From NCBI GenBank assembly GCA_903881475.1, contig CAIRTK010000003.1, positions 1 to 64,000 of the forward strand: a stretch of DNA of 64,000 nucleotides, written 5' to 3'. The position numbers and the translations under genes are program-made. Source of the stretch: an uncultured Opitutia bacterium. GTDB taxonomy: Bacteria > Verrucomicrobiota > Verrucomicrobiia > Opitutales > Opitutaceae. Under the pieces are notes generated by a model that had not been told where the DNA came from, made no database searches, and was given only the letters and a program-made list of their open reading frames with translations. Positions 1 through 64,000 of this stretch are shown piece after piece; positions within the stretch are counted from its first letter, which is position 1, and every line of letters begins with the position of its first letter.

Positions 1-997
1 CCAGGTCCTCGGCGTCGATCCGGATGACATTGATCCGGCAGTTGTTCGCGATGCCGGCGTGCGTGATGGATTCGTAGACGGATTTGTAGGCGTCCTGGAG
101 CTCGATGTACTTGCCGACGACGCCGATGGTCACCTCGTGCGCGGGATTGAGCAGGCGGTGGACGATCTGCTTCCAGATGTTTTTCCTCGGCGGCGGGTTC
201 TTGAGCCCAAGCAGATCAACCACGAGCTGGTCCATTTTTTCCTTCTGCAGCGCCAGCGGCAGCTCGTAGATGGAATTGGCGACGTCGGCGCACTCGATGA
301 CCGCCTTCACCGGGACGTTGCAGAACATCGAGATCTTCTCGCGCAGCCCCGCGTCGAGCGGGTGGTCCGTGCGGCAGACCAGGATGTCGGGCTGGATGCC
401 GATTTCGCGCAGCTTCGCGACCGACTGCTGGGTGGGCTTGGTCTTCAGCTCGCCCGCCGCGGCCACGTAGGGCACCAGCGTGACATGGATGAACAGCACG
501 TCGTCCGGCCCGACCTCGAGCGCGAACTGCCGCATCGCCTCCAGGAACGGCAGGCCCTCGATGTCGCCCGTCGTGCCGCCGATCTCAGTGATGAGGATGT
601 CCACGTCCTTCGCCGCCGAATAAATGCGCTCCTTGATCTCGTTCGTGACGTGCGGGATCACCTGCACCGTCTTGCCGAGGTAGTCGCCGCGTCGCTCCTT
701 CTGGATGACGCTCTCGTAGACCTGGCCCGAGCTGAGGCTGTTGAGCCGCGAGAGCTTGCCACTCGTGAACCTTTCGTAATGACCCAAGTCCAGGTCCGTC
801 TCCGCCCCGTCCTCCAGCACGTACACCTCGCCGTGCTGGAACGGGCTCATGGTGCCCGGATCGACGTTCAGGTAGGGATCGAATTTCTGGATGCGGACGG
901 TAAGGCCGCGCAGCTCGAGGAGCGCGCCGAGGGACGCCGCTGTCAGGCCCTTGCCCAGCGACGAAACCACCCCGCCCGTCACGAAAATGTATTTCAT
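1..997 (-). CDS. pyrG: CTP synthase, 3' end cut by window edge
   Basis: Makes CTP from UTP, ATP and glutamine in the cytoplasm. The ATG at 995-997 (minus) opens a reading frame that runs off the left edge after about 332 of the usual 535-550 residues. It begins [20 protein letters not shown], the highly conserved synthetase-domain start with its P-loop-like glycine motif, followed by [20 protein letters not shown] and the DLDLGHYER stretch. The far end reads [17 protein letters not shown], the opening of the glutamine amidotransferase domain, so the catalytic Cys/His/Glu triad lies outside the window. No Shine-Dalgarno sequence precedes the start. Family identity is certain from motifs; only the C-terminus is unseen. 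Confidence 0.97.
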
Positions 998-1077
998 CGG
1001 GAATGGGTTAAGCGGGGCCCGCAACGCGTGACAAGAAAAAGCCTGTCCCGTCCCTGCTTATCTCGTGCATTCCGCCC

Positions 1078-1146
1078 GTAGCAGCCGACGTAAGGAGGCT
1101 GGGTCGACGTCGCACCTCCAACCAGCCTCCTTACGTCGGCTGCTAC
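1078..1146. repeat. Perfect 25-bp-arm palindromic repeat (family A)
   Basis: Arms 1078-1102 and 1122-1146 are exact reverse complements around a 19-base spacer. The arm begins GTAGCAGCCGACGTAAGG. Single-arm relatives lie at 3002-3026 (24/25), 47835-47859 (about 20/25) and 59216-59240 (about 21/25), so this is a dispersed REP-like family. The right arm supplies the TAG stop codon of the small membrane protein on the minus strand. Confidence 0.9.
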
Positions 1147-1355
1147 CGGCCTGAATGAACCAGCAGCCACACCGTCGTCGCCGCGCCACCCACGAGCACC
1201 AGCCCGATCAGCAGGTACAGGCCCCATTTCAGCAGCTTGGCCAGCACCCAGATCACCGCCGCCGCCACGATGGTCAGGCACGCCGCCACAAACCAGCGCG
1301 GATAGCCCGCGAGCGAGTCGAGCAACGGGTTGGGCGGCAGCACGGGCAACGACAT
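1143..1355 (-). CDS. Small two-helix membrane protein, unknown function
   Basis: A 70-residue protein starting MSLPVLPPNPLLDSLAGYPR. Two hydrophobic helices are visible, roughly residues 21-39 (WFVAACLTIVAAAVIWVLA) and 44-65 (WGLYLLIGLVLVGGAATTVWLL), separated by a short basic KLLK turn, so an inner-membrane hairpin is likely. No enzymatic motif is seen. It is transcribed toward pyrG and its stop codon falls inside the family A palindrome at 1078-1146, which could act as its transcript end. It may be a conserved lineage-specific protein; function is not assignable from sequence. Confidence 0.7.
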   Translation of the reverse strand: MSLPVLPPNPLLDSLAGYPRWFVAACLTIVAAAVIWVLAKLLKWGLYLLIGLVLVGGAATTVWLLVHSGR

Positions 1356-1439
1356 GACGCCTCAGGTTAAGCGCTCCCCGCGCCGCCGCTCCAAGCAAAA
1401 TGATTTGCCCCCTCCCGCGACCGTCCCCCCACTCGCGGC

Positions 1440-1823
1440 ATGCAATCGAAACCGCAGCTTCTCGCCTGGCTGACCTGCGACGGCGTCCACATCGATCCGG
1501 GCACCGGCAAGCACACCATTCTCGGGGCCTTTTCGAACATCAATGCCCGCCACTTCCCGGTGACGCACCCGTTCATGGTCTGGTTTCTCACGCTCACCGA
1601 CTGCGCTCCCGGCCCGCACCGGATGCGCCTGTCGATGGGCCTGGATCCGACCAAACTGCAGACCCTGATCGACCGCCCCTTCGAGTCCCAGAGCCCGCTC
1701 CACCGCATCAACCTCATCAACGAAATCCGCAACCTCACCTTCGCCGCCCCCGGCGACTACTCCATCCTCGTCGAGGTCGACGAGGAACCCCTGCTCGCCA
1801 CCAATCTGACGGTCAGTGGCTGA
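1440..1823 (+). CDS. Conserved hypothetical protein, DUF6941-like
   Basis: A 127-residue soluble protein with no signal peptide or membrane segment. It resembles small beta-rich proteins of the DUF6941 type, which share an N-terminal pattern of the kind LACDGV.ID..TGK..ILG.F and a later H-P-F-M strand; this assignment is from memory of the family pattern and is tentative. The start is an ATG preceded by a C-rich leader without Shine-Dalgarno. It precedes the PfkB kinase by 109 bases, in which a hairpin (1831-1861) and a low-complexity leader lie, so the two are probably transcribed separately. No biochemical role is known to me. Confidence 0.75.
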   Translation: MQSKPQLLAWLTCDGVHIDPGTGKHTILGAFSNINARHFPVTHPFMVWFLTLTDCAPGPHRMRLSMGLDPTKLQTLIDRPFESQSPLHRINLINEIRNLTFAAPGDYSILVEVDEEPLLATNLTVSG

Positions 1824-1830
1824 ACCAAGC

Positions 1831-1861
1831 TTGTCCTTCTGCGCGCAGCGAAGAATGACAA
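1831..1861. repeat. TTGTC(C/A)TTC hairpin repeat (family C)
   Basis: The sequence TTGTCCTTC followed after 13 bases by GAATGACAA forms a 9-bp stem with one mismatch just after the stop of the preceding gene. A second copy of the same design (TGTCATTC, 13-base loop, GAATGACA) lies at 52985-53013, also just after a stop codon. It looks like a dispersed hairpin repeat that may help end transcripts. Confidence 0.6.
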
Positions 1862-1932
1862 CCGGAAAACGAAACCCTGAAGCCTCTCCCTGATTTTTCC
1901 GGCTATCCGCCATCCGAATTCCGCCATCCGCA

Positions 1933-2949
1933 ATGACACCCTCCTCCTCCTTCGATCTCATCGGCGTCGGCGCCCCCATCATGGACATCGTGGCCAGCGT
2001 GCCGGACTCCTTCCTCGTCCATGCCGGCGGGGAAAAGGGCGGCATGGTCATGATCGACGCCGCCGAGATGGCGCGGCTCGTCGCCCTGCTGCCCGCCCCG
2101 CCCGCGTTCACGCCCGGCGGCTCCGCCGCCAACACCACCTTCAACGCCGCCCGCCTCGGCCTGCGCACCTCCTTTGTCGGCAAGCTCGGCAGCGACGACA
2201 CCGCCGCCGCCTACCGGGCCCGGTTCGCCAGCGCCGGCGTCGACACCGGGCGCTACAAGCTCAGCCACCTGCCCAACGCCCGTTCGCTCATCCTCACCAC
2301 CCCCGACGCCCAGCGCACGATGCGCACCGACCTCGGCGCCGTGTTCACCCTTTCGCCCGCGGAAATCTCGCCCGCGGATTTTGGCGGCGCGCGCCACGCC
2401 CACATCGAGGGCTACGTCGTGTTCAACCAGGCCCTGGCCGATGCGATTTTCACTTCCGCCCGCGCCGCCGGTTGCACCCTCAGCCTCGATCTCGCCTCGT
2501 TCGAGGTGGTCCGGGCCACCCGCGGCTGGCTGCTCGCCCAGCTCGCCGCCGGCCTCGAGGTCGTGGTCGCCAACGAGGACGAGATCCGCGCCCTCTTTCC
2601 CGACCTGCCCGCCACCGGACCCGATGACTACGCCGCGCATGCCCGCCGGCTCGCCGGCTACGGTGGCACTGCCGCGGTAAAACTCGGCAAGGATGGCGCC
2701 TGGCTTGCCCGCGGCGCGGAATTGCACCGCATTGCGCCCGTACTCGTTCCCGACGCCATCGACACCAATGGCGCCGGCGATGCCTGGGCGGCCGGATTCC
2801 TCGCTGCCTGGCTGCGGGGCAAACCCCTGCCGGTCTGCGGCAGCGCCGCTTCCCTCCTCGGCGCCGAGACCGTCCGCCACCTCGGCCCAATCATCCCCGA
2901 CGCCCACTGGCCCGCGACCGCGCAGCGCGTCCACCAGGTGCTGGCCTGA
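1933..2949 (+). CDS. PfkB-family carbohydrate/nucleoside kinase (adenosine kinase-like)
   Basis: Predicted ATP-dependent sugar or nucleoside kinase of the ribokinase/PfkB fold, 338 residues. The N-terminal PfkB signature is seen as GGSAANTTFNAARLG (about residues 57-71) and the C-terminal signature as DTNGAGDAWAAGFLAAW (about 274-290), whose Asp in GAGD is the family catalytic base. Full length and no lesions. The pattern (early GVGAPIMDI, KGGMVM, GGSAANT) is close to bacterial proteins annotated as adenosine kinases, but substrate cannot be fixed from sequence; ribokinase or fructokinase activity is possible. The start lies directly behind a quasi-repeat leader (gctatccgccatccg). Confidence 0.9.
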   Translation: MTPSSSFDLIGVGAPIMDIVASVPDSFLVHAGGEKGGMVMIDAAEMARLVALLPAPPAFTPGGSAANTTFNAARLGLRTSFVGKLGSDDTAAAYRARFASAGVDTGRYKLSHLPNARSLILTTPDAQRTMRTDLGAVFTLSPAEISPADFGGARHAHIEGYVVFNQALADAIFTSARAAGCTLSLDLASFEVVRATRGWLLAQLAAGLEVVVANEDEIRALFPDLPATGPDDYAAHARRLAGYGGTAAVKLGKDGAWLARGAELHRIAPVLVPDAIDTNGAGDAWAAGFLAAWLRGKPLPVCGSAASLLGAETVRHLGPIIPDAHWPATAQRVHQVLA

Positions 2950-3001
2950 CCGTTGCGGAGTAAGCCGTCAAAACTCACGCTGTTTAACATGGCCTGCGCG
3001 A

Positions 3002-3026
3002 CCAGCCTCCTCACGTCGGCTGCTAC
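3002..3026. repeat. Single arm of palindromic repeat family A
   Basis: Twenty-five bases matching the right arm of the 1078-1146 palindrome at 24 of 25 positions. No partner arm is visible nearby, so this is a solo copy. It lies between the PfkB kinase and the ABC transporter genes. Confidence 0.75.
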
Positions 3027-3142
3027 GGGGTTGAGCGGTTCCCCTTTTCGGTATCCGCTATCCGAAATCCGAAATGCCTACGGTTTCCGGTAACCTTTCG
3101 TCCCAAGTCCGGTTAATTCCCATCCAGCCCATTCCTGAAGCC

Positions 3143-4060
3143 ATGCTTTCCCTTCGCTCGGTCACCAAGCGCTACGGCGCACTCACCGCGCTGGACGGGG
3201 TGTCGCTCGACATCACGCGCGGGGAATTCTTCGGCCTGCTCGGCCCGAACGGCGCCGGCAAGTCCACCCTCATGTCGCTCGCCGCCGGGCTGCGTTCGCC
3301 CGACGCCGGGGCGCTCACGCTTGACGGCGTGGTGGTCACCCCCGCCGACCCCGCCACCCGCACCGCGCTCGGCCTGGTCCCGCAGTCCATCGCGCTTTTC
3401 CAGGACCTCAGCGCCGAGCAGAATCTCCACACGTTCGGCCGGCTCTACGGCCTCCGCGGAACGGAGCTGCGCGGGCGGATCGACGAGGCCCTCGCGGCGG
3501 TCGGCCTCGCCGACCGCCGCCACGACCCGGTGAAGAATTATTCCGGCGGCATGCAGCGCCGGCTCAACCTCATCGCGGCGCTGCTGCACCGGCCCAAACT
3601 CCTGCTCTGCGACGAACCCACGGTCGGCGTCGACCCTCAGTCGCGCAACGCCATCTTCGACTTCCTCGAGCAGCGCAACCGCGAGGGCCTTACCATCATC
3701 TACTCCACGCACTACATGGAGGAGGCCACCCGCCTCTGCTCGCGCATCGGCATCATCGACCACGGAAAAATCCATGCGCTGGGCACGCTCGACGAACTGC
3801 TCACGCAGCTGCCCTTTGAGGAGGAGATCGTCTTCCCCGCCACGCCCGCGACCGCGCCGCTCGCGGCCGAGCTCGGCGCCCATGGCACGCTCACCACGCG
3901 CGAGGGCCGGCACCACTTCCAGGCCGCCGCCGGCTTCAAGCTCTCCGCCTTCTACGCCCGCACCGAGGCGCACGGCCTTTCGCCCCGGCTCTTCACCGCC
4001 GGCCGCCCGACGCTCGAGGCGGTGTTCCTCCACCTCACCGGCCGCAACCTCCGGGAATGA
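3143..4060 (+). CDS. ABC transporter ATP-binding protein (ABC-2 type exporter)
   Basis: Cytoplasmic ATPase of a DrrA/YhaQ-like exporter, pairing with the permease downstream. Walker A GPNGAGKST is at about residues 37-45, the Q-loop in VPQSIALFQDLSAEQN, the signature YSGGMQRRLNL, Walker B LLLCDEPTVGVDPQS and the switch His in STHYMEE. A C-terminal extension of about 80 residues after the ATPase core is typical of exporter ATPases. An in-frame ATG at 3074 exists, but homology starts at MLSLRSVTKRYG, so 3143 is preferred; the stretch before it is a quasi-repeat leader. Substrate unknown. Confidence 0.93.
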   Translation: MLSLRSVTKRYGALTALDGVSLDITRGEFFGLLGPNGAGKSTLMSLAAGLRSPDAGALTLDGVVVTPADPATRTALGLVPQSIALFQDLSAEQNLHTFGRLYGLRGTELRGRIDEALAAVGLADRRHDPVKNYSGGMQRRLNLIAALLHRPKLLLCDEPTVGVDPQSRNAIFDFLEQRNREGLTIIYSTHYMEEATRLCSRIGIIDHGKIHALGTLDELLTQLPFEEEIVFPATPATAPLAAELGAHGTLTTREGRHHFQAAAGFKLSAFYARTEAHGLSPRLFTAGRPTLEAVFLHLTGRNLRE

Positions 4061-4077
4061 ATCCCAATCCGATTTTG

Positions 4078-4165
4078 AATCTGGAACTCTGGAACTCAGG
4101 GACTGCCGCCGTAAATTTCCCGACAACCGGAGTTTCCTTCCAGAGTTCCTGAGTTCCAGATTCCT
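4078..4165. repeat. Intergenic inverted repeat with quasi-tandem arms
   Basis: Left arm 4078-4099 (AATCTGGAACTCTGGAACTC...) and right arm about 4142-4163 (...GAGTTCCAGATT) are complementary at about 20 of 22 bases. Each arm is itself built of a repeated (T)GGAACTC unit. The right, pyrimidine-rich arm abuts the permease start codon. It is one of several such structures in the window with the same architecture but different sequence. Confidence 0.75.
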
Positions 4166-4171
4166 CCTAAC

Positions 4172-5593
4172 ATGGCCGTCATCCTCACCCTCGTCCGCAA
4201 GGACATCGCGAATTTCCGCCGGAACCGCGCCGCCGTGGTCGTCACCTTTCTGGTGCCGATCGTGCTGATCTATATCTTCGGGTGGGTCTTCGGGCTGAAT
4301 CAGAAGGATAACGGCCCGACCGGCATCCGCCTCGCCGTCGTCAACGCCAGCCCCAATCCCGGCGCGCAGAAACTGGTCGATGCGCTGAAAGCCGACCCCG
4401 CCTTCCGCGTCGTCACCACTTTCGTCAATCCCGACCAGACCACCCGGCCGCTCACCGAGGAAGACCTCCGCCCGATGATTCGCGAGGGTGACTTCCGCTT
4501 CGCGGTCGTCATCCCCGCCGACGTGGTCCGCACGGACCGCATCGGCCTGCACCTCAAGATTCTCTCCGATCCGCGCAACGAGATCGAGGCCCAGACGGTC
4601 AACGGCCTCCTGCAGCGAACGCTGTTTTCCAACGTCCCCGAGTTGCTGGGCCAGTCCCTGCAGGCCCGCGCCAAGGAATTCCTCGGCGACAGCCGGTTCC
4701 GGCAGTTCAACCGCGGCCTTGCCGATACGGTCGCCTCGGCCTTCGGCGGCGACCCGGCAAAAATCCAACGCCAGATCGAGTCCGGCGACTTCGGCCTGAG
4801 CCGAATCTCCCATCCGGCCAGCCCCGCCGATCCGTCCCTGCGCCGGATCGACAACGCGGCGCCGGCGCCGGCCGCCGCTCCCGCCCCGGGCGCGCCCGCC
4901 GCCAAACCCGCGCCGTCCAGCGCCCAGGATTTTTTCTCCCGCCTCATCAAAATCGACCAGGAACAGGTCGTCGGCAAGGATGTGAAGAGCCCCGCCGCCA
5001 CGCGCCTGGTGGGCGGCTGGGCCATCATGTTCCTGCTGTTTGCCGTGAGCAACGGCGCCGCCGCGTTCTTCGACGAGGCCAACACCGGCGTCTTCCAGCG
5101 CATCCTGTCGGCCCCGGTCACCCGGGCCCAGCTGCTGTGGAGCCGTTTCCTCTACGGCGTCTGGCTCGGCCTCATCCAGCTCCTCATCATGTTCCTGGCC
5201 GGGCACCTGATGTATGGCATCGATGTCTTCGGCCACCTGGGAAATCTCCTCGCCGTGAGCGTGGCCGCGGCCGCGGCCTGTTCCTCCTTCGGCATGCTGA
5301 TCGCCGCGCTCGCACCCAATGCGGCGGCGGCCAGCGGGCTGTCGACCCTGCTCGTCATGGTGATGAGCGCCACTGGCGGCGCGTGGTTCCCGATGAGCTT
5401 CATGCCGGAATTCATGCAGCGGATCGGGAAGTTCACCCTGGTTTACTGGTCGATGGAGGGATTCCTTCAGGTTCTGTGGGCCGGGCGCACCTTCGTCGAA
5501 CTCCTCCCCATCCTCGGGATTCTCGCCGGCATCACCCTGGTGGTGATGACCGTCGCCATCTGGCGGCTGAACAAGAAGGCGATCTTCGCCTGA
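4172..5593 (+). CDS. ABC-2 type transporter permease
   Basis: Inner-membrane partner of the preceding ATPase, 473 residues. One N-terminal helix (about residues 20-42, AAVVVTFLVPIVLIYIFGWV) is followed by a large extracytoplasmic domain of about 240 residues, then about five helices in the C-terminal half, ending with GILAGITLVVMTVAIW; this is the ABC2_membrane_3/YhiI-like topology. A linker at about 229-250 is rich in Ala and Pro (APAPAAAPAPGAPAAKPAP). It lies 111 bases behind the ATPase gene with a structured inverted repeat between them, so expression may be uncoupled in part. Likely exports a lipid, drug or polysaccharide; substrate unknown. Confidence 0.9.
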   Translation: MAVILTLVRKDIANFRRNRAAVVVTFLVPIVLIYIFGWVFGLNQKDNGPTGIRLAVVNASPNPGAQKLVDALKADPAFRVVTTFVNPDQTTRPLTEEDLRPMIREGDFRFAVVIPADVVRTDRIGLHLKILSDPRNEIEAQTVNGLLQRTLFSNVPELLGQSLQARAKEFLGDSRFRQFNRGLADTVASAFGGDPAKIQRQIESGDFGLSRISHPASPADPSLRRIDNAAPAPAAAPAPGAPAAKPAPSSAQDFFSRLIKIDQEQVVGKDVKSPAATRLVGGWAIMFLLFAVSNGAAAFFDEANTGVFQRILSAPVTRAQLLWSRFLYGVWLGLIQLLIMFLAGHLMYGIDVFGHLGNLLAVSVAAAAACSSFGMLIAALAPNAAAASGLSTLLVMVMSATGGAWFPMSFMPEFMQRIGKFTLVYWSMEGFLQVLWAGRTFVELLPILGILAGITLVVMTVAIWRLNKKAIFA

Positions 5594-5772
5594 GCCGCGC
5601 TTCGCGCGACGGGAGGAAGGAGACGGGAGGAAGGAGAAGGGAGGATGGAGCAAGGAAGGCCGACGGTTTTGCTCGTCCGCCCGGTGGGCGAAGCATGGGA
5701 GCCCCTTCGTTTTGCTCCGGGCGGCAACCCGCACTTGCCCCCGATCACTTACCCCATACCTCTAGTTGCCGC
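5594..5772. other. Intergenic region with purine-rich quasi-repeats, no gene seen
   Basis: About 180 bases between the permease and proA. It contains GGGAGGAAGGAG-type units repeated three to four times and a C-rich segment running up to the proA start. No convincing promoter or ORF was found. Confidence 0.5.
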
Positions 5773-7047
5773 ATGCCCTCCGATCTCGCCCAGCTCGTCA
5801 CCTCCCTCGCGCAGCGCGCCCGCGCCGCGTCGTTTGTCGTGGCGACGGCGCCGACCGCGCTGAAGAACGCCGCGCTCGCCCGGCTGGCCGCACTGATCGA
5901 CGCCGCGCATCCCGCCCTCCTCGCCGCCAATACCCAGGACCTCGACTCGGCCGAGGCGGCCGCGCTTGCTCCCGCCGCCCGGGACCGGCTCACGCTGACG
6001 CCCGCGAGGCTTCAGCATCTCGCCGAGTCGGTCCGCGCGGTAGCCGCACTGCCCGACCCGGTCGGTGACGTGCTCGAGGATTTCACCCGCCCGAACGGCC
6101 TGCACCTCCGCAAGGTCCGCGTGCCGATCGGCGTCATCGGCATCATTTACGAGGCGCGGCCCAACGTCACCATCGACTGCGCCGTGCTCTGCCTGAAAAG
6201 CGGCAACGCCTGCATCCTCCGGGGCGGCAAGGAATGCTTCCAGACCAACACCGTGCTCGCCGCCCTGATCGCGCAGGCGCTCGCCGAGACCGGCCTGCCC
6301 GCCGATGCCGTGCAACTCGTCCCGACCACCGACCGCGCCGCCCTGCTCACCCTGCTCAGGCTCGACACGCTGATCCACTGCCTCATCCCGCGCGGCGGCG
6401 AGAGCCTCATCCGCTTCGTCGCGGAGCACTCCACCATCCCTGTCATCAAGCACTACCAAGGCGTGTGCTTTGTTTACATCGACGCCGCGGCCGACCTCGC
6501 GATGGCGGAGAAAATCACCGTCAACGCCAAGGCGTCCCGCCCCAGCGCCTGCAATGCCGCCGAGCAGCTGCTGGTGCACCGCCAGGTCGCGGACTCATTC
6601 CTCCCCGCCGTCGCCCGCACCCTCCTCGCGAACAAGGTCGAGCTGCGCTGCGACGCCGCCAGCGCGGCCATTCTCGACCGCGAAAAAATCCCGCATGCCG
6701 CCGCGACCGCCGCCGACTTCACCACCGAGTTTCTCGACTACGTCATCGCCCTCCGCGTCGTCGATTCGCTCGAGGCCGCCATCGCGACCATCAACCGCGA
6801 CGGCTCCAACCACAGCGATGCCATCGTGACGGCCGATGCGTCCGCCGCGCGCCTCTTCCTCTCCCGGGTCGACAGCGCCACCGTCTACTGGAACGCGAGC
6901 ACCCGCTTCACCGACGGCTTCGAGTTCGGCTACGGCGCCGAGATCGGCATCAGCACCGACCGCCTGCACGCCCGCGGCCCGATGGGCCTGCGCGAGCTCT
7001 GCACCCACAAGTTCATCATCGAGGGAACTGGCCAGGTCCGCGACTGA
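5773..7047 (+). CDS. proA: Glutamate-5-semialdehyde dehydrogenase (gamma-glutamyl phosphate reductase)
   Basis: Second enzyme of proline synthesis: NADPH-dependent reduction of gamma-glutamyl phosphate to glutamate semialdehyde in the cytoplasm. The 424-residue length matches the family. Visible motifs are VPIGVIGIIYEARPNVT, CILRGGKE, the catalytic cysteine in RPSACNAAEQ (Cys260) and the near-terminal GRCH-equivalent HARGPMGLRELCTHKF. The frame stays open upstream to 5137, overlapping the permease gene, but ProA homology begins at MPSDLAQLV, which sets the start. No proB lies nearby, so the pathway genes are split. Confidence 0.96.
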   Translation: MPSDLAQLVTSLAQRARAASFVVATAPTALKNAALARLAALIDAAHPALLAANTQDLDSAEAAALAPAARDRLTLTPARLQHLAESVRAVAALPDPVGDVLEDFTRPNGLHLRKVRVPIGVIGIIYEARPNVTIDCAVLCLKSGNACILRGGKECFQTNTVLAALIAQALAETGLPADAVQLVPTTDRAALLTLLRLDTLIHCLIPRGGESLIRFVAEHSTIPVIKHYQGVCFVYIDAAADLAMAEKITVNAKASRPSACNAAEQLLVHRQVADSFLPAVARTLLANKVELRCDAASAAILDREKIPHAAATAADFTTEFLDYVIALRVVDSLEAAIATINRDGSNHSDAIVTADASAARLFLSRVDSATVYWNASTRFTDGFEFGYGAEIGISTDRLHARGPMGLRELCTHKFIIEGTGQVRD

Positions 7048-7058
7048 CCCATTCCGCC

Positions 7059-7217
7059 ATGCCTGCACGCCTCCCGCGGTTCGCGTTCCTCGCCATCGTC
7101 ACTCTGCTCACGCTTTCCGGCCTCACCGGCTGCACCACGCTCCATGGCTGGGCGCAGCTGGGCTCCGACCGTCCGTCCACGGCCGGGGCCAGCGTGAGCC
7201 TGCCGCTCGGCAAATAG
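7059..7217 (+). CDS. Small putative lipoprotein (52 aa)
   Basis: Starts MPARLPRFAFLAIVTLLTLSG, a short basic N-terminus and hydrophobic core followed by the lipobox LTGC, with Cys25 as the predicted lipidated residue. The mature part is only 28 residues (CTTLHGWAQLGSD...). It begins 11 bases after proA and ends 7 bases before the next gene, so it is probably co-transcribed with them. It is too short for most gene callers; lipobox, tight spacing and CCGCC-ATG context argue that it is real. Function unknown. Confidence 0.6.
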   Translation: MPARLPRFAFLAIVTLLTLSGLTGCTTLHGWAQLGSDRPSTAGASVSLPLGK

Positions 7218-7224
7218 CGCCCCG

Positions 7225-8757
7225 ATGCCGGCCCCGCCCGAACGCCGCTTTTTTCCCCAGGCGTGGCGGCTGGCCCTGCTGGCGGGCGGCATCATTTTTT
7301 CCGGGCGGAGCGCCCTCGTGTTTTACGCCGGCTCACCCGTGCCTTTTCACGACCAGTGGATCGCGGAGGCGACCCATCTGGTGGTGCAGGATGCGCAGCA
7401 CGTACTGACCTGGCACAATTTCGTCATCCCGCACGGGGACCATCTCATCGTGGTGACCCGCCTGATCGCCTACACCCTGTACCGGCTCACCGGTCGCTGG
7501 GACATGCTGGCGGAAATGCTCGTCAACAACGCCCTGATCTCGGTCGCATTCGGTTTTCTGCTCTACCATGCGCTGCGCCGTTGCCCCTCCATCGGTGTGG
7601 CCCTGGGCGGGCTGGTCGCTGCGGCTTGGCTGGCATCGCCCCTGTTTTATGCGAGCTGCCTCTGGGGTTTCCAGTCGTGCGTCGAACTGCTCGTGCTCAC
7701 TGCGGTCCTCCAGGTCATAGGAACGTGCCGGCTGGAGGCCTTCGACCGTTGGTGGTGGCTTGCCAGCGGTGCAGCCCTCGTTGGCGTGCTGTCGTTCGGC
7801 AGCGGCCTGCTCGCCCCGCTGACCGCCCTCCTGATCTGTGCGTACCGGGCCCGGCATTCGACCGTGGCGCGCCCGGCCCTGATCGGCGCCGTGGCGGTCA
7901 ATCTTGCGGCCCTCGCCGCGGGGACCTTGATCATCCTGCGCAGTCCCACGCTGGGGGCCGGCGGAGTGGAGCCGGGCAACCTGCTGCACACTGCGTTGCA
8001 CGCCTTCTCCTGGCCCGCCATGCAGCCCGACCTTTTCGGCTGGATGCTCTGGCTGCCCGCGCTCGCGGCCACCGTCTTCGTCGTCCGCGGCCGCGCCGTC
8101 GTCGGGCTGGCCGGCTATGCCCTCGCCGTCTGGACCACCCTCCAGATCGCAAGCATCGCCTATGCGCGCAGCCTCCCGGCGCCGGCCCTCGCCCCGCGCT
8201 ACTACGATATCTTTGCCGTCGGCGTGATCGCGAACGCCCTGCTCTGCCACGGCCTCGTCACGTCCGTGAAAACGCGGCCGGGACTTCGCCTTCCGCTGAT
8301 TTCGCTGGCGGTTCTGTGGTGCGGGTGGGTCGGACTCAAGGGCGGGGAGTTCGTTCGCAGCCACACGATCCACGATGTGCCGACCATGCGCGGCTACGCC
8401 ATGGGCCAGATCGGGGTGGTCGGCCGCTACTATTCCGGCGAGGGGCCGGCGGCCTTCGCTTCCGCCCGGTTTCCCGTGCTACCCTATCCCGAGCCGGACT
8501 ACCTGGACCACCTGCTCGCCAACCCGGCGATCAAGGCAGCCCTGCCCGTGGAAGTCACCCAGCCCGGGCCCTCCGGCCCGAAAGCCGACCTGCTCAAATA
8601 CTACTGGCCCGACCAGGGGTGGGTGCGCACGAAATGGATGCGGCTGAGCCTGGCGGTGTTTTTCGCGACGGTGGCCGGCTATTTGATCGCCGCGATCTGG
8701 CGCCCGCGAAGCCGGCCGGGATTCGACCCCGATCAGCCGACCCACGAGACGGCCTGA
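7225..8757 (+). CDS. Polytopic membrane protein, GT-C glycosyltransferase-like
   Basis: A 510-residue protein with about ten to eleven hydrophobic segments spread from residue 13 to the C-terminus. After the first helix comes PFHDQWIAEATHL, an acidic periplasmic loop reminiscent of the catalytic Asp loop of GT-C (PMT/ArnT/GT39) transferases, and a later WPDQGWVRTKW near the last helix. It could use a polyprenyl-linked sugar donor in the inner membrane, but the family match is by topology and the Asp loop only. The 3' end overlaps the convergent phhB gene by 25 bases. A similar-style protein is encoded at 29965-31827. Confidence 0.6.
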   Translation: MPAPPERRFFPQAWRLALLAGGIIFSGRSALVFYAGSPVPFHDQWIAEATHLVVQDAQHVLTWHNFVIPHGDHLIVVTRLIAYTLYRLTGRWDMLAEMLVNNALISVAFGFLLYHALRRCPSIGVALGGLVAAAWLASPLFYASCLWGFQSCVELLVLTAVLQVIGTCRLEAFDRWWWLASGAALVGVLSFGSGLLAPLTALLICAYRARHSTVARPALIGAVAVNLAALAAGTLIILRSPTLGAGGVEPGNLLHTALHAFSWPAMQPDLFGWMLWLPALAATVFVVRGRAVVGLAGYALAVWTTLQIASIAYARSLPAPALAPRYYDIFAVGVIANALLCHGLVTSVKTRPGLRLPLISLAVLWCGWVGLKGGEFVRSHTIHDVPTMRGYAMGQIGVVGRYYSGEGPAAFASARFPVLPYPEPDYLDHLLANPAIKAALPVEVTQPGPSGPKADLLKYYWPDQGWVRTKWMRLSLAVFFATVAGYLIAAIWRPRSRPGFDPDQPTHETA

Positions 8758-9029
8758 ATCCGCCGGGCCAGCTCGAAGTCTTTCTCCGTCACCTTGCCGC
8801 CGGCATCATGCGTGTTGAGGCGGATTGTAACACGGTTGTAGACGTTGGTCCATTCCGGATGGTGGTCCAGCGCCTCCGCCTCAAACCCGACGCGCACCAT
8901 GAAGCCCAGGGCCTCGCGGAAATTCCCAAACGTAAATGTCTTCACCAGCGCCTCACGCTTGAATGTCCAGCCGGGCAGCGCGCTGAGCGCCGCCGCGATC
9001 TTCGCCGCCGTCAGGGGTTTGCTCGCCAT
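8733..9029 (-). CDS. phhB: Pterin-4a-carbinolamine dehydratase family protein
   Basis: Predicted to dehydrate 4a-hydroxytetrahydropterin (recycling of tetrahydrobiopterin-type cofactor) in the cytoplasm, 98 residues. The hallmark is ALDHHPEWTNVYNRVTIRLNTHDAGG, which holds the His-His-Pro-x-Trp active-site motif, followed by VTEKDFELARRI. The frame is open upstream to 9113, but the alpha/beta fold starts at MASKPLTAAKIAAAL, so 9029 is chosen. No phenylalanine hydroxylase is in the window; many bacteria keep this protein for a molybdopterin- or repair-related role. Converges on and overlaps the preceding membrane-protein gene by 25 bases. Confidence 0.93.
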   Translation of the reverse strand: MASKPLTAAKIAAALSALPGWTFKREALVKTFTFGNFREALGFMVRVGFEAEALDHHPEWTNVYNRVTIRLNTHDAGGKVTEKDFELARRIQAVSWVG

Positions 9030-9158
9030 GTTTCCAGTGTATGCCGGGCCGTGCCTTTGGCAAGGGGCCTTGGCTTTCGCTGCCGCCCTCGCCGGGCCCA
9101 CCTGCCGCCACAAGTTACGACTCGCCTCCCCGCGCCGATTTGGGCGTGGTGACGGGGC

Positions 9159-10277
9159 ATGCCTTCGCTTGCGACCGACCTTTTTGACTACGCCCTGCCG
9201 CCCCGGCTGATCGCCCAGTCGCCCGCGGCCCGGCGCGATGCGTCACGGCTGCTGGTGGTGGATCGCGCAGCCCATACGGTCGCGCACCACACGTTTGCCG
9301 ACCTGCCCCTGTTTCTCCGCGCGGGCGACACGCTCTTCCGCAACAATGCCGCCGTGCTGCCCGCCCGTCTGCGGGCAGTACGGCCCACCGGCGGACAGGT
9401 GGAATGCTTTCTCCTGCGCCCCGTCGCGGGCGAACAGACCTGGCGCTGCCTGATCAAGCCGGGCAAGAAGCTGTCGATGGGCGCGACGTTCGCCCATCCT
9501 TCCGGCGCGTTCACGGGAACGGTCCAGGCCAAGGAGCCCGATGGCTCCGCCGTCGTGCAGTTTGCCACCCGCGATGACCAGCCGATTACCGTCATCGCCA
9601 ATCAGCTGGGCGAGGTACCGTTGCCACCGTACATCCAGCGCAAGGATGACTCGCACCGGGTGGACGATCTCGAGCGTTACCAGACCGTCTATGCCAACCG
9701 CGCCCGGCAGGTGGCCGTCGCCGCACCGACCGCCGGGCTGCATTTCACTCCGGGATTGCTCGCCGCGCTGGAGACCCAGGGTGTGAAAACCGCGGAGATC
9801 ACGCTCCATGTGGGGCTCGGAACCTTTCGGCCGATCATGACCGACACCGTCGAGGCCCATGACATCCACCGGGAGCTTTACGAGCTGCCGGCAGCGACGC
9901 GGCAGGCCCTCGTCCAGACCGCGGGGCGGCGCGTGGCCGTGGGGACGACGACGGTGCGGACGCTCGAGGACTTCTTGGGGATAGAAGCCCGTCCCGCAAG
10001 CGGGAGAAAGGAGGGGGGTGATGGAAGATCAGGAGTGCCAGAGGAGGATTATTTTGGGGAGGCAGGGATTTTCATCTATCCGCCATACGCATTCCGGGGG
10101 GTGGACACATTGATCACGAACTTCCACCAACCCCGTTCCACCCTGCTGTGCCTCGTGGCGGCGTTTCTCGCGCCGGGTTCGACGTCGGGGATCGGCTGGC
10201 TGCATGAGATCTATGCCGAGGCGATCGCCCGGGAATACCGGTTTTTCAGCTACGGCGACGCGATGTTGATCGTGTGA
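9159..10277 (+). CDS. queA: S-adenosylmethionine:tRNA ribosyltransferase-isomerase
   Basis: Transfers and isomerises the ribose of SAM onto 7-aminomethyl-7-deazaguanine in tRNA to make epoxyqueuosine. The family start (TDLFDYALPPRLIAQSPAARRDASRLLV), APTAGLHFTP, HVGLGTFRPI, VGTTTVRTLE, IFIYPPYAFRGVDTLITNFHQPRSTLLCLVAAF and the final YRFFSYGDAMLI are all present. Length 372 exceeds the usual 340-350 because of an extra hydrophilic stretch at about residues 274-300 (ARPASGRKEGGDGRSG...), encoded by purine-rich DNA containing a small palindrome TCCCGCAAGCGGGA (9992-10005). The insert sits in a loop before FIYPP, so activity is probably kept. Confidence 0.96.
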   Translation: MPSLATDLFDYALPPRLIAQSPAARRDASRLLVVDRAAHTVAHHTFADLPLFLRAGDTLFRNNAAVLPARLRAVRPTGGQVECFLLRPVAGEQTWRCLIKPGKKLSMGATFAHPSGAFTGTVQAKEPDGSAVVQFATRDDQPITVIANQLGEVPLPPYIQRKDDSHRVDDLERYQTVYANRARQVAVAAPTAGLHFTPGLLAALETQGVKTAEITLHVGLGTFRPIMTDTVEAHDIHRELYELPAATRQALVQTAGRRVAVGTTTVRTLEDFLGIEARPASGRKEGGDGRSGVPEEDYFGEAGIFIYPPYAFRGVDTLITNFHQPRSTLLCLVAAFLAPGSTSGIGWLHEIYAEAIAREYRFFSYGDAMLIV

Positions 10278-10325
10278 GTTGCGCCGCGGGCAAACTTCGC
10301 TTCACTGTTCAGCTCTTCCACAACC

Positions 10326-10916
10326 ATGAAAAACCTCACCCGTCTTGTTCTCGCCTCCGTCCTGACCCTCGGCCTGTTCGCCTCCGCGAACGCCGCGGTC
10401 GAGACCTATAGCATCGATCCGGTGCATTCCTCCGTCGGCTTCGGTATCCGCCACCTGTTCAGCAAGGTGCCGGGTAGCTTCACCAAGTTCAGCGGCACCA
10501 TCGTGGTGGATCGCGCCAATCCGGCCGCCAATTCGGTCGAGGCGACCATTGACATCGGCAGCGTCAACACCGCGAGCGACAAGCGCGACGGCCACCTGAA
10601 GAGCCCTGATTTCTTCGATGCGGCCAAATTTCCGGCCATCACTTTCAAGAGCAAGGCGTGGAAGAAGACCGGTGAAGACTCCTTCGATGTCACGGGCGAC
10701 CTTACGATCAAGGGCGTGACCAAGGAGGTCGTGCTGGCCGTAAAGTCCCTGGGCTTTGGTGCCGGCATGATGCCCGGCACGCAGGTTTCCGGCTGGGAGG
10801 CCAGTGCCACGATCAACCGCCGCGACTTCGGGGTGGACGGTCCCGCCATGATTGGCCGCGCCGTCGGCGATGAGGTCGCGATCTCGATCAGCGTCGAGGC
10901 CGACCTGAAGAAGTAA
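10326..10916 (+). CDS. YceI-family periplasmic lipid-binding protein
   Basis: A 196-residue secreted protein: signal peptide MKNLTRLVLASVLTLGLFAS with cleavage likely after ANA (about residue 23), then a YceI lipocalin-like barrel. Family signs are YSIDPVHSSVGFGIRHLFSKVPGSF at the first strand, DKRDGHLKSPDFFDAAKFPAITFKS, and the terminal DFGVDGPAMIGRAVGDEVAISISVEA. YceI proteins bind polyisoprenoids and are often stress-induced; the exact ligand here is not known. A strong rho-independent terminator follows at 10943-10975, so the transcript ends after this gene. Confidence 0.93.
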   Translation: MKNLTRLVLASVLTLGLFASANAAVETYSIDPVHSSVGFGIRHLFSKVPGSFTKFSGTIVVDRANPAANSVEATIDIGSVNTASDKRDGHLKSPDFFDAAKFPAITFKSKAWKKTGEDSFDVTGDLTIKGVTKEVVLAVKSLGFGAGMMPGTQVSGWEASATINRRDFGVDGPAMIGRAVGDEVAISISVEADLKK

Positions 10917-10942
10917 GCCCCCAGGCAGTCCATTTCAGCGCC

Positions 10943-10975
10943 AGGACGGCCCGCAAGGCCGTCCTTTCTTTTTCT
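10943..10975 (+). terminator. Rho-independent terminator after yceI
   Basis: A perfect 9-bp GC stem (AGGACGGCC, loop CGCAA, GGCCGTCCT) is followed by TTTCTTTTTCTT. It lies 27 bases after the yceI stop. Confidence 0.9.
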
Positions 10976-11006
10976 TCCGACCCGGCCACACTGGCCGCAC
11001 TTGCCC

Positions 11007-11369
11007 ATGACCGACGACGAACTGCAGACCCTGATCGAGGATGCGACGGCGGACTTCGCCTTGGGCGAAGGGGAGACGGCGCTGGCGAAACTCACCGAGG
11101 CCACGGCTGCGGCGCCGGCCTCCTTCGAGGCGTGGCATGCGCTTTCGGAGGTCAATTTCTCCCTGCGCCGGCTGGATCCGGCCCTGGCCGCGGCCGAGCG
11201 GGCCCATGCGCTGAGGCCCGATGACCTGTTCATCAACACCACCCTCTCCCGCATCTGGATGGAGCGGGGCGACAAGGCCCGGGCGGAACACTTCGGCGCG
11301 CAGGCAAAAATCCAAGGCTGGAAGGATCAGTTGAAGAATCCCGGTCAGCAAACCGATGGCATCAAGTGA
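11007..11369 (+). CDS. Small tetratricopeptide-repeat protein
   Basis: A 120-residue soluble helical protein starting MTDDELQTLIEDATADFALG. Three TPR-like helical pairs are visible (FALGEGETALAKLTEATAAAP; FEAWHALSEVNFSLRRLDPALAAAERAHALRP; DDLFINTTLSRIWMERGDKARAEHFGAQAKI), each with the small/large residue spacing of the motif. It probably mediates protein contacts; no partner is implied except its neighbour accA 49 bases downstream. A TTG two codons upstream (11001) is less likely than the ATG. Confidence 0.85.
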   Translation: MTDDELQTLIEDATADFALGEGETALAKLTEATAAAPASFEAWHALSEVNFSLRRLDPALAAAERAHALRPDDLFINTTLSRIWMERGDKARAEHFGAQAKIQGWKDQLKNPGQQTDGIK

Positions 11370-11381
11370 TTTCCCCGTCCG

Positions 11382-11411
11382 TTGACAGCGGAAGGGCGGC
11401 GCCGGTAGTTT
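11382..11411 (+). promoter_or_regulatory. Candidate sigma-70 promoter for accA (possibly leaderless)
   Basis: A perfect -35 TTGACA (11382-11387) is followed after 18 bases by TAGTTT (11406-11411, 3 of 6 matches to TATAAT, including the first two bases and last). The expected transcription start falls at or within a base or two of the accA ATG at 11419, which would make the mRNA leaderless. Confidence 0.45.
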
Positions 11412-11418
11412 TGAAGCG

Positions 11419-12399
11419 ATGCAAAAGCCGGTTTACGCCTTGGAGTTCGAGAAGCCCTTGCTGGAACTGACGAAAGAGCTCGATTCGATCCACCAGAAGT
11501 CACTCGAAAACAACGTCAACCTGTCCTCCGAGGTCCGTGCCATGGAGAAGCGCATCGACCAGGCGCGAAAGGAGATCTACGGCAACCTGACGCCGTGGCA
11601 GCGGGTCCAGATCGCGCGCCACCCCAAGCGACCCTACGCCTTGGACTACGTCGAAATGATTTGCGAAGGCTACCAGGAGTTGCACGGTGATCGTCAGTTC
11701 CGGGATGACCGGGCCTTGGTTGGCGGGACCGCTTTCTTTAACGGCGAGGCCGTCATGATCATCGCCCAGCAAAAAGGCCGGGACACCAAGGAAAACATCC
11801 TGCGCAACTTCGGCATGCCCCAGCCCGAGGGCTACCGGAAGGCGCTGCGGCTGTTCAAGACGGCGGAGCGGTTCGGCCTGCCCGTCATCACCTTCATCGA
11901 TACGCCCGGCGCCTACCCGGGCGTCGAGTCCGAGGCCCGCCACGTCTCCGAGGCCATCGCGGTCAACCTGCGCGAGATGGCCATGCTCCGGGTGCCCTCG
12001 ATTGCCGTCGTCGTGGGCGAGGGCGGGTCCGGCGGTGCGCTTGGCATCGGCGTGACGGACCGGGTGCTCATTTTCGAGAACAGCTATTATTCGGTCATCT
12101 CGCCCGAGGGCTGCGCGGCAATCCTCTGGAAGGACCGCGCCGCGGCTCCGCAGGCCGCCGCGGCGCTGAAACTCAACGCCGCCACGCTGGAAGGCCTCGG
12201 CGTGGTGGACGAAGTGCTGCCCGAGCCGATGGGCGGCGCCCAAAACGATCCCGCCCAAGCCGCCGCCGCGTTGAAATACGCGCTGCTGAAGCATCTCAAC
12301 GACCTGCGGGCGCTGGATGCCGACAAACTGGTCAGCACGCGTTACGACCGGTACCGCCGCCTCGGCTCCTATCGAGAGGCCGGCGTGGTGCACAACTAG
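11419..12399 (+). CDS. accA: Acetyl-CoA carboxylase carboxyltransferase subunit alpha
   Basis: Alpha half of the carboxyltransferase that moves CO2 from biotin to acetyl-CoA, the first step of fatty acid synthesis. At 326 residues it is close to the E. coli protein. The N-terminal helical LEFEKPLLELTKELDSI, then RHPKRPYALDYVEMI, the GDR.FRDDRALVGG strand, NFGMPQPEGYRKALRLFKTAERFGLPVITFIDTPGAYPG and GEGGSGGALGIGV form the crotonase-fold core and oxyanion-hole glycines. No accD, accB or accC lies nearby. Ends convergent with the YmdB-type gene. Confidence 0.97.
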   Translation: MQKPVYALEFEKPLLELTKELDSIHQKSLENNVNLSSEVRAMEKRIDQARKEIYGNLTPWQRVQIARHPKRPYALDYVEMICEGYQELHGDRQFRDDRALVGGTAFFNGEAVMIIAQQKGRDTKENILRNFGMPQPEGYRKALRLFKTAERFGLPVITFIDTPGAYPGVESEARHVSEAIAVNLREMAMLRVPSIAVVVGEGGSGGALGIGVTDRVLIFENSYYSVISPEGCAAILWKDRAAAPQAAAALKLNAATLEGLGVVDEVLPEPMGGAQNDPAQAAAALKYALLKHLNDLRALDADKLVSTRYDRYRRLGSYREAGVVHN

Positions 12400-12427
12400 G
12401 GCCGGCGCCGGTTCTTCCGGCCACCTC

Positions 12428-13210
12428 CTACTTTCGCACCGTCAGCAATTCGATCTTCTCGGCGCGGGCCATCGACGGGCTGATCTCGATCAGCACCCCC
12501 GAAAGCCGCACATCCTCTGTCGCGACCTCGAACCGGCGGGGCATCCCATCCACAAAGCGCGCCACCACCGGCTCAACCTGGCGGCCCAGCACGCTGGCAT
12601 AGGGACCGGTCATGCCGACATCGCAGATGAACGCCGTGCCCTTGGGCAGCACCCGGGCGTCGGCCGTCGGCACATGCGTATGCGTGCCAAGGACGGCCGT
12701 CACGCGGCCATCAAGATACCAGCCGAGCGCCTGTTTTTCCGACGTGGCCTCCGCATGAATCTCTACGACGATGGCATCCGCCTGGCCCTTCAGGCGCTCC
12801 AGCATGCGGTCGGCGCAGAGAAACGGACAATCCGCCTTCAGACCCATGAAGGTGCGGCCCAGCACCGTGAACACCGCCACCCGGAACCCACGCTGCTCGA
12901 TGATGAGGTGATCCGAGCCGGGATTGGACGCGGGAAGATTGGCCGGGCGGCAGACTCGCTCAGTTTGGGTAATTTCATGCTCCCAGCCGCGCTGGTCCCA
13001 GACATGGTCGCCTAGCGTGAGCGCATCGATGCCGGCCTCGATGAGGGACTTGGCGATCACCCCGGTGATGCCGGCCCCGGCCGCCGCGTTTTCGCCGTTG
13101 GCGATGACGAAATCCAGGCTGTGCACCCGGCGCAGCCCGGCGAGCCGCTCGTTGATGATGTCGCGGCCGGGACGGCCGACAATGTCACCGATGAAGAGCA
13201 GTTTGATCAT
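12428..13210 (-). CDS. YmdB-family metallophosphoesterase
   Basis: A 260-residue calcineurin-like phosphoesterase of the TIGR00282/YmdB family, known in Bacillus as a cyclic-nucleotide phosphodiesterase. Metal ligands are visible in order: [10 protein letters not shown] (start), [34 protein letters not shown] and [26 protein letters not shown]. The frame extends upstream to 13330, but the fold begins at [12 protein letters not shown], giving the start at 13210. Divergent from ilvB with about 160 bases between. With two cyclases in this window a cyclic-nucleotide role is tempting, but that link is inference only. Confidence 0.92.
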
Positions 13211-13371
13211 GCGGCCAACGTGCCGCCCGCGCCGGGTCGCGCCAACCGAAATCGTTATGACACGAAAGGGGGTTCCAGGGGCCCTGGCGCGCCGAAGCCT
13301 GCGCGAAGGCGGCTTGCCACGGGCGCCCAAATTTGTGTTATCTCGCCGTCCCTCCGCCTCATTTTACCGCC

Positions 13372-15150
13372 ATGAAAAAAGACCAAACCTCCCCCGCTGC
13401 GTTTCCCAAGGCCGAGATCGGCCGCGAAATGAAGGGCTCCGACGCCGTCGTCGAGTGCCTCATCCGCGAGGGCGTCGATGTCATCTTCGCGTACCCCGGC
13501 GGCGCGTCGCAGGAGCTGCACCAGTCGCTCGCGCGCACCGACAAGATCCGCACCATCCTGCCCCGCCATGAACAGGGCGGCTCGTTCGCCGCGGAGGGCT
13601 ACGCCCGCGCCACCGGCAAGGTCGGCGTGTGCATGGCGACCAGCGGCCCCGGCGCGACCAACCTCGTGTCCGCCATCGCCGATGCGTACATGGACTCCAT
13701 CCCGCTCGTCGCGATCACGGGCCAGGTTTACTCGAAATACATCGGCAAGATGGCGTTCCAGGAGACCGACTTTTACGGCATGACGCTGCCGATCGTAAAG
13801 CACTCCTACCTTGTGATGGACGTGCATGAGCTGCCGCGCGTATTCAAAGAGGCCTTTTATCTCGCCCGCAGCGGCCGGCCCGGCCCCGTCATCATCGACC
13901 TGCCGAAGGACGTCCAGCAGGCGAAGTTCCAGCCTGTCTTCCCGGCCACGGTGGAGTTCCGCAATCCGTACGCCACTGCGACCCAGACCGCCACCGACGA
14001 ACAGCTCAAGGAAGTCCTCGCCCTGATCGGCGAGGCCAAAAAGCCCGTCCTCTATGCCGGCGGCGGCATCATTTCCTCCGGCGCGCATGCCGAACTGAAG
14101 GCGTTCGCCGAGAAAACCAACGTGCCGGTCGCCACCACCCTGATGGGCCTGGGTGGTTTTCCCGAGACCCACCCGCTCTCGATGCAGTGGTTCGGCATGC
14201 ACGGCGCCGCCTATGGCAACTGGGCCGTGGACCAGTGCGATCTCCTGCTCTGCGTCGGCGCGCGCTTCGACGACCGCATCACCGGGGACACGAACAAATT
14301 CGCCACCCACGCGAAGATCGTCCACATCGACATCGACGCCTCGGAACACAACAAGAACAAGCGCGTCCTGCTCCCGATCGTCAGCGACATCAAGCCCGCG
14401 CTCACCCGGCTCAACGAACTGGCCACGGCCAGCAAGTTCAAGGCCCCCGACACCGCCGCCTGGCACGCCCAGATCGCGACGTGGAAGAAGGAGCAGCCGT
14501 TCCGCTTCGACCACAGCCAGCACATCGTCCCGCAGGAGGCGGTCGCCGCGCTGTATGAACTGACCAAGGGCGACGCGATCATCACGACCGGCGTCGGCCA
14601 GCACCAGATGTGGGCCGCGCAATTCTACCGTTTCAACGAGCCGCGCCGCTACATCAGCTCGCTCGGCCTCGGCGCGATGGGCTTCGGCTATCCCGCGGCG
14701 CTCGGCGCCAAGGTCGCCTTCCCCGACAAGGAGGTCATCGACATCGATGGTGACGGCTCGTTCATGATGAACATCCAGGAGCTCGCCACCGCGCACATCG
14801 AGAAGATCGCCGCGAAGGCGATGATCCTGAACAACCAGCACCTCGGCATGGTCGTGCAGTGGGAAGACCGTTTCTACGGCAGCGTCCGCGGCAACACCAT
14901 CCTCGGTGATGAATCCAATGTCGGCAGCCCCGAGAATCTCGGCGGCCTCTATCCTGATTTCGTGAAGATCGCCGAGGGTTTCGGCGTCAAGGGCCGCCGG
15001 GTCCACCAGAAGAGCGAGCTGAAGGCCGCTATCCAGGAGATGCTCGACCATGACGGCCCGTTCGTCCTCGACATCATCGTGCCCTACACGGAGCACGTGC
15101 TGCCGATGATCCCGGCCGGCAAGACGGTGAAGGACATGATCCTCAAATAG
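13372..15150 (+). CDS. ilvB: Acetolactate synthase large (catalytic) subunit
   Basis: TPP-dependent enzyme that joins two pyruvates (or pyruvate and 2-oxobutyrate), first common step of branched-chain amino acid synthesis; 592 residues. Seen: [11 protein letters not shown], the TPP-activating glutamate in [20 protein letters not shown], the FAD/ central domain YAGGGI, and the TPP/Mg motif [15 protein letters not shown]...[18 protein letters not shown]. The ATG at 13372 is preferred over an in-frame TTG at 13333. No regulatory ilvN follows; the gene ends in a 17-bp-arm palindrome that includes its own last codons. Confidence 0.96.
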
Positions 15151-15172
15151 CGCCGGGCGCTATTTGAGGATC
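15138..15172. terminator. Snap-back palindrome over the ilvB stop codon
   Basis: Arms 15138-15154 and 15156-15172 are perfect 17-base reverse complements with a one-base centre (GATCCTCAAATAGCGCC and its mirror). The left arm comprises the last codons and TAG of ilvB; the right arm is their inverted copy. Likely an intrinsic 3' end hairpin, though a U-tract is lacking. Confidence 0.8.
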
Positions 15173-15314
15173 GGGAGACGTAAGCGGGGGAAACGGCGCA
15201 GGGAAATTCCTGCTGCGCTTCATCTGTCCGCGCTGGCTCAGCCGCATCGGTTCCAAATCAGCCCACGCGCAGCCGTCAAACCTCCTTTCTCCATTATCCC
15301 TGCTCCCTTCTCCC

Positions 15315-15365
15315 CGTGATGACGGAAAAAAGCGCACGGCAGGGCGCTATTTTTCCGTCATCACG
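15315..15365. terminator. Snap-back palindrome over the cyclase stop codon
   Basis: Left arm about 15315-15335 (CGTGATGACGGAAAAAAGCG...) is mirrored at about 15344-15365 with one bulged base. The right-hand arm holds the last codons and TAG of the minus-strand CHASE2 cyclase. Read on the minus strand the structure contains a run of six T in the distal arm, so it may terminate that transcript. Confidence 0.75.
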
Positions 15366-17578
15366 TACACGCCGTCCCAGTCCGGCGGTGGCGGTTCCTC
15401 TTTATAGCCTTCAGTGATGTGAATATAGACGAGCGAGGGGTTGGTCTTCACGTCCGGTGTCTTGCCGGGTTGGTTGGGTTCAAGGGCCTGGCTCTGCCGG
15501 AACAGCGCGATCGCGCCGTCCCAATCGCGGGCATAATGCCGTTCCAGCCCCTGCTCGAACAAGGCGATGCATTCGCGGGCACCTTCGGGCAGAGTCTCCT
15601 TCAGTCCAACGATCTCGAAGATCGGCACGGGTTTCGTACGGCCTTTCACCACAATCCGGCCCAGCGCACGGAAAACGACGCGGTCGCCGCCATGCTGCTC
15701 GCAGGCCTGCTTCGTCGCCTCGGCACACATCGTGTAGGCACCCCAGCTCTTCGCGCCGCTCTCCATGCGGGCCGCCAAGTTCACGTTGTCGCCCATCATG
15801 GTGTAGTTGAACCGCGTGCGGCTGCCCATGTTGCCGATCATGCAGACGCCGGTGTTCAGGCCGACGCGCGTCTGCATCTCCCAAACGATCTCCGGCCATT
15901 TCCCGCCCTCGCCCTTCCACTTGTCGCGGAGTTCGCCGAGCTTCTGGTGCACGCGCTGGGTGGCGACACAGGCGCGATAGGCGTGGTCCTTGACCGCAAT
16001 CGGCGCGCCGAACATCGCCACGACCGCGTCGCCGATGTACTTGTCGAGTGTCCCGCCCTCCTCCTGCACAATGTCGGTGCAGGCCGTGAGGTACTCGTTC
16101 ATCAGCTCGACCAGCGGTCCTGAGCCCAGCTTTTCGGAAAACGTGGAGAATGACTGGATGTCACTGAAGTAGGCGGTGATCTCGGCGTCATGGCCGCCAA
16201 GCTGCGGGCTCTCGCCCGACTCGACCATGCGTTCAACCAGCTGCGGGGAGACATAGGTCCCAAACATTCCCTTGATGCGGCCCTTGGCTTTCTGTTCGTC
16301 GATCAATTGCCAGCCGACCGCGACCAAGCTGGTCATGATCGTAGCCCCAAGTGGGGCGGACATCGGCAATACGAGATGGTAAGTGGAAAACAACCCGACT
16401 GCCGCTGCAATATATAGCGCAACGACGAAAAGCGCCAAGAGCTTGAAACGAATTCCCTTCGCTCCTTCCGTGAGCGCGAGAAAAACCACCGAGATGGTCA
16501 GAAAAAAAGTCAGTGCATAGTTTGCCCAATCTGGAAGCCGGCGCAGATAAATTCCAGAGATGAACGTCTTCAGTAGGTTACCGTGAAAGCCAACCTGAGG
16601 AACAGGCACATCATCGAACGGCGTTTTCGCCAAGTCCTGCAGCAACGGATCGACCGGTCCGACCAGCACGATGGCATCCTCGAATTGCGCAAAAAAAGTC
16701 TGGCCGATGGCCTGCTTAGCCGGATCCTTGCTTTCCAGCAGGGCAAGGTTTTCACCAAGGTCAGCGACACTGCAGCGCAGATTCATCGGCGAAAGCCAGT
16801 GCGAAAACCAAGTGCTCTCCACGATTTGTCCACGCAATAGCGGGATCGAAGTGACCAGCTCACCGTCCGGGCGCCGCACCTCCATGCGATCGGGGAACCG
16901 CTTCAAGGCCTCGGTCGTAAGCCCCCACTGGATCAAGGCGAGCCGTAGCGAAAGCGGATAGAACGTGTCCCCCGGTGTATCGGCAAAAATCGGCGCTGCC
17001 CGGGCCTCGCCTTTGTAGGTATCGATCAGACCGGGAATTCCCCAGGTCGGTCCCATGATAGGCACGCCTGGCATTTCGGGAGTATCGTTCTTGTTCCGAT
17101 CGGTGAAGCCGTCAAAAATCCAAGGGAATTCCTTTTTCGCCTGCATCAGGCCAGGGCCGGGCACGTAGTTGGCAGCAAGCACCACATTCCGGTGCCGAAA
17201 AATCGACCGACCGAAAAGGCGCCTTCCCTCATTCTGTTCTTTCAGGCCAAAATCGGCCCGGGAATTCTCTGAGAACACAAGGTCGAAGCCCACTGCCTTC
17301 ACCTTGCCATGATCAAAAAGTGCGTCGACCACCTGCCCAAAACGACTGTGATTCCACGGCCACTTGTACGCTTGAATCGCTTCGTTATCGATATCGACAT
17401 AGACCAGTTTAACCGGCGCCTCGAGTTCACCACGCGCCCGGAAACGTAGATCGAGGAGCTTGTTCTCCAGAAATTCCAAATACCCAAAGCCGCTCAATAC
17501 GCACCACAGTGCCGGAATCGCCAGCAGCAGCAGCCAGCGCAGCCACGACAGGGCGGTTTTCTTTTTCGGCTGGGCCAC
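15347..17578 (-). CDS. Adenylate cyclase with CHASE2 sensor domain
   Basis: A 743-residue membrane signalling enzyme. An N-terminal helix (about 9-29) is followed by a periplasmic CHASE2 domain (about 45-345: VKLVYVDIDNEAIQAYKWPWNHSRFGQVV, VGFDLVFSEN), three TM helices (about 350-425) and a class III cyclase domain (about 460-640). Catalytic residues look intact: metal Asp in AYFSDIQSFS and KYIGDAVVAMF, transition-state Asn/Arg in GDNVNLAARME. The Lys of DKYIGD and the Asp of MGDNVN are the pair that selects ATP, so cAMP is the likely product. The start is GTG. Third in a minus-strand row behind an O-antigen-ligase-like gene and a FecR-domain gene. Confidence 0.93.
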   Translation of the reverse strand: MAQPKKKTALSWLRWLLLLAIPALWCVLSGFGYLEFLENKLLDLRFRARGELEAPVKLVYVDIDNEAIQAYKWPWNHSRFGQVVDALFDHGKVKAVGFDLVFSENSRADFGLKEQNEGRRLFGRSIFRHRNVVLAANYVPGPGLMQAKKEFPWIFDGFTDRNKNDTPEMPGVPIMGPTWGIPGLIDTYKGEARAAPIFADTPGDTFYPLSLRLALIQWGLTTEALKRFPDRMEVRRPDGELVTSIPLLRGQIVESTWFSHWLSPMNLRCSVADLGENLALLESKDPAKQAIGQTFFAQFEDAIVLVGPVDPLLQDLAKTPFDDVPVPQVGFHGNLLKTFISGIYLRRLPDWANYALTFFLTISVVFLALTEGAKGIRFKLLALFVVALYIAAAVGLFSTYHLVLPMSAPLGATIMTSLVAVGWQLIDEQKAKGRIKGMFGTYVSPQLVERMVESGESPQLGGHDAEITAYFSDIQSFSTFSEKLGSGPLVELMNEYLTACTDIVQEEGGTLDKYIGDAVVAMFGAPIAVKDHAYRACVATQRVHQKLGELRDKWKGEGGKWPEIVWEMQTRVGLNTGVCMIGNMGSRTRFNYTMMGDNVNLAARMESGAKSWGAYTMCAEATKQACEQHGGDRVVFRALGRIVVKGRTKPVPIFEIVGLKETLPEGARECIALFEQGLERHYARDWDGAIALFRQSQALEPNQPGKTPDVKTNPSLVYIHITEGYKEEPPPPDWDGVYVMTEK

Positions 17579-17670
17579 GGCGGCGGACGCTAGGCGGCGA
17601 CCCGTTTGAATGAAAGCAGATTTGCCGGGATCGGGGCCGTGAGGCCGGGTCCTCGACTCAAGCTCGGAAA

Positions 17671-17705
17671 AGCAAACCGCCCGGATCGCGTGCGATCCGG
17701 GCGGT
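17671..17705 (-). terminator. Rho-independent terminator after the FecR-domain gene
   Basis: On the minus strand a 14-bp perfect stem (ACCGCCCGGATCGC and its mirror with a 2-base centre) is followed by TTTGCTTTT. It lies about 20 bases after the FecR-domain stop and before the cyclase GTG start, so the cyclase is probably expressed by read-through or its own promoter. Confidence 0.9.
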
Positions 17706-17725
17706 CGTGAAACATGCGGGCCAGC

Positions 17726-18613
17726 TTACTGACCGTCGCCAGACGTGGTCTGGCTGGCAGGTGTCGAGGCGGCGGGCGGGGTTGACGCAGGAGGCGTCGT
17801 CGGCGTGGGCGTTGGCGTGGTGACGTTCGTGGTCGACGAGGTGAAGGTAGTCGCGGCAGCGGTCTGCACGATTTGCTGCACGGCCGCGGCAATCGTGGCC
17901 TGGGTCGCGGCGGGAATACTTGTCGCCTGCTGGATCTGCGGCGGAGCCGTGATGGTCACCGCGCCCGTGGCCGCGTCGACGTTCACCTCGACCGTCACCA
18001 CGACTTCCTTGCCGGTGGCCACCGAGACCTGCTGGGTGGCGCTGTTGGTGCCCGTCAGGATGACCACACCTTCCGCCGTGCTGAGGGTGAAGAACGCCTT
18101 GCCCGAGCTGTCCGGGCGGAAAACGATGCGGAACGTCGTGCCGCGGATACCGGCCGCGCCCACCGGGGTGTTAACCGAGAACGACGAGCCCGCGTCTTTG
18201 TGGAGATGCTTCACGTTGCCCACGAGTTCGCCCCGGGTCAGGGTCAGTTTCGTGCTTGAGGTGGAGGGTTCCTCCGTCGCCGTCGCCATCGAGTACTGCG
18301 AGGAAAAGGGATCCTGCAGGAATTCGTCGATCGCGAGCGTCGAGTCCTGGGCAAGGTTGATGGTCGAGCCGTTCGAGAAAACCAGGATGACGCTGGAATC
18401 CAGCGCGGTCGTCACCACATAGTTCTGCGTGATGGCGTCGTTGTCGTGCAGTTCCTTGCGCACGTTGGTGGTCTTTTCGACAGCTGTGACGGTGCCCTTG
18501 ACCTTGGCGACCACGATCCGCCCGGCCACCCGACCCTGCTGGGCTTGGGCGGAAGCGGCAAAAAACACCGCAACGCCACAGAGGAGAATCCACGAAAGCA
18601 GTTTGGTTCGCAT
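17726..18613 (-). CDS. Secreted FecR-domain protein
   Basis: A 295-residue periplasmic or surface protein. Signal peptide MRTKLLSWILLCGVAVFFAA is cleaved probably after AQA. A FecR domain follows (about residues 50-180): NDAITQNYVVTTALDSSVILVFSNGSTINLAQDS, then LTRGELVGNVKHLHKDAGSSFSVNTPVGAAGIRGTTFRI, the typical end of the fold. The last 90 residues are low-complexity Thr/Ala/Pro-rich (TPTPTPTTPPAS), like a wall- or surface-linker. There is no TonB receptor or anti-sigma TM helix, so it is the stand-alone FecR type often found beside CHASE2 cyclases. An upstream in-frame ATG at 18694 was rejected because the signal peptide starts at 18613. Confidence 0.88.
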   Translation of the reverse strand: MRTKLLSWILLCGVAVFFAASAQAQQGRVAGRIVVAKVKGTVTAVEKTTNVRKELHDNDAITQNYVVTTALDSSVILVFSNGSTINLAQDSTLAIDEFLQDPFSSQYSMATATEEPSTSSTKLTLTRGELVGNVKHLHKDAGSSFSVNTPVGAAGIRGTTFRIVFRPDSSGKAFFTLSTAEGVVILTGTNSATQQVSVATGKEVVVTVEVNVDAATGAVTITAPPQIQQATSIPAATQATIAAAVQQIVQTAAATTFTSSTTNVTTPTPTPTTPPASTPPAASTPASQTTSGDGQ

Positions 18614-18626
18614 AGTAATCAGAGGG

Positions 18627-20537
18627 TTAATGCGCCGGCCGGCTAGATGCCAATCGCTGGCGCAATGATTGGGCCTCCCGATTCCCAGGGTCAAGACGCA
18701 AGCAGAAGTCCGTCGCCGCCAAAGCCATCGCCATGTCGCTCGGATTCAACCCCAGATGGTAGGCCTCATAAAACCAGACATGCGCATTCGCCGGGGCGAG
18801 CGCCAAGGCCTGCACAAAGTCCTCCCCCGCTTCAAACCGGCGTCCCTGCATGTCGAGCGCCACTCCCCGGCGCAGCCAGAATTCCGGCACGACTTCGGAC
18901 AGGGCGAGCGCCCGTCCCGCAGTTTCCTCCGCCTTGCGCCCCAGTTCCATTGACTGCGCCGGCTCCATGTGGGCCCAAAGCGAGGTCGCATAGGAGAGAT
19001 CGGCCCAAGCCTGGGCGTTGGCCGGGGCCCATTGAACCGCCCGGTTCAGGTCGGCGCGGGCGCCTTCCAAGGTCGCCCGCTCCACCGCCGGCGCAGGATC
19101 CGTCGTCGCTAGCCGGTTGATGGATTGCCGCGCGGCATAACGGAGCGCCTCGCCGCGATAATAGGGGAAAACCCAAAATCCCAACGCGAGCAAAACCCCC
19201 AGTGCTGCGAGCAAAGCCGCCCCCTTTGCCATGGACCATGCCACAGGGACGGCATCGTCCATGGGCCAGGCGCGTTGCACCAGCAGGGCCGTGATCACGG
19301 CAAAGGCCATGGCCAGCGCCGGGATCTTGAAATGGAACTCCAGCAGCAGTTGCAGGCCGAACGCCGCCAGACCGGCAACCATCGCGCCGGCCATCGCCGG
19401 CTCATCGAGCCAGTCGCGCGCCCGGGGTGCGCGCCCGCGCCAGCCGCGCCACGCCACGCCCGCGCCCCCCCCGAAAAACAAGACAAAGCCGACGGCGCCG
19501 TAATCACTCAGGGTGTTGAGATAGTCATCGTGCGGCCAAAGCGGCTCATCCTGATAGCCCTCCGGGCGGTACTTCTCGAATAGCACATTATAGCTGCCCG
19601 CCCCGCCGCCCCAGGCCGGGTGATCGCGAAAGATGAGCCAAGCGCCCCGCCACATGATGGGTCGCGTGCGCTCACCGGCATCCGCCTTCATTTGCAGGAT
19701 GCGCTCATGGACCTTGGGCACGACAAGATACAGGGAGCCGAGTGCCACGATCACGGCCAGGCCCGCCAGCGCCGCCAATCCGACTCGCCGCCACCAGGGT
19801 CCAGCCGCGGCGAATGCCGGCCACGCCGCCAGCACCAGCGCCAGCGCGAGGTAGGCACCACGGCTGATTGTCAGAATGAGGCCAAAGACCAGAGTGAGGG
19901 TAACCAAGGCGGCCAGCAAACGCCATACCGCGCCCTTCCCTTGCCGCAGGGCAAGGATCGCCAGCGGCGGAATCAGCAGCAGCAGCAACGCCGCCAGACT
20001 GTTGGGAATGCCAAAGCTGCCGCTCGCGCGACCGATGAATTGATTGGCCTGCGTCCGGCCCATCATCAGCCAGTCGGGCTTCACGAAGCGCTGGTAGCAG
20101 GCCAGGCCCACCGCAACCAAAGCCAGCAGCACCAATCCGCCAAAGAGTGCCGTGCGCGTGGACGTCGAGCGGATGCCATTCAGTACCACCCAAAAAACCA
20201 GGATCATCTGCGCCCAGCCCAGCCAGTCCCGCCAGCCCAGCCAAGGCACGGGCGTCACCCGGAGCACATTCACCGCCGCATAGATCAGGAAGGGCAGCAG
20301 CCACCACCCGGCCGGATGCGTGCGCCAGACACGGCCTTCGCCAGCCAAGGCCCGGTCGGCCAGATGCACCGCCAGCAGCAGCCCATTCAACACGCTCGTG
20401 ATCACCATGGTCTCCGGCCTGAACCCGCCGAGGCAGAGCGTCGTCCAGCCAAGATTGACCAGCAGCAATGCCGTCTGCAGCCATTCCCAGGGAGACACGC
20501 GGGACGGTGGGCGAGAGGTGTTAATCGGGGTGGGCAC
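18627..20537 (-). CDS. O-antigen ligase-like (Wzy_C) membrane protein with TPR tail
   Basis: A 636-residue polytopic protein: about ten to twelve TM helices in residues 20-440 and a helical TPR region in the last 150 residues (NAQAWADLSYATSLWAHMEPAQ; PEFWLRRGVALDMQGRRFEAGEDFVQALALAPANAHVWFYEAYHLG). The periplasmic loop with RTRPIMWRGAWLIFRDHPAWGGGAGSYNVLFEKYRP...PHDDYLNTLSDYG matches the Wzy_C/WaaL pattern, including the Arg and His-Asp residues implicated in ligation or polymerisation. It may attach or polymerise surface polysaccharide. Start is GTG. The FecR-domain gene starts 13 bases after its stop, suggesting co-transcription. Confidence 0.88.
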   Translation of the reverse strand: MPTPINTSRPPSRVSPWEWLQTALLLVNLGWTTLCLGGFRPETMVITSVLNGLLLAVHLADRALAGEGRVWRTHPAGWWLLPFLIYAAVNVLRVTPVPWLGWRDWLGWAQMILVFWVVLNGIRSTSTRTALFGGLVLLALVAVGLACYQRFVKPDWLMMGRTQANQFIGRASGSFGIPNSLAALLLLLIPPLAILALRQGKGAVWRLLAALVTLTLVFGLILTISRGAYLALALVLAAWPAFAAAGPWWRRVGLAALAGLAVIVALGSLYLVVPKVHERILQMKADAGERTRPIMWRGAWLIFRDHPAWGGGAGSYNVLFEKYRPEGYQDEPLWPHDDYLNTLSDYGAVGFVLFFGGGAGVAWRGWRGRAPRARDWLDEPAMAGAMVAGLAAFGLQLLLEFHFKIPALAMAFAVITALLVQRAWPMDDAVPVAWSMAKGAALLAALGVLLALGFWVFPYYRGEALRYAARQSINRLATTDPAPAVERATLEGARADLNRAVQWAPANAQAWADLSYATSLWAHMEPAQSMELGRKAEETAGRALALSEVVPEFWLRRGVALDMQGRRFEAGEDFVQALALAPANAHVWFYEAYHLGLNPSDMAMALAATDFCLRLDPGNREAQSLRQRLASSRPAH

Positions 20538-20590
20538 GGCGCGATTTGCGTTGATGGAAAACGCTGCCGGTCACTGCCGCTCCTTCCCAG

Positions 20591-20625
20591 AAAAAACGGC
20601 GTCACCCCTTGCGGGATGACGCCGT
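20591..20625 (-). terminator. Rho-independent terminator after glnA
   Basis: On the minus strand ACGGCGTCATCCC, a short loop and the mirrored GGGGTGACGCCGT are followed by six T. It lies about 28 bases after the GSII stop. Confidence 0.93.
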
Positions 20626-20653
20626 GCGAAACGATCGGAAACTGCGGGTCGGC

Positions 20654-21685
20654 TCAGGTCGTGGGCACGGTCTGGATCGTCTTGAGAATCCGGCCGGCGA
20701 CGAGGTACGGGTCGGCGGCGGAGTTCGGACGGCGATCCTCGAGGTAGCCCTTGTAGCCGGCGTTGGCGAAGCTGTGTGGGACGCGGATCGAGGCGCCGCG
20801 GTCGGCGATGCCGTAGCTGAACTTGTCGATCGACTGCGTCTCGTGGAGGCCGGTGAGACGGAGATGATTCTCAGGCCCGTAGACCGCAATATGCTCGCCC
20901 ACGTGCTTGTTGAATGCCGCCATGAGCTTCTCGAAGTACTCCTTGCCGCCCACTTCGCGCATATACTTGGTCGAGAAGTTGGAGTGCATGCCCGAGCCAT
21001 TCCAGTCCAGCGGCTGCTGGAAGGGGGCAAGGATCGGCTTGCAGCGCCACTCGATGTCGATGCCGTAGCTTTCGGTCAGGCGGGAGAGGATGTAACGGGC
21101 GACCCACATCTGGTCAGCGGCGCTCTTGGAGCCCTTGCCGAAGATCTGGAATTCCCACTGGCCCTTCGCCACCTCGGCGTTGATGCCCTCAAGGTTGATT
21201 CCGGCGTCGAGGCAGATGTCGATGTGCTTCTCGACGATCTCCCGGGCCACGCTGCCGACGTTCTTGTAGCCGACGCCCGTGTAGTACGGGCCCTGGGGCC
21301 CGGGGAAGCCGCCAGCGGGGAAGCCGAGCGGTGCGCCGTCCTTGTAGAGAAAATATTCCTGCTCGAAGCCAAACCAGGTGTCCGGATCATCCGGGATCGT
21401 GGCGCGGGAATTGGTCGGATGCGCGACCCCGGTGTGGAGGAAGGTCTCGCACATCACGAGCACGCCATTCTTGCGCGTGGAATCAGGGAAAACCGCCACG
21501 GGCTTCAGGACGACGTCCGAGCTTTTGCCCTCGGCCTGTTGCGTCGAGCTGCCGTCGAAGCCCCAGGCGGGCAGTTCGGCGAGCTTCGGGAAGCTGGCGT
21601 ATTCCTTGATTTGGGTCTTGCTGCGCAAGCTGGCGAGGGGCGTGTAGCCATCGAGCCAGATGTATTCCAGTTTGTATTTGGCCAT
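20654..21685 (-). CDS. glnII: Glutamine synthetase type II (eukaryote-like GSII)
   Basis: ATP-dependent ligation of ammonia to glutamate. At 343 residues it is the short GSII class, not the 470-residue GSI. The N-terminus KLEYIWLDGYTPLASLRSKT and WGFDGSSTQQAEGKSSD are the GSII beta-grasp markers; DTWFGFEQEYFLYKDGAPLGFPAGG, the GINAEVAKGQWEFQI metal-binding strand, DWNGSGMHSNFSTKYMR (catalytic His) and HLRLTGLHET...DRGASIRVPH (ATP/Glu-binding Arg) follow. GSII lacks the adenylylation site of GSI, so control is likely transcriptional; a sigma-54-like promoter is visible at 21783-21798. Ends at a strong terminator. Confidence 0.96.
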   Translation of the reverse strand: MAKYKLEYIWLDGYTPLASLRSKTQIKEYASFPKLAELPAWGFDGSSTQQAEGKSSDVVLKPVAVFPDSTRKNGVLVMCETFLHTGVAHPTNSRATIPDDPDTWFGFEQEYFLYKDGAPLGFPAGGFPGPQGPYYTGVGYKNVGSVAREIVEKHIDICLDAGINLEGINAEVAKGQWEFQIFGKGSKSAADQMWVARYILSRLTESYGIDIEWRCKPILAPFQQPLDWNGSGMHSNFSTKYMREVGGKEYFEKLMAAFNKHVGEHIAVYGPENHLRLTGLHETQSIDKFSYGIADRGASIRVPHSFANAGYKGYLEDRRPNSAADPYLVAGRILKTIQTVPTT

Positions 21686-21782
21686 AGTGTTTGGTTTTGG
21701 GACGGGATTCGGGATCTTTCAGTGAAGTGAGTGCGGACGCCTTGGACTCTCCACCGGGGCATCAAAAACTCAGGACCAATTC

Positions 21783-21798
21783 AGCACCTTACATGCCA
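21783..21798 (-). promoter_or_regulatory. Candidate sigma-54 (-24/-12) promoter for the glutamine synthetase gene
   Basis: On the minus strand TGGCATGTAAGGTGCT fits the TGGCACG-N4-TTGCW consensus with GG and GC spaced as required. Transcription would start near 21771, giving an 86-base leader before the ATG at 21685. Sigma-54 control of glutamine synthetase is well known; no rpoN is in this window. Confidence 0.5.
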
Positions 21799-21923
21799 GA
21801 GGCAATCAGAACTGGCCGCCATGTCACATTTTGCGCCATCAATTTCACTGCCAGCACGTTTCGTAACCGGGTCATCATGCTTGCCAGCGCCCCGGCCGCT
21901 CCGAAACTAGCGGCCTAACCGCC

Positions 21924-22334
21924 ATGCACGAGATGAAGGATACCGCCCGCGCCTTGGTTCGCATCGGCTATGACAGCCGGGTGCACAAGACTTTCCGCGG
22001 ACACCAGGCCCAGGAGCGGTTTGACCACGAGGTGCGCGTGCTCCGCCATCTGGAGGCGAAGGGCTGCAGCTTCGTGCCCCGCCTCCTGGAGGTCGACCCC
22101 GCGCAGCTCAAGATTGTGACGACGAACTGCGGCACCCGGGTGGATCATTTGAGCGCGGAACGCCAGGCGGAGATCTTTGCCGAACTGGAAAAATATGGCG
22201 TGCGGCACGAGGATCGCGAGCTGCGCAACATCACCTACCGCGCCTCCGACGGGCGGTTCTGCATCATCGATTTCGAGTTCGCCACATTGCTGGACGGCGG
22301 CGCCGGCCCCGTGTCGCTGAAACCCACGGGCTGA
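21924..22334 (+). CDS. Minimal protein-kinase-like protein (136 aa)
   Basis: Only 136 residues but carrying protein-kinase-like core motifs in order: a candidate ATP Lys in RVHKTF (Lys22), a helix-C-like Glu in FDHEVRVLRHLE (Glu36), a catalytic loop VRHEDRELRN (Asp96, Asn101 region) and a metal-binding IIDFEFA (Asp in DFE). There is no glycine-rich loop and no full C-lobe, so it is closest in style to minimal small-molecule/LPS kinases (Bud32/KdkA-like). It could be a true mini-kinase or an inactive regulator. The PP2C phosphatase gene begins 3 bases after its stop, making a kinase-phosphatase pair likely. Confidence 0.7.
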   Translation: MHEMKDTARALVRIGYDSRVHKTFRGHQAQERFDHEVRVLRHLEAKGCSFVPRLLEVDPAQLKIVTTNCGTRVDHLSAERQAEIFAELEKYGVRHEDRELRNITYRASDGRFCIIDFEFATLLDGGAGPVSLKPTG

Positions 22335-22337
22335 GCC

Positions 22338-23183
22338 ATGGAAAACCCCGCCACGCCTCCCCCAGCCCGCCTGCACTGGTCCGCCCTAACCGACCGCGGC
22401 CGCTTCCGGGCCAACAACGAGGATGCCTTTCTCGCCCTCGCCTTCGACGGACACGAGGTGCGTTATCTGGGGAAGACCGGCCAGGCTTCGCTGGCGGGCG
22501 CTGATTATGTCTTCGCGGTGAGTGATGGCATGGGCGGCGCGAAATCCGGGGAATTCGCCAGCCGCATCGCGGTTGACCGCATTACCCGGCTCCTGCCGCG
22601 GGCTTTCCGCATGTCCGCCGCCGGCCTGGCGAGCGGATTCAACGACGTCCTGACCGAGCTGTTTTTGTCCATCCATGCCGACCTCCTGAAACTCGGCTCC
22701 TCGTATGACGAATGCTCCGGCATGGGCGCCACGCTCAGCCTGGGCTGGTTCACGCCGGAATGGATGTACTTCGCCCATCTCGGGGACAGCCGGATTTACT
22801 ATCTGCCGCACTCCGGCGGACTCACGCAGCTCACGCACGATCACAGCCATGTCGGCGCCCTGCGGCGCAGCGGCCAGCTCAACGAGCGCGAGGCCCGCAT
22901 GCATCCGCGCCGCAACGCGCTCCAGCAAGCCCTCGGCGCCGGCCACCAGTTTGTCGAGCCGCACATCGGCGCCGTCGGCCACCAGCCGGGCGACCGGTTC
23001 CTGATCTGCTCGGACGGGCTGATCGACGGACTGTGGGATCATCACCTTGAGGAACTCATCCGGGCGCCTTCATCCGAGCGCGCCGGACAATCCGCCGCCC
23101 AGCGGCTCGTCGAGGAGGCGGTGCAGGCCTCGGGCCGCGATAACACCACCGCCGTCGTGATTGAGATTCCGGCATCCGCCTGA
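22338..23183 (+). CDS. PP2C-family serine/threonine phosphatase
   Basis: Mn/Mg-dependent protein phosphatase, 281 residues, cytoplasmic. Motifs in order: LTDRGRFRANNEDAFLAL (motif 1), FAVSDGMGGAKSGEFAS (metal Asp-Gly), GMGATLSLGWF, AHLGDSRIYYL, LTQLTHDHSHV, FLICSDGLIDGLWD (metal Asp) and SGRDNTTAVVIEI (metal Asp). All metal-binding aspartates are present. It follows the mini-kinase by 3 bases and probably reverses phosphorylation made by that or another kinase. Confidence 0.93.
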   Translation: MENPATPPPARLHWSALTDRGRFRANNEDAFLALAFDGHEVRYLGKTGQASLAGADYVFAVSDGMGGAKSGEFASRIAVDRITRLLPRAFRMSAAGLASGFNDVLTELFLSIHADLLKLGSSYDECSGMGATLSLGWFTPEWMYFAHLGDSRIYYLPHSGGLTQLTHDHSHVGALRRSGQLNEREARMHPRRNALQQALGAGHQFVEPHIGAVGHQPGDRFLICSDGLIDGLWDHHLEELIRAPSSERAGQSAAQRLVEEAVQASGRDNTTAVVIEIPASA

Positions 23184-23203
23184 GCGGCACCATCCATCGC
23201 TCC

Positions 23204-23560
23204 ATGAGCCTCGTTTTTGTCTACGGCACCCTGAAACGCGGCGGCAGCAATCACACCCATCTCGCCAGGCAGGCCTTCGTCGGCGAAGCCCGCACCGCGC
23301 CGGGATTCCGGCTTTACCAGCTCGACGGCTATCCGGGCATGGTCGCCCTGGCCGGGGACCATGCTGGAGTCACCGGTGAGGTCTGGTCCGTGGATGCAGC
23401 CTGCCTCGCCCAACTCGATCTCCTCGAGGGTGTGGCCGAGGGCCTCTACCGGCGGGAACCCGTGCCACTGCTGGCGCCGTTCGCCGGCCGGAGCGTGGAA
23501 GCGTACCTGTATGCCCGCAGCGTGGCTGGCCGCAAAGACCTTGGCCCCACGTGGGCCTGA
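23204..23560 (+). CDS. Gamma-glutamylcyclotransferase-fold (AIG2-like) protein
   Basis: A 118-residue BtrG/GGCT-fold protein. It begins with the family signature VFVYGTLKRGGSNH (YGTL substrate loop), then a GYPGMV turn, and the catalytic-type Glu in LDLLEGVAEGLYRREPV. Members cleave gamma-glutamyl-amine or gamma-glutamyl peptides to release pyroglutamate; the substrate here is unknown. It lies 20 bases after the phosphatase gene and may share its transcript. Confidence 0.88.
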   Translation: MSLVFVYGTLKRGGSNHTHLARQAFVGEARTAPGFRLYQLDGYPGMVALAGDHAGVTGEVWSVDAACLAQLDLLEGVAEGLYRREPVPLLAPFAGRSVEAYLYARSVAGRKDLGPTWA

Positions 23561-23593
23561 GGCCGGCCTCGGACCTTTCCCCGGCAGGCACCC

Positions 23594-23998
23594 CTATTCC
23601 TTCAACGCCGTCCTGGGCACGCGTTTGACGGTCACGAATTTCGCCCGGAATAGTTCGTCCATCAGCTCGCGCGCCTCCGGCGGTATTCGCTTCACCAATT
23701 CGTCCAGGGCAGGCAGCGGGCCGGTTCCCTCCACTTCTTCGCCGGCTTCCGGGGCCCGGGAGACGGATACCGGGACGCCCTGCTCGCGCTGCTCGGCAAA
23801 GAAGGCCACCTCGGCCGATTCGTCGGGCCAGACATTCGCGCCATTCTCGGCCGGCGGTTCAATCCCGCCGGCCGCCGGCACCGCCTCCTCGGATGGTTCG
23901 GCCCGGGTGCCCGCGGTGTCAGCGGGACTGGCGCCCGCCACTCTGGCCGTCAGGCCGAGCGCAACCGTCAGCCGCGCTTCCAACCGGTCAATCAGTCC
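23594..23998 (-). CDS. dnaX: DnaX tau-specific C-terminal region, in the -1 frame
   Basis: An open frame of about 135 codons that begins at the dnaX stop codon and has no good start (only TTG at 23983, without a ribosome site). Read back through the dnaX A10 run it joins the zero frame after a -1 shift (…[13 protein letters not shown]…). The middle is acidic and Ala/Pro-rich, as tau linkers are, and the end [22 protein letters not shown] resembles the conserved DnaX C-terminal motif (…LEELF.A.FV.VR). I therefore read it not as a separate gene but as the tau extension; the shifted product would have about 517 residues. A true A11 genome with a miscalled homopolymer would give the same protein in one frame. 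Confidence 0.75.
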
Positions 23999-25146
23999 TT
24001 TTTTTTTTCGCCGTCGGCGCCCGGGGTCGGGGCCTCGTCCGCCAGCGCCGCGAGTTCCTTGATCAGGCTGTCGATCGCGCGCGCCCGGCTGGCATCGACA
24101 GCCTTCAGCAGCGTGACCTCGAAATTGATCTTCTCGGCCAGGCCCAGTTTCACGGCCCCTTCGCCTTCGCGCAGGCCGTCCAGCAGCCGGGTGATCTGCT
24201 CCGTCGTCAACGGCTCCCCGCCCAGCAGATCGCTGCGGCCGCCCTTCGCGATGGCGTCAAGCAAAGCCGTGCGCACCTGCGCCTGCAGGTCGGTCAGCAA
24301 CCGCACCAAGTCCCGGCCGTTCGCATCGCACTCGTCCACGATGGCCACGATCTGTGCATGGTCCCCGGCCGCCAGCGCCGCGGCCAGCGCCGCAATTTTC
24401 TCCGCCGCCACGAGGCCGTAGACATCCAGCACGTCCGGCTCGGAGATTTCGCCGCCGCAGAACGAGATCATCTGGTCGAGGATCGACTGGGCGTCACGCA
24501 TGCCGCCGTCCGCCATGCGGGCGATGCAGGCCAGGGCCGCGTCGGTGATCTTGATCTTCTCCGCCAGGGCGATCTTCTTCAGCCGCTCCACGATCAGCGC
24601 CGGCGGGATGGGCCGCAGGTCGAACCGCTGGCAGCGCGACACGATCGTCGGCAGCACCTTCTGCGGGTCGGTGGTGGCGAAGACGAACTTCACGTGCGCC
24701 GGCGGCTCCTCCAGTGTCTTCAGCAGCGCGTTGAACGCCTGCACGGAGAGCATGTGCACCTCGTCGATGATGTAGACCTTGAACTTCCCCTGCGCGGGCG
24801 CGTAGCGGACCGTGTCCCGCAGGTCGCGCACCTGGTCGACGCCGTTGTTCGAGGCGCCGTCGATCTCGATCACGTCCAGGTGCGACCCTTCGGCGATGGC
24901 CAGGCAGGCGGGATCGTTGACATCAAAATCCGCCTTCGGGCCGCCGGTGCAATTGAGCGCCTTGGCAAAGAGGCGCGCCAGCGAGGTTTTCCCGGTGCCG
25001 CGGGGGCCGACAAAGAGGTAGGCGTGCGCAATCCGGCCGCGGGTGATGGCGTTTTTCAGCGTGCGCACGACGTGATCCTGGCCCACGACGTCGTCAAACG
25101 TCTGGGACCGCCACTTGCGCGCGATGACCTGGTAACCCGTGGACAC
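23992..25146 (-). CDS. dnaX: DNA polymerase III clamp-loader subunit gamma (short DnaX product)
   Basis: ATPase of the replication clamp loader, 384 residues in this frame. Core seen: [23 protein letters not shown], Walker [54 protein letters not shown] (Walker B and SRC-type sensor region, then [12 protein letters not shown]) and the domain III helices. It stops at GEKKKD just after an A10 run, lacking tau domains IV-V. The GTG at 25146 is chosen because the longer frame to 25359 reads through a leader of quasi-repeats (ttcggatttcggatttgg) and has no homology. The SRP RNA gene lies upstream, a common dnaX neighbour. Confidence 0.93.
23999..24008 (-). other. A10 slippery run (A AAA AAG) near the dnaX stop
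   Basis: Ten consecutive A on the minus strand read GAA AAA AAA AAG GAC TGA in the zero frame. This contains A AAA AAG, the heptamer used for programmed -1 frameshifting in E. coli dnaX, and is also long enough for transcriptional slippage as in Thermus dnaX. The -1 frame stays open for about 135 further codons. Confidence 0.8.
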
Positions 25147-25339
25147 TGGGGCCAAGACCAAATCCGAAATCCGAAAGCGCAAATCAAAACTCGCGACCCG
25201 GCGGCGCGAAAACGCGCAGGAGCGGAACCTTGAAAATAAATGCCCGCTGAATCCGCCCGGTCTGCATCGCCGGGGTCCGACTGACCGGGCTCCGGACTTA
25301 TCCGGTTTCCGCCCTCCACGATCCGCAATAAAAAGAGGT

Positions 25340-25435
25340 GGCCAGGCACTCCACGGCACTGGGAGGACGTCGTTACCGTTGCTGCCTTCCGGCCCTGGCG
25401 GAGTTCACGCGCCTGCCCATGCATGGCACCTGGCC
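25340..25435 (-). ncRNA. ffs: Signal recognition particle RNA, small bacterial (4.5S) type
   Basis: On the minus strand the RNA runs from GGCCAGGTGCC to GGAGTGCCTGGCC, whose ends pair to close the rod. The apical part holds the diagnostic CCAGGGCCGGAAGGCAGCAA, matching the invariant GG-CCGGAAGG-AGCA tetraloop and Ffh-binding bulge of 4.5S RNA. About 96 bases, followed by CACCTCTTTTT as a transcript end. It directs membrane-protein targeting with Ffh. It lies between the CpxP-like gene and dnaX. Confidence 0.93.
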
Positions 25436-25479
25436 GCTGCGGACCATGCCCCGGTTCACAACCCGCGCAACACCTTATT

Positions 25480-25923
25480 TCAATGGGCCGGAGGCGATCC
25501 CTCCCCCAGCGGACGGCCGTCCTTCATTCGGCGGGCCCGCTCCTCCATGAAGCGCTTCAGCCGGTCGCGCTGCTCGGCCAGCATCTGCTCAAACTTGACC
25601 TTTTGCTCCGGGGTCAGCTGGGCGGCGATCTCGCTTTCCATGCGGTCAATGACCGCCTGCGAGCTGAGCCACGTGGTCCGGCGGATCTGGCGCAGCTCCT
25701 CGGCGCCCTGTGCGATCACGGGCTTGATCTTTTCCTGCTGTTCCGGCGTGAGCTCGAGTTTCGTCGTGAAACGCTTGATCAGCTGCGGACCAAACTGCTC
25801 GGGCGAGCCCAGGCGCGGGGGCGCGAAGTATTTCACCACCCGGAGCGTCACCAGCCCGCCCACCACCAAGCCGGCGGCAAAAATACCGATGAAGACCAGG
25901 ACGACTTTCCAAGTCTTGTCCAT
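25480..25923 (-). CDS. Membrane-anchored Spy/CpxP-like periplasmic protein
   Basis: A 147-residue protein with an N-terminal anchor helix (about 6-27, VVLVFIGIFAAGLVVGGLVTL) and a helical periplasmic part holding two LTPEQ motifs (LELTPEQQEKIKPVI and AQLTPEQKVKFEQML), the LTxxQ signature of CpxP/Spy stress proteins and metal sensors. It ends basic (RDRLKRFMEERARRMKDGR). It is third in a minus-strand operon behind an ECF sigma factor and a small TM protein (2-base gap), so it is probably a sensor or chaperone for envelope stress. Confidence 0.85.
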   Translation of the reverse strand: MDKTWKVVLVFIGIFAAGLVVGGLVTLRVVKYFAPPRLGSPEQFGPQLIKRFTTKLELTPEQQEKIKPVIAQGAEELRQIRRTTWLSSQAVIDRMESEIAAQLTPEQKVKFEQMLAEQRDRLKRFMEERARRMKDGRPLGEGSPPAH

Positions 25924-25925
25924 GC

Positions 25926-26222
25926 TCAGGAGGCGATGTCGACGATCTCCGACACCGGATCATCCACGCTCACGGATTCATTCTGGAAAGCGCTGACCAG
26001 GGTGGAATAGTTGCTCGCGAGACAGACCGCGGCCAGCAGCCCGGCCACGCTGAGGGCGCGCCAGGAGAACCGTTCAAACAGCGAGGCGACCGCCCGTTCC
26101 TGAGCAAGCGCCAGCGCGGCCACGCGCGTGGCGAAACCGTAGGGCGCGGCAGGGTCGCGGGGATCGGGGGCGCGGCGGACGGCGGCGGCGAGGCGGGGCC
26201 ATTTTTGATCGATGGGGTTCAT
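25926..26222 (-). CDS. Small single-TM protein, likely anti-sigma factor
   Basis: A 98-residue protein with a cytoplasmic N-terminal half (DQKWPRLAAAVRRAPDP, YGFATRVAALALAQERAV) and one TM helix at about 55-73 (ALSVAGLLAAVCLASNYSTLV). Its ATG overlaps the stop of the ECF sigma gene in an ATGA, a strong sign of translational coupling with that gene. No zinc-binding HxxxCxxC anti-sigma motif is visible, so the anti-sigma role is inferred from position and topology only. Confidence 0.65.
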   Translation of the reverse strand: MNPIDQKWPRLAAAVRRAPDPRDPAAPYGFATRVAALALAQERAVASLFERFSWRALSVAGLLAAVCLASNYSTLVSAFQNESVSVDDPVSEIVDIAS

Positions 26223-26809
26223 GAATGCTCCTTTTGTTCTAATTCCTTGAAGAGTTTCTGCAACTTCCGTCTGGCCCGGAAGGCGCGGACCTTGACCAGG
26301 GATTGGCTCCAGCCGGTGAGGTTGCTGATTTCAGCGATGGTCTTTTGCTCAAGGTCCAGCAGCTGGATGACCATGCGGTCGTCGGGCTTCAGCTGCGCAA
26401 GCAGCTTGTGCACCAGTTCGCGGGCGGCCAGCGCATCGCCCGCCTCCACGTCGTTTTCGTTGGTCAGCACCGCGTCCAGCACATCGGCCTCGTTTTCCGA
26501 GAGGTCGGCCCACCGGAACTCCGGCCGGCGCTTTTGGGCGCGCAGCTGGTCGATGCAGGTCGTCACCGCGATCCGTGACACCCAATGGGGAAAGGGCACG
26601 GCTCCCTGATATTGCTCGAGTCGGGTGAACATTTTTAGAAAGATATCCTGCGCAAGGTCTTCCTCGGCGACGCGGCGCGGGAGATGGGCCCGGATGATGC
26701 GGATGACAAGCGGGTAAAGGTGCTCCACCAAGTCACGCGCCGCGGATTGATCGCGCTGGCGCACGCGGTCAAGGCAGCCGACCAGGTCGAACGACTCGTC
26801 TTCAGGCAT
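26219..26809 (-). CDS. ECF-type RNA polymerase sigma factor
   Basis: A 196-residue extracytoplasmic-function sigma factor. Region 2 is seen in ARDLVEHLYPLVIRIIRAHL...EEDLAQDIFLKMFTRLEQYQG...HWVSRIAVTTCIDQLRAQKRRPE, and region 4 in VIQLLDLEQKTIAEISNLTGWSQSLVKVRAFRARRKLQKL with its helix-turn-helix. It leads an operon with a small TM protein and a CpxP-like protein, so it likely directs an envelope-stress response and its own operon. Confidence 0.93.
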   Translation of the reverse strand: MPEDESFDLVGCLDRVRQRDQSAARDLVEHLYPLVIRIIRAHLPRRVAEEDLAQDIFLKMFTRLEQYQGAVPFPHWVSRIAVTTCIDQLRAQKRRPEFRWADLSENEADVLDAVLTNENDVEAGDALAARELVHKLLAQLKPDDRMVIQLLDLEQKTIAEISNLTGWSQSLVKVRAFRARRKLQKLFKELEQKEHS

Positions 26810-26887
26810 AGGAGGATATGGGCGAACTCTGGCACAACACGCAAGACGGGCCGTTTGCCGCCCCGGTTACACCCGGGCCGGGCCTTC

Positions 26888-27085
26888 TTGACAGCCTGCG
26901 GAGCCCTGCCCTAACTCCGCTCGCTCCATGCGAAACCCGCCCCAGGCGCTTCGACTTACTTCCGCGTACGATCTCTGAATCGCCGCTGGCGGTCGATCGT
27001 GCGTTGCCCTGTTGGTTTTCCACCGTCTCCGGGATGGCGTCACCGGTTTTTTCCCTCCAACTTTTTCCCTGTCCGTTTCGCTGCC
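26888..27085 (+). promoter_or_regulatory. leuA leader with mini-ORF, hairpin and U-tract (possible attenuator)
   Basis: The gap before leuA holds a TTGACA (26888-26893), a 16-codon ORF (26928-26978) whose peptide MRNPPQALRLTSAYDL has three Leu codons, a hairpin ACGATC...CGCC-GCT-GGCG...GATCGT just after it, and a TTTTTT at about 27048-27053 behind a weak ACCG/CGGT stem. The order resembles amino-acid attenuation, but the Leu codons are not consecutive and the final stem is weak. Confidence 0.3.
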
Positions 27086-28750
27086 ATGCAATCTGCCCCT
27101 GTTACGAAGTACCGTCCGTTTCCGCCCGTCGCCCTGCCCAACCGCCAGTGGCCCAACCGCACCCTGACGCACGCCCCGCTCTGGTGCAGCGTCGACCTGC
27201 GGGATGGCAACCAGGCGCTCGCGCAGCCCATGAGCGTGGAGGAGAAGCTCGAGTACTTCGACCTCCTCGTGAAGGTCGGCTTCAAGGAGATCGAGATCGG
27301 CTTTCCCTCGGCCTCCCAGATCGAGTTCGATTTCTGCCGCCGGCTCATCGAGGAAAAGCGCATCCCGGCGGACGTCTCCATCCAGATCCTCTGCCAGTGC
27401 CGCGAGGATCTCATCACCCGTTCGCTGGAGGCGCTGCAGGGCGCGGCGCGTGTCATCTTCCATCTCTACAACTCGACCTCGCCCAAGCAGCGCGAGTATG
27501 TGTTCAACGCCAGCCAGGCCGACATCATCCGCATCGCCACGCAGGCCGTGGCCTTCCTCCGGCGCCAGATGGCGCCGCTCACCGCCGCCGGCACCCGCCT
27601 GCAGCTGGAGTATTCGCCCGAGAGCTTCACCAGCACCGAGCTGGAGTTCGCCCTGCAGATCTGCGAGGCCGTGACCGATGCCTGGTCGCCCACGGCGGAA
27701 AACAAGCTCATCCTCAACCTCCCCGCCACCGTCGAGTACGCCACGCCCAACATCCACGCCGACCAGATCGAGTGGATGTGCACTCATCTCACCCGCCGCG
27801 ACCGCACCATCGTTTCGCTCCACACCCACAATGACCGCGGCACCGGCATCGCCGCCACCGAGCTGGCGCTGCTCGCCGGGGCCGACCGCGTCGAGGGCAC
27901 GCTTTTTGGCAACGGCGAGCGCACGGGCAACCTCGACATCGTCACCGTCGCCCTAAACCTCTACACCCACGGGATCCATCCCGGGCTTGATCTCAGCGAC
28001 ATCAACGGCATCCGCGAGGTGTATGAGCGCTGCACCAAGCTCGAGGTCCCCGTGCGCCAGCCCTACGCCGGCGAACTCGTGTTCACGGCGTTCAGCGGCT
28101 CGCACCAGGATGCGATCAAGAAATCGTGGCCCCACCAGCAGCCCGGCCGGCCGTGGGACGTGCTCTACATTCCCATCGATCCTGCGGACATCGGCCGCAG
28201 CTACAAGGCCATCATCCGCATCAACAGCCAGTCCGGCAAGGGCGGCGTCGCCTACGTGCTCGAGAACGAATTCGGTTTCTCGCTGCCGAAGCTCATGCAC
28301 CGGGAAATCGGCAAAATCATCAACGATCTCGCCGATGCGAAGGGCACCGAGCTCACGCCCGAAGAGATCCACGGCGCGTTCCAGCGCGAATACCTCCAGC
28401 GCACCACTCCGCTCGTCCTCCGGCATTTCAAGACCATGGAGCGTGACAGCGACGTGAAGTGCGAAGCAGCGGTCCAGCTCGACGGCTCTCCCCATCAGCT
28501 TTCGGCCCAAGGCAACGGCCCCATCGATGCGTTTGTGCGCGCGCTCGGCACGACCCCGCTGCCCAAGTTCGAGGTCCTTTCCTACTCCGAGCACTCCCTC
28601 GGCAAGGGTGCCGAGGCGCGCGCCGTCTCCTATATCCAGATCAAGACCGACCGCGGCCTCAGCCTCTTCGGCGCCGGGATCGACACCAACATCGAGCTCG
28701 CGTCCATCAAGGCGATCGTCAGCGCCGTCAACCGCGCCCTTGCCCGGTGA
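27086..28750 (+). CDS. leuA: 2-isopropylmalate synthase (LeuA type 2)
   Basis: First committed step of leucine synthesis: acetyl-CoA plus 2-oxoisovalerate. The 554-residue protein begins with the type-2 pattern YRPFPPVALPNRQWPNRTLTHAPLWCSVDLRDGNQAL, where DLRDGNQ holds the metal-binding Asp and catalytic Arg; HTHNDRGTG carries the metal-binding His pair, and LFGNGERTGN the Gly-rich turn. The last 130 residues form the LeuA allosteric domain (leucine feedback). The frame extends upstream to 26999, but homology begins at MQSAPVTKYRPF. Confidence 0.96.
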   Translation: MQSAPVTKYRPFPPVALPNRQWPNRTLTHAPLWCSVDLRDGNQALAQPMSVEEKLEYFDLLVKVGFKEIEIGFPSASQIEFDFCRRLIEEKRIPADVSIQILCQCREDLITRSLEALQGAARVIFHLYNSTSPKQREYVFNASQADIIRIATQAVAFLRRQMAPLTAAGTRLQLEYSPESFTSTELEFALQICEAVTDAWSPTAENKLILNLPATVEYATPNIHADQIEWMCTHLTRRDRTIVSLHTHNDRGTGIAATELALLAGADRVEGTLFGNGERTGNLDIVTVALNLYTHGIHPGLDLSDINGIREVYERCTKLEVPVRQPYAGELVFTAFSGSHQDAIKKSWPHQQPGRPWDVLYIPIDPADIGRSYKAIIRINSQSGKGGVAYVLENEFGFSLPKLMHREIGKIINDLADAKGTELTPEEIHGAFQREYLQRTTPLVLRHFKTMERDSDVKCEAAVQLDGSPHQLSAQGNGPIDAFVRALGTTPLPKFEVLSYSEHSLGKGAEARAVSYIQIKTDRGLSLFGAGIDTNIELASIKAIVSAVNRALAR

Positions 28751-28775
28751 ACCGATCCCTCACCCGGCCTGCGCC

Positions 28776-29891
28776 ATGAGATTCGTTCCCGAAAAGCCAC
28801 CGCTCACCGGCGAGACCCTCAGCTCGCTCACGGCCCGCTTGGCGGAGCGGGGCGAGCCGGCGTTTCGCGCGCGGCAGATTCTCGAGTGGGTTTACAAAAA
28901 GCGCGTCACGTCCTGGGACGAAATGACCAACCTCTCAAAGCCGCTCCGCACCTGGCTGGCCGAGACGTTTGATTTCATGCCCGCCGAACTCGTGCTCAAC
29001 AAGCATTCCGAGGACGTGACGGACAAGCTGCTCCTCGAGCTCCGCGACAAGTCCCTGATTGAGACGGTCATCATTCGCGCGCCCCAGGATGGCGTCGGCC
29101 TCGACCACTCGCGCAAGACCATCTGCATCTCCACCCAGGTCGGCTGCGCCATGGGCTGCGTGTTCTGCGCCAGCGGCCTCGCCGGCCTCAAGCGCGACCT
29201 GTCCGCCGGGGAAATCGTCGCCCAGCTGCTGCACGTCTGCCGCAGCGAGGACGCCCGCACGCCCCGCGCCCGCATGGAGCTGGCGTCGTTCGACAACATC
29301 GTCGTCATGGGCATGGGCGAGCCCCTCGCCAACTACGACGCGCTGATCCTCGCCCTCACCATCGTCAACGCCGAGTGGGGGCTCGGGTTCGGCGCGCGGC
29401 GGATCACGATTTCCACCAGCGGCCTGGTCCCGAAGATTCTCAAGCTCGCCGACGAGCCGCTCGGCTTCCGCCTCGCGATCTCGCTGCACGGGGCGACGGA
29501 TGAGGTGCGCGAGAAGATCATGCCCGTGAACAAGGCCTTCCCCCTGGCCAAGCTGCTGCCCGCGGTGAAGGCGTTTTCCGAAAAGCACGGCCGCATGGTG
29601 ACGCTGGAGTTCATCCTGATCGAGGATGTGAACGACTCGCTGGAACAGGCGAAGATCCTCCGCACCATCGCGCTCGATCTCCACGCCCACGTGAATCTCA
29701 TTCCCTACAACACGGTCGAGGGCCTCCCGTGGAAACGGCCGTCGATCACCCGGCAGGAACGCTTCGCCGATATCCTGCGGGCCGCATCCATTTCCGTCAC
29801 CCTCCGGCGCGAAAAGGGCCACGACATCAACGCGGCCTGCGGCCAGCTCCGGCTGAAGACGGAAAAGGCCCGCGAACTCGCGACGGCGTAG
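28776..29891 (+). CDS. rlmN: 23S rRNA/tRNA adenine-C2 methyltransferase (radical SAM)
   Basis: Methylates A2503 of 23S rRNA and A37 of some tRNAs. The 371-residue length fits. The radical-SAM cluster motif is GCAMGCVFCASG with Cys124, Cys128 and Cys131; CISTQVG precedes it. VVMGMGEPLANYDAL, ISTSGLVPKI, LAISLHGATDEVREKIMPVNKAFPL and the catalytic Cys near the end (INAACGQL) are visible. It starts 25 bases after leuA and may be co-transcribed with it. Confidence 0.96.
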   Translation: MRFVPEKPPLTGETLSSLTARLAERGEPAFRARQILEWVYKKRVTSWDEMTNLSKPLRTWLAETFDFMPAELVLNKHSEDVTDKLLLELRDKSLIETVIIRAPQDGVGLDHSRKTICISTQVGCAMGCVFCASGLAGLKRDLSAGEIVAQLLHVCRSEDARTPRARMELASFDNIVVMGMGEPLANYDALILALTIVNAEWGLGFGARRITISTSGLVPKILKLADEPLGFRLAISLHGATDEVREKIMPVNKAFPLAKLLPAVKAFSEKHGRMVTLEFILIEDVNDSLEQAKILRTIALDLHAHVNLIPYNTVEGLPWKRPSITRQERFADILRAASISVTLRREKGHDINAACGQLRLKTEKARELATA

Positions 29892-29964
29892 GCGTGGCGC
29901 AGGCTTCCCGCCTGCTGTCGGAACGGCGTTGCAAACCCCGGCACCGCGCGGAAGAAACATCCCA

Positions 29965-31827
29965 ATGGCCGCCGAGATTTTCGCTACCGCTTGCCGGCTC
30001 GGATTGCTGCTTGCCGGCCTGCTGCTTCCCGGGGCGATGATCCTGCGGGCCCTGCGCCTGCCGTGGATGCTGGCGGCCAGTTTCACCGCATCCGCCGCCG
30101 CGATCTACGCCTGCGTTGTGCTCTTCGCGCTGCTGCACATCCCGGTCTCGCTCGTCACGCTCGCCACCTCGCTGGGGTTGGTGACCCTCGGGTTCGGCCG
30201 TTGGGCGCGCCGGCGAAACGCCCCGTTTCCTCCAACCGAATCGACCGGCCCGTTTTCATTTCTGCTGGAGCTGGGACCCTGGACTCCGCTCTACGGTGCA
30301 TTCTGGACCGTGGTCCTGTGGCGCTTGGTCACGCAACCGCTCAACGGCGGCGACGTGGATTTTCGCTGGAGCTGGCTGGCCGAGCAGATGCTGCGCCATG
30401 GGTCGCTGGATTTCTATCCGCCACGAAGCGCCGCGGATTTCACGAGGTACTTCTGGGTGGAAAGCCTGCCCCCCGGAGTCGCCAGCCTGCACGCGTGGGC
30501 CTATGCCTGCGGCGCCAGCACGCGCGAACTCTGGACCTCGGCCGGCGTGGGGCTGCAGCTGCTGGCCTTGCACGACTTGGTGTGGCGCCTCGCCACCGAG
30601 TGGGGAGGAAAAACCGCGGCCCGCCGCGCCGTGCTGCTCGCAAGCGCCACGCCGATCCTGAGCTGGTCCGTTCTCATGGGCCAGGAAACCGGCCTCACCG
30701 CCATGGCGATCTGCGGGCTGTGCTTCGCTCTGTCCCGCTGGTACCAATCACGCGCAACCGGCTGGCTGGCCCTGGCCGCCCTCGCGGCGATTGTCGGCGC
30801 CAGCACGCGGGAGTACGGCCTCGCCTTCCCCGTGCTTGGGCTCGGGATCCTCGTGGTAATGCGCGCGCCGCGCCGCGGCCTGCTCATTTTCGCGGCCATG
30901 GCCCTGCCCCTCGCCCTCGCCTGGCCGGTGCGCACCTGGGTGCGGACGGGCAATCCGTTCTACAGCCTGGGCCTTGGTGGGATTGTTCCCGTCAATCCGG
31001 TCTTCGTCGCCTGGTCCGCGAGCCTCTCCGCCGGGACCAGGGCGGCTTTCGCGACCCGGGTGGGTTGGAATGAAATCGTGAGTTCGCTGGTGCTGTGTGC
31101 GCCGGCGGCCGTCTTCTGCTGGCTCGCCGTCGCCGTGCATGCGGCGCGCGGCCTGCGCGAAGCCCGCTGGTGCGCCATGGGCATTGGCGTGGCCGCCGCG
31201 CTTTGGTTTTTATCGGTTCCCTACACGGGCGGCGGGCTTTTTTATTCCCTGCGGGTGCTGAGCCCGGCCTTCGCCCTGGGTGCCGCCTTCGGCGGCTATG
31301 CCCTCTACGCCGCCGCGCGCGCGCCTTTGTCCCGTGTCATGGTGAATGGCGTCCTCGCCGGCCTGCTGCTGGTGACCCTGCCCGCCACGCTCACCCTGCC
31401 CAAAAATCCCTACCGGGTTTCCCCGCACGAATGGCCCGGCCTCGGGCGCCAGTTTGTGGCCGGCAGCCGGCAGGCGGATGCCGCGCTGTCACGTTACCTG
31501 CAGTCCCAGCCCGGCCATGCGCGCATCCTGAGTGAAGGCGTCAGCCTGCCTCGTTCGCTGGCCGCCGCGGAAATCACCGTCGTGCCCCCGTGGAGTCCCG
31601 AGGTGGCGTGGCTGTTCGACCGCAGCCTCAAGCCCGCCGAGGTGGCGCGGCGCTGGCGGCAATCCGGGTTGCATTACGTCGTGATGACGCGCGCTCCGGC
31701 GCAGCTCGAACTCCTGCTTCGCCTCGCCCGGTGGCGGGCTCCCTTCTTTTCCGTCAGGAAAATCTGGGAATCCGATGCCTATGTCGTGTTCGGGGTCGCG
31801 ACCCCGCCTCCGCCGCCCGGGCCGTAA
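29965..31827 (+). CDS. Polytopic membrane protein, GT-C glycosyltransferase-like
   Basis: A 620-residue protein with about twelve hydrophobic segments in residues 5-480 and a C-terminal soluble part of about 130 residues. The first large loop, GGDVDFRWSWLAEQMLRHGSLDFYPPRSAADFTRYFW, with acidic residues just after a helix, and a later loop STREYGLAFPVLGLG suggest the GT-C fold (mannosyl/arabinosyl transferases using lipid-linked sugars). No specific family is certain. An in-frame TTG at 29929 is less likely than the ATG. The 73-base gap before it contains a CAGGCTTCCCGCCTG palindrome. Confidence 0.6.
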   Translation: MAAEIFATACRLGLLLAGLLLPGAMILRALRLPWMLAASFTASAAAIYACVVLFALLHIPVSLVTLATSLGLVTLGFGRWARRRNAPFPPTESTGPFSFLLELGPWTPLYGAFWTVVLWRLVTQPLNGGDVDFRWSWLAEQMLRHGSLDFYPPRSAADFTRYFWVESLPPGVASLHAWAYACGASTRELWTSAGVGLQLLALHDLVWRLATEWGGKTAARRAVLLASATPILSWSVLMGQETGLTAMAICGLCFALSRWYQSRATGWLALAALAAIVGASTREYGLAFPVLGLGILVVMRAPRRGLLIFAAMALPLALAWPVRTWVRTGNPFYSLGLGGIVPVNPVFVAWSASLSAGTRAAFATRVGWNEIVSSLVLCAPAAVFCWLAVAVHAARGLREARWCAMGIGVAAALWFLSVPYTGGGLFYSLRVLSPAFALGAAFGGYALYAAARAPLSRVMVNGVLAGLLLVTLPATLTLPKNPYRVSPHEWPGLGRQFVAGSRQADAALSRYLQSQPGHARILSEGVSLPRSLAAAEITVVPPWSPEVAWLFDRSLKPAEVARRWRQSGLHYVVMTRAPAQLELLLRLARWRAPFFSVRKIWESDAYVVFGVATPPPPPGP

Positions 31828-31890
31828 CCCGGATCGGCCGGCACGGGCGCAGGTTCGTCCCGGCGGTGCTGTTTTCTGATCTTTACACAT

Positions 31891-31919
31891 ATCAACGATT
31901 ACTTATGCGTTGATGCGTT
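31891..31919 (+). promoter_or_regulatory. AT-rich operator-like palindrome at the metF start
   Basis: ATCAACG (31891-31897) and CGTTGAT (31908-31914) form a 7-bp inverted repeat with a 10-base spacer, and ATGCGTT is directly repeated (31904-31910, 31913-31919). The low GC contrasts with the surroundings and the site overlaps the possible starts of metF, as a repressor site would. Confidence 0.5.
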
Positions 31920-32800
31920 ATATGTCACCGGATCTGCCCATCGCCGAGCTTTTCGCGCAGCACCGCCCGCTGCGTTCGCTGGAATTTTTCCCGCCCAAGG
32001 ACGATGCCGGCGTCGAGACCCTCCGCGCCACCGCCGGCGCCCTCCGGCGCATGAATCCCGATTTCGTCTCGGTCACGTATGGTGCCGGCGGCAGCACGCG
32101 CGAGCGCACCGCCCAGATCAGCGAGATCTTGCGGCGCGAGTTCGGCTTCACCGTCATGCCCCATCTTACCTGCGTCGGACACTCGCGCGCAGATTTGTCC
32201 GAGATCGCCGACCGCATCCACGCCGGCGGCTTTAGGAACATCATGACGCTGCGCGGCGATCCGCCCAAGGGCGAGGTCACCTTCACGCCTTATAAGGATG
32301 GCCTGCGCTACGCCAGCGACCTCGTCGCGCTCCTCAAGTCGCGCCATCCCGACTTCTGCCTCGGCGTCGGCGGCTACCCGGAAAAGCATCCCGAGGCATC
32401 CAGCGCCGAGGCCGACCTCGCGAACCTCAAGCGCAAGGTGGACGCCGGCGCCTCCTTCGTCACCACCCAGCTCTTTTTCGACAACGCCGTCTATTACCGC
32501 TTCGTCGACCGCTGCCGTGCCGCCGGGATCACCGTGCCCATCGTGCCCGGCATCATGCCTGTGCTTTCGCTGAAGCAGATCCAGCGCTTCACCTCCCTGT
32601 GCGGCACCGCCCTCCCGCAGAAACTCATCACGCGCCTCGAAGTCGCCGCCGAGAACACCGAGGTCGTCGAGACCATCGGCATCGACTGGGCCCTCACCCA
32701 GATCCGCGACCTGCTCGCGCAGGGGGCGCCGGGCTACCACATCTACATCATGAACCGCGCCAAGGGCGCCCTGATCCTGGCGGCTGGCCTGGCGGCTTAA
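31913..32800 (+). CDS. metF: 5,10-methylenetetrahydrofolate reductase
   Basis: FAD-dependent reduction of methylene-THF to methyl-THF for methionine synthesis. About 295 residues, TIM barrel. Seen: LRSLEFFPPKDDAG (catalytic Glu region), DFVSVTYGAGGSTRERT, MPHLTCVGHSRADL, NIMTLRGDPPKG, FCLGVGGYPEKHPE, DAGASFVTTQLFFDN, and VPGIMPVLSLKQIQRF. Two ATGs (31913 and 31922) are possible starts; both lie in or next to a palindromic operator-like sequence, pointing to repression by a methionine-pathway regulator. Confidence 0.95.
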   Translation: MRYMSPDLPIAELFAQHRPLRSLEFFPPKDDAGVETLRATAGALRRMNPDFVSVTYGAGGSTRERTAQISEILRREFGFTVMPHLTCVGHSRADLSEIADRIHAGGFRNIMTLRGDPPKGEVTFTPYKDGLRYASDLVALLKSRHPDFCLGVGGYPEKHPEASSAEADLANLKRKVDAGASFVTTQLFFDNAVYYRFVDRCRAAGITVPIVPGIMPVLSLKQIQRFTSLCGTALPQKLITRLEVAAENTEVVETIGIDWALTQIRDLLAQGAPGYHIYIMNRAKGALILAAGLAA

Positions 32801-32809
32801 GACCTGCGG

Positions 32810-33223
32810 TCAGCCGCCCGCAAATACCGGCCGGAAACCGGCGTCCGCCAGGATCTTCGCGACCTGCTCGCGCTTGTCGCCCTGCAGCTCGATCTGTCCG
32901 TCCTTCACCGTCCCGCCGCAGCCGCACGCCGCGCGCATTTTCTTCGCGAGCTGCTCCTTCTCGGGCAGGCCAATGCCGGTAAATCCCTTCACCACCGTCA
33001 CGGTTTTGCCGCCCCGGTTGCCGGTCTCGCGGAGGATGTCCACCCGCCCGCGATTCCGCAGTTCAGCCCCCTGGGATCGAACCGGTCCAGCAGCTCCCGG
33101 CTTTCCAGTCTCCGTTATCGGCGATCCGGTCTTCTCCGGCAGGCCCGTTGCGCTGAGCGCGGCAAACGGATTCTGCCCCAGCCCGCCGCTCCCATCCGTC
33201 GGAATCTTGCCGCTCCCGCCCAT
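32810..33223 (-). CDS. SUI1/eIF1-family translation factor (YciH-like)
   Basis: A 137-residue protein: a Gly/Pro-rich, probably disordered N-terminal half (about 1-65) and a SUI1 domain at the C-terminus (VDILRETGNRGGKTVTVVKGFTGIGLPEKEQLAKKMRAACGCGGTVKDGQIELQGDKREQVAKILADAGF). The GCGGTVKDG.IELQGD signature is the SUI1 hallmark. In eukaryotes eIF1 guides start-codon choice; bacterial YciH affects initiation fidelity. The 82-aa protein upstream ends 2 bases before this ATG, so the pair is co-translated. It converges on metF with only 9 bases between stops. Confidence 0.93.
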   Translation of the reverse strand: MGGSGKIPTDGSGGLGQNPFAALSATGLPEKTGSPITETGKPGAAGPVRSQGAELRNRGRVDILRETGNRGGKTVTVVKGFTGIGLPEKEQLAKKMRAACGCGGTVKDGQIELQGDKREQVAKILADAGFRPVFAGG

Positions 33224-33225
33224 GG

Positions 33226-33474
33226 TCAGCCCTTCGCCGGCCGGCCACCGCACGCCCCCGCCGGGATGTCGGTTTCACCACCCAAAAACATCAGCGCCTT
33301 GGCGTAGCTCCGCTTCCCGAGGAAATGCTCCAGTTGGGGATGGAGGGATCCGTCCGACTGCCCACGCGAAAGATAATCGTCCAACCGCTCCATTTCGGCC
33401 GCGACGACCTGGCCGTCAGAACGCTTAATGGCGTCCAGCAACGAGATAAGGGAGGCTTTGATTTGCGGTTCCAT
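33226..33474 (-). CDS. Hypothetical small helical protein upstream of SUI1 gene
   Basis: An 82-residue protein, MEPQIKASLISLLDAIKRSD..., mostly amphipathic helix in the first 60 residues (VAAEMERLDDYLSRG, LHPQLEHFLGKRSYAKALMFL) with a Gly-rich tail (GACGGRPAKG). No known motif is recognised. The tail Cys-Gly-Gly and the position directly before the SUI1 gene (2-base gap) suggest a conserved functional partner, but its role is unknown. Confidence 0.75.
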   Translation of the reverse strand: MEPQIKASLISLLDAIKRSDGQVVAAEMERLDDYLSRGQSDGSLHPQLEHFLGKRSYAKALMFLGGETDIPAGACGGRPAKG

Positions 33475-33664
33475 GGCGCACGGTGCAGAAACTAATCCCG
33501 CTGTTACTCACCTTAAGCGCGATTGCAATCCCTGTAAACCGACGCCGCGGGCTTGTCTAAGTCGCCCGCCCGTGCTGAATGTTCGGACAATCATCGCCAA
33601 TAATGTATCCAGCGGCGGCGCCTTCGGGCCGTTTGCCTGCTGGGTGCATTGCCTATCGCCCTTC

Positions 33665-36460
33665 ATGAATTCCCTGAACATCCCCACCAGCGCCAATTCC
33701 GCCGTCATCGAGGCGGCCTACGCGGCATGGCAGCAAGACCCCGACTCGGTCGATCCGACGTGGCGCGCGTTCTTCCAAGGCTTCACCCTCGGCAGCAATG
33801 GCGGGTCCCCGGCCGCCGGTGCCGCGGCCACGGGCGCCCCGATCATCGACAGCCTCAAGCAGTCGCACGTCCACTACCTCATCAATACTTACCGGGCGAT
33901 CGGCCACATGGAGGCCCACCTGGATCCGCTCAGCGACCCGCCGCCGCCCCACCCCAAGCTTTCCCTCGCCCAGTTCGACCTCGGCGAGGCCGATCTTGAT
34001 ACCTCCTTCGATGTCGGCACCTACTTGGGCGGCGGCCAGATGAAGCTGCAGGATGTGCTCATCGCGCTCCGCACCACCTATTGCGATCACATCGGCGTCG
34101 AATACACCCACATCCAGGATGTCGATGTCCGCCGCTGGCTCCAGGATCGCATGGAGTCCACGCGCAACCAGGCCAATTTCTCCCACGCGGAGAAGATCCG
34201 CATCCTCCGCCGCGTCCACAAGGCCGAGCTGTTCGAGAAATTTCTCCACACGAAATACGTCGGCCAGAAGCGCTTCTCGCTCGAGGGCGGGGAGACGATG
34301 ATCGCCGCGGTCGATTCCATCATCGAGCACTGCCCCCATGTCGGGGTCGAGGAGGTTGTCATGGGCATGGCCCACCGCGGCCGGCTCAACATCCTCACCA
34401 GCGTGATGCGGAAGAACTTCGACCTGCTCTTCGAGCAGTTCTCCGAGAATTACATCCCCGATGCCGTCGGCGGCGATGGCGACGTGAAGTACCATCTCGG
34501 CTACGAGGCCGTCCTCGACACCGCCGCCGGCCAGCAGGTGGAAGTCCGCCTCGCCGCCAACCCGTCCCACCTCGAGATCGTCGACCCGGTCGTCGAGGGC
34601 AAGGCCCGCGCCCGCCAGCGCATCCGCGGCGATACCGAGCGCCGCCGCGTGCTGCCGCTCCTGATCCATGGCGACGCCGCGTTCGCCGGCCAGGGCGTTG
34701 TCGCCGAGACGATGAACTTCTCCCAGCTGCCCGGCTACAAGACCGGCGGCACCGTCCACTTCGTCGTCAACAACCAGATCGGCTTCACCACCGACCCCGA
34801 GGACGCCCGCTCCACGCGCTACTGCACCGATGTCGCCAAGATGATCGAGGCGCCCGTCTTCCATGTGAACGGCGACGACCCCGAGGCCGTCTGCATGGTG
34901 GCCCGGCTCGCGCTCGATTTCCGCGAGCAGTGGCAGCGCGACGTCGTCATCGACATGTACTGCTACCGCAAGCACGGCCACAACGAGAGCGACGAGCCCG
35001 CCTTCACCCAGCCGCTCCTCTACCGGAAGATCGCCGCGCATCCCCAGGTGTCCGCCGTGCTCAGCCAGAAGCTCGTCGCCGAGGGTACCATCACCGAGGC
35101 CGAGTCGGACGCCATCAAGGCCGAGTACACCAGCGCGCTGGAGACCAACCTCGAGAAGGCGAAGGCCGCCGAGACGGCCAAGTCCGCCAAGCGCGCCGCC
35201 GTCCTGGAGGCGAAGAAATTCCACGGTTCCACCGCGGTCTTCCAGCCCGATTATCATTTCAAGCCCGTCGCCACCGGGATCAGCCTGGAGACGCTCGGCA
35301 ACATTGTCCGCGGCCTCACCAAGGTGCCCGCCGACTTCAAGCTGAACCCCAAGATCAAGCGTTTCCTCGAGGCGCGCGCCCAGGCCTTCAAGGAGGGCGG
35401 CCCCATCGACTGGGGCTTTGGCGAGGCGCTGGCCTTCGGCAGCCTCCTGATCGAGGGCACGCCCGTGCGGCTCAGCGGCCAGGACACGCAGCGCGGGACG
35501 TTCAGCCACCGCCATGCCGTGCTCCATGACGCCGAGACGCATGAGACCTACACGCCCCTGCTCAACTTGGACGAAAAGCAGGCGCGGTTCTGCGTCTACA
35601 ACTCGCTCCTCTCCGAGGCCGCCGTCCTCGGCTTCGACTACGGCTACTCGCTCGATTATCCCAGCATGCTCTGCATCTGGGAGGCGCAGTTCGGCGACTT
35701 CGCCAACGGCGCCCAGGTCGTCATCGACCAGTTCATCTCCAGCGGCGAGTCCAAGTGGCAGCGCGCGAGCGGCATCGTGCTCCTCCTGCCCCACGGCTAC
35801 GAGGGCCAGGGCCCCGAGCACTCCTCGGCGCGCCTCGAGCGCTTCCTCCAAGCCTGCGCCGAGGACAACATGCAGATCGCGAATATCACGACACCAGCCA
35901 ACTTCTTCCACGCGCTCCGGCGCCAAATGAAGCGCGACTTCCTGAAGCCGCTCATCGTCATGTCGCCCAAGTCGCTCCTGCGTCACCCGGCGGCCACCTC
36001 GCGGATCGAGGATTTCACCTCTGGTTCGTTCCAGGAAATCATCGACGACAAACAGTTCCCCGCCACCGGCAGCGGCACCCGCACCCCCTTCGCCGCCGGG
36101 GTGAAAGCCCCCTCCCGCCTCGTCCTGTGCTCCGGCAAGGTGTACTACGATCTCGTCGACTATCGCGAAAAGAACAAGATCACCGACACCGCCATCGTGC
36201 GCCTGGAACAGCTCTATCCGCTCCATGCGAAGCGGCTCGCCGAGATCGCCAGGAAATATTCCGGCGCCCGCGTCGTCTGGTGCCAGGAGGAATCCCAGAA
36301 CATGGGCGCCTGGACCTATATTGCCCCGCTGCTCACGGACACGTTCGGCTTTGTGCCGCTCTATGCCGGCCGCGACGCCTCCTCGTCGCCCGCCGTCGGC
36401 TCGCTTGCCTTGCATCGGCACGAACTCGCCACCTTCCTCAAGGAAGCTTTCACCCTCTAG
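33665..36460 (+). CDS. sucA: 2-oxoglutarate dehydrogenase E1 component
   Basis: TPP-dependent decarboxylase of the TCA cycle complex, 931 residues. The N-terminal E2-binding segment ([37 protein letters not shown]) fits the family. [25 protein letters not shown], the TPP motif [18 protein letters not shown]...[30 protein letters not shown] and the transketolase-like C-terminal half ([53 protein letters not shown]) are present. The open frame runs back to 33428 but the homologous start is MNSLNIP. First of sucA-sucB-lpd. Confidence 0.97.
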
Positions 36461-36492
36461 TTTCCAACTTCCATCCCCAACTCCCTTTTTCC

Positions 36493-37713
36493 ATGGCCAT
36501 TGAAGTCAAAATCCCGCCGATGGGCGAATCGATCAACTCCGGCGTACTCGCGAAATGGTACGTCAAGGACGGCGATGTCGTCAAAAAGGACCAGCCGCTC
36601 TTCGAGTTGGAGACCGACAAGATCACCTCCGAAGGCACCGCCGAGTCGGCCGGGAAAATCTCGCTGAAGGTCGAGGCCGGCGCCGAGGTCAAGATCGGCC
36701 AGGTCGTCGCCTCCATTGACGCGGCCGCTGGCACCAACTCCGCCCCATCCTCAACCGCGGCGGCCCCCGCGGACACCGCCAAACCTGCCGCTCCGGCCAA
36801 GGCCCTTGCCGCCGATACCCAATCACCTGCCGTCCGCCGTCTCGCGACGGAAACCGGCATCGACCCCGCCGCCGTCACTGGCAGCGGCAAGGCCGGCCGC
36901 GTGACCAAGGGAGACATGATCGCCGCCACCGAGCCCAAGCCCGCCGACGCCGCCCGCGCCGTCCCGGCCGCTGCGCCCGCCGCGGCACCTGCGGCCGCCG
37001 CCAAACCTGCCGGCGATCGCCAGACGCGCCGCAAGCTGTCGCCGCTCCGCCAGAAGATCGCCCAGCGCCTCGTCGCCGCCCAGCACGAGGCCGCCATGCT
37101 CACCACCTTCAACGAGGTCGACATGTCCGGCGTCATGGCCCTCCGCGCCAAGTACCAGGACGACTTCGTCAAGAAGAACGGCGTGAAGCTCGGCTTCATG
37201 TCCTTCTTCGTCAAAGCCGTCGTCCACGCCCTGCGCGAGGTTCCCGCCATCAACGCCCAGATTGACGGCGATACGCTCGTCGAGAACAACTACTACGACA
37301 TCGGCGTGGCCGTCTCGACCGACAAGGGTCTGATGGTTCCCGTCGTGAAAAACTGCGATTCCCTCGGCATGGCCGAGGTGGAAAAGCAGATCGCCCTCGC
37401 CGCCACCAAGGCCCGCGACGGCAAGATCACGCTTGCCGACCTCGAGGGCGGCGTCTTCACGATCACGAACGGCGGCACCTTCGGCTCCCTGCTCTCGACG
37501 CCCATCATCAATCCGCCCCAGAGCGCCATCCTCGGTATGCACTCGATCAACGAGCGCCCGGTCGCGGTCAACGGCCAGGTCGTCATCCGGCCGATGATGT
37601 ACATCGCGCTCAGCTACGATCACCGCGTCGTCGACGGCAAACAGGCCGTCACCTTCCTCGTGAAGGTGAAACAGGCGATCGAGGACCCGGCGCGCCTGAT
37701 CATCGGAATTTGA
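36493..37713 (+). CDS. sucB: 2-oxoglutarate dehydrogenase E2 (dihydrolipoyl succinyltransferase)
   Basis: Core of the complex that moves succinyl groups to CoA; 406 residues. Lipoyl domain 1-80 with the lipoylated Lys43 in [11 protein letters not shown], an Ala/Pro linker, an E3-binding domain ([31 protein letters not shown]), a second Ala-rich linker, and the catalytic domain from about 175 to the end with the active-site [12 protein letters not shown]. It starts 32 bases after sucA, behind a pyrimidine-only leader (ttccaacttccatcc). Confidence 0.97.
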
Positions 37714-37727
37714 TTCCTCCCGGCAGT

Positions 37728-37752
37728 AACGGAGCCAACCGAGACTCCGTTC
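37728..37752 (+). other. Stem-loop between sucB and lpd
   Basis: AACGGAG (loop CCAACCGAGA) CTCCGTT forms a 7-bp stem in the 60-base gap. No U-run follows, so it may protect or process the polycistronic mRNA rather than stop it. Confidence 0.5.
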
Positions 37753-37773
37753 TCTCCGCTACCCCTGTAAAAT

Positions 37774-39159
37774 ATGGATTCCTACGATCTTATCGTCATC
37801 GGCGCCGGTCCTGGTGGCTACGTGTGCGCGTTCCGCGCCGCCCAGCTCGGCCTCAAGGTCGCGCTGGTCGACAAGCGTGCCACCCTCGGCGGCACCTGCC
37901 TCAACGTGGGCTGCATTCCCAGCAAGGCACTTCTTCATTCGAGCGAGCACTTCGCGTTCGCCAAGGGTCACGCCGCCGCCCACGGCATCAAGCTCGGCTC
38001 GGTCGAGCTCGACCTGGCCACCTTCCTCAAGCGGAAGGATGAGGTCGTTGCCAAGAATGTCGGCGGCCTCGCGCTGCTCGCCAAGGCCCGCAAGGTCGCT
38101 GTCCTCACCGGCTCCGCGACCTTCACCTCGGCCAGCACCCTCGAGATCAAGGGCGAGAAGGAAACGATCACCGTCACCGCGAAGAACATCGTCATCGCCA
38201 CCGGTTCCGCACCGGTCGAGCTGCCCTTCATGAAGTTCGACGGCACGACGATCGTCTCCAGCGACCACGCAATCGCCTTCCCGGCCGTGCCGAAAAAACT
38301 TGTCGTGGTCGGCGGCGGCGCCATCGGCCTCGAGCTCGGGTCCGTCTGGTCCCGGCTTGGCAGCGAGGTCACGATCGTGGAGTTCCTGCCGAAGATCGTC
38401 GCCGCCTACGACGACGACATTGTCCGCAACTTCACCCGCATTCTCGCCAAGCAGGGCCTGAGGATCGAGACCGGCGCCAAGGTCTCCGGCTTTGCCAAGG
38501 GCGTGCTCACCGCGGAGCGCGATGGCCAGAAGCTCGAGTTCCCCGCCGACAAGGTCCTCGTCGCCGTCGGCCGCCGCCCCTACACCGACAATCTCGGCCT
38601 GGAAAAGGCCGGCGTGCAGCTCGACGAAAAAAAGCGCGTCAAGGTCGATGCCCACCTCAAGACGACCGCTCCCGGCGTCTGGGCCATCGGCGACGTGGTG
38701 GCCGGCCCGATGCTGGCGCACAAGGCCGAGGAGGACGGCGCCGCCGTCGCGGAGTGGATCGCCGGCAGGGCCGGCCACATCAACTGGGATCTCGTCCCCG
38801 CCATCGTCTACACCGAGCCCGAGGTCGCCAGCGTCGGCCTCGGCGAGGATGCCGCCAAGGCCGCCAGCCGCGCCATCAATGTGGGCAAGTTCAACTTCGC
38901 GGCGAACGGCCGCGCCATCGCCGCCGACACCACCGACGGCTACGTGAAGATCATTGCCGATGCGAAAACCGATAAAATCCTGGGCGCCCAGATTCTCGGC
39001 CACGGCGCCGGCGAGCTGATCAGCGAGGTCGTCACGCACATGGAATACGGCGGCAGTGCCGAGGACCTCGGCCGCACGATCCACGCGCATCCGACCATGA
39101 GCGAGGCGGTCAAGGAAGCGGGCCTCGCCGTCAGCAAGAACGCGATCCACGCCCTGTAA
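37774..39159 (+). CDS. lpd: Dihydrolipoyl dehydrogenase (E3)
   Basis: FAD-dependent reoxidation of the lipoyl arm of 2-oxo acid dehydrogenases, 461 residues. N-terminal FAD motif VIGAGPGGYVCAFRAAQLG, redox disulfide GGTCLNVGCIPSKA (Cys42/Cys47), NAD motif VVGGGAIGLELGSVWSRLG, ATG motif AIGDVVAGPMLAHKAEEDG and the dimer-interface His-Glu in HAHPTMSEAVKEAG. Third gene of the ODH operon; it may also serve the fused E1 enzyme at 50950-52980, which has no E3 of its own nearby. Confidence 0.97.
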   Translation: MDSYDLIVIGAGPGGYVCAFRAAQLGLKVALVDKRATLGGTCLNVGCIPSKALLHSSEHFAFAKGHAAAHGIKLGSVELDLATFLKRKDEVVAKNVGGLALLAKARKVAVLTGSATFTSASTLEIKGEKETITVTAKNIVIATGSAPVELPFMKFDGTTIVSSDHAIAFPAVPKKLVVVGGGAIGLELGSVWSRLGSEVTIVEFLPKIVAAYDDDIVRNFTRILAKQGLRIETGAKVSGFAKGVLTAERDGQKLEFPADKVLVAVGRRPYTDNLGLEKAGVQLDEKKRVKVDAHLKTTAPGVWAIGDVVAGPMLAHKAEEDGAAVAEWIAGRAGHINWDLVPAIVYTEPEVASVGLGEDAAKAASRAINVGKFNFAANGRAIAADTTDGYVKIIADAKTDKILGAQILGHGAGELISEVVTHMEYGGSAEDLGRTIHAHPTMSEAVKEAGLAVSKNAIHAL

Positions 39160-39314
39160 TCCGGCGCTTGCGCTGACCCGGCCCGCTGTCCACGGTTTCG
39201 ACCCATGCCCACCCCGGTCGTGCTCCACAAACCTTTGCTCTGGCGCGTCCTTTGGACACCCGGCGCGGCGGCGTGAGACCTCGGAACTGAACCCCATCAA
39301 TCCGTCCTCCTCGC

Positions 39315-39346
39315 AACCGCGCCCCATCCGGCGCGGTTTTTTATTT
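39315..39346 (+). terminator. Rho-independent terminator after lpd
   Basis: AACCGCGCC, short loop, GGCGCGGTT and then TTTTATTTT. It ends the sucA-sucB-lpd transcript about 156 bases after lpd; the bases between hold only a doubtful 23-codon ORF. Confidence 0.93.
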
Positions 39347-39375
39347 TCCCCGCGCCGGCCACCCGCCCTCGCCTC

Positions 39376-40269
39376 ATGGCCCAGCCCTCCCCAGTACACT
39401 CCTTGCCCTCCGTACACGCCCGCGGCGTGCGGCTCATGGTGCTCTCCGCCCTGTGCTTCACCGTCAACGCCCTCATCATCCGCGCCCTCGGCACCCTGCA
39501 GGCCGTCGACGTCTGGCTGCTCGCGAGCGTGCGCTTCGTCGTCGGTCTCGGATTGATCCTGGCGGTCTACCGGGTCGGACCCGAGTCGTTTCAACCGCGC
39601 CATCTCTACCGGCATCGGCGGTTGGTTTTCCGTGGCCTGATCGGCGGCCTCGGTGTCTACAGTTACTACCTGACCGTCGTGCACTTGGGCGCCGGTCGCG
39701 CCACCTTCATCAATAATACCTATGTTGCGATGGGGGCCGCGCTCGCCGTTGTCATGCTCGGCGAGCGCTTCCGTCCGGCCCTCGCCTTCGGCGGCGGACT
39801 GGCGTTGGCGGGACTGGCCCTGGTCACCCATGTCTTCCGCACCGGCTCCGGTTTCGGCCTCTACGACGGGATCGCCATCGGCTCCGCCATGGCTTCCGCC
39901 TACGTCATCGTCACGATCCGCCAGCTGCACGCCGAGGGCGAGCACACCTCGACCATCTTCGGGGCCCAATGCGCCTACGGCCTGCTGCTCTGCAGCGGGC
40001 CGGCTCTGGCCAGCTGGGCCCCGCACAGCCTGCTGGCGTGGAGCCTTATGCTGGTCGGAGCGCTGTGTGCGGGGAGCGGGCAAATCTTCATGACGCAGGC
40101 TTTCCGCGACCTGCCCGTCGGCGAGGGCTCGCTCCTGCAGATGCTGGTGCCCCTCGGCATCGCGATCGGCGGCGCGGTGTTCTTCCGCGAGCATTTCTCG
40201 GCCAACGAGCTCATGGGCGCCGCCCTCATTCTGGGAGGCAGCGCCCTGCCCGCCTGGCGAAGAACGTAA
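39376..40269 (+). CDS. DMT-superfamily (EamA) transporter
   Basis: Inner-membrane protein of 297 residues with ten predicted helices in two five-helix EamA repeats (first from about 15 to 145, second from about 155 to 290). Typical features are the C-terminal GEGSLLQMLVPLGIAIGGAVFFREHFSANELMGAALILGG, with the conserved acidic residue in the penultimate helix region, and VMLGERFRPALAFGGGLALAG in the first half. These carriers export amino acids, nucleotides or metabolites; the substrate is unknown. A terminator hairpin follows at once. Confidence 0.9.
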   Translation: MAQPSPVHSLPSVHARGVRLMVLSALCFTVNALIIRALGTLQAVDVWLLASVRFVVGLGLILAVYRVGPESFQPRHLYRHRRLVFRGLIGGLGVYSYYLTVVHLGAGRATFINNTYVAMGAALAVVMLGERFRPALAFGGGLALAGLALVTHVFRTGSGFGLYDGIAIGSAMASAYVIVTIRQLHAEGEHTSTIFGAQCAYGLLLCSGPALASWAPHSLLAWSLMLVGALCAGSGQIFMTQAFRDLPVGEGSLLQMLVPLGIAIGGAVFFREHFSANELMGAALILGGSALPAWRRT

Positions 40270-40328
40270 AGGCGGAACTCAGTCACGGGAAGCGCGAGGC
40301 CGGCCTTGCAGGTTCCGCCTCTTTCCTT
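40270..40328 (+). terminator. Probable terminator after the DMT transporter gene
   Basis: AGGCGGAAC (40270-40278) pairs with GTTCCGCCT (40312-40320), followed by CTTTCCTT. The loop is long and holds a second GC-rich stem (GGCCGGCC). Confidence 0.6.
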
Positions 40329-40371
40329 GCCCGATTCCGCTCCTCCGCGTTTCCGCAGGCAATGCTGCAGG

Positions 40372-41193
40372 CTATTTAGTCTTCCTGGCCGCCAGCTGGC
40401 GCTCCTGCCAGGGAAACCGGCGCGGCGTGGTTCTCGCGCGCTCGAACTGCGTCCCGACCGCAATGTAGGCCCGGCGGTAATCGTCCGACTGGTTGATCCC
40501 CGTGTAGTGCAGCGTGCGCTCCAGGTGGAATGTCGCGCCGCCGGCCGGCAGTTCGCACGCCACGGCCGGGCTGAAATCAAACGCCCCGGGCACGACTTCG
40601 AGGCCGGGGGTCAGTGGGTTGTCGCCGATCGGCTGGTGGGGGATGACCTCGAGGTTGTGCGAACCGGGCACGAAATGCATGCAGCCGTTCAGCTTGGTCG
40701 CGGGCTGCAGCGCCACCCAGACGCTCAGGCCGCGGTATTCCTTCGCCGGGCTCCAGTAGGCCTCGTCCTGATGCCACGGGGTCGGCGAGTTGTTGTGCGG
40801 CGGCTTGTTGATCGCGTGGTCCCCGACCATCCGCGCCTCGGGCCCGAGCAGCTGCTTCATCATCGCCTTGAGATTCGCCACCATCTGCGTCTCCAGCAGC
40901 GCCGGCGCGTACTTGCCCGGCTGCAGAATCTGCGCCACGTCCTCCTTCTTCCCCTTCTCCTTCGCCCCGGTCAGGTCGTAGAGATCAGTCTCGGTGAGGC
41001 CGCGGTCCTCGTTGAACAGGCGGTCGTAGATTTTGCGGACCTGCGGGATTTCCTCGGCCGGCATGATGTTGTCGACCGCCAGATAGCCGTTTTTCTGGAA
41101 AAACGCGACCTGCTCGGGCGTGAGCAGGCGGGTCGGGGCAAGCTTGGCGGGGGCGGCGTAGTCCGGCACGGGCAAGGGGGTGGTGGCATTCAT
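40372..41193 (-). CDS. Phytanoyl-CoA dioxygenase-family Fe(II)/2-oxoglutarate oxygenase
   Basis: A 273-residue PhyH-like oxygenase. The metal triad is visible as PWHQDEAYW (His and Asp) and the distal His in RTLHYTGINQSDDYRRAYIAVG, whose Arg pair likely binds 2-oxoglutarate. The N-terminal LTPEQVAFFQKNGYLAVDNIM is the usual family opening. Substrate unknown (hydroxylation of lipids, sugars or amino acids in relatives). Divergent from an AraC-family gene, which probably controls it. The reading frame extends to 41355 but homology begins at MNATTPLPV. Confidence 0.9.
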   Translation of the reverse strand: MNATTPLPVPDYAAPAKLAPTRLLTPEQVAFFQKNGYLAVDNIMPAEEIPQVRKIYDRLFNEDRGLTETDLYDLTGAKEKGKKEDVAQILQPGKYAPALLETQMVANLKAMMKQLLGPEARMVGDHAINKPPHNNSPTPWHQDEAYWSPAKEYRGLSVWVALQPATKLNGCMHFVPGSHNLEVIPHQPIGDNPLTPGLEVVPGAFDFSPAVACELPAGGATFHLERTLHYTGINQSDDYRRAYIAVGTQFERARTTPRRFPWQERQLAARKTK

Positions 41194-41299
41194 CGCTCGA
41201 CACCATACCCGCGGCGGGAAAGCGTGGCGTCCGACAATGTCGCGCAGTACAAAATCGAACATCCGGTCGGTCGCGGTCCTGCCGGGCTCCGAGCATGTC

Positions 41300-42169
41300 A
41301 TGACGCCCGAGCAGCAGGCGCGGCGGCTGGAGCGGTTCGAGCGGGACGTCGGCATTCCCGGCGTCGTGGAGATCGGCCGCTACCGGTACGCCAACGCCTA
41401 CGAGGGCCTCCGCCTCCGCTCGCACCCGGATGGACTCGAAATCTGTTTCCTCGCCCGCGGACAGCAGACCTATCGCGTCAACAATGAGATCTACCGGCTG
41501 CGCGGCGGGGACCAGTACCTGGTGTTTCCCGGCGAGCCGCACGACTCCGCCGGCATGCCGGAGGAAAAGGGCGTGCTCTACTGGATGTTTCTCCGGCTGC
41601 ATCCGGCCGGCCAGCCGCTTCTCTTTCTCGAGGCCGCGGCCTCGCGCACACTGCGCCGGGCGCTACTGACCCTCCCCTCGCGGCACTTCGCCGCCGCGCC
41701 CGGGACCCGGGACTTGCTCGAGGAAATCTTCGCCTCGATCGAACGCTCCCCGACCAAGCTCGGCCGCATCGGCACCGCCACGCTCATCCTGCGCTACCTT
41801 TTTGCCATGCTGCGCGCCTCCCATCGCAACCAGCGGGCCTCGCCGTCGCCGCGCATCCAGCGCAGCCTGGTCCATATTGCGGCCCAGGCGGGCGAACTCC
41901 CCTCCGTGCCCCAGCTGGCGCGGCTGGTCCGGCTTTCACCCTCGCGGTTCAAGGCGCGGTTTCGCGAGGAGGTCGGCCTCCCACCCCGCGAACACGTGCT
42001 GCGCCACAAGCTCGCCGTCGCCCAAACCCGCCTCCGGGCTCCTTCCGCCACCGTCACGGCCGTGGCGCACGAGCTCGGTTTTTCGAGTTCGCAGTATTTT
42101 GCGACGGTCTTTCGGCGCTTCACCGGGCAGACCCCCACCCAATACCAAGCGGGGGTCCGCGGTCGGTAG
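41300..42169 (+). CDS. AraC-family transcriptional regulator
   Basis: About 289 residues: a cupin-like ligand-binding N-terminus (LEICFLARGQQTYRVNNEIYRLRGGDQYLVFPGEPHDSAG) and a C-terminal double helix-turn-helix (PSVPQLARLVRLSPSRFKARFREEVGLPPREHVLRHKLAVAQTRL...VTAVAHELGFSSSQYFATVFRRFTGQTPTQY). The ATG at 41300 is preferred; an ATG at 41237 is also in frame. It faces away from the PhyH-like gene with about 106 bases between starts, so it likely regulates it in response to a sugar or similar ligand. Confidence 0.9.
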   Translation: MTPEQQARRLERFERDVGIPGVVEIGRYRYANAYEGLRLRSHPDGLEICFLARGQQTYRVNNEIYRLRGGDQYLVFPGEPHDSAGMPEEKGVLYWMFLRLHPAGQPLLFLEAAASRTLRRALLTLPSRHFAAAPGTRDLLEEIFASIERSPTKLGRIGTATLILRYLFAMLRASHRNQRASPSPRIQRSLVHIAAQAGELPSVPQLARLVRLSPSRFKARFREEVGLPPREHVLRHKLAVAQTRLRAPSATVTAVAHELGFSSSQYFATVFRRFTGQTPTQYQAGVRGR

Positions 42170-42187
42170 CCACGGACGGGAAACACC

Positions 42188-42622
42188 CTATTTCGTCTCG
42201 TTTTCGATCAGGATCACCCGGCCCTCCCGGAAGACCACGCGGAAATGCTCGTGCTCGTGGCGGGAGGGATAGCCGAGGTAATAGGGATAAAGCGGATCCA
42301 CCCCGCCGTAATAATAACGGTGATAATAGCCGCGGTAGAGGATCATCCCGTCGTCACCTTCATACGTCACATAGCTCCAGATTTCGGTCTCGCCTTGCGC
42401 CGTGGTGCGCACCCGGATCCGGTCGGGATCACCCAGGGCAAGCTTCACCATGGTCATGTCAAAGCCGATGGCGACCTTGCCTTCCTTGATCAGCTGCTGC
42501 TGGTCCGGGGTCAGCCGGGCAAAGGCCTCCGGGTTCTTGTTGATGCGGGTTTCGGGGGTGGCACAGCCGGCCAGCAGGACCAGCCCGCCCGCCAGCACGA
42601 GGAGTGAAAGAATTGTTTTCAT
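42188..42622 (-). CDS. Lipoprotein, paralogue of the 43483-43902 product
   Basis: A 144-residue outer-envelope lipoprotein. Signal MKTILSLLVLAGGLVLLAGC with lipobox LAGC (Cys20). The mature part shares a pattern with the second lipoprotein: TPETRINKNPEAFARLTPDQQQLIKEGKVAIGFDMTMVKLALGDPDRIRVRTTAQGETEIWSYV, reminiscent of SmpA/BamE-like folds (the G-x-x-x-x-x-V..ALG.P pattern). A Tyr-rich segment follows (YYHRYYYGGVDPLYPYYLGYP). Function unknown. Confidence 0.85.
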   Translation of the reverse strand: MKTILSLLVLAGGLVLLAGCATPETRINKNPEAFARLTPDQQQLIKEGKVAIGFDMTMVKLALGDPDRIRVRTTAQGETEIWSYVTYEGDDGMILYRGYYHRYYYGGVDPLYPYYLGYPSRHEHEHFRVVFREGRVILIENETK

Positions 42623-42731
42623 GGTAGGGATGAGGACGCCTTCAGCCTTGGTAAGTTACCCGGCCCGGGGGTTCCGGCCACACCGAAGAATCTTGCGCCA
42701 GTTCGCCCGCCACGGTTCATCGGCAGGCCCG

Positions 42732-43418
42732 ATGATGAAGACGCTGCTGCTCTGGGACATTGATGGAACGCTTACGCTTTCGGGCGGAGCCGGCATGCAT
42801 GCCTTGCAGGCCGGCCTGCGGCGGGAGTTCGGCGTCGCCCGTCCGCTCAATGACATCGACTACGCCGGGCGGACGGATCGGTGGATCATGCGCCAGATAT
42901 TCGGCAAGGCGGGCTTGCCGGACACCGAAGCCAACCTCGCGCGGTTGCTCAATGCCTACCTCACCGAGCTACCAGCCGCCCTGCACAATCCCAGCACCCG
43001 CGTCCTGCCGGGGGTCCACGCCGCGCTGACCGCCCTCGCCGCCCGGCCGCATTTCACCCAGGCCCTGCTCACCGGCAACGTCGAACAGGGCGCCCGCATC
43101 AAGCTCGGCCACCACGGCCTTTCCGATTACTTTCCCTTCGGGGCCTTCGCCGACGATGGCGAATGGCGCAATGACCTCGGACCCGTCGCCCTGCGCCGGG
43201 CCCGGGAACGGCTCGGCGTCGAGTTTCCGCCGGAGCGGGTCTTCGTCATCGGCGACACCCCGCATGACATCGCCTGCGGCAAAGTCATCGGCGCCCAAAC
43301 CATCGCCGTCGCCACCGGCCAGTATTCCATGGACGAACTGCATGCCCACCGTCCGGTGAAGGTCTTCCCGGATCTGAGCGACACCGCTGCCTTTCTGCGT
43401 TCGGTCGGTGCTGCATAG
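42732..43418 (+). CDS. HAD-superfamily hydrolase (phosphoglycolate phosphatase-like)
   Basis: A 228-residue phosphatase with the four HAD motifs: LLWDIDGTLT (nucleophile Asp and acid Asp), LLTGN (Thr), the Lys of RIKLGHHGL and VFVIGDTPHDIACG (metal Asp pair). A helical C1-type cap lies between motifs 1 and 2. It probably dephosphorylates a small sugar- or glycolate-phosphate. Two consecutive ATGs begin it; the first is used. It lies between two paralogous lipoprotein genes on the other strand. Confidence 0.9.
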   Translation: MMKTLLLWDIDGTLTLSGGAGMHALQAGLRREFGVARPLNDIDYAGRTDRWIMRQIFGKAGLPDTEANLARLLNAYLTELPAALHNPSTRVLPGVHAALTALAARPHFTQALLTGNVEQGARIKLGHHGLSDYFPFGAFADDGEWRNDLGPVALRRARERLGVEFPPERVFVIGDTPHDIACGKVIGAQTIAVATGQYSMDELHAHRPVKVFPDLSDTAAFLRSVGAA

Positions 43419-43482
43419 ATTCCGGATGGCGCAAGCCGCCGCGAGCTTCTTACAAGGGTCCGGGTTGGCTTGTGACCAATCG

Positions 43483-43902
43483 CTATTTCCGCGTCTCGAT
43501 CGCGACGACCCTCCCACCTTCAAAGATCACCCGGAGGAACTCGTCGTCGAGAAACCCGCTGTCGCCCACGACCACCCCGCCGCCATAGGCCCTCGAGCCG
43601 CCCGCTACTCCCATTCCCAACCCAAAGGAGAATTTGGGACGGTGGTCAAAGTAAGCCCACACCTCTTCGGTCCCGGCGGCGGTCGTTCGCGTGGACTTGC
43701 GATCGGCCTCGCCCAACGCCACCTGCACCATCTCCTGCGTAAACCCCACCTCGACCCGGCCCGCCCGCACTTTGTCGCGCACCTCCGCCGGCCAGGCGTC
43801 GAAGGCCGCCTGATGACGGCTGATGCGTGACTCGGGGGTGGTGCAGCCCGCCGTCAGCAGAAGGACGACGGCGGTCATCAGGCAGCGTGACAGGCGGTTC
43901 AT
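43483..43902 (-). CDS. Lipoprotein, paralogue of the 42188-42622 product
   Basis: A 139-residue lipoprotein: MNRLSRCLMTAVVLLLTAGC with lipobox LTAGC (Cys20). The mature part TTPESRISRHQAAFDAWPAEVRDKVRAGRVEVGFTQEMVQVALGEADRKSTRTTAAGTEEVWAYF aligns without gaps to its paralogue at 42188-42622, and both end in (D/E)..(F)RV.F..GRV..IE. The middle is Gly-rich (GLGMGVAGGSRAYGGG). The gap between the pair holds the HAD hydrolase gene on the opposite strand. Confidence 0.85.
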   Translation of the reverse strand: MNRLSRCLMTAVVLLLTAGCTTPESRISRHQAAFDAWPAEVRDKVRAGRVEVGFTQEMVQVALGEADRKSTRTTAAGTEEVWAYFDHRPKFSFGLGMGVAGGSRAYGGGVVVGDSGFLDDEFLRVIFEGGRVVAIETRK

Positions 43903-43980
43903 GGAGTCGGGAATTTGTTTGCTGGGACTGGATTGGACCACGCAAATGGATAGCGCAATCCCCCTGCTGTTCACCCCGCC

Positions 43981-44427
43981 ATGCCAAAGACCTTTTCCAT
44001 CGCCATCGGCTCCGATCACGCCGGCTTTACCTACAAGGAGGCCATCAAGGGCCTGCTGCTCACCGAGGGCCACACCGTGCGCGATCTCGGCACCTACTCC
44101 CTGGAGCGCTGCGATTATCCCGACTTCTGCTTCCCCGTAGCCCGCGCGGTTGCGAGCCGGGAGGTGGAGCGCGGGATCGTGATCGGCGGCTCGGGCAACG
44201 GCGAGGCGATGGCCGCCAATCGCATCCGCGGCGTTCGCTGCGGCGTCTGCTGGACCGAACAGGTCGCCATCTGGAACCGCGCCCACAACGATGCCAACTG
44301 CCTCTCCCTCGGCGAACGCACCATCACCTTGGACGAAGCCTTCAAAATCGTCCGCATCTGGTTCGCCACGGACTTCGAGGGCGGCCGGCACATCCCGCGG
44401 ATCCAAAAGCTCGATAGCATGGCGTAG
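43981..44427 (+). CDS. rpiB: Ribose-5-phosphate isomerase B
   Basis: Interconverts ribose-5-P and ribulose-5-P in the pentose phosphate pathway; 148 residues, the RpiB/LacA fold. Seen: AIGSDHAGFTYKEAI, VRDLGTYS..RCDYPDFC, GIVIGGSGNGEAMAANRIRGVRCGVCW and NDANCLSLGERTI, with the Cys and Asn of the active site. Some relatives act on allose- or galactose-6-phosphate. Complete. Confidence 0.95.
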   Translation: MPKTFSIAIGSDHAGFTYKEAIKGLLLTEGHTVRDLGTYSLERCDYPDFCFPVARAVASREVERGIVIGGSGNGEAMAANRIRGVRCGVCWTEQVAIWNRAHNDANCLSLGERTITLDEAFKIVRIWFATDFEGGRHIPRIQKLDSMA

Positions 44428-44485
44428 GCGCACGCACCTTGGAATCAGGGCGGCTCGATCGCCGCTTTGGGCACATGGGTATACA

Positions 44486-44530
44486 AAATAATTTGACATC
44501 AAATTATTTATTGCTTCGATGTCAAATTAA
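44486..44530 (+). promoter_or_regulatory. MarR operator pair in front of the Mhq-like operon
   Basis: A perfect 24-base palindrome (arms AAATAATTTGA/TCAAATTATTT, spacer CA) spans 44486-44509. A second, imperfect copy (TTGCTTCGA TG TCAAATTAA) spans about 44511-44530, touching the ATG at 44532. AT-rich within GC-rich DNA, two adjacent sites, and position match autoregulation by the MarR protein encoded next. Confidence 0.85.
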
Positions 44531-44531
44531 T

Positions 44532-45011
44532 ATGGGGACCAACTACCAGGGAACGAAGGCAGAGATCGATGCCCTCAACGCCTACATCAAGCTGATGCGG
44601 GCGGCGGAGTCCATTACCGCCCGCGCCCACACCGTTCTCCCCAAGGACATCACTCTTTCCCAATTCAGCGTGCTCGAAGCCCTGCTTCATCGCGGGCCTC
44701 TCTGCCAAAGCGAACTCGCCGGCAAGCTCCTGAAAAGCGGCGGCAATCTCACGCTGATCGTCGATAACCTCGAAAAATCCGGCCTGGTGACGCGAGAGCG
44801 CGACCAGGAGGACCGCCGCTTCATCACCGTTTCGCTCACCGACAAAGGCCGCGCCTTCATCACCGGGCTTTTCCCCCAGGTAGCCGCCAGCATCACCCGC
44901 GAGTTCGCCGCCCTCTCGTCCGCCGAGCAGTTCACCTTGGGCTGGCTCTGCAAAAAGGTTGGTGCCCGCGGTCTTCCGACCACGCAGACCGCCGAGTCGA
45001 GCGCTCCCTGA
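44532..45011 (+). CDS. MarR-family transcriptional regulator (MhqR-like)
   Basis: A 159-residue winged-helix dimeric regulator. The DNA-binding part is SQFSVLEALLHRGPLCQSELAGKLLKSGGNLTLIVDNLEKSGLVTRERDQEDRRFITVSLTDKGRAF, with the wing DRRFITV. The start ATG directly follows a palindromic operator; an upstream in-frame start at 44439 lies before the operator and was rejected. The downstream genes (ring-cleaving dioxygenase, esterase) match those of the Bacillus MhqR regulon for quinones and electrophiles, so it may sense such compounds through residues yet to be found. Confidence 0.92.
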   Translation: MGTNYQGTKAEIDALNAYIKLMRAAESITARAHTVLPKDITLSQFSVLEALLHRGPLCQSELAGKLLKSGGNLTLIVDNLEKSGLVTRERDQEDRRFITVSLTDKGRAFITGLFPQVAASITREFAALSSAEQFTLGWLCKKVGARGLPTTQTAESSAP

Positions 45012-45099
45012 GCTCGAATCCTAAAATTTATCCAATTACTTCCAATTCAAACTATTTTCTAACCACCGATTTCAACAAAAACCCCAACCCAACTACACC

Positions 45100-46038
45100 A
45101 TGAACCTCCTCGGTCTTCATCATATCACGGCCATGGCCTCCGATCCGCGTGCCAATTTCGATTTTTACACCCGTATCCTCGGCCTTCGTTTCATCAAAAA
45201 GTCCGTCAACCAAGACGACCCGGGCACCTACCACCTCTACTATGGTGACTATGCCGGTTCGCCCGGCACGGCCCTCACCTTTTTTCCCTGGCCCGGCCTG
45301 CGCCGTGGCCGCCCCGGAACCGGTCAGGCCTATGCCACGGCATTCTCTATTCCCGCCGCCTCCTTGTCCTTCTGGCAGGAGCGCCTGGCCAAGCTCAGCA
45401 TCACTACCGAGCCCGTCGCGACGCGCTTCGGCGATCAGGTGCTCACCGCCTTCGATCCCGACGGCCTTCGCCTTGAGCTGATCGCCACGCATGAACCCGA
45501 TCCCCGTTCCCCTGCTCCATCCAAGAACGTGCCCGAGGCCCATGGCATTCGCGGCTTCCACAGCAGCACACTCGGCCTCATCGATGCCCAGGCCACGGCC
45601 ACGGTCATGACCAAGCTCATGGGCTATCGTCTCGTCGGGAAGGAGGGCCTCCGCGCCCGTTACACGGTCGCCGGCGGCGGCCCGGGCTCGTATGTTGACC
45701 TCCTGACCGACCCTGCCCTGCCCCGCGGCCTGAACGGAGCCGGCACGATTCATCACGTCGCCTTCCGGACGCCTACGGACGCCAGCCAGTCCCAGGCCCA
45801 CTCCGAAATCACCCGCACCGGCCTGCATATCAGCCCGATCATCGACCGCGCCTACTTCAAGTCCATCTACTACCGCGAACCTGCCGGTGTGCTCTTCGAA
45901 ATCGCCACCGACCAGCCCGGCTTCGCCATCGACGAACCCCTCGCAACCCTCGGCACCAAGCTCGGCCTGCCCCCGCTCCTCGAGCCGCATCGCGCCGAAA
46001 TCGAGGCCGCCCTGCCCCCGCTGGTCATCAATCCATGA
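45100..46038 (+). CDS. Ring-cleaving dioxygenase (MhqO-like, VOC superfamily)
   Basis: A 312-residue protein of two VOC modules. First module: LLGLHHITAMASDPRANFDFYTRILGLRFIKKSVNQDDPGTYHLYYGDYAGSPGTALTFFPW. Second: RGFHSSTLGLIDAQATATVMTKLMGYRLV ... IHHVAFRTP ... IIDRAYFKSIYYREPAGVLFEIATDQPGF, giving His and Glu metal ligands. This is the pattern of MhqO/MhqE/LinE hydroquinone dioxygenases. It follows the MarR gene by 88 bases of AT-rich DNA, and overlaps the esterase gene by four bases (ATGA). Confidence 0.92.
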   Translation: MNLLGLHHITAMASDPRANFDFYTRILGLRFIKKSVNQDDPGTYHLYYGDYAGSPGTALTFFPWPGLRRGRPGTGQAYATAFSIPAASLSFWQERLAKLSITTEPVATRFGDQVLTAFDPDGLRLELIATHEPDPRSPAPSKNVPEAHGIRGFHSSTLGLIDAQATATVMTKLMGYRLVGKEGLRARYTVAGGGPGSYVDLLTDPALPRGLNGAGTIHHVAFRTPTDASQSQAHSEITRTGLHISPIIDRAYFKSIYYREPAGVLFEIATDQPGFAIDEPLATLGTKLGLPPLLEPHRAEIEAALPPLVINP

Positions 46039-46652
46039 AACTCTCCTATCACCACCGCTTCGAACCCGGCACCGATCCCGCGGCTCCCCCGCTCCTGCTC
46101 CTCCACGGAACCGGCGGCAACGAGCACGATTTGCTATCGCTCGGTCGCAAACTCTCGCCCGGTTCCGCCCTGCTCAGTCCACGCGGCAACGTCACCGAGC
46201 ACGGCGCACCCCGCTTCTTCGCCCGGCTCGCCGAGGGCGTATTCGATCCCGCCGAAGTCACGCGCCGCACGCATGAGCTCGCCGACTTCATCGCGGCGGC
46301 CGCGGCACAGTACCACTTCGATCCCCGCACGCTCATCGCCGTCGGCTTCTCCAATGGCGCCAACATCGCCGCCACGGTCCTGCAGCTGCGCCCCGCTGTT
46401 CTTGGCGGCGCCATCCTCCTGCGCCCCATGGTCGTGCTCGATCAGCCGGCGCCGGCCGGCTCGCTCGCTGGGAAACGCGTGCTGATCGCCAGCGGCACCC
46501 AGGATCCCATGGTACCCGCCACGCATCCGCCGCATCTGGCCGCCCTGCTCCGGGCGGGCGGTGCCACCGTGACCCTGCAGTCTTCCCCGGGCGGCCACGG
46601 CCTGGTCGCCACCGACCTGGCCGCTGCGCAAAAATTCTTCGCTGACCGTTAG
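46035..46652 (+). CDS. Carboxylesterase/phospholipase (MhqD-like alpha/beta hydrolase)
   Basis: A 205-residue alpha/beta hydrolase of the carboxylesterase-2 family. Catalytic triad seen: Ser in VGFSNGANIA, Asp in SGTQDPMVPATH and His in GGHGLVATD; LLLHGTGGNEHDLL provides the oxyanion hole. Four-base overlap with the dioxygenase gene shows translational coupling. Like Bacillus MhqD it likely helps detoxify quinone or electrophile adducts. Confidence 0.92.
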   Translation: MKLSYHHRFEPGTDPAAPPLLLLHGTGGNEHDLLSLGRKLSPGSALLSPRGNVTEHGAPRFFARLAEGVFDPAEVTRRTHELADFIAAAAAQYHFDPRTLIAVGFSNGANIAATVLQLRPAVLGGAILLRPMVVLDQPAPAGSLAGKRVLIASGTQDPMVPATHPPHLAALLRAGGATVTLQSSPGGHGLVATDLAAAQKFFADR

Positions 46653-46658
46653 AGTAGA

Positions 46659-46767
46659 GGTGGGCGGGCACGTCCCGTGCCCGCATTGCGTCCGCGCGTC
46701 GGTCGATTCGAGTCTAAAGCAGAATCCTGCATCCAGCCTTAATGCAGGCACGGGACGCCTGCCCACC
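46659..46767. repeat. Palindromic repeat (family B) between esterase and aldo/keto reductase
   Basis: GGTGGGCGGGCACGTCCCGT... (46659-46687) and its near-mirror ...ACGGGACGCCTGCCCACC (46741-46767) match at most positions with a two-base gap, around a 53-base spacer. It may separate the aldo/keto reductase from the operon upstream. Confidence 0.75.
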
Positions 46768-46831
46768 CTTAGTCAAAGGCCAATTCACGCGAACCCTAGA
46801 CAAGTTCCAGCGGGAGTGCATGTTCATCGTC

Positions 46832-47821
46832 ATGAGCATGACCTATCGTCGCCTCGGCACGTCCGGCCTCAAAGTCAGCGCGCTCTCCTTCGGCGCCTGG
46901 GTCACCTTCGGCAAGCAGATCGGCGATCCCGTCGCGAGCCAGCTCATGACCACCGCCTACGACGCGGGGGTGAACTTCTTCGACAACGCCGAGACCTATG
47001 CCGATGGCCAGGCCGAGCGCGTCATGGGCGCGATCCTGAAAAAATCCGGCTGGCCGCGCGATACATTCCTCGTCTCCAGCAAGGTCTTCTTTGGCGCCGA
47101 GCGCGAGGGCCCCAACCAGGTCGGCCTCTCCCGGAAGCACGTCATCGAGGCCTGCCATGCCGCCCTCCAGCGGCTGCAGGTCGATTACTTGGATCTCTAT
47201 TACTGCCATCGCCCCGATCCGGACACGCCGATCGAGGAAACCGCCCGGGCGATGCATGACCTTATCACGCAGGGCAAGGTGCTTTACTGGGGCACCAGCG
47301 AATGGAGCGCGGCGGAGTTGCGCGAGGCCTTCGAGCTTTGCGCCCGGCTGAACCTGCATCACCCCGTCGTCGAGCAGCCGCAGTACAATCTCTTCCATCG
47401 CACCCGCGTGGAAAAGGAATACGCCCCGTTCTACCGCTCGCCCGGCCTCGGCACCACCATCTGGTCGCCGCTCGCCACCGGTCTGCTCACCGGCAAATAT
47501 AATGACGGCGTGCCCTCCGATTCGCGGCTCAACACGCCCGGCATGGAATGGCTGCGCGACCGCCTCACCGGCGACCCGGCCTTCGCGCAAAAGATTGCCG
47601 CCGTGAAGCAGCTTGCCGGCGTCGCGTCCGAACTCGGCACTTCCCTGCCGCGCCTCGCGCTCGCCTGGTGCCTCAGGAATCCCCACGTGAGCAGCGTCAT
47701 CCTCGGCGCCTCGCGGCCCGCGCAGCTGCAGGAAAACTTCGGGGCCCTCGCCGTGGCCGAACAGCTCACACCCGGGCTCATGCAGCGGATCGACGCCATT
47801 TCAAAACCCGTGACGGACTGA
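46832..47821 (+). CDS. Aldo/keto reductase (voltage-gated K+ channel beta-subunit type)
   Basis: NADPH-dependent reductase of about 329 residues, (beta/alpha)8 barrel. Catalytic tetrad seen in order: Asp and Tyr in FFDNAETYADGQAE, Lys in LVSSKVFFG and His in YYCHRPD. WSPLATGLLTGKY, and SSVILGASRPAQLQEN near the end bind the cofactor. Start is uncertain among ATGs at 46820, 46832 and 46838. Substrate probably aldehydes or quinones, fitting its position behind the MarR operon, though a palindrome separates them. Confidence 0.92.
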   Translation: MSMTYRRLGTSGLKVSALSFGAWVTFGKQIGDPVASQLMTTAYDAGVNFFDNAETYADGQAERVMGAILKKSGWPRDTFLVSSKVFFGAEREGPNQVGLSRKHVIEACHAALQRLQVDYLDLYYCHRPDPDTPIEETARAMHDLITQGKVLYWGTSEWSAAELREAFELCARLNLHHPVVEQPQYNLFHRTRVEKEYAPFYRSPGLGTTIWSPLATGLLTGKYNDGVPSDSRLNTPGMEWLRDRLTGDPAFAQKIAAVKQLAGVASELGTSLPRLALAWCLRNPHVSSVILGASRPAQLQENFGALAVAEQLTPGLMQRIDAISKPVTD

Positions 47822-47834
47822 GCCTTTTCCGTCC

Positions 47835-47859
47835 GCAGCAGCCGAGATCAGGAGGCTGA
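47835..47859. repeat. Single arm of palindromic repeat family A
   Basis: GCAGCAGCCGAGATCAGGAG... matches the left arm of the 1078-1146 palindrome at about 20 of 25 positions, 13 bases after the aldo/keto reductase stop. Confidence 0.6.
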
Positions 47860-47874
47860 GCCCGCAACAGCGGC

Positions 47875-49269
47875 TCACCCCGCCGAGAACAGTTGCACCA
47901 TCTGCGCCCGGACCTGCTGCTGCCTGGCTTCAAACTGCCGCACGCGTTCCTCCAGGGCCTCGGCCTGCCGTTCGAAAGTCTCCTTCTCCACCGCCAGTGC
48001 GGCGAGCTCCGCTTTCAGCTGGACTTGGGTCTGCGCCGCCTGCGTGGCCAGCACGTGCGCCTGCTCCTGCATCTCCTGGAGGTCCGCCTCCTTCGCTGCC
48101 AGCTCCCGCTTGTCCTGCTCCCATTGGTCGCGCCCGGCCGCTAGTTCCTTCCGCCCGGCCGCGATGTCCGCCGCCTGCTCGTTTGCCAAAACCTGCTCAG
48201 CCGCGAGTTTTTCCACCGCCGTGGCCAGCTCGGCGTCCGCCTGCGCCCGCGCCGTCCGCCAGGCCGCTTGCTCCAGGTCCAATTTCTCCTTCGCCTTGGT
48301 CAGCGCCGACTGCCCGACCACGAGCTGCTTCAACTTCGCCGTCGCCTCCTTTTCCGCGGCCTGGGTGACCGATGCCGTCACGCGCTCCGCCGCCATTTTT
48401 GCCTTGGTGTCGTTCACCAGCATTAGCTCCACGTCGAGTTTTTCCCGGGCTGCGGCAAGCTCGCGTTGCTGGTCGGCCAGAGCCTGCTCGCGCTGGGCAA
48501 ATTCCGCCCGGGCCGTCATCTCGGAAGCCTTCCAGGCCGCAAACTCCGTTTCGAATTTCCGGCCGAGCTGCATCACGAGCTGCCGGCCCGTCTCCAGCTT
48601 TTGCCGCTCCGCCGCCAACTCGCGCTCCACCGTGTCATCCATCACGGCCACCGCCATGCCCGGCGGATTCGCCGCCAGCCGGGCGACCTCCTGCTCAAGT
48701 TCCTGCTGGCGCGCCCGCGCGCCCGCGAGCGCTTCGCGCACCGCGGCCAGCTCCGCCAGCTGGCCGGCTTGCGCCAGGTCCGCCGCCCGCCGCGGCGGGC
48801 CCACCCGGCGCTCCACCCCGACCAGCGGCGGGATCGTGACCCGGTCGGCAAATTGCACGGTCAGCTCCTGCCATTCGTCCAGCCGGGTGCTGCGGGCCGG
48901 GCCCAGCTCCGGCTTCAGCACCGAATAAATCCGCTCGACGATCGCCGCCAAGTCGATGGGCGGATGAAAGAGATCCTTCACGCCGACGCGGATCGCCCGC
49001 ACCACGTTTTCCAGGGCAAACTCCTCGCTGACCACCAGCACCGGCGTGTCCTTCTGGCCGATGCGCAGCGACTCGACGTAGACCAGCGGATTTTCCGCCA
49101 GATCGGCGTGATCGACAATGATGAGGGAAAACCGCTCGGTGCGGAGCGCGGCGGTCAGTTCCGCCACGCCGGGCAGCTCGCGCCAATAAAATCCCGTGTC
49201 GCTCACCACGATGGAATGGGCGCGGGTCTCGGTGGCGCGTTTTTTCGCGAAGAGGATTTGGGCGGTCAT
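47875..49269 (-). CDS. Degenerate receiver-domain protein with long coiled coil
   Basis: A 464-residue cytoplasmic protein. Residues about 20-120 look like a response-regulator receiver (FSLIIVDHADLAENPLVYVESLRIGQKDTPVLVVSEEFALENVVRAIRVGVKDLFHPPIDLAAIVERIYSVL): the phosphoacceptor-type Asp of VDHAD is kept, but the usual Lys before Pro is replaced (HPP). Residues about 175-455 are almost unbroken Glu/Ala/Gln/Lys-rich heptads, a long coiled coil that ends RAQMVQLFSAG. There is no output domain, so it probably scaffolds other proteins. The ATG at 49269 is preferred over 49302. Confidence 0.75.
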   Translation of the reverse strand: MTAQILFAKKRATETRAHSIVVSDTGFYWRELPGVAELTAALRTERFSLIIVDHADLAENPLVYVESLRIGQKDTPVLVVSEEFALENVVRAIRVGVKDLFHPPIDLAAIVERIYSVLKPELGPARSTRLDEWQELTVQFADRVTIPPLVGVERRVGPPRRAADLAQAGQLAELAAVREALAGARARQQELEQEVARLAANPPGMAVAVMDDTVERELAAERQKLETGRQLVMQLGRKFETEFAAWKASEMTARAEFAQREQALADQQRELAAAREKLDVELMLVNDTKAKMAAERVTASVTQAAEKEATAKLKQLVVGQSALTKAKEKLDLEQAAWRTARAQADAELATAVEKLAAEQVLANEQAADIAAGRKELAAGRDQWEQDKRELAAKEADLQEMQEQAHVLATQAAQTQVQLKAELAALAVEKETFERQAEALEERVRQFEARQQQVRAQMVQLFSAG

Positions 49270-49433
49270 GGCGGGAAATGCGTTCGGCGGGTTTAAAGCC
49301 ATAACGCACCAAGCCCGGACGACTCCAGTCCGGGGTGGTCAATTTCCGGTAAAACCTGCCGGGCTTCATGGCCTTGCCATGGGCGCGCACCCGGCTTTAC
49401 GCCAGCGGCTGCTTCCGCCACCCTGCAGGCCGG

Positions 49434-50117
49434 ATGAAACTCACCTATTTCGGCCATTCGTGTTTTCTGGTGGAGGTCGCCGGTGCCCGGATCGTGCTCG
49501 ATCCCTACTTCAGCGAGAATCCCCACGGGGTCGTCGATCCCGCCGCAGTGCCGTGCGACTTTGTGCTCTGCACCCACGCCCATGAAGACCACACCTGCGA
49601 CGCCCTCGAGCTCTCCCGGCGTCACCAGGCCACGATCGTCGCACCGTTCGAGCTCGCGGACTATTTCGCCGCGCAGGGCGCCACCACGATCGACCTCATG
49701 CCCGGAGGCGGCATCTCGCTCCCCTGGGGACGCCTCGACATGACCCCAGCCATCCACAGCTCCTCCCTTGAGCTGCCCGGCGGGCTGAACCAGCCCATGG
49801 GTGTGGCCAGCGGCTATCTCCTTCGCACCGGCGGCCGTTCGCTCTATCACGCCGGCGACACCGCGCTCTTCGGCGACATGCGTTTGATCGGCCGGCACGG
49901 CCTTGATGTGGCGCTGCTGCCGATCGGCGACCGCTATACGATGGGCCCCGCCGATGCGCTCGAGGCGATCGCCCTGCTCCAGCCAAAACTCACCGTGCCG
50001 ATGCACTACAACACCACGGCCAAAATCCGCACCGACCCCAGCGCCTTCGCCGCCGATGCCGGCCGCGCCGGTCAAGCAGTCAAAGTCATGCAGCCGGGCG
50101 AAACCCTATCGCTATGA
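49434..50117 (+). CDS. Metallo-beta-lactamase-fold hydrolase (UPF0173/UlaG-like)
   Basis: A 227-residue metal-dependent hydrolase. FGHSCFLVEVAGARIVLDPYFSENPHG, the metal motif CTHAHEDHTCDA (an HxHxDH-type motif), the YHAGDTALFGDM Asp and VPMHYNT His are visible. Relatives hydrolyse lactones or phosphodiesters; the substrate is unknown. The start at MKLTYFGH is chosen by homology. It overlaps the APH(3')-like gene by four bases (ATGA), an unexpected partner. Confidence 0.9.
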   Translation: MKLTYFGHSCFLVEVAGARIVLDPYFSENPHGVVDPAAVPCDFVLCTHAHEDHTCDALELSRRHQATIVAPFELADYFAAQGATTIDLMPGGGISLPWGRLDMTPAIHSSSLELPGGLNQPMGVASGYLLRTGGRSLYHAGDTALFGDMRLIGRHGLDVALLPIGDRYTMGPADALEAIALLQPKLTVPMHYNTTAKIRTDPSAFAADAGRAGQAVKVMQPGETLSL

Positions 50118-50893
50118 GCCAGCTCTTGATGTTGCCATCTGGACTCGCCGCGGATCTGGCGGCGCGTTCGTGGCAACACATTGCCATCGGCGAGTCCCGC
50201 GCTGAGGTGTATCGCCTGACCCAATCTGGCAAACTCGATTTGATCCTCAAGGCACTCATACGCGATCCCCTCCATTCGCTCTGTGGCGAGACCGCCCGCC
50301 TACGCTGGCTGAAGGATCGGGCGCCCGTTCCTGACGTAGTCGATTTTATACAGGATTCTAGCCGTGACTTCCTGCTGATGAGCGCGCTGCCAGGTGCCGA
50401 TGCCGCAAACTCAGCTTTGCCGCCCGATTCAATCGTAAACCTGCTCGCCGATGCGTTGCGCGAATTGCACGCCGTGCCGATCGATGATTGCCCGTTCCGT
50501 CATTTGATCGACGACTGCGTAATGGAATCCAAGGTCCGCCTCGACGCCGGTCAGGTTGATAACACGAATTTTGATTCCGCCAATCTTGGTCGGAACCCCG
50601 CGGATCTTTATGGGGAAATGCTCGCCACCCGTCCCGCTTCCGAAGCGACCGCCTTTACTCACGGCGATTTTTGCCTGCCCAACGTGATCATCACGGAGGG
50701 ACGGCTGAGCGGCTTTATCGATGTTGGCCGCGCTGGAATCGGCGATCCTTACCGCGACCTTGCTCTCATCGGGCGGAGCCTCGACCGGAACTTGGGCAAC
50801 GGTTGGGCAGATCGCTTTTTGTCGCGCTATGGCCTGAAAGATCCTGATCCAGCCCGGTTGCGTTATTTCCGCCTGATCGACGAGTTTTTCTAA
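50114..50893 (+). CDS. Aminoglycoside 3'-phosphotransferase, APH(3')-like
   Basis: A complete 259-residue kinase fold with APH(3') signatures: ATP Lys in LILKALIRDP, Glu in CGETARLRWL, catalytic loop THGDFCLPNVI (Asp and Asn), metal-binding GFIDVGRAGIGDPYRDLAL and the very typical C-terminus DPARLRYFRLIDEFF, where the terminal Phe is part of the substrate site. It resembles the kanamycin/neomycin phosphorylating enzymes over its whole length. Its base use is less GC-rich than its neighbours (TTT, GAT, ATA codons are common), suggesting transfer. It is coupled by an ATGA overlap to the UlaG-like gene. Confidence 0.92.
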   Translation: MSQLLMLPSGLAADLAARSWQHIAIGESRAEVYRLTQSGKLDLILKALIRDPLHSLCGETARLRWLKDRAPVPDVVDFIQDSSRDFLLMSALPGADAANSALPPDSIVNLLADALRELHAVPIDDCPFRHLIDDCVMESKVRLDAGQVDNTNFDSANLGRNPADLYGEMLATRPASEATAFTHGDFCLPNVIITEGRLSGFIDVGRAGIGDPYRDLALIGRSLDRNLGNGWADRFLSRYGLKDPDPARLRYFRLIDEFF

Positions 50894-50949
50894 GGCCTAA
50901 TCTATCGCTTGCCCGCGGCTCGCAGCGCGCCCAACGTTGGGTTTTGGAC

Positions 50950-52980
50950 ATGGCTCTTCCCCAACCTCCCGCCATTCTGGCGTCACGCGACCTGCGTGCC
51001 GCGGAGCTCGAGAACTCGCCCACCGATGCCTGGCTGCGCACCTACGCCTGGATGCAGCTCGCCCGGACCGCCGACAACCGGATCCTCGATCTCTACCGCC
51101 AGGGCCTGATCAAGGGCACCGTCACTGGCGGCCAGGGCAACGAGGGCCTCATCGTTCCGCTCGCCCTCCTTGCCGACAAGTCCGTCGACGTCATCTCCTT
51201 TTCCCACCGTGACTTCGGCGGCCATCTCGTCTGGAGCGACCACCTCTGCCATCACCTCAACCAGTATTTCGCCAACGCCGCCAGCCCCACCAAGGCCCGC
51301 GAGGGCAACATCCATCACGGCGACCCGAAAACCCGCTCGCTTCCGATGATTTCGCACCTGGGAGCCATGCTTTCAAACGTCGCCGGCGCCACCGATTCCC
51401 AGCGTCGTCTCGGCCGCCCCGCCGTCGGTTTCACCTTCTTCGGCGACGGTTCGTCCAGTACCGGTGACATCCACGAATCGCTCAATCTCGCTTCGCTGCT
51501 GTCCCTCCCGGTCGTCTTCGTCATCGAGAACAACGAGTACGCCTACTCGACCCCGATGAGCGAACAGTTTGCCGCCGGCACCGAGCTCTGGCGCCGCGCC
51601 GCCGGCTACGGCATGGAGGGTTTCGAGGTAGACGCCACGGACGTCGAGGCCTGCACCCGCGCTCTCTCCGCCGCCATTGCCAAGGTCCGCGCCACGTCGC
51701 GCCCCATACTCATCGAAGCGCACACCCTCCGGCTCCGCGGCCACGCCGCCTACGACACCTGTGACTACATGAAGCCGGGTGAAAGCGAATCCTACTTTGC
51801 CCGGGACCCGGTGCCCAAGTTCCGCGCCCGGCTTGCCGCCGCCGGCCATACGGCGCGACTCGACACCATTGATGCGGAGGTCAGCAGCTACATTGAAGCC
51901 TGCGTCACCGCGTCGCTTGCCATCCCCAAGCCCGACCCCGCCGGGATGGAGGCCGATCTCTTCGCCCCCGATGCGTCCGCTTTCCCCTGGAAAGCCGAAC
52001 CCGCCGCGCCCCTTTCGCTCAACCTCGCCCAGGCTCTCAACGCTGCGCTGCGCAAAATCCTCACCGAGCGTCCCGAGTCCATCATCCTTGGCCAGGATAT
52101 CGGCGTGTATGGCGGCGCCTTCAAGGTCACCGAGAACCTGCTGACCGAGTTCGGTCGTCCGCGCGTGTTCAACACCCCGCTCGCGGAGAGCGCCTGCACC
52201 GGCTACGCCATCGGCCTCGCCGGCAACGGCCACCGGCCCATCGAGGAGTTCCAGTTCGCCGACTTCGCCACCGAGGCGGTCACCCAGATCACCCAGAACG
52301 CCGCGACCTATCATTTCCGCTCCGGCGCATCCTGCCCGCTGGTGCTGCGCTTTCCCTGCGGCACGGTCCAGCTCGGCTCGTTCCACTCCCAGGAACTCGA
52401 GTCGATGTTCCTCTCCATGCCCGGCATCAAGGCGCTCTATCCCAGCACCCCGCAGGACGCATTTGACGTCCTCCTCGCCGCCTACGAGGACGGCAACCCG
52501 GTGATTCTCTTCGAGAACAAGGCGCTCTACCGCTGCAAGAAACAGCCCGTCGTCTGGAACCCGGCTTACCGCAATGTCTGGCAGCCGAAACAGCTGCGCA
52601 AAGGCGACTACGCCACGTTCGTCACCTACGGCGAGATCGTTCATACCGCCACCGAGGTCTGCGATTATTTCACCGCCGAATACGAGCACAGCTTCGACCT
52701 CTTCGATCTCCGCGGCCTCTCTCCGCTCCGCCTCGAAACCATCAAGGCCTCGCTGACCCGGACCGGCCGGCTCGTGGTTGTGCACGAGGGCCGTCGTACG
52801 CACGGCTTCGGCGCCGAGCTTGTCGCCCGGCTCACCGAGGAGCACTTCGCCTCGCTCAAGGCCGCCCCGCTCCGCATCGGCGCGCTCGACCTGCCTGTGC
52901 CCTTCGCCCCGGAACTCGAAGACGCCTACCGCCCAACCAAGGACAAGCTGATCGAGCAGATCACGGCCTGGATGGGATAA
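50950..52980 (+). CDS. Fused alpha-beta E1 of a 2-oxo acid dehydrogenase
   Basis: A 676-residue TPP enzyme in which E1-alpha (residues 1-330) and E1-beta (about 350-676) are joined. Alpha: LIKGTVTGGQGNEGLIVPL, ISFSHRDFGGHLVW, FFGDGSSSTGDIHESLNLASLLSLPVVFVIENNEYAYSTP (TPP motif GDG...NN) and TLRLRGHAAYDTCDY. Beta: LGQDIGVYGGAFKVTENLLTEFG, RVFNTPLAESACTGYAIGLA, IEEFQFADFATEA and the C-terminal VVHEGRRTHGFGAEL. The family is branched-chain 2-oxo acid or pyruvate dehydrogenase; substrate not certain. No E2/E3 is next to it. Confidence 0.93.
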   Translation: MALPQPPAILASRDLRAAELENSPTDAWLRTYAWMQLARTADNRILDLYRQGLIKGTVTGGQGNEGLIVPLALLADKSVDVISFSHRDFGGHLVWSDHLCHHLNQYFANAASPTKAREGNIHHGDPKTRSLPMISHLGAMLSNVAGATDSQRRLGRPAVGFTFFGDGSSSTGDIHESLNLASLLSLPVVFVIENNEYAYSTPMSEQFAAGTELWRRAAGYGMEGFEVDATDVEACTRALSAAIAKVRATSRPILIEAHTLRLRGHAAYDTCDYMKPGESESYFARDPVPKFRARLAAAGHTARLDTIDAEVSSYIEACVTASLAIPKPDPAGMEADLFAPDASAFPWKAEPAAPLSLNLAQALNAALRKILTERPESIILGQDIGVYGGAFKVTENLLTEFGRPRVFNTPLAESACTGYAIGLAGNGHRPIEEFQFADFATEAVTQITQNAATYHFRSGASCPLVLRFPCGTVQLGSFHSQELESMFLSMPGIKALYPSTPQDAFDVLLAAYEDGNPVILFENKALYRCKKQPVVWNPAYRNVWQPKQLRKGDYATFVTYGEIVHTATEVCDYFTAEYEHSFDLFDLRGLSPLRLETIKASLTRTGRLVVVHEGRRTHGFGAELVARLTEEHFASLKAAPLRIGALDLPVPFAPELEDAYRPTKDKLIEQITAWMG

Positions 52981-52984
52981 GCAT

Positions 52985-53013
52985 TGTCATTCCAGGCGAA
53001 GCGCAGAATGACA
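52985..53013. repeat. TGTCATTC hairpin repeat (family C)
   Basis: TGTCATTC, 13-base loop, GAATGACA: an 8-bp perfect stem four bases after the E1 stop. Same design as 1831-1861. Confidence 0.65.
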
Positions 53014-53036
53014 GGGAAAGTCCGGTGCCCGCGCCC

Positions 53037-53552
53037 ATGCCTCACTCTAAGAAAACCCCAGCCAAGATTTCCCGCGCCGCCTGGTCGCGCATCCGGCTTT
53101 TCGCGATGGATGTCGACGGTGTCCTCACCGATGGCACCGTGCGGATCTGCTCCGATGGCACCGAGTCCAAGGTCTTCTCCATCCTCGATGGCATGGGCCT
53201 GAAGCGTCTCGAGCTGGCCGGCGTCACTGTCGCCTGGATCAGCGGCCGGCCTTCCGTGGCCACCACCGTCCGCGCCACCGAGCTCAAGATCCCCCATGTG
53301 ATCCAGGGCCGCATCGACAAGCTCACCGCGCTGCAGGAACTCGCCACCCGGCTCGGGTTCACTTCCGCCGAGTGCGTGTTCATGGGCGATGACGACATTG
53401 ACGCGGCCGCCATGGCCTGGGCCGGCGTCGGCGTGAGCGTGCCCGATGCCATGCCCGCCGCCCTCCGCGTCGCCCGGTACGTCACCCGCCGGCCCGCCGG
53501 CCGGGGCGCCGTCCGGGAAATCTGCGAACACCTCCTCGCCTCGCGTGTCTAG
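53037..53552 (+). CDS. kdsC: 3-deoxy-D-manno-octulosonate 8-phosphate phosphatase
   Basis: Dephosphorylates Kdo-8-P on the way to the LPS core sugar Kdo. A 171-residue cap-less HAD protein: LFAMDVDGVLTDG (nucleophile Asp), VAWISGRPS, VIQGRIDKLTAL (Lys) and CVFMGDDDIDAAAMAWAGVGVSVPDA. The ATG at 53037 is preferred to a GTG at 53025. It leads a kdsC-lptC-lptA-lptB operon with very short gaps, the usual LPS-transport arrangement. Confidence 0.95.
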   Translation: MPHSKKTPAKISRAAWSRIRLFAMDVDGVLTDGTVRICSDGTESKVFSILDGMGLKRLELAGVTVAWISGRPSVATTVRATELKIPHVIQGRIDKLTALQELATRLGFTSAECVFMGDDDIDAAAMAWAGVGVSVPDAMPAALRVARYVTRRPAGRGAVREICEHLLASRV

Positions 53553-53562
53553 CGCCGAACCG

Positions 53563-53997
53563 GTGAAACGCCTCCGCCGCCCGCTCTGCCTGCTCGCCTG
53601 CTGCGGCCTGACCAGCGCAGCGCTGGGCGCCACGACGCTGGCGCCGGCCATCAACTGGATGTCGGCGCTGTTCACCAAGGAGAATTACCACTCGATGACG
53701 CTCCGCGGCTCCCGGGCCAGTTTTCCCGCCAGCGGCGAGATCAACGTCGTCAACCTGAACCTCACGGCTTTCTCCGGCGACGCCACCAACCGCGTCGAGA
53801 CCGTCATTCTCAGCACCGCCGCGACCGTCCTCATCAAGGAGGACCTGGCTCGGGGCGACCAGGGCATGCGCCTCATCCGGGACGACCTTGAGGCCACGGG
53901 CACGCAGTGGACCTATGATCACGCCCATAAAAAGGTTTCGCTGCACGGCCGCGTGCGGATAGTTTTCAACGCCGAATTGAAGAACCTCATCAAATGA
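53563..53997 (+). CDS. lptC: LptC-like LPS export protein
   Basis: A 144-residue exported protein, GTG start, with signal/anchor VKRLRRPLCLLACCGLTSAALGA. The mature part is beta-rich: NYHSMTLRGSRASFPASGEINVVNLNLTAFSG...ETVILSTAATVLIKEDLARG...LEATGTQWTYDHAHKKVSLHGRVRIVF, the LptC/OstA-like repeat pattern in which the LPS chain slides. Assignment rests mostly on place between kdsC and lptA. A GTG at 53545 (overlapping kdsC) is the alternative start. Four-base ATGA overlap with the next gene. Confidence 0.75.
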   Translation: MKRLRRPLCLLACCGLTSAALGATTLAPAINWMSALFTKENYHSMTLRGSRASFPASGEINVVNLNLTAFSGDATNRVETVILSTAATVLIKEDLARGDQGMRLIRDDLEATGTQWTYDHAHKKVSLHGRVRIVFNAELKNLIK

Positions 53998-54544
53998 AGC
54001 CCTTTCTCGTCCTGTTCTGCTGCATTTTCGGATTCTGGCTGTCCGCCAACGCCGAGCAGCCCCCGCAGAAGACCACGCTCGATTGTGACAACGCCGACAT
54101 GTGGAGCGTCGGCAATGAAACCCACGGCGTCTGCACGGGCTCCGTCACCCTGACCGGCACCAACCTCAAGATCCTCTGCGACCGGCTCGAGTTCTCCGCC
54201 CTCGGCGTCGGCGACAAAACCGCCACCGTGCCCACGCTGGACAAATTCAAGTACATGATCGCCACCGGCCATGTCGTCATCGTTCAGGGCGACCGCGAAG
54301 CCACCTGCGGTCGCGCCGAGGTGCTGCCGCATGACGACAAGGTCATCCTCACGATCAATCCCGTCCTGATCGACCATGGCACCGGCTGGACGAGTGCCGG
54401 CGAGAAAATCACGATGCTCCGCGGCGAGCGCCGCGTGATCGTGGAGAAATCCAACTTCACCGGCCCGCCGATTCGTGACCTGGGCTTTGATTCGTCGAAG
54501 TCCGCCACGCCCGGCGACGGCGTCGCGAAACCTGTCCCCGCCAA

Positions 54545-54548
<4 letters not shown>
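53994..54548 (+). CDS. lptA: LptA-like (OstA) periplasmic LPS transport protein
   Basis: A 184-residue periplasmic protein with signal peptide MKPFLVLFCCIFGFWLSANA. The jelly-roll OstA pattern follows: KTTLDCDNADMWSVGNETHGVCTGSVTLTGTNLKILCDRLEFS..., KFKYMIATGHVVIVQGDREATCGRAEVLPHDDKVILTINPVLIDHG...MLRGERRVIVEKSNF. Such proteins bridge the periplasm in the Lpt pathway. Overlaps lptC and lptB by four bases each, so the three are translated together. Confidence 0.85.
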
Positions 54549-55279
<731 letters not shown>

Positions 55280-55283
55280 GACC

Positions 55284-55370
55284 GGTAGCGGGTAGCCAGT
55301 AGCGCGTATTCGACCTGTCAGCCCCGTCGCATCCGCCGGTTTTCTACTCGCTACCCGCTACCCGCTACTC
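55284..55370. repeat. Intergenic inverted repeat with quasi-tandem arms
   Basis: Left arm 55284-55304 (GGTAGCGGGTAGCCAGTAGC...) and right arm 55350-55370 (CGCTACCCGCTACCCGCTAC...) are complementary at about 17 of 21 bases. Each arm repeats a TAGCGGG-type unit. The pyrimidine-rich arm continues (actcactactttccg) to the hprK start. Confidence 0.8.
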
Positions 55371-55394
55371 ACTACTTTCCGCGTCATCCTCCCC

Positions 55395-56399
55395 ATGCAA
55401 AAAGCCATCCACGGCATCACCGTCGCGCATTTCTTCGAGACCTACCGCGAGAAGCTGAAGCTGGAGGTCATCACCGGCGAGGCCGGCCTGCACCGACTCA
55501 TCCGGGAGGGTACCATCAACCGGCCCTCGCTCGCGCTCACGGGTTTCTTCAAGTATTTCGCGAACAAGCGCATCCAGGTCCTCGGCGCCGCGGAGATGAC
55601 CTACCTCAAGACCTTGCCGCAGGAGAAGCAGATCGAGATCCTGCAGGCCATGGTGAAGCGCCAGATCCCCTGCCTCATCCTGACCCGCAACTACCACGCC
55701 ACCCACCCGATGATGGCGGTCGCCACGGAGATGAACCTGCCCGTGCTCCGCACGCCGATGATCACGATGAACTTCGTGAACCTCGCCACGCTCTGCATCG
55801 ACAACGAGTTCGCCCCCAGCGCCACCGAGCACGCCACCACCCTCGACATCAAGGGCGTCGGCGTGATGCTCCGCGGCAGCAGCGGCGTCGGCAAAAGCGA
55901 GTGCGCCCTCGCCCTGATCGAGCGCGGCCACTCCCTCGTCGCCGACGACCTTACTGTCATCAAGCTCCTCGACGAGCGCGAGCTCATGGCCACCTCCCGC
56001 CCGCTCAACCGCGGCTGGATGGAATGCCGCGGCATCGGCATCATCAACATCGCTGAGATGTTCGGCGTGAAGTCCATCCGGCTCGAAAAGCGCATCGACA
56101 TGGTCATCTCGCTCCAAGAGTGGACCCCCGAGGTCGTCGAGGAGCGCACCGGGCTCGAGGAGCAGTTCTACGAGGTCCTCGGCCTCCGCGTGCCGCACAT
56201 CGAGCTTTACGTCCGCCCCGGCCGCGACATGGCGCGGCTCGTCGAGGTCGCCGCCCTTACCCAGGCGTTGAAGAAGATGGGCCACGACCCGGCCAAGGAT
56301 TTCAACGACCGGCTCATCTCGTTCATGTCGCGGCAGGCGGGAGCCAAGCTCCCCCCCGTCACGCCCCACGAACGCGAGGAGGGGCCGCTCTCGCCGTAG
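55395..56399 (+). CDS. hprK: HPr kinase/phosphorylase
   Basis: Phosphorylates Ser46 of HPr (or Crh-like proteins) and reverses it, linking carbon state to regulation; 334 residues. An N-terminal DRTGG-like domain (1-130) leads to Walker A GSSGVGKSECALALIERGHSLVADD (about 160-185), the signature MECRGIGIINIAEMFG and the C-terminal R-rich loop. The open-frame length fits the family (about 310-330). In proteobacterial relatives hprK lies near ptsN; here it follows lptB, a known layout in some Gram-negative groups. Confidence 0.95.
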   Translation: MQKAIHGITVAHFFETYREKLKLEVITGEAGLHRLIREGTINRPSLALTGFFKYFANKRIQVLGAAEMTYLKTLPQEKQIEILQAMVKRQIPCLILTRNYHATHPMMAVATEMNLPVLRTPMITMNFVNLATLCIDNEFAPSATEHATTLDIKGVGVMLRGSSGVGKSECALALIERGHSLVADDLTVIKLLDERELMATSRPLNRGWMECRGIGIINIAEMFGVKSIRLEKRIDMVISLQEWTPEVVEERTGLEEQFYEVLGLRVPHIELYVRPGRDMARLVEVAALTQALKKMGHDPAKDFNDRLISFMSRQAGAKLPPVTPHEREEGPLSP

Positions 56400-56421
56400 A
56401 CGGACGGAACGCGCGGGCCGG

Positions 56422-56542
56422 AGATCGCAGTTCGGACTTCGCAGATTGGAGTTCGTCTCCGCTTCGCCCGAGGATCGCGCTGACCCCGACCTTTCTGCAC
56501 CCGGCACGACGATCTGTCTTCCCGAACTGCGAACTGCGATCT
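56422..56542. repeat. Intergenic inverted repeat with quasi-tandem arms
   Basis: AGATCGCAGTTCG (56422-56434) pairs perfectly with CGAACTGCGATCT (56530-56542). The arms are embedded in further GCAGTTCG/GAACTGC units, and the right arm runs up to the rph start. The space between them is GC-rich without an ORF. Confidence 0.75.
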
Positions 56543-56555
56543 ACGGTTTCCGATC

Positions 56556-57299
56556 ATGTCTTCCCGTTCCGACGGCCGCTCGGCCGCCCAGCTGCGCTCC
56601 ATCACGTTCCAAGCCGGCATCGCGCCCCACGCCACGGGCTCCGTGCTCGTGGCCTTCGGCGCCACCCGCGTTATCTGTTCCGCCATGATCGAGCCGAAGG
56701 TGCCGTCGTGGATGCGCCAGCAGGGCGTCAAGGGCGGCTGGCTCACCGCCGAATACTCCATGCTGCCCTATTCCACGCTGGAGCGGAAGCCGCGCGACAT
56801 TTCCAAGGGCAAGCTCGACGGCCGCACCGTCGAGATCCAGCGGCTCATCGGCCGCTCCCTCCGCGCCGTCGTCGATCTCCAGAAACTCGGCGACAACACC
56901 CTTTGGGTGGACTGCGATGTCCTCCAGGCCGACGGCGGCACGCGCACCGCGTCCATCACCGGCGCCTATCTCGCCACCCGCCTCGCCGTGCAAAGGCTGC
57001 TCGACGACCGCAAGCTCGCCGAAAATCCGCTCGCCGATTCAGTTGCCGCGGTGAGCGTCGGCCTGTGCGACGGCCAGGCCCTGCTCGACCTCAATTACAT
57101 CGAGGACAAGGACGCCGAGGTCGACGCCAACGTCGTGATGACCGGCCGCGGCCAGTTCGTCGAGGTCCAGAGCAGCGGCGAGGAGTCCACCTTTTCGCCG
57201 GAGCAGCTCCAGAGCCTGCTCGCCCTCGCCCAAACCGGCCTGAAGGAACTCTCCGCCCTGCAGACCGCGTTCCTGACCAAGCATCTGCTCGGGCGCTAG
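56556..57299 (+). CDS. rph: Ribonuclease PH
   Basis: Phosphorolytic trimming of tRNA 3' ends; 247 residues. Seen: R.DGRSAAQLRSITFQ, GSVLVAFGATRVICSAMIEPKVPSWMR, GWLTAEYSMLPYST..RKPRDISKGKLDGRTVEIQRLIGRSLRAVVDL, TLWVDCDVLQADGGTRTASITGAYLAT and NVVMTGRGQFVEVQSSGEESTFS. All match the RNase PH fold and its phosphate- and RNA-binding Arg residues. Complete. Confidence 0.97.
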   Translation: MSSRSDGRSAAQLRSITFQAGIAPHATGSVLVAFGATRVICSAMIEPKVPSWMRQQGVKGGWLTAEYSMLPYSTLERKPRDISKGKLDGRTVEIQRLIGRSLRAVVDLQKLGDNTLWVDCDVLQADGGTRTASITGAYLATRLAVQRLLDDRKLAENPLADSVAAVSVGLCDGQALLDLNYIEDKDAEVDANVVMTGRGQFVEVQSSGEESTFSPEQLQSLLALAQTGLKELSALQTAFLTKHLLGR

Positions 57300-57320
57300 G
57301 CTCGTATCAGCTCGGCCGCC

Positions 57321-59201
57321 ATGCCGCATCCCGAGCAACTGTTTCAATGGACCTGGGAGCTGGAGTCGCCGCCCGACGCTCTCTGGCCGCTCGTTTCGAA
57401 TACCGACCGTTTCAACCGCGACTGCGGTTACCCGCCCGTCACCGTCCAGCCCAGCACATCCGCCCACCGCCGGTTGCGCGCCGTGGCGATGGGCATCGTC
57501 ATCGAATGGGAGGAGCACGCCTTCGAGTGGCAGGAACCGTGGCGCTACGCCGTCGAGCGTAGCTATGTCAGCGGCCCCGTCTCGCACATGATCATGCGCT
57601 GCGAGCTCGCGCCCCGGGCCGGCGGCGGCACCACGCTCACCTACGAGATGCGGCTCACGCCCTCCAACCTGCTCGGCCGGCTCGCGCTGCCGCTGTCGAT
57701 CGGCCGCCAGGCCCGCGCGACCACCGAGCGCGTCTTCCGCCGCTATGACGAATTCGCCCGGCAGGGCCTGCGCGTCTCCCAGCTCGCGCACCGGCCCACC
57801 CTCGCCCAAGGCGCGCCGGAACGGCTGGCGGCCGCGCGCCGGACGCTGACCGGCGACGCGCAGCAGCCCGCCGATCTCGTGGCCCGGCTGGCCGAGTTCG
57901 TGACCTCGGCCGACGATCTCGCCAGCCAACGCATGCGGCCCTATGCACTTGCCGATCTCTGGCACAGTGACCGCCGCCAGACGCTGAAGCTCTTCCTCCA
58001 CGCCACCCGCGCCGGCCTGCTCGACTTCCATTGGGATGTCCTGTGTCCCCATTGCCGCGGCGCGAAGGCAACCTCGGCCTCGCTCGGCACGCTGAACAGC
58101 GAGGCGCACTGCGACACCTGCCAGATTGATTTCACCGCCAACTTCGACCAGTCGGTCGAGCTCACGTTCACCCCCAACGCCGCCATCCGCCGTGTCCCCC
58201 GCGTCGACTATTGCGTGGGCGGCCCGCAGGTCACGCCGCATGTCGTCGCCCAGCAACTCCTCCAGCCGACGGAAAGCCGGCCGCTGGTGCTCGCCCTCAA
58301 ACCCGGCCGCTATCGCGTAAGGGCGCCCGGGCTCGCTTCGCCCATCGCGTTCCGCGTCGAGCCCGGGGCCGGCGTTGCCGCTGAAATCACCCTCACCGCC
58401 CAGTCCAGCGTCATCGGGGAACTCGCACTCGCCCCGGGCGGCGCGCTCACGCTGTCCAATCCCGGCGACACGGCGCAGCTGGCGGTCGTCGAGCACGTTG
58501 AGTGGAGCGACCAGTCGACGACCGCCGCCGAGGTCACGGCGCTGCAGGTGTTCCGCGACCTGTTTTCGCGCGAGGTGCTGCGGCCGGGCGGGCAGGTTTC
58601 GGTGGGCTCGCTCACGGTCATCTTCACGGACCTCAAGAATTCCACGCAGCTCTACAAGGACATCGGCGACGCCCGCGCCTTCGGCCGGGTGCAGACCCAT
58701 TTCGAGATCCTGAAGGCCGCCGTCGCCGCCGAGGACGGTGCCATCGTGAAGACGATGGGCGACGCCATCATGGCGGTTTTTCCCCAGCCGAGCGCGGCGC
58801 TGCGCGCGCTGGTGCGGGCCCAGCGCTATCTCGCGCGGCCCGACGACTACGAGCTGCCGGCCGGCGTCAGCGCGGCCCATGCCCCGCATCCGCTGGCCCT
58901 CAAGGCCGGCCTCCACCATGGCCCGTGCATCGCCATCAACCAGAACGAGCGGCTCGATTACTTCGGCACGACGGTGAACATCGCGGCACGGCTCTGCGCC
59001 CTCGGCACCGGCGAGGATCTCGTGCTCTCCGCCGCCGTGCGCCACGATCCCGCGGTCGCCGACCTGCTCGCCGAGCACGCCATGCTGCTCGGCACCGGCA
59101 GCGAGACCGCGCTGCTCAAGGGCTTTGGCGAGGAGGAATTCGAGGTCTGGCGCCTCAAGACCCAGGCCGGCATCACGCGCCACCCGTTCTGGCGGATTTA
59201 G
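57321..59201 (+). CDS. DUF5939-type adenylate cyclase with SRPBCC and zinc-ribbon-like region
   Basis: A 626-residue soluble class III cyclase. An N-terminal SRPBCC/polyketide-cyclase-like domain (about 8-150, LFQWTWELESPPDALWPLVSNTDRFN) is followed by a DUF5939 middle with a Cys4 cluster (CPHCRGAKA...CDTCQIDF) and a C-terminal cyclase domain (about 425-600). Catalytic residues look intact: FTDLKNST, KTMGDAIMAVF and FGTTVNIAARL. Lys in VKTMGD and Thr in GTTVN fit ATP use. No TM helix. Starts 21 bases after rph. Ligand for the lipid-binding-like N-domain unknown. Confidence 0.92.
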   Translation: MPHPEQLFQWTWELESPPDALWPLVSNTDRFNRDCGYPPVTVQPSTSAHRRLRAVAMGIVIEWEEHAFEWQEPWRYAVERSYVSGPVSHMIMRCELAPRAGGGTTLTYEMRLTPSNLLGRLALPLSIGRQARATTERVFRRYDEFARQGLRVSQLAHRPTLAQGAPERLAAARRTLTGDAQQPADLVARLAEFVTSADDLASQRMRPYALADLWHSDRRQTLKLFLHATRAGLLDFHWDVLCPHCRGAKATSASLGTLNSEAHCDTCQIDFTANFDQSVELTFTPNAAIRRVPRVDYCVGGPQVTPHVVAQQLLQPTESRPLVLALKPGRYRVRAPGLASPIAFRVEPGAGVAAEITLTAQSSVIGELALAPGGALTLSNPGDTAQLAVVEHVEWSDQSTTAAEVTALQVFRDLFSREVLRPGGQVSVGSLTVIFTDLKNSTQLYKDIGDARAFGRVQTHFEILKAAVAAEDGAIVKTMGDAIMAVFPQPSAALRALVRAQRYLARPDDYELPAGVSAAHAPHPLALKAGLHHGPCIAINQNERLDYFGTTVNIAARLCALGTGEDLVLSAAVRHDPAVADLLAEHAMLLGTGSETALLKGFGEEEFEVWRLKTQAGITRHPFWRI

Positions 59202-59215
59202 CCCGGACTGGTCCG

Positions 59216-59240
59216 GTAGCAGCCGAGGTCACGAGGCTGT
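59216..59240. repeat. Single arm of palindromic repeat family A
   Basis: GTAGCAGCCGAGGTCACGAG... matches the 1078-1146 arm at about 21 of 25 positions, 14 bases after the cyclase stop. Confidence 0.65.
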
Positions 59241-59262
59241 CCGTTAGATGACCCGAGAAAGG

Positions 59263-59352
59263 AACGTCGAACGGTCAACATCGAACTTCGAAGTCACGAG
59301 GCCATTGACTGGACCTCGGGGTTGGACGTTCGAAGTTGAGCGTTCGATGTTC
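59263..59352. repeat. Intergenic inverted repeat with quasi-tandem arms, between convergent genes
   Basis: Left arm 59263-59289 (AACGTCGAACGGTCAACATC...) and right arm 59325-59352 (...TTGAGCGTTCGATGTT) pair at about 20 of 23 bases in their core. Each arm holds two or three TCGAAC/GTTCGA units. It lies between convergent genes, so it may be a bidirectional terminator. Confidence 0.75.
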
Positions 59353-59361
59353 GGCCTTGCT

Positions 59362-59865
59362 TCAGGATTCCGCCCGCCTCGCCTTCTTCTCCGCATCCGT
59401 CGCCGCCGCCTGATGCACCCCGCCAAAGTTGCCGCTCTCGCAGGCCCGCACGAAACTCTCCGTCACGCTTTTCAATTCCTCCCAGCGCGCGCGGATCTTC
59501 TTCGCCTCTTCGGGCGTGATCTTGTTGTCCGCCGCCGAGGAGGCGATGGTCGCAAGCATGTCCGCAAACTCCTGCACGATGTCGTTGGTCAGCGGGATGA
59601 GCTGGCCGGGATGGCTCAGGCTCGCCGGGTTCCGGATGAAAAAACCGCCGGTCTGCTCCGCCACCCATTGCGCGATGCGCGGGTCCCGGGTGGACTTGAC
59701 CAGCTGGCCGACGCGGTCGAGCGGGTTGTTCGCGCCGCTGCCGGCATCGTCGGAGGGCGGCTCCGTCCATTTGTAGATCAGGGAAAGCGACAGCCCCAGG
59801 TCCGCCGCGATCTGTTTCGCGCTGGTTTTCTTGAAAACCTCCCGGAGGACCTCGTGCGATTGCAT
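59362..59865 (-). CDS. Phage CII-like regulatory protein, orphan
   Basis: About 167 residues. The N-terminus SHEVLREVFKKTSAKQIAADLGLSLSLIYKWTEPPS is a helix-turn-helix of the lambda-CII type, followed by NNPLDRVGQLVKSTRDPRIAQWVAEQTGGFFI, a pattern seen in phage regulatory CII/CP76 family proteins. The C-terminal half is helical (ELKSVTESFVRACESG). No other phage gene is near, so it is a domesticated or lineage-conserved regulator. ATGs at 59883 and 59913 are alternative starts. Confidence 0.75.
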   Translation of the reverse strand: MQSHEVLREVFKKTSAKQIAADLGLSLSLIYKWTEPPSDDAGSGANNPLDRVGQLVKSTRDPRIAQWVAEQTGGFFIRNPASLSHPGQLIPLTNDIVQEFADMLATIASSAADNKITPEEAKKIRARWEELKSVTESFVRACESGNFGGVHQAAATDAEKKARRAES

Positions 59866-59990
59866 GGGGCGCGAGCGTGACATCGCATTAGCCGAACGCA
59901 ATCCCGGGCGCATTCCGGCTAACGACCGGGGCTGCGCCGCTTTTTTGCGTGCCTATCCCGGCCGGTTTCTGGCTTACTAACCGCCTCCCC

Positions 59991-61172
59991 ATGAACATCC
60001 ACGAGTATCAGGCCAAGGCCTTGTTCGAGAAATTTGGCGTCCCGGCGCCCAAGGGCGCCACCGCCAAATCCGCCGCGGAATTCGATACCGCCCTCGCGTC
60101 GCTCCCTGAGGGCGCCATCATGGTGAAATCCCAGATCCACGCCGGCGGCCGCGGCAAGGGCACCTTCACCGACGGCTTCAAGGGCGGCGTGAAATTCTGC
60201 CCGACCAAGGCCGAGGCGAAGGAAAAGGCTGGCAAGATGCTCGGCAACACCCTCGTCACGATCCAGACCGGCCCCGCCGGCCGCAAGGTGCAGACGATCT
60301 ATTTCACCCAGGCGAGCGACATCAAAAAGGAATACTATCTCGCCATCCTGCTCGACCGCGCCTCGTCGCGGCCCGTCATCGTCGCCTCCACCGAGGGCGG
60401 CGTCGAAATCGAAAAGGTCGCGCACGACACGCCGGAGAAGCTCCACAAGGTCTTCGTCGACCCGGCCTACGGCCTCGCGGATTTCCAGGTGCGCGAACTC
60501 GTCTTCAAGCTCGGTTTCGCCGGCGCCGAGGCCAAGAACGCCAGCAAGCTGATCCGCAACCTCTACACGATGTACTGGGAAACCGACGCCGCCATGGTCG
60601 AGGTCAATCCGCTCATCACCACCCCCGCGGGCGAGGTCCTCGCGCTCGATGCCAAGGTCTCCTTCGACGACAACGCCCTTTTCCGCCATCCCGAGATCGT
60701 CGCGCTGCGCGACCTCAATGAGGAGGACCCGAAGGAGATCGAGGCCTCCAAGGCCAGCCTGTCCTACATCGCCCTCGACGGCAACATCGCCTGCCTCGTC
60801 AACGGCGCCGGCCTCGCAATGAGCACGATGGACATCATCAAGCATTTCGGCGGCAGCCCGGCCAACTTCCTCGACGTCGGCGGCGGCGCCTCGAAGGAGC
60901 AGGTCGTGGCGGCGTTCAAGATCATCCTCGGCGACCCGAACGTGAAGGGGATTTTCGTAAATATCTTCGGCGGCATCATGGACTGCAACGTCATCGCCCT
61001 CGGCATCGTCGAGGCGGTGAAGGAAGTCGGCCTCAAGCTCCCGCTCGTCGTCCGCCTCGAGGGCAACAACGTCCTCGCCGGCAAGGCCACCCTCGCCGGC
61101 TCCGGCCTCGCCCTCGTCTCTGGCGACACCATGGCCGACGCCGCCCAGAAAATCGTGAAACTCGTCGCCTGA
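59991..61172 (+). CDS. sucC: Succinate-CoA ligase (ADP/GDP-forming) subunit beta
   Basis: Nucleotide-binding subunit of succinyl-CoA synthetase, 393 residues. Begins [22 protein letters not shown], then [15 protein letters not shown] (ATP-grasp), [61 protein letters not shown] and [14 protein letters not shown], all hallmark motifs. The upstream in-frame ATG at 59949 gives an unmatched 14-residue tail, so 59991 is used. Pairs with sucD, with a VOC gene between. Confidence 0.97.
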
Positions 61173-61265
61173 CCTTCTCACAGGAGCATACGGCATAGCA
61201 GAGAATCCAAACTCCATCATCGATCTCCGTTTCCTCAGTTGCCTCCTGTAAAAGCAACCCTCCCC

Positions 61266-61631
61266 ATGAGCATCCAAGTCAAGGAACTCGCCTTCGTTTT
61301 CTACCCCGTCACCGACGTAGCCCGCGCCCGTTCATTTTACGAAGGTCTGCTCGGCCTGAAGGTCGGCTTTCAGATCGAGTTCGCCCCCGGCCAGTGGTGG
61401 ATCGAGTACGACATCGCCGGCCAGGCCCTCGCCATCTCCAACGCCATGCCCGGCAAGACCGCCTCGGCCCTCGCCTTGGAAGTCGCTGACCTCGATGCCG
61501 CCCTCACGGCGGTCAAGGCGGCCGGCGCCGATATCGCGAACGAAGTGATGGAATTTCCGCCCTGCCGCATGTTCATCGTCAAGGATCCGGACGGCAACGA
61601 AATCACCCTCCATCACCGCAAGGCTTCGTAA
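61266..61631 (+). CDS. VOC-family (glyoxalase/bleomycin-resistance fold) protein
   Basis: A 121-residue single VOC module: [44 protein letters not shown]...[51 protein letters not shown], with metal-ligand-like Glu and His in the last strands ([11 protein letters not shown]). It lies between sucC and sucD in the same direction. I see no methylmalonyl-CoA epimerase signature; substrate unknown. Confidence 0.88.
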
Positions 61632-61704
61632 GCTATCCGGACCAGGCATCCTTCGTCTTCCATCTTTCATCTTCAATCTTCGAACTCCGCGCGTAGCGCT
61701 ACCC

Positions 61705-62628
61705 ATGTCCATTCTCATCACTCCCGAAACCAAGATCCTCGTCCAGGGCATCACCGGCGCCTTCGGCGCCAAGCATGCCCAGCTCTCGCTCGACTACGGC
61801 ACCCGGGTCGTCGCCGGCGTCACCCCCGGCAAGGGCGGCCAGTTCTTCGAGCACCAGGGCGCCAAGGTTCCGATCTTCGACACCGTGATCGAAGCCGCCA
61901 AGGCGACCGGCGCGACCGTCTCCGTGATCTTCGTCCCGCCGCCCTTCGCCGCTGACGCCATCCTCGAATGCGTCGACGCCCGCCTCGATCTGGCGGTCGC
62001 CATCACAGAAGGCATCCCGATCAAGGACATGGTGCGCGTGAAGCGCGCAATGCAGGGCAGCCCGACCCGCCTCGTCGGCCCGAACTGCCCCGGCATTGTC
62101 ACCCCCGGCACCGGCAAGGATTCGAACGGCGGCTGCCGCATCGGCATCGCCCCCGGCTATATTCATAAGAAGGGCCATGTCGGCGTCGTTTCCCGCTCCG
62201 GCACGCTCACCTACGAGGCGGTCTTCCAACTCACCACCAAGGGCATCGGCCAGAGCACCTCGGTCGGCATCGGCGGCGACCCCGTCAATGGCACGTCGCA
62301 CCTTGACGTGATCAAGCTCTTCAACGCCGACCCCGACACGCACGCCATCATCCTCATTGGCGAGATCGGCGGCAACGCCGAGGTCGAGGCCGCCCGCTGG
62401 ATCAAGGCCAACTGCAAGAAGCCCGTCGCTGGTTTCATCGCCGGCGCCACCGCCCCCGCCGGCCGGCGCATGGGCCACGCCGGCGCCATCGTCGGCGGAG
62501 CCGAGGACACCGCCGCCGCCAAGATCGCCGTCTTCCAGGAATGCGGCATCGAGGTCGCAGCCACGCCTTCCGACATGGCCGACGCCCTCCTCCGCGCGGC
62601 CAAGGCCAGGGGCGTGACGCTGTCCTGA
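61705..62628 (+). CDS. sucD: Succinate-CoA ligase subunit alpha
   Basis: CoA-binding and phospho-histidine subunit of succinyl-CoA synthetase; 307 residues, 924 bases with stop. Visible: [38 protein letters not shown] (CoA-binding Rossmann), [68 protein letters not shown] and [12 protein letters not shown] with the active-site His. Preceded by a pyrimidine-rich quasi-repeat leader (cttccatctttcatcttcaatc). Confidence 0.97.
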
Positions 62629-62639
62629 TTGCAGGTTGC

Positions 62640-62735
62640 TGAAACCGGACAGACCGGAATCCAGAAATCAATCAGGCAGGCGGTCTGCCTAGAGTGGAAG
62701 TCTAGCCGGTTTCCGGTGTCCGAAATCCTGAATTA
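62640..62735. repeat. Intergenic inverted repeat region before mtnA
   Basis: GAAACCGGACAGACCGG and its imperfect mirror CCGGTTTCCGGTGTCCG flank a small stem AGGCAG/CTGCCT-like core (aggcaggcggtctgcct). The second arm leads straight into the mtnA ATG (62737). Confidence 0.6.
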
Positions 62736-62736
62736 A

Positions 62737-63828
62737 ATGAACGTCTCCGGCCGAGCCTACCGCACGATCTGGCCGGCCGTTGACGGTGCGGCCGTCGAAA
62801 TCATCGACCAGACCCGTCTGCCTCACGCGTTTGTCACCGCCCGCCTCGCGACGCTCGACGATGCAGCCCATGCCATCCGCGCCATGCTCGTCCGGGGCGC
62901 CCCGCTGATTGGCGCCACCGCCGCCTGGGGCCTGTGGCTCGGGTTGCGCGCCGATGCCTCCGACGCCGGTCTCGCCCGCGCGCATGCCACCCTGCTCGCC
63001 ACGCGCCCCACCGCCGTCAACCTTCGCTGGGCGCTCGACCGTGTCCGCACCCACGTCGCTCCCCTCGCACCCGCCACCCGCGCCACCGCGGCCCGGCAAC
63101 TCGCCCTTGAGATCTGCGACGAGGATGTCGCGGTCAACCGCGGCATCGCCGCCGCCGGCCTGCCGCTCCTCCGCACCCTGGCCGCGGCGAAAAAAGCCGG
63201 CGGGCGGGTCAATGTGCTCACCCACTGCAATGCCGGCTGGCTCGCCGGTGTCGATCTTGGCATGGCCACCGCGCCCATCTATGCCGCGCATGATGCCGGC
63301 CTCCCCATCCATGTCTGGGTCGATGAAACCCGGCCGCGCAACCAGGGCGCGAGCCTTACCGCCTGGGAGCTCCTGAATCACGGCGTGCCGCACACCATCA
63401 TCGTGGATAATGCCGGCGGGCACCTCATGCAGCGCGGACAGGTCGACCTCGTCATCGTCGGCACCGACCGCACCACGGCGACAGGCGACGTCTGCAACAA
63501 GATCGGCACCTACCTGAAGGCCCTTGCCGCGCGTGACAACGGCGTGCCTTTCTACGCCGCCGTGCCCTCCTCCAGCATCGATTGGACGCTGCGTGACGGC
63601 CTCCGCGAGATTCCCATCGAGGAACGCGCCACCCACGAAGTCACCCACCTCACCGGCCTTCTCGCCGATGGCGGCATCGGGGCCGTCTCGCTCACCCCCT
63701 TGGGAAGCCCGGCCGCCAATCCCGCTTTTGATGTCACGCCGGCACGTCTGGTGACCGGTCTGATCACGGAAAGGGGCGTGACCGAAGCGTCCGAGGCCGG
63801 GCTACGGCGGCTGTTTCCGGCCGTTTGA
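62737..63828 (+). CDS. mtnA: S-methyl-5-thioribose-1-phosphate isomerase
   Basis: Aldose-ketose isomerase of the methionine salvage pathway, 363 residues; eIF2B-like fold. Seen: IWPAVDGAAVEIIDQTRLPHAF, AIRAMLVRGAPLIGATAAWG, VLTHCNAGWLA (catalytic Cys), HVWVDETRPRNQGASLTAWEL, LVIVGTDRTTATGDVCNKIGTYLKALAARDNGVPFYAAVPSSSIDW (catalytic Asp) and PLGSPAANPAFDVTPA. Complete. No other salvage gene is adjacent. Confidence 0.96.
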   Translation: MNVSGRAYRTIWPAVDGAAVEIIDQTRLPHAFVTARLATLDDAAHAIRAMLVRGAPLIGATAAWGLWLGLRADASDAGLARAHATLLATRPTAVNLRWALDRVRTHVAPLAPATRATAARQLALEICDEDVAVNRGIAAAGLPLLRTLAAAKKAGGRVNVLTHCNAGWLAGVDLGMATAPIYAAHDAGLPIHVWVDETRPRNQGASLTAWELLNHGVPHTIIVDNAGGHLMQRGQVDLVIVGTDRTTATGDVCNKIGTYLKALAARDNGVPFYAAVPSSSIDWTLRDGLREIPIEERATHEVTHLTGLLADGGIGAVSLTPLGSPAANPAFDVTPARLVTGLITERGVTEASEAGLRRLFPAV

Positions 63829-63905
63829 GGAATTTCCCGTTGCGCCGCACTTTCGCCAAACGACTGGGAACAAGTAAATTACGGCAAGCACCTGTTTCCG
63901 GGTAG

Positions 63906-64000
63906 ATGCCGGCTGAAAAAAAAGCTGGACGGCGCGCGGCCTACTTCCATGTTCCGCACTGCATCAGGAACGAATCGGCCCTCCACAAGCCGGTTCTGCC
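63906..64000 (+). CDS. Possible start of an unidentified gene, cut by right edge
   Basis: An ATG at 63906 opens a frame of 31 codons to the edge (MPAEKKAGRRAAYFHVPHCI...). It has a basic start but is too short to assign, and the 77 bases before it show no clear promoter. It may be a chance ORF. Confidence 0.25.
   Translation, partial: MPAEKKAGRRAAYFHVPHCIRNESALHKPVL

Follow-up and report, generated by a model that had tools for sequence, protein, structure and literature searches.

The dnaX locus of this uncultured Opitutaceae bacterium raises two linked questions: does the open frame that continues past a run of ten A belong to dnaX and, if it does, how would gamma and tau both be made from the one gene? 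An earlier note on this DNA proposed that a single dnaX gene is written in two frames, that frame 0 yields the short form and that a programmed shift at the A-run joins the two, and this proposal is now well supported. Throughout, the window denotes the whole 64,000-nucleotide stretch of DNA that was analysed.

Layout of the dnaX locus

The features of the locus are as follows.

23992..25146, minus strand: dnaX zero frame, encoding the gamma subunit (ATPase core, lid and domain III), assigned by TIGR02397 and Pfam matches.
23999..24008, minus strand: A10 slippery run, read from the letters; all 44 family genomes classified have A9 or A10.
23998..24004, minus strand: heptamer A AAA AAG (E. coli type) in zero-frame phase within the A10 run, by direct reading.
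23992..23994, minus strand: TGA that ends gamma in the zero frame, from the sequence.
23988..23990, minus strand: TGA that closes the +1 frame, the second half of TGATTGA, from the sequence.
23594..23998, minus strand: -1-frame C-terminal tail specific to tau, with its stop at 23594-23596, from dN/dS and a shared C-terminal motif.
25337..25435, minus strand: bacterial small SRP RNA gene upstream of dnaX (Rfam RF00169, 65.1 bits versus a gathering score of 40).

Direct reading of the minus strand gives the junction as GAA AAA AAA AAG GAC TGA. The sequence agrees with the earlier description of a zero-frame DnaX that ends GEKKKD right after ten A with A AAA AAG inside; the stop lies one codon past the codon that holds the end of the run. 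The -1 frame, previously put at about 135 open codons, has 134 after the run, or 135 with the last AAA. The zero-frame protein is DnaX, matching NCBIfam TIGR02397 (dnaX_nterm) with 418 bits against a cut-off of 250, and matching Pfam DNA_pol3_delta2, DNAX_ATPase_lid and DNA_pol3_gamma3 above their cut-offs. An Rfam scan of positions 23000-26500 yielded nothing besides the SRP RNA.

The proposed start codon, GTG at 25146, is plausible, with TTG at 25155 as a possible alternative. Among 42 family genomes, the codon aligned with this GTG is GTG in 20, ATG in seven, TTG in five and another codon in ten (32 of 42 being GTG, ATG or TTG), and because the aligned codon varies in this manner the exact start is not fixed.

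Both strands of the 3,211,059-base assembly that includes the window were searched for A10 or T10, and the dnaX run is the single occurrence. Together with the nine or ten A kept by all 44 family genomes classified, this goes beyond what chance would give. A9 occurs at two places elsewhere in the assembly (contig C55, L261:1033-1041, and contig C81, L262:1042-1050), and both of these runs fall within long ORFs on the minus strand whose composition suggests that they are spurious. In the same genome, 40 tRNA genes were found and all were typed, and two of these are tRNA-Lys genes (TTT and CTT).

Conservation of the junction in Opitutaceae

Relatives were found by using both the zero-frame protein and the tail as queries, and their junctions were classified by script. 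In all 44 family genomes classified, frame 0 encodes gamma and the -1 frame tau, with A10 in 38 and A9 in six. The zero-frame stop is immediate in every one of them, and the -1 tail runs for 113-206 codons. None of the 44 has one long ORF, whereas all have a similar downstream frame, which are the outcomes of two comparisons that the earlier note had proposed. Four named records from Opitutaceae (three) and Opitutae (one) have the identical layout. The +1 frame is closed after 3-7 codons in 43 of the 44 family genomes and after 81 codons in the other. An AAG closes the run in 38 of the 44.

The run is opened by GAA in 37 genomes, TCA in six and CAA in one, in genes with 65% G+C where GAA makes up 269 of 925 Glu codons and TCA 28 of 779 Ser codons. 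An A10 is found anywhere in 55 of 61 family genomes, and exactly one A10 in 26 of 61; for at least 16 of these 26 (window counted) the sole A10 is the dnaX run. One genome (G020) has its only A10 outside dnaX and an A9 run within it. A 67% complete family genome (G022) gave no dnaX match. Separately, a 23-A run at a contig end in G111 (contig C43, about bases 35-57), which produces 14 overlapping A10 matches, is probably an assembly artefact.

An assembly or sequencing error, or a pseudogene, would mean that the true run is A11 and that dnaX is a single long ORF. Homopolymers are generally error-prone, and most of the genomes compared are draft assemblies. However, all 44 family genomes classified show the identical frame relation, including eight that are in 1-2 contigs (G014, G015, G016, G024, G030, G070, G268 and G283), and the tail is under purifying selection. 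An error or a pseudogene is thus exceedingly improbable. Judged from this genome comparison, the frame break is confirmed as real, and sequencing error is rejected because all 44 genomes share A9 or A10, a frame-0 gamma and a -1 tau.

The tau tail as a protein

Among 12 genomes of the genus (66 pairs), the median dN/dS, computed without stop codons, is 0.31 in the tau frame versus 1.36 and 1.81 in the other two frames. By this measure, the tail evolves as protein in the tau frame only.

A hidden Markov model (HMM) was made from the last 60 residues of the family tails. Of 98 run-bearing dnaX loci from outside the family, 43 carry the C-terminal motif that it describes. The matches always lie in the frame called tau (17 in frame 0, 17 in -1 and nine in +1), and the 98 loci gave none in any non-tau frame. 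The motif was not found in the remaining 55 loci, including all eight of family f16 and three +1 loci of family f19, so tau was called there from the long open frame alone. Compared as profiles, the family tails and tail groups from loci of the other polarities correspond with probabilities of 88-97%. The tail alone has no Pfam or NCBIfam match above cut-off and no PDB sequence match. The C-terminal part of E. coli tau makes contacts to the polymerase and the helicase, and the tail described here presumably has the same role.

Could the downstream frame be a separate protein, made by re-initiation after the gamma stop? The window does have a TTG (23983) in the tail frame, 9 nucleotides past the stop, and the end of the run includes a Shine-Dalgarno (SD)-like AAGGA. 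However, the start is not conserved: an ATG, GTG or TTG occurs within the first 25 tail codons in 26 of 44 family genomes, with ATG in two of 44, and at varying places, which upholds the previous remark that this frame has no proper start. Moreover, re-initiation would predict neither the long conserved A-run nor relatives with a single ORF in frame 0 (33 of 130 loci in the order). This reading is therefore very unlikely. The preferred reading is of a central replication gene that spans two frames across a bacterial family, and in a plain annotation the tau tail would go unnoticed or be given a wrong name.

Switching of the tau frame across the order

From 180 loci, ten were dropped (seven duplicates, one delta' gene, and two contig-broken halves with the junction in L038 and L040), leaving 170, of which 145 are in the order and 25 outside. 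The latter were partly picked for short open frames, so no phylum-wide rate can be taken from them. A dnaX match was obtained for 122 of 131 order genomes and not for the other nine. Eleven of the 122 were left out (G092, G095, G107, G118, G137, G139, G147, G149, G150, G152 and G158), which belong to families f7 and f25-f28 and are all about 0.8-1.1 Mb in size.

A run of at least nine A is present in 134 of the 145 order loci (A9 in 32, A10 in 98, A11 in three and A13 in one). Four of these are cut by a contig end (L085, L114, L122 and L134) and were dropped. For the remaining 130, which are related sequences and not independent cases, the tau frame is -1 in 75, 0 in 33 and +1 in 22. A FastTree tree was built from 115 DnaX N-termini, with one row in three kept from the family and two rows without a state. 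Counting the three polarities and the lack of a run as four states, this tree requires 17 changes, where the minimum possible is three. Close relatives in other families can differ by one A, as for G091 (A10) and G105 (A11), G129 (A11) and G109 (A10), and G102 (A10) and G114 (A9), although the G091 tail is broken off by a contig end and some of these differences may be assembly errors.

These one-A differences bear on a further alternative, phase variation at the DNA level, whereby run length would vary in the population such that some cells encode tau and others gamma alone. They speak in its favour, but the identical frame relation in 44 of 44 family genomes would be unlikely with high rates of DNA slippage. 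In addition, by analogy with E. coli, every cell is expected to require tau for replication. We consider phase variation highly improbable.

Both non-tau frames are closed within 13 codons in 120 of the 130 order loci. The frame that would not be entered by a directional shift closes within seven codons in 69 of 75 loci with tau in -1, 28 of 33 with tau in 0, and 18 of 22 with tau in +1. With positions further along these tails as the reference, closure of this frame has a mean p of 0.20 (tau in -1), 0.14 (tau in 0) and 0.11 (tau in +1). Third-frame closure is weak relative to the null in some families, with a mean p of 0.33 in f4, 0.40 in f11 and 0.53 in f26. The effect is moderate overall, weak in f4 and f11, and absent in f26. 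Late third-frame closure occurs in G024 (81 codons), G155 (76 codons) and G123 (120 codons).

Codon choice at the junction provides another view of the third frame. Within the family, the Ile codon that forms the +1-frame TGA (TGATTGA) is ATT in 30 of 34 cases versus 191 of 1122 (17%) of Ile codons in the same genes, a count weakened by the shared ancestry of the sequences. The remaining four are ATC, and occur exactly where the next codon does not start with GA, so no stop is possible there.

These patterns are consistent with a dnaX that is indifferent to frame in this order, which we regard as probable. Specifically, slippage would mix the frames so fully that selection would keep nothing but the run and two closed off-frames, and the DNA could hold tau in any of the frames 0, -1 and +1, with a change of a single A flipping the frame. 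This reading is firmest in families f8, f20 and f22, in which the tau motif was found in the +1 frame (nine of the 22 loci with tau in +1). The whole order can be seen as a natural experiment, in which the run and the off-frame stops are retained and the frame flips.

The 11 of 145 order loci that have no run of nine A are mostly from the small genomes of families f7 and f25-f28. The run has been lost at L056, L057, L149, L150, L152, L154, L155 and L158 (small-genome families f6, f7, f25, f27 and f28), and in several run-less small-genome loci DnaX is only about 350-460 residues long. The gamma/tau scheme may have been lost along with genome reduction in these families. Family f26, at about 1 Mb, retains A9.

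Seven loci of the same class but outside the order (L075-L077, L080 and L177-L179; families f29 and f33-f35) have a single long DnaX frame of 561-733 residues, with no run of at least seven A in the stretch searched. Seven loci from other phyla (L208, L211, L215, L218, L228, L230 and L244, including metagenome-assembled genomes (MAGs) titled Ignavibacteriae, Bacteroidetes, Pyrinomonadaceae and Desulfobacteraceae) have A8-A10 at DnaX residues 359-409 and encode tau in frame 0; each off-frame meets a stop within 12 codons, and the loci are candidates for a Thermus-like arrangement. In two deltaproteobacterial MAGs (L206 and L209), no more than 33-38 codons separate an A10 from the end of DnaX. 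The off-frames there close after 2-7 codons, and a slip would trim just the last tau residues. Finally, the dnaX of a MAG titled Proteobacteria bacterium (L185) is 58% identical to that of the window and ranks among the Verrucomicrobia matches, and its label may be wrong.

Polymerase slippage versus ribosomal frameshifting

Slippage by RNA polymerase, of the type known from Thermus, is the best explanation for gamma and tau production, and we consider it likely. According to this mechanism, the polymerase would slip on A10 to yield mRNAs with differing numbers of A. Those with 10 A (10+3n) would be read in frame 0 to the stop just past the run and give gamma. Those with 9 A (9+3n) would enter the +1 frame, reach a stop four codons later and give a near-identical gamma. 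Those with 11 or 8 A (11+3n) would be read on in the -1 frame, producing tau complete with the C-terminal tail. We infer the polymerase as the slipping agent, and the product ratio likewise.

Several observations argue for slippage. The run of at least nine A in 134 of 145 loci is longer than A AAA AAG requires. The early closure of both non-tau frames in 120 of 130 loci and the ATT bias at the +1-frame stop speak for it as well, as do the lack of SD enrichment and of a consensus RNA structure. The mixed direction of tau (-1, 0 or +1) also points this way because Antonov et al. (PMC3711429) take mixed direction as a sign of transcriptional realignment. Likewise, the two tRNA-Lys genes (TTT and CTT) support slippage because a 2016 review (PMC5009743) links this state in Thermus to polymerase slippage.

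The main alternative is programmed -1 ribosomal frameshifting of the E. coli type at A AAA AAG or A AAA AAA, in which the mRNA would have exactly ten A and some ribosomes would step back one base to make tau. The heptamer is in phase at 23998-24004, and the direction is constantly -1 in 44 of 44 family genomes. RNA after the run tends to be a little more stable than elsewhere in the gene: for the 60-nucleotide windows there, the median stability rank is 0.23, and ten of 44 are among the top 5%. There is also a precedent in Chlorobium phaeobacteroides, which is given in PMC5009743 as having a reversed dnaX with E. coli-like stimulators. However, SD-like words are not enriched upstream (ten of 44, or 23%, versus a background of 17%), and the window is without one. 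The RNAalifold consensus of the junction is empty with both 44 and 33 sequences, although the ten windows in the top 5% for stability leave room for a stem. Furthermore, there are two tRNA-Lys genes rather than one, third-frame stops appear to be selected for, as judged from the ATT bias, and relatives with tau in +1 and 0 are left unexplained by a mechanism with one direction. We therefore view ribosomal frameshifting as unlikely, though not negligible.

In the window A AAA AAG is present in phase, and 38 of 44 family genomes have AAG at the end of the run, so ribosomes may slip in addition to the polymerase, and the two processes may act together. Of the earlier claim of a -1 shift, the two-frame junction stands, and polymerase slippage (which that note had also named) is likelier than a directional -1 ribosomal shift. 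The flipping of the frame makes the old question of polymerase slippage versus ribosomal frameshifting directly testable among relatives.

Comparison with known dnaX systems

The layout of the window gene is already known because it was published by Antonov et al. in 2013. That paper (PMC3711429) describes 17 dnaX genes, from 12 genera, whose frame shifts by -1 at the DNA level; nine of the genes have ten A's. It presents the layout as a novel organisation that needs recoding to make tau. It favours transcriptional realignment for the A10 dnaX cases, and 'Opitutus' is absent from its main text. The 2016 review (PMC5009743) repeats the two-ORF dnaX and states that one nucleotide can reverse the roles. 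As in the two-ORF genes of PMC3711429, frame-0 gamma in the window ends just past the A-run and tau lies in -1, and the window gene is without essential difference from them. Therefore, the layout described earlier as the reverse of E. coli holds as an observation but not as something unusual, given the 17 such genes in PMC3711429.

The relatives in the order depart from this pattern, since the dnaX cluster in PMC3711429 is -1 only, whereas tau is also found in +1 here (22 of 130). The literature searched by title and abstract, a scope that leaves out most subscription journals, yielded no paper on recoding of an Opitutaceae dnaX, on tau in the +1 frame of dnaX, or on all three polarities within one lineage. 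Within that literature, the +1 dnaX type and the three-way switching would be undescribed.

Escherichia coli dnaX, with its -1 ribosomal frameshifting at A AAA AAG, is the same gene with the same products and has the same heptamer that lies within the run here. However, the frame roles are swapped, and the Opitutaceae locus differs in having no SD enrichment, no consensus stem and a second tRNA-Lys. Thermus thermophilus dnaX, which uses transcriptional slippage at A9, shares with the window gene a long run of A and nearby stops that close both non-tau frames, and both genomes have two tRNA-Lys (PMC5009743 and PMC1088944 for Thermus). In Thermus, tau is the zero-frame product, and this polarity, with tau in frame 0, is found at 33 of 130 order loci. 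In the window, the zero-frame product is gamma. Hence, the window dnaX would work like that of Thermus, but is laid out differently.
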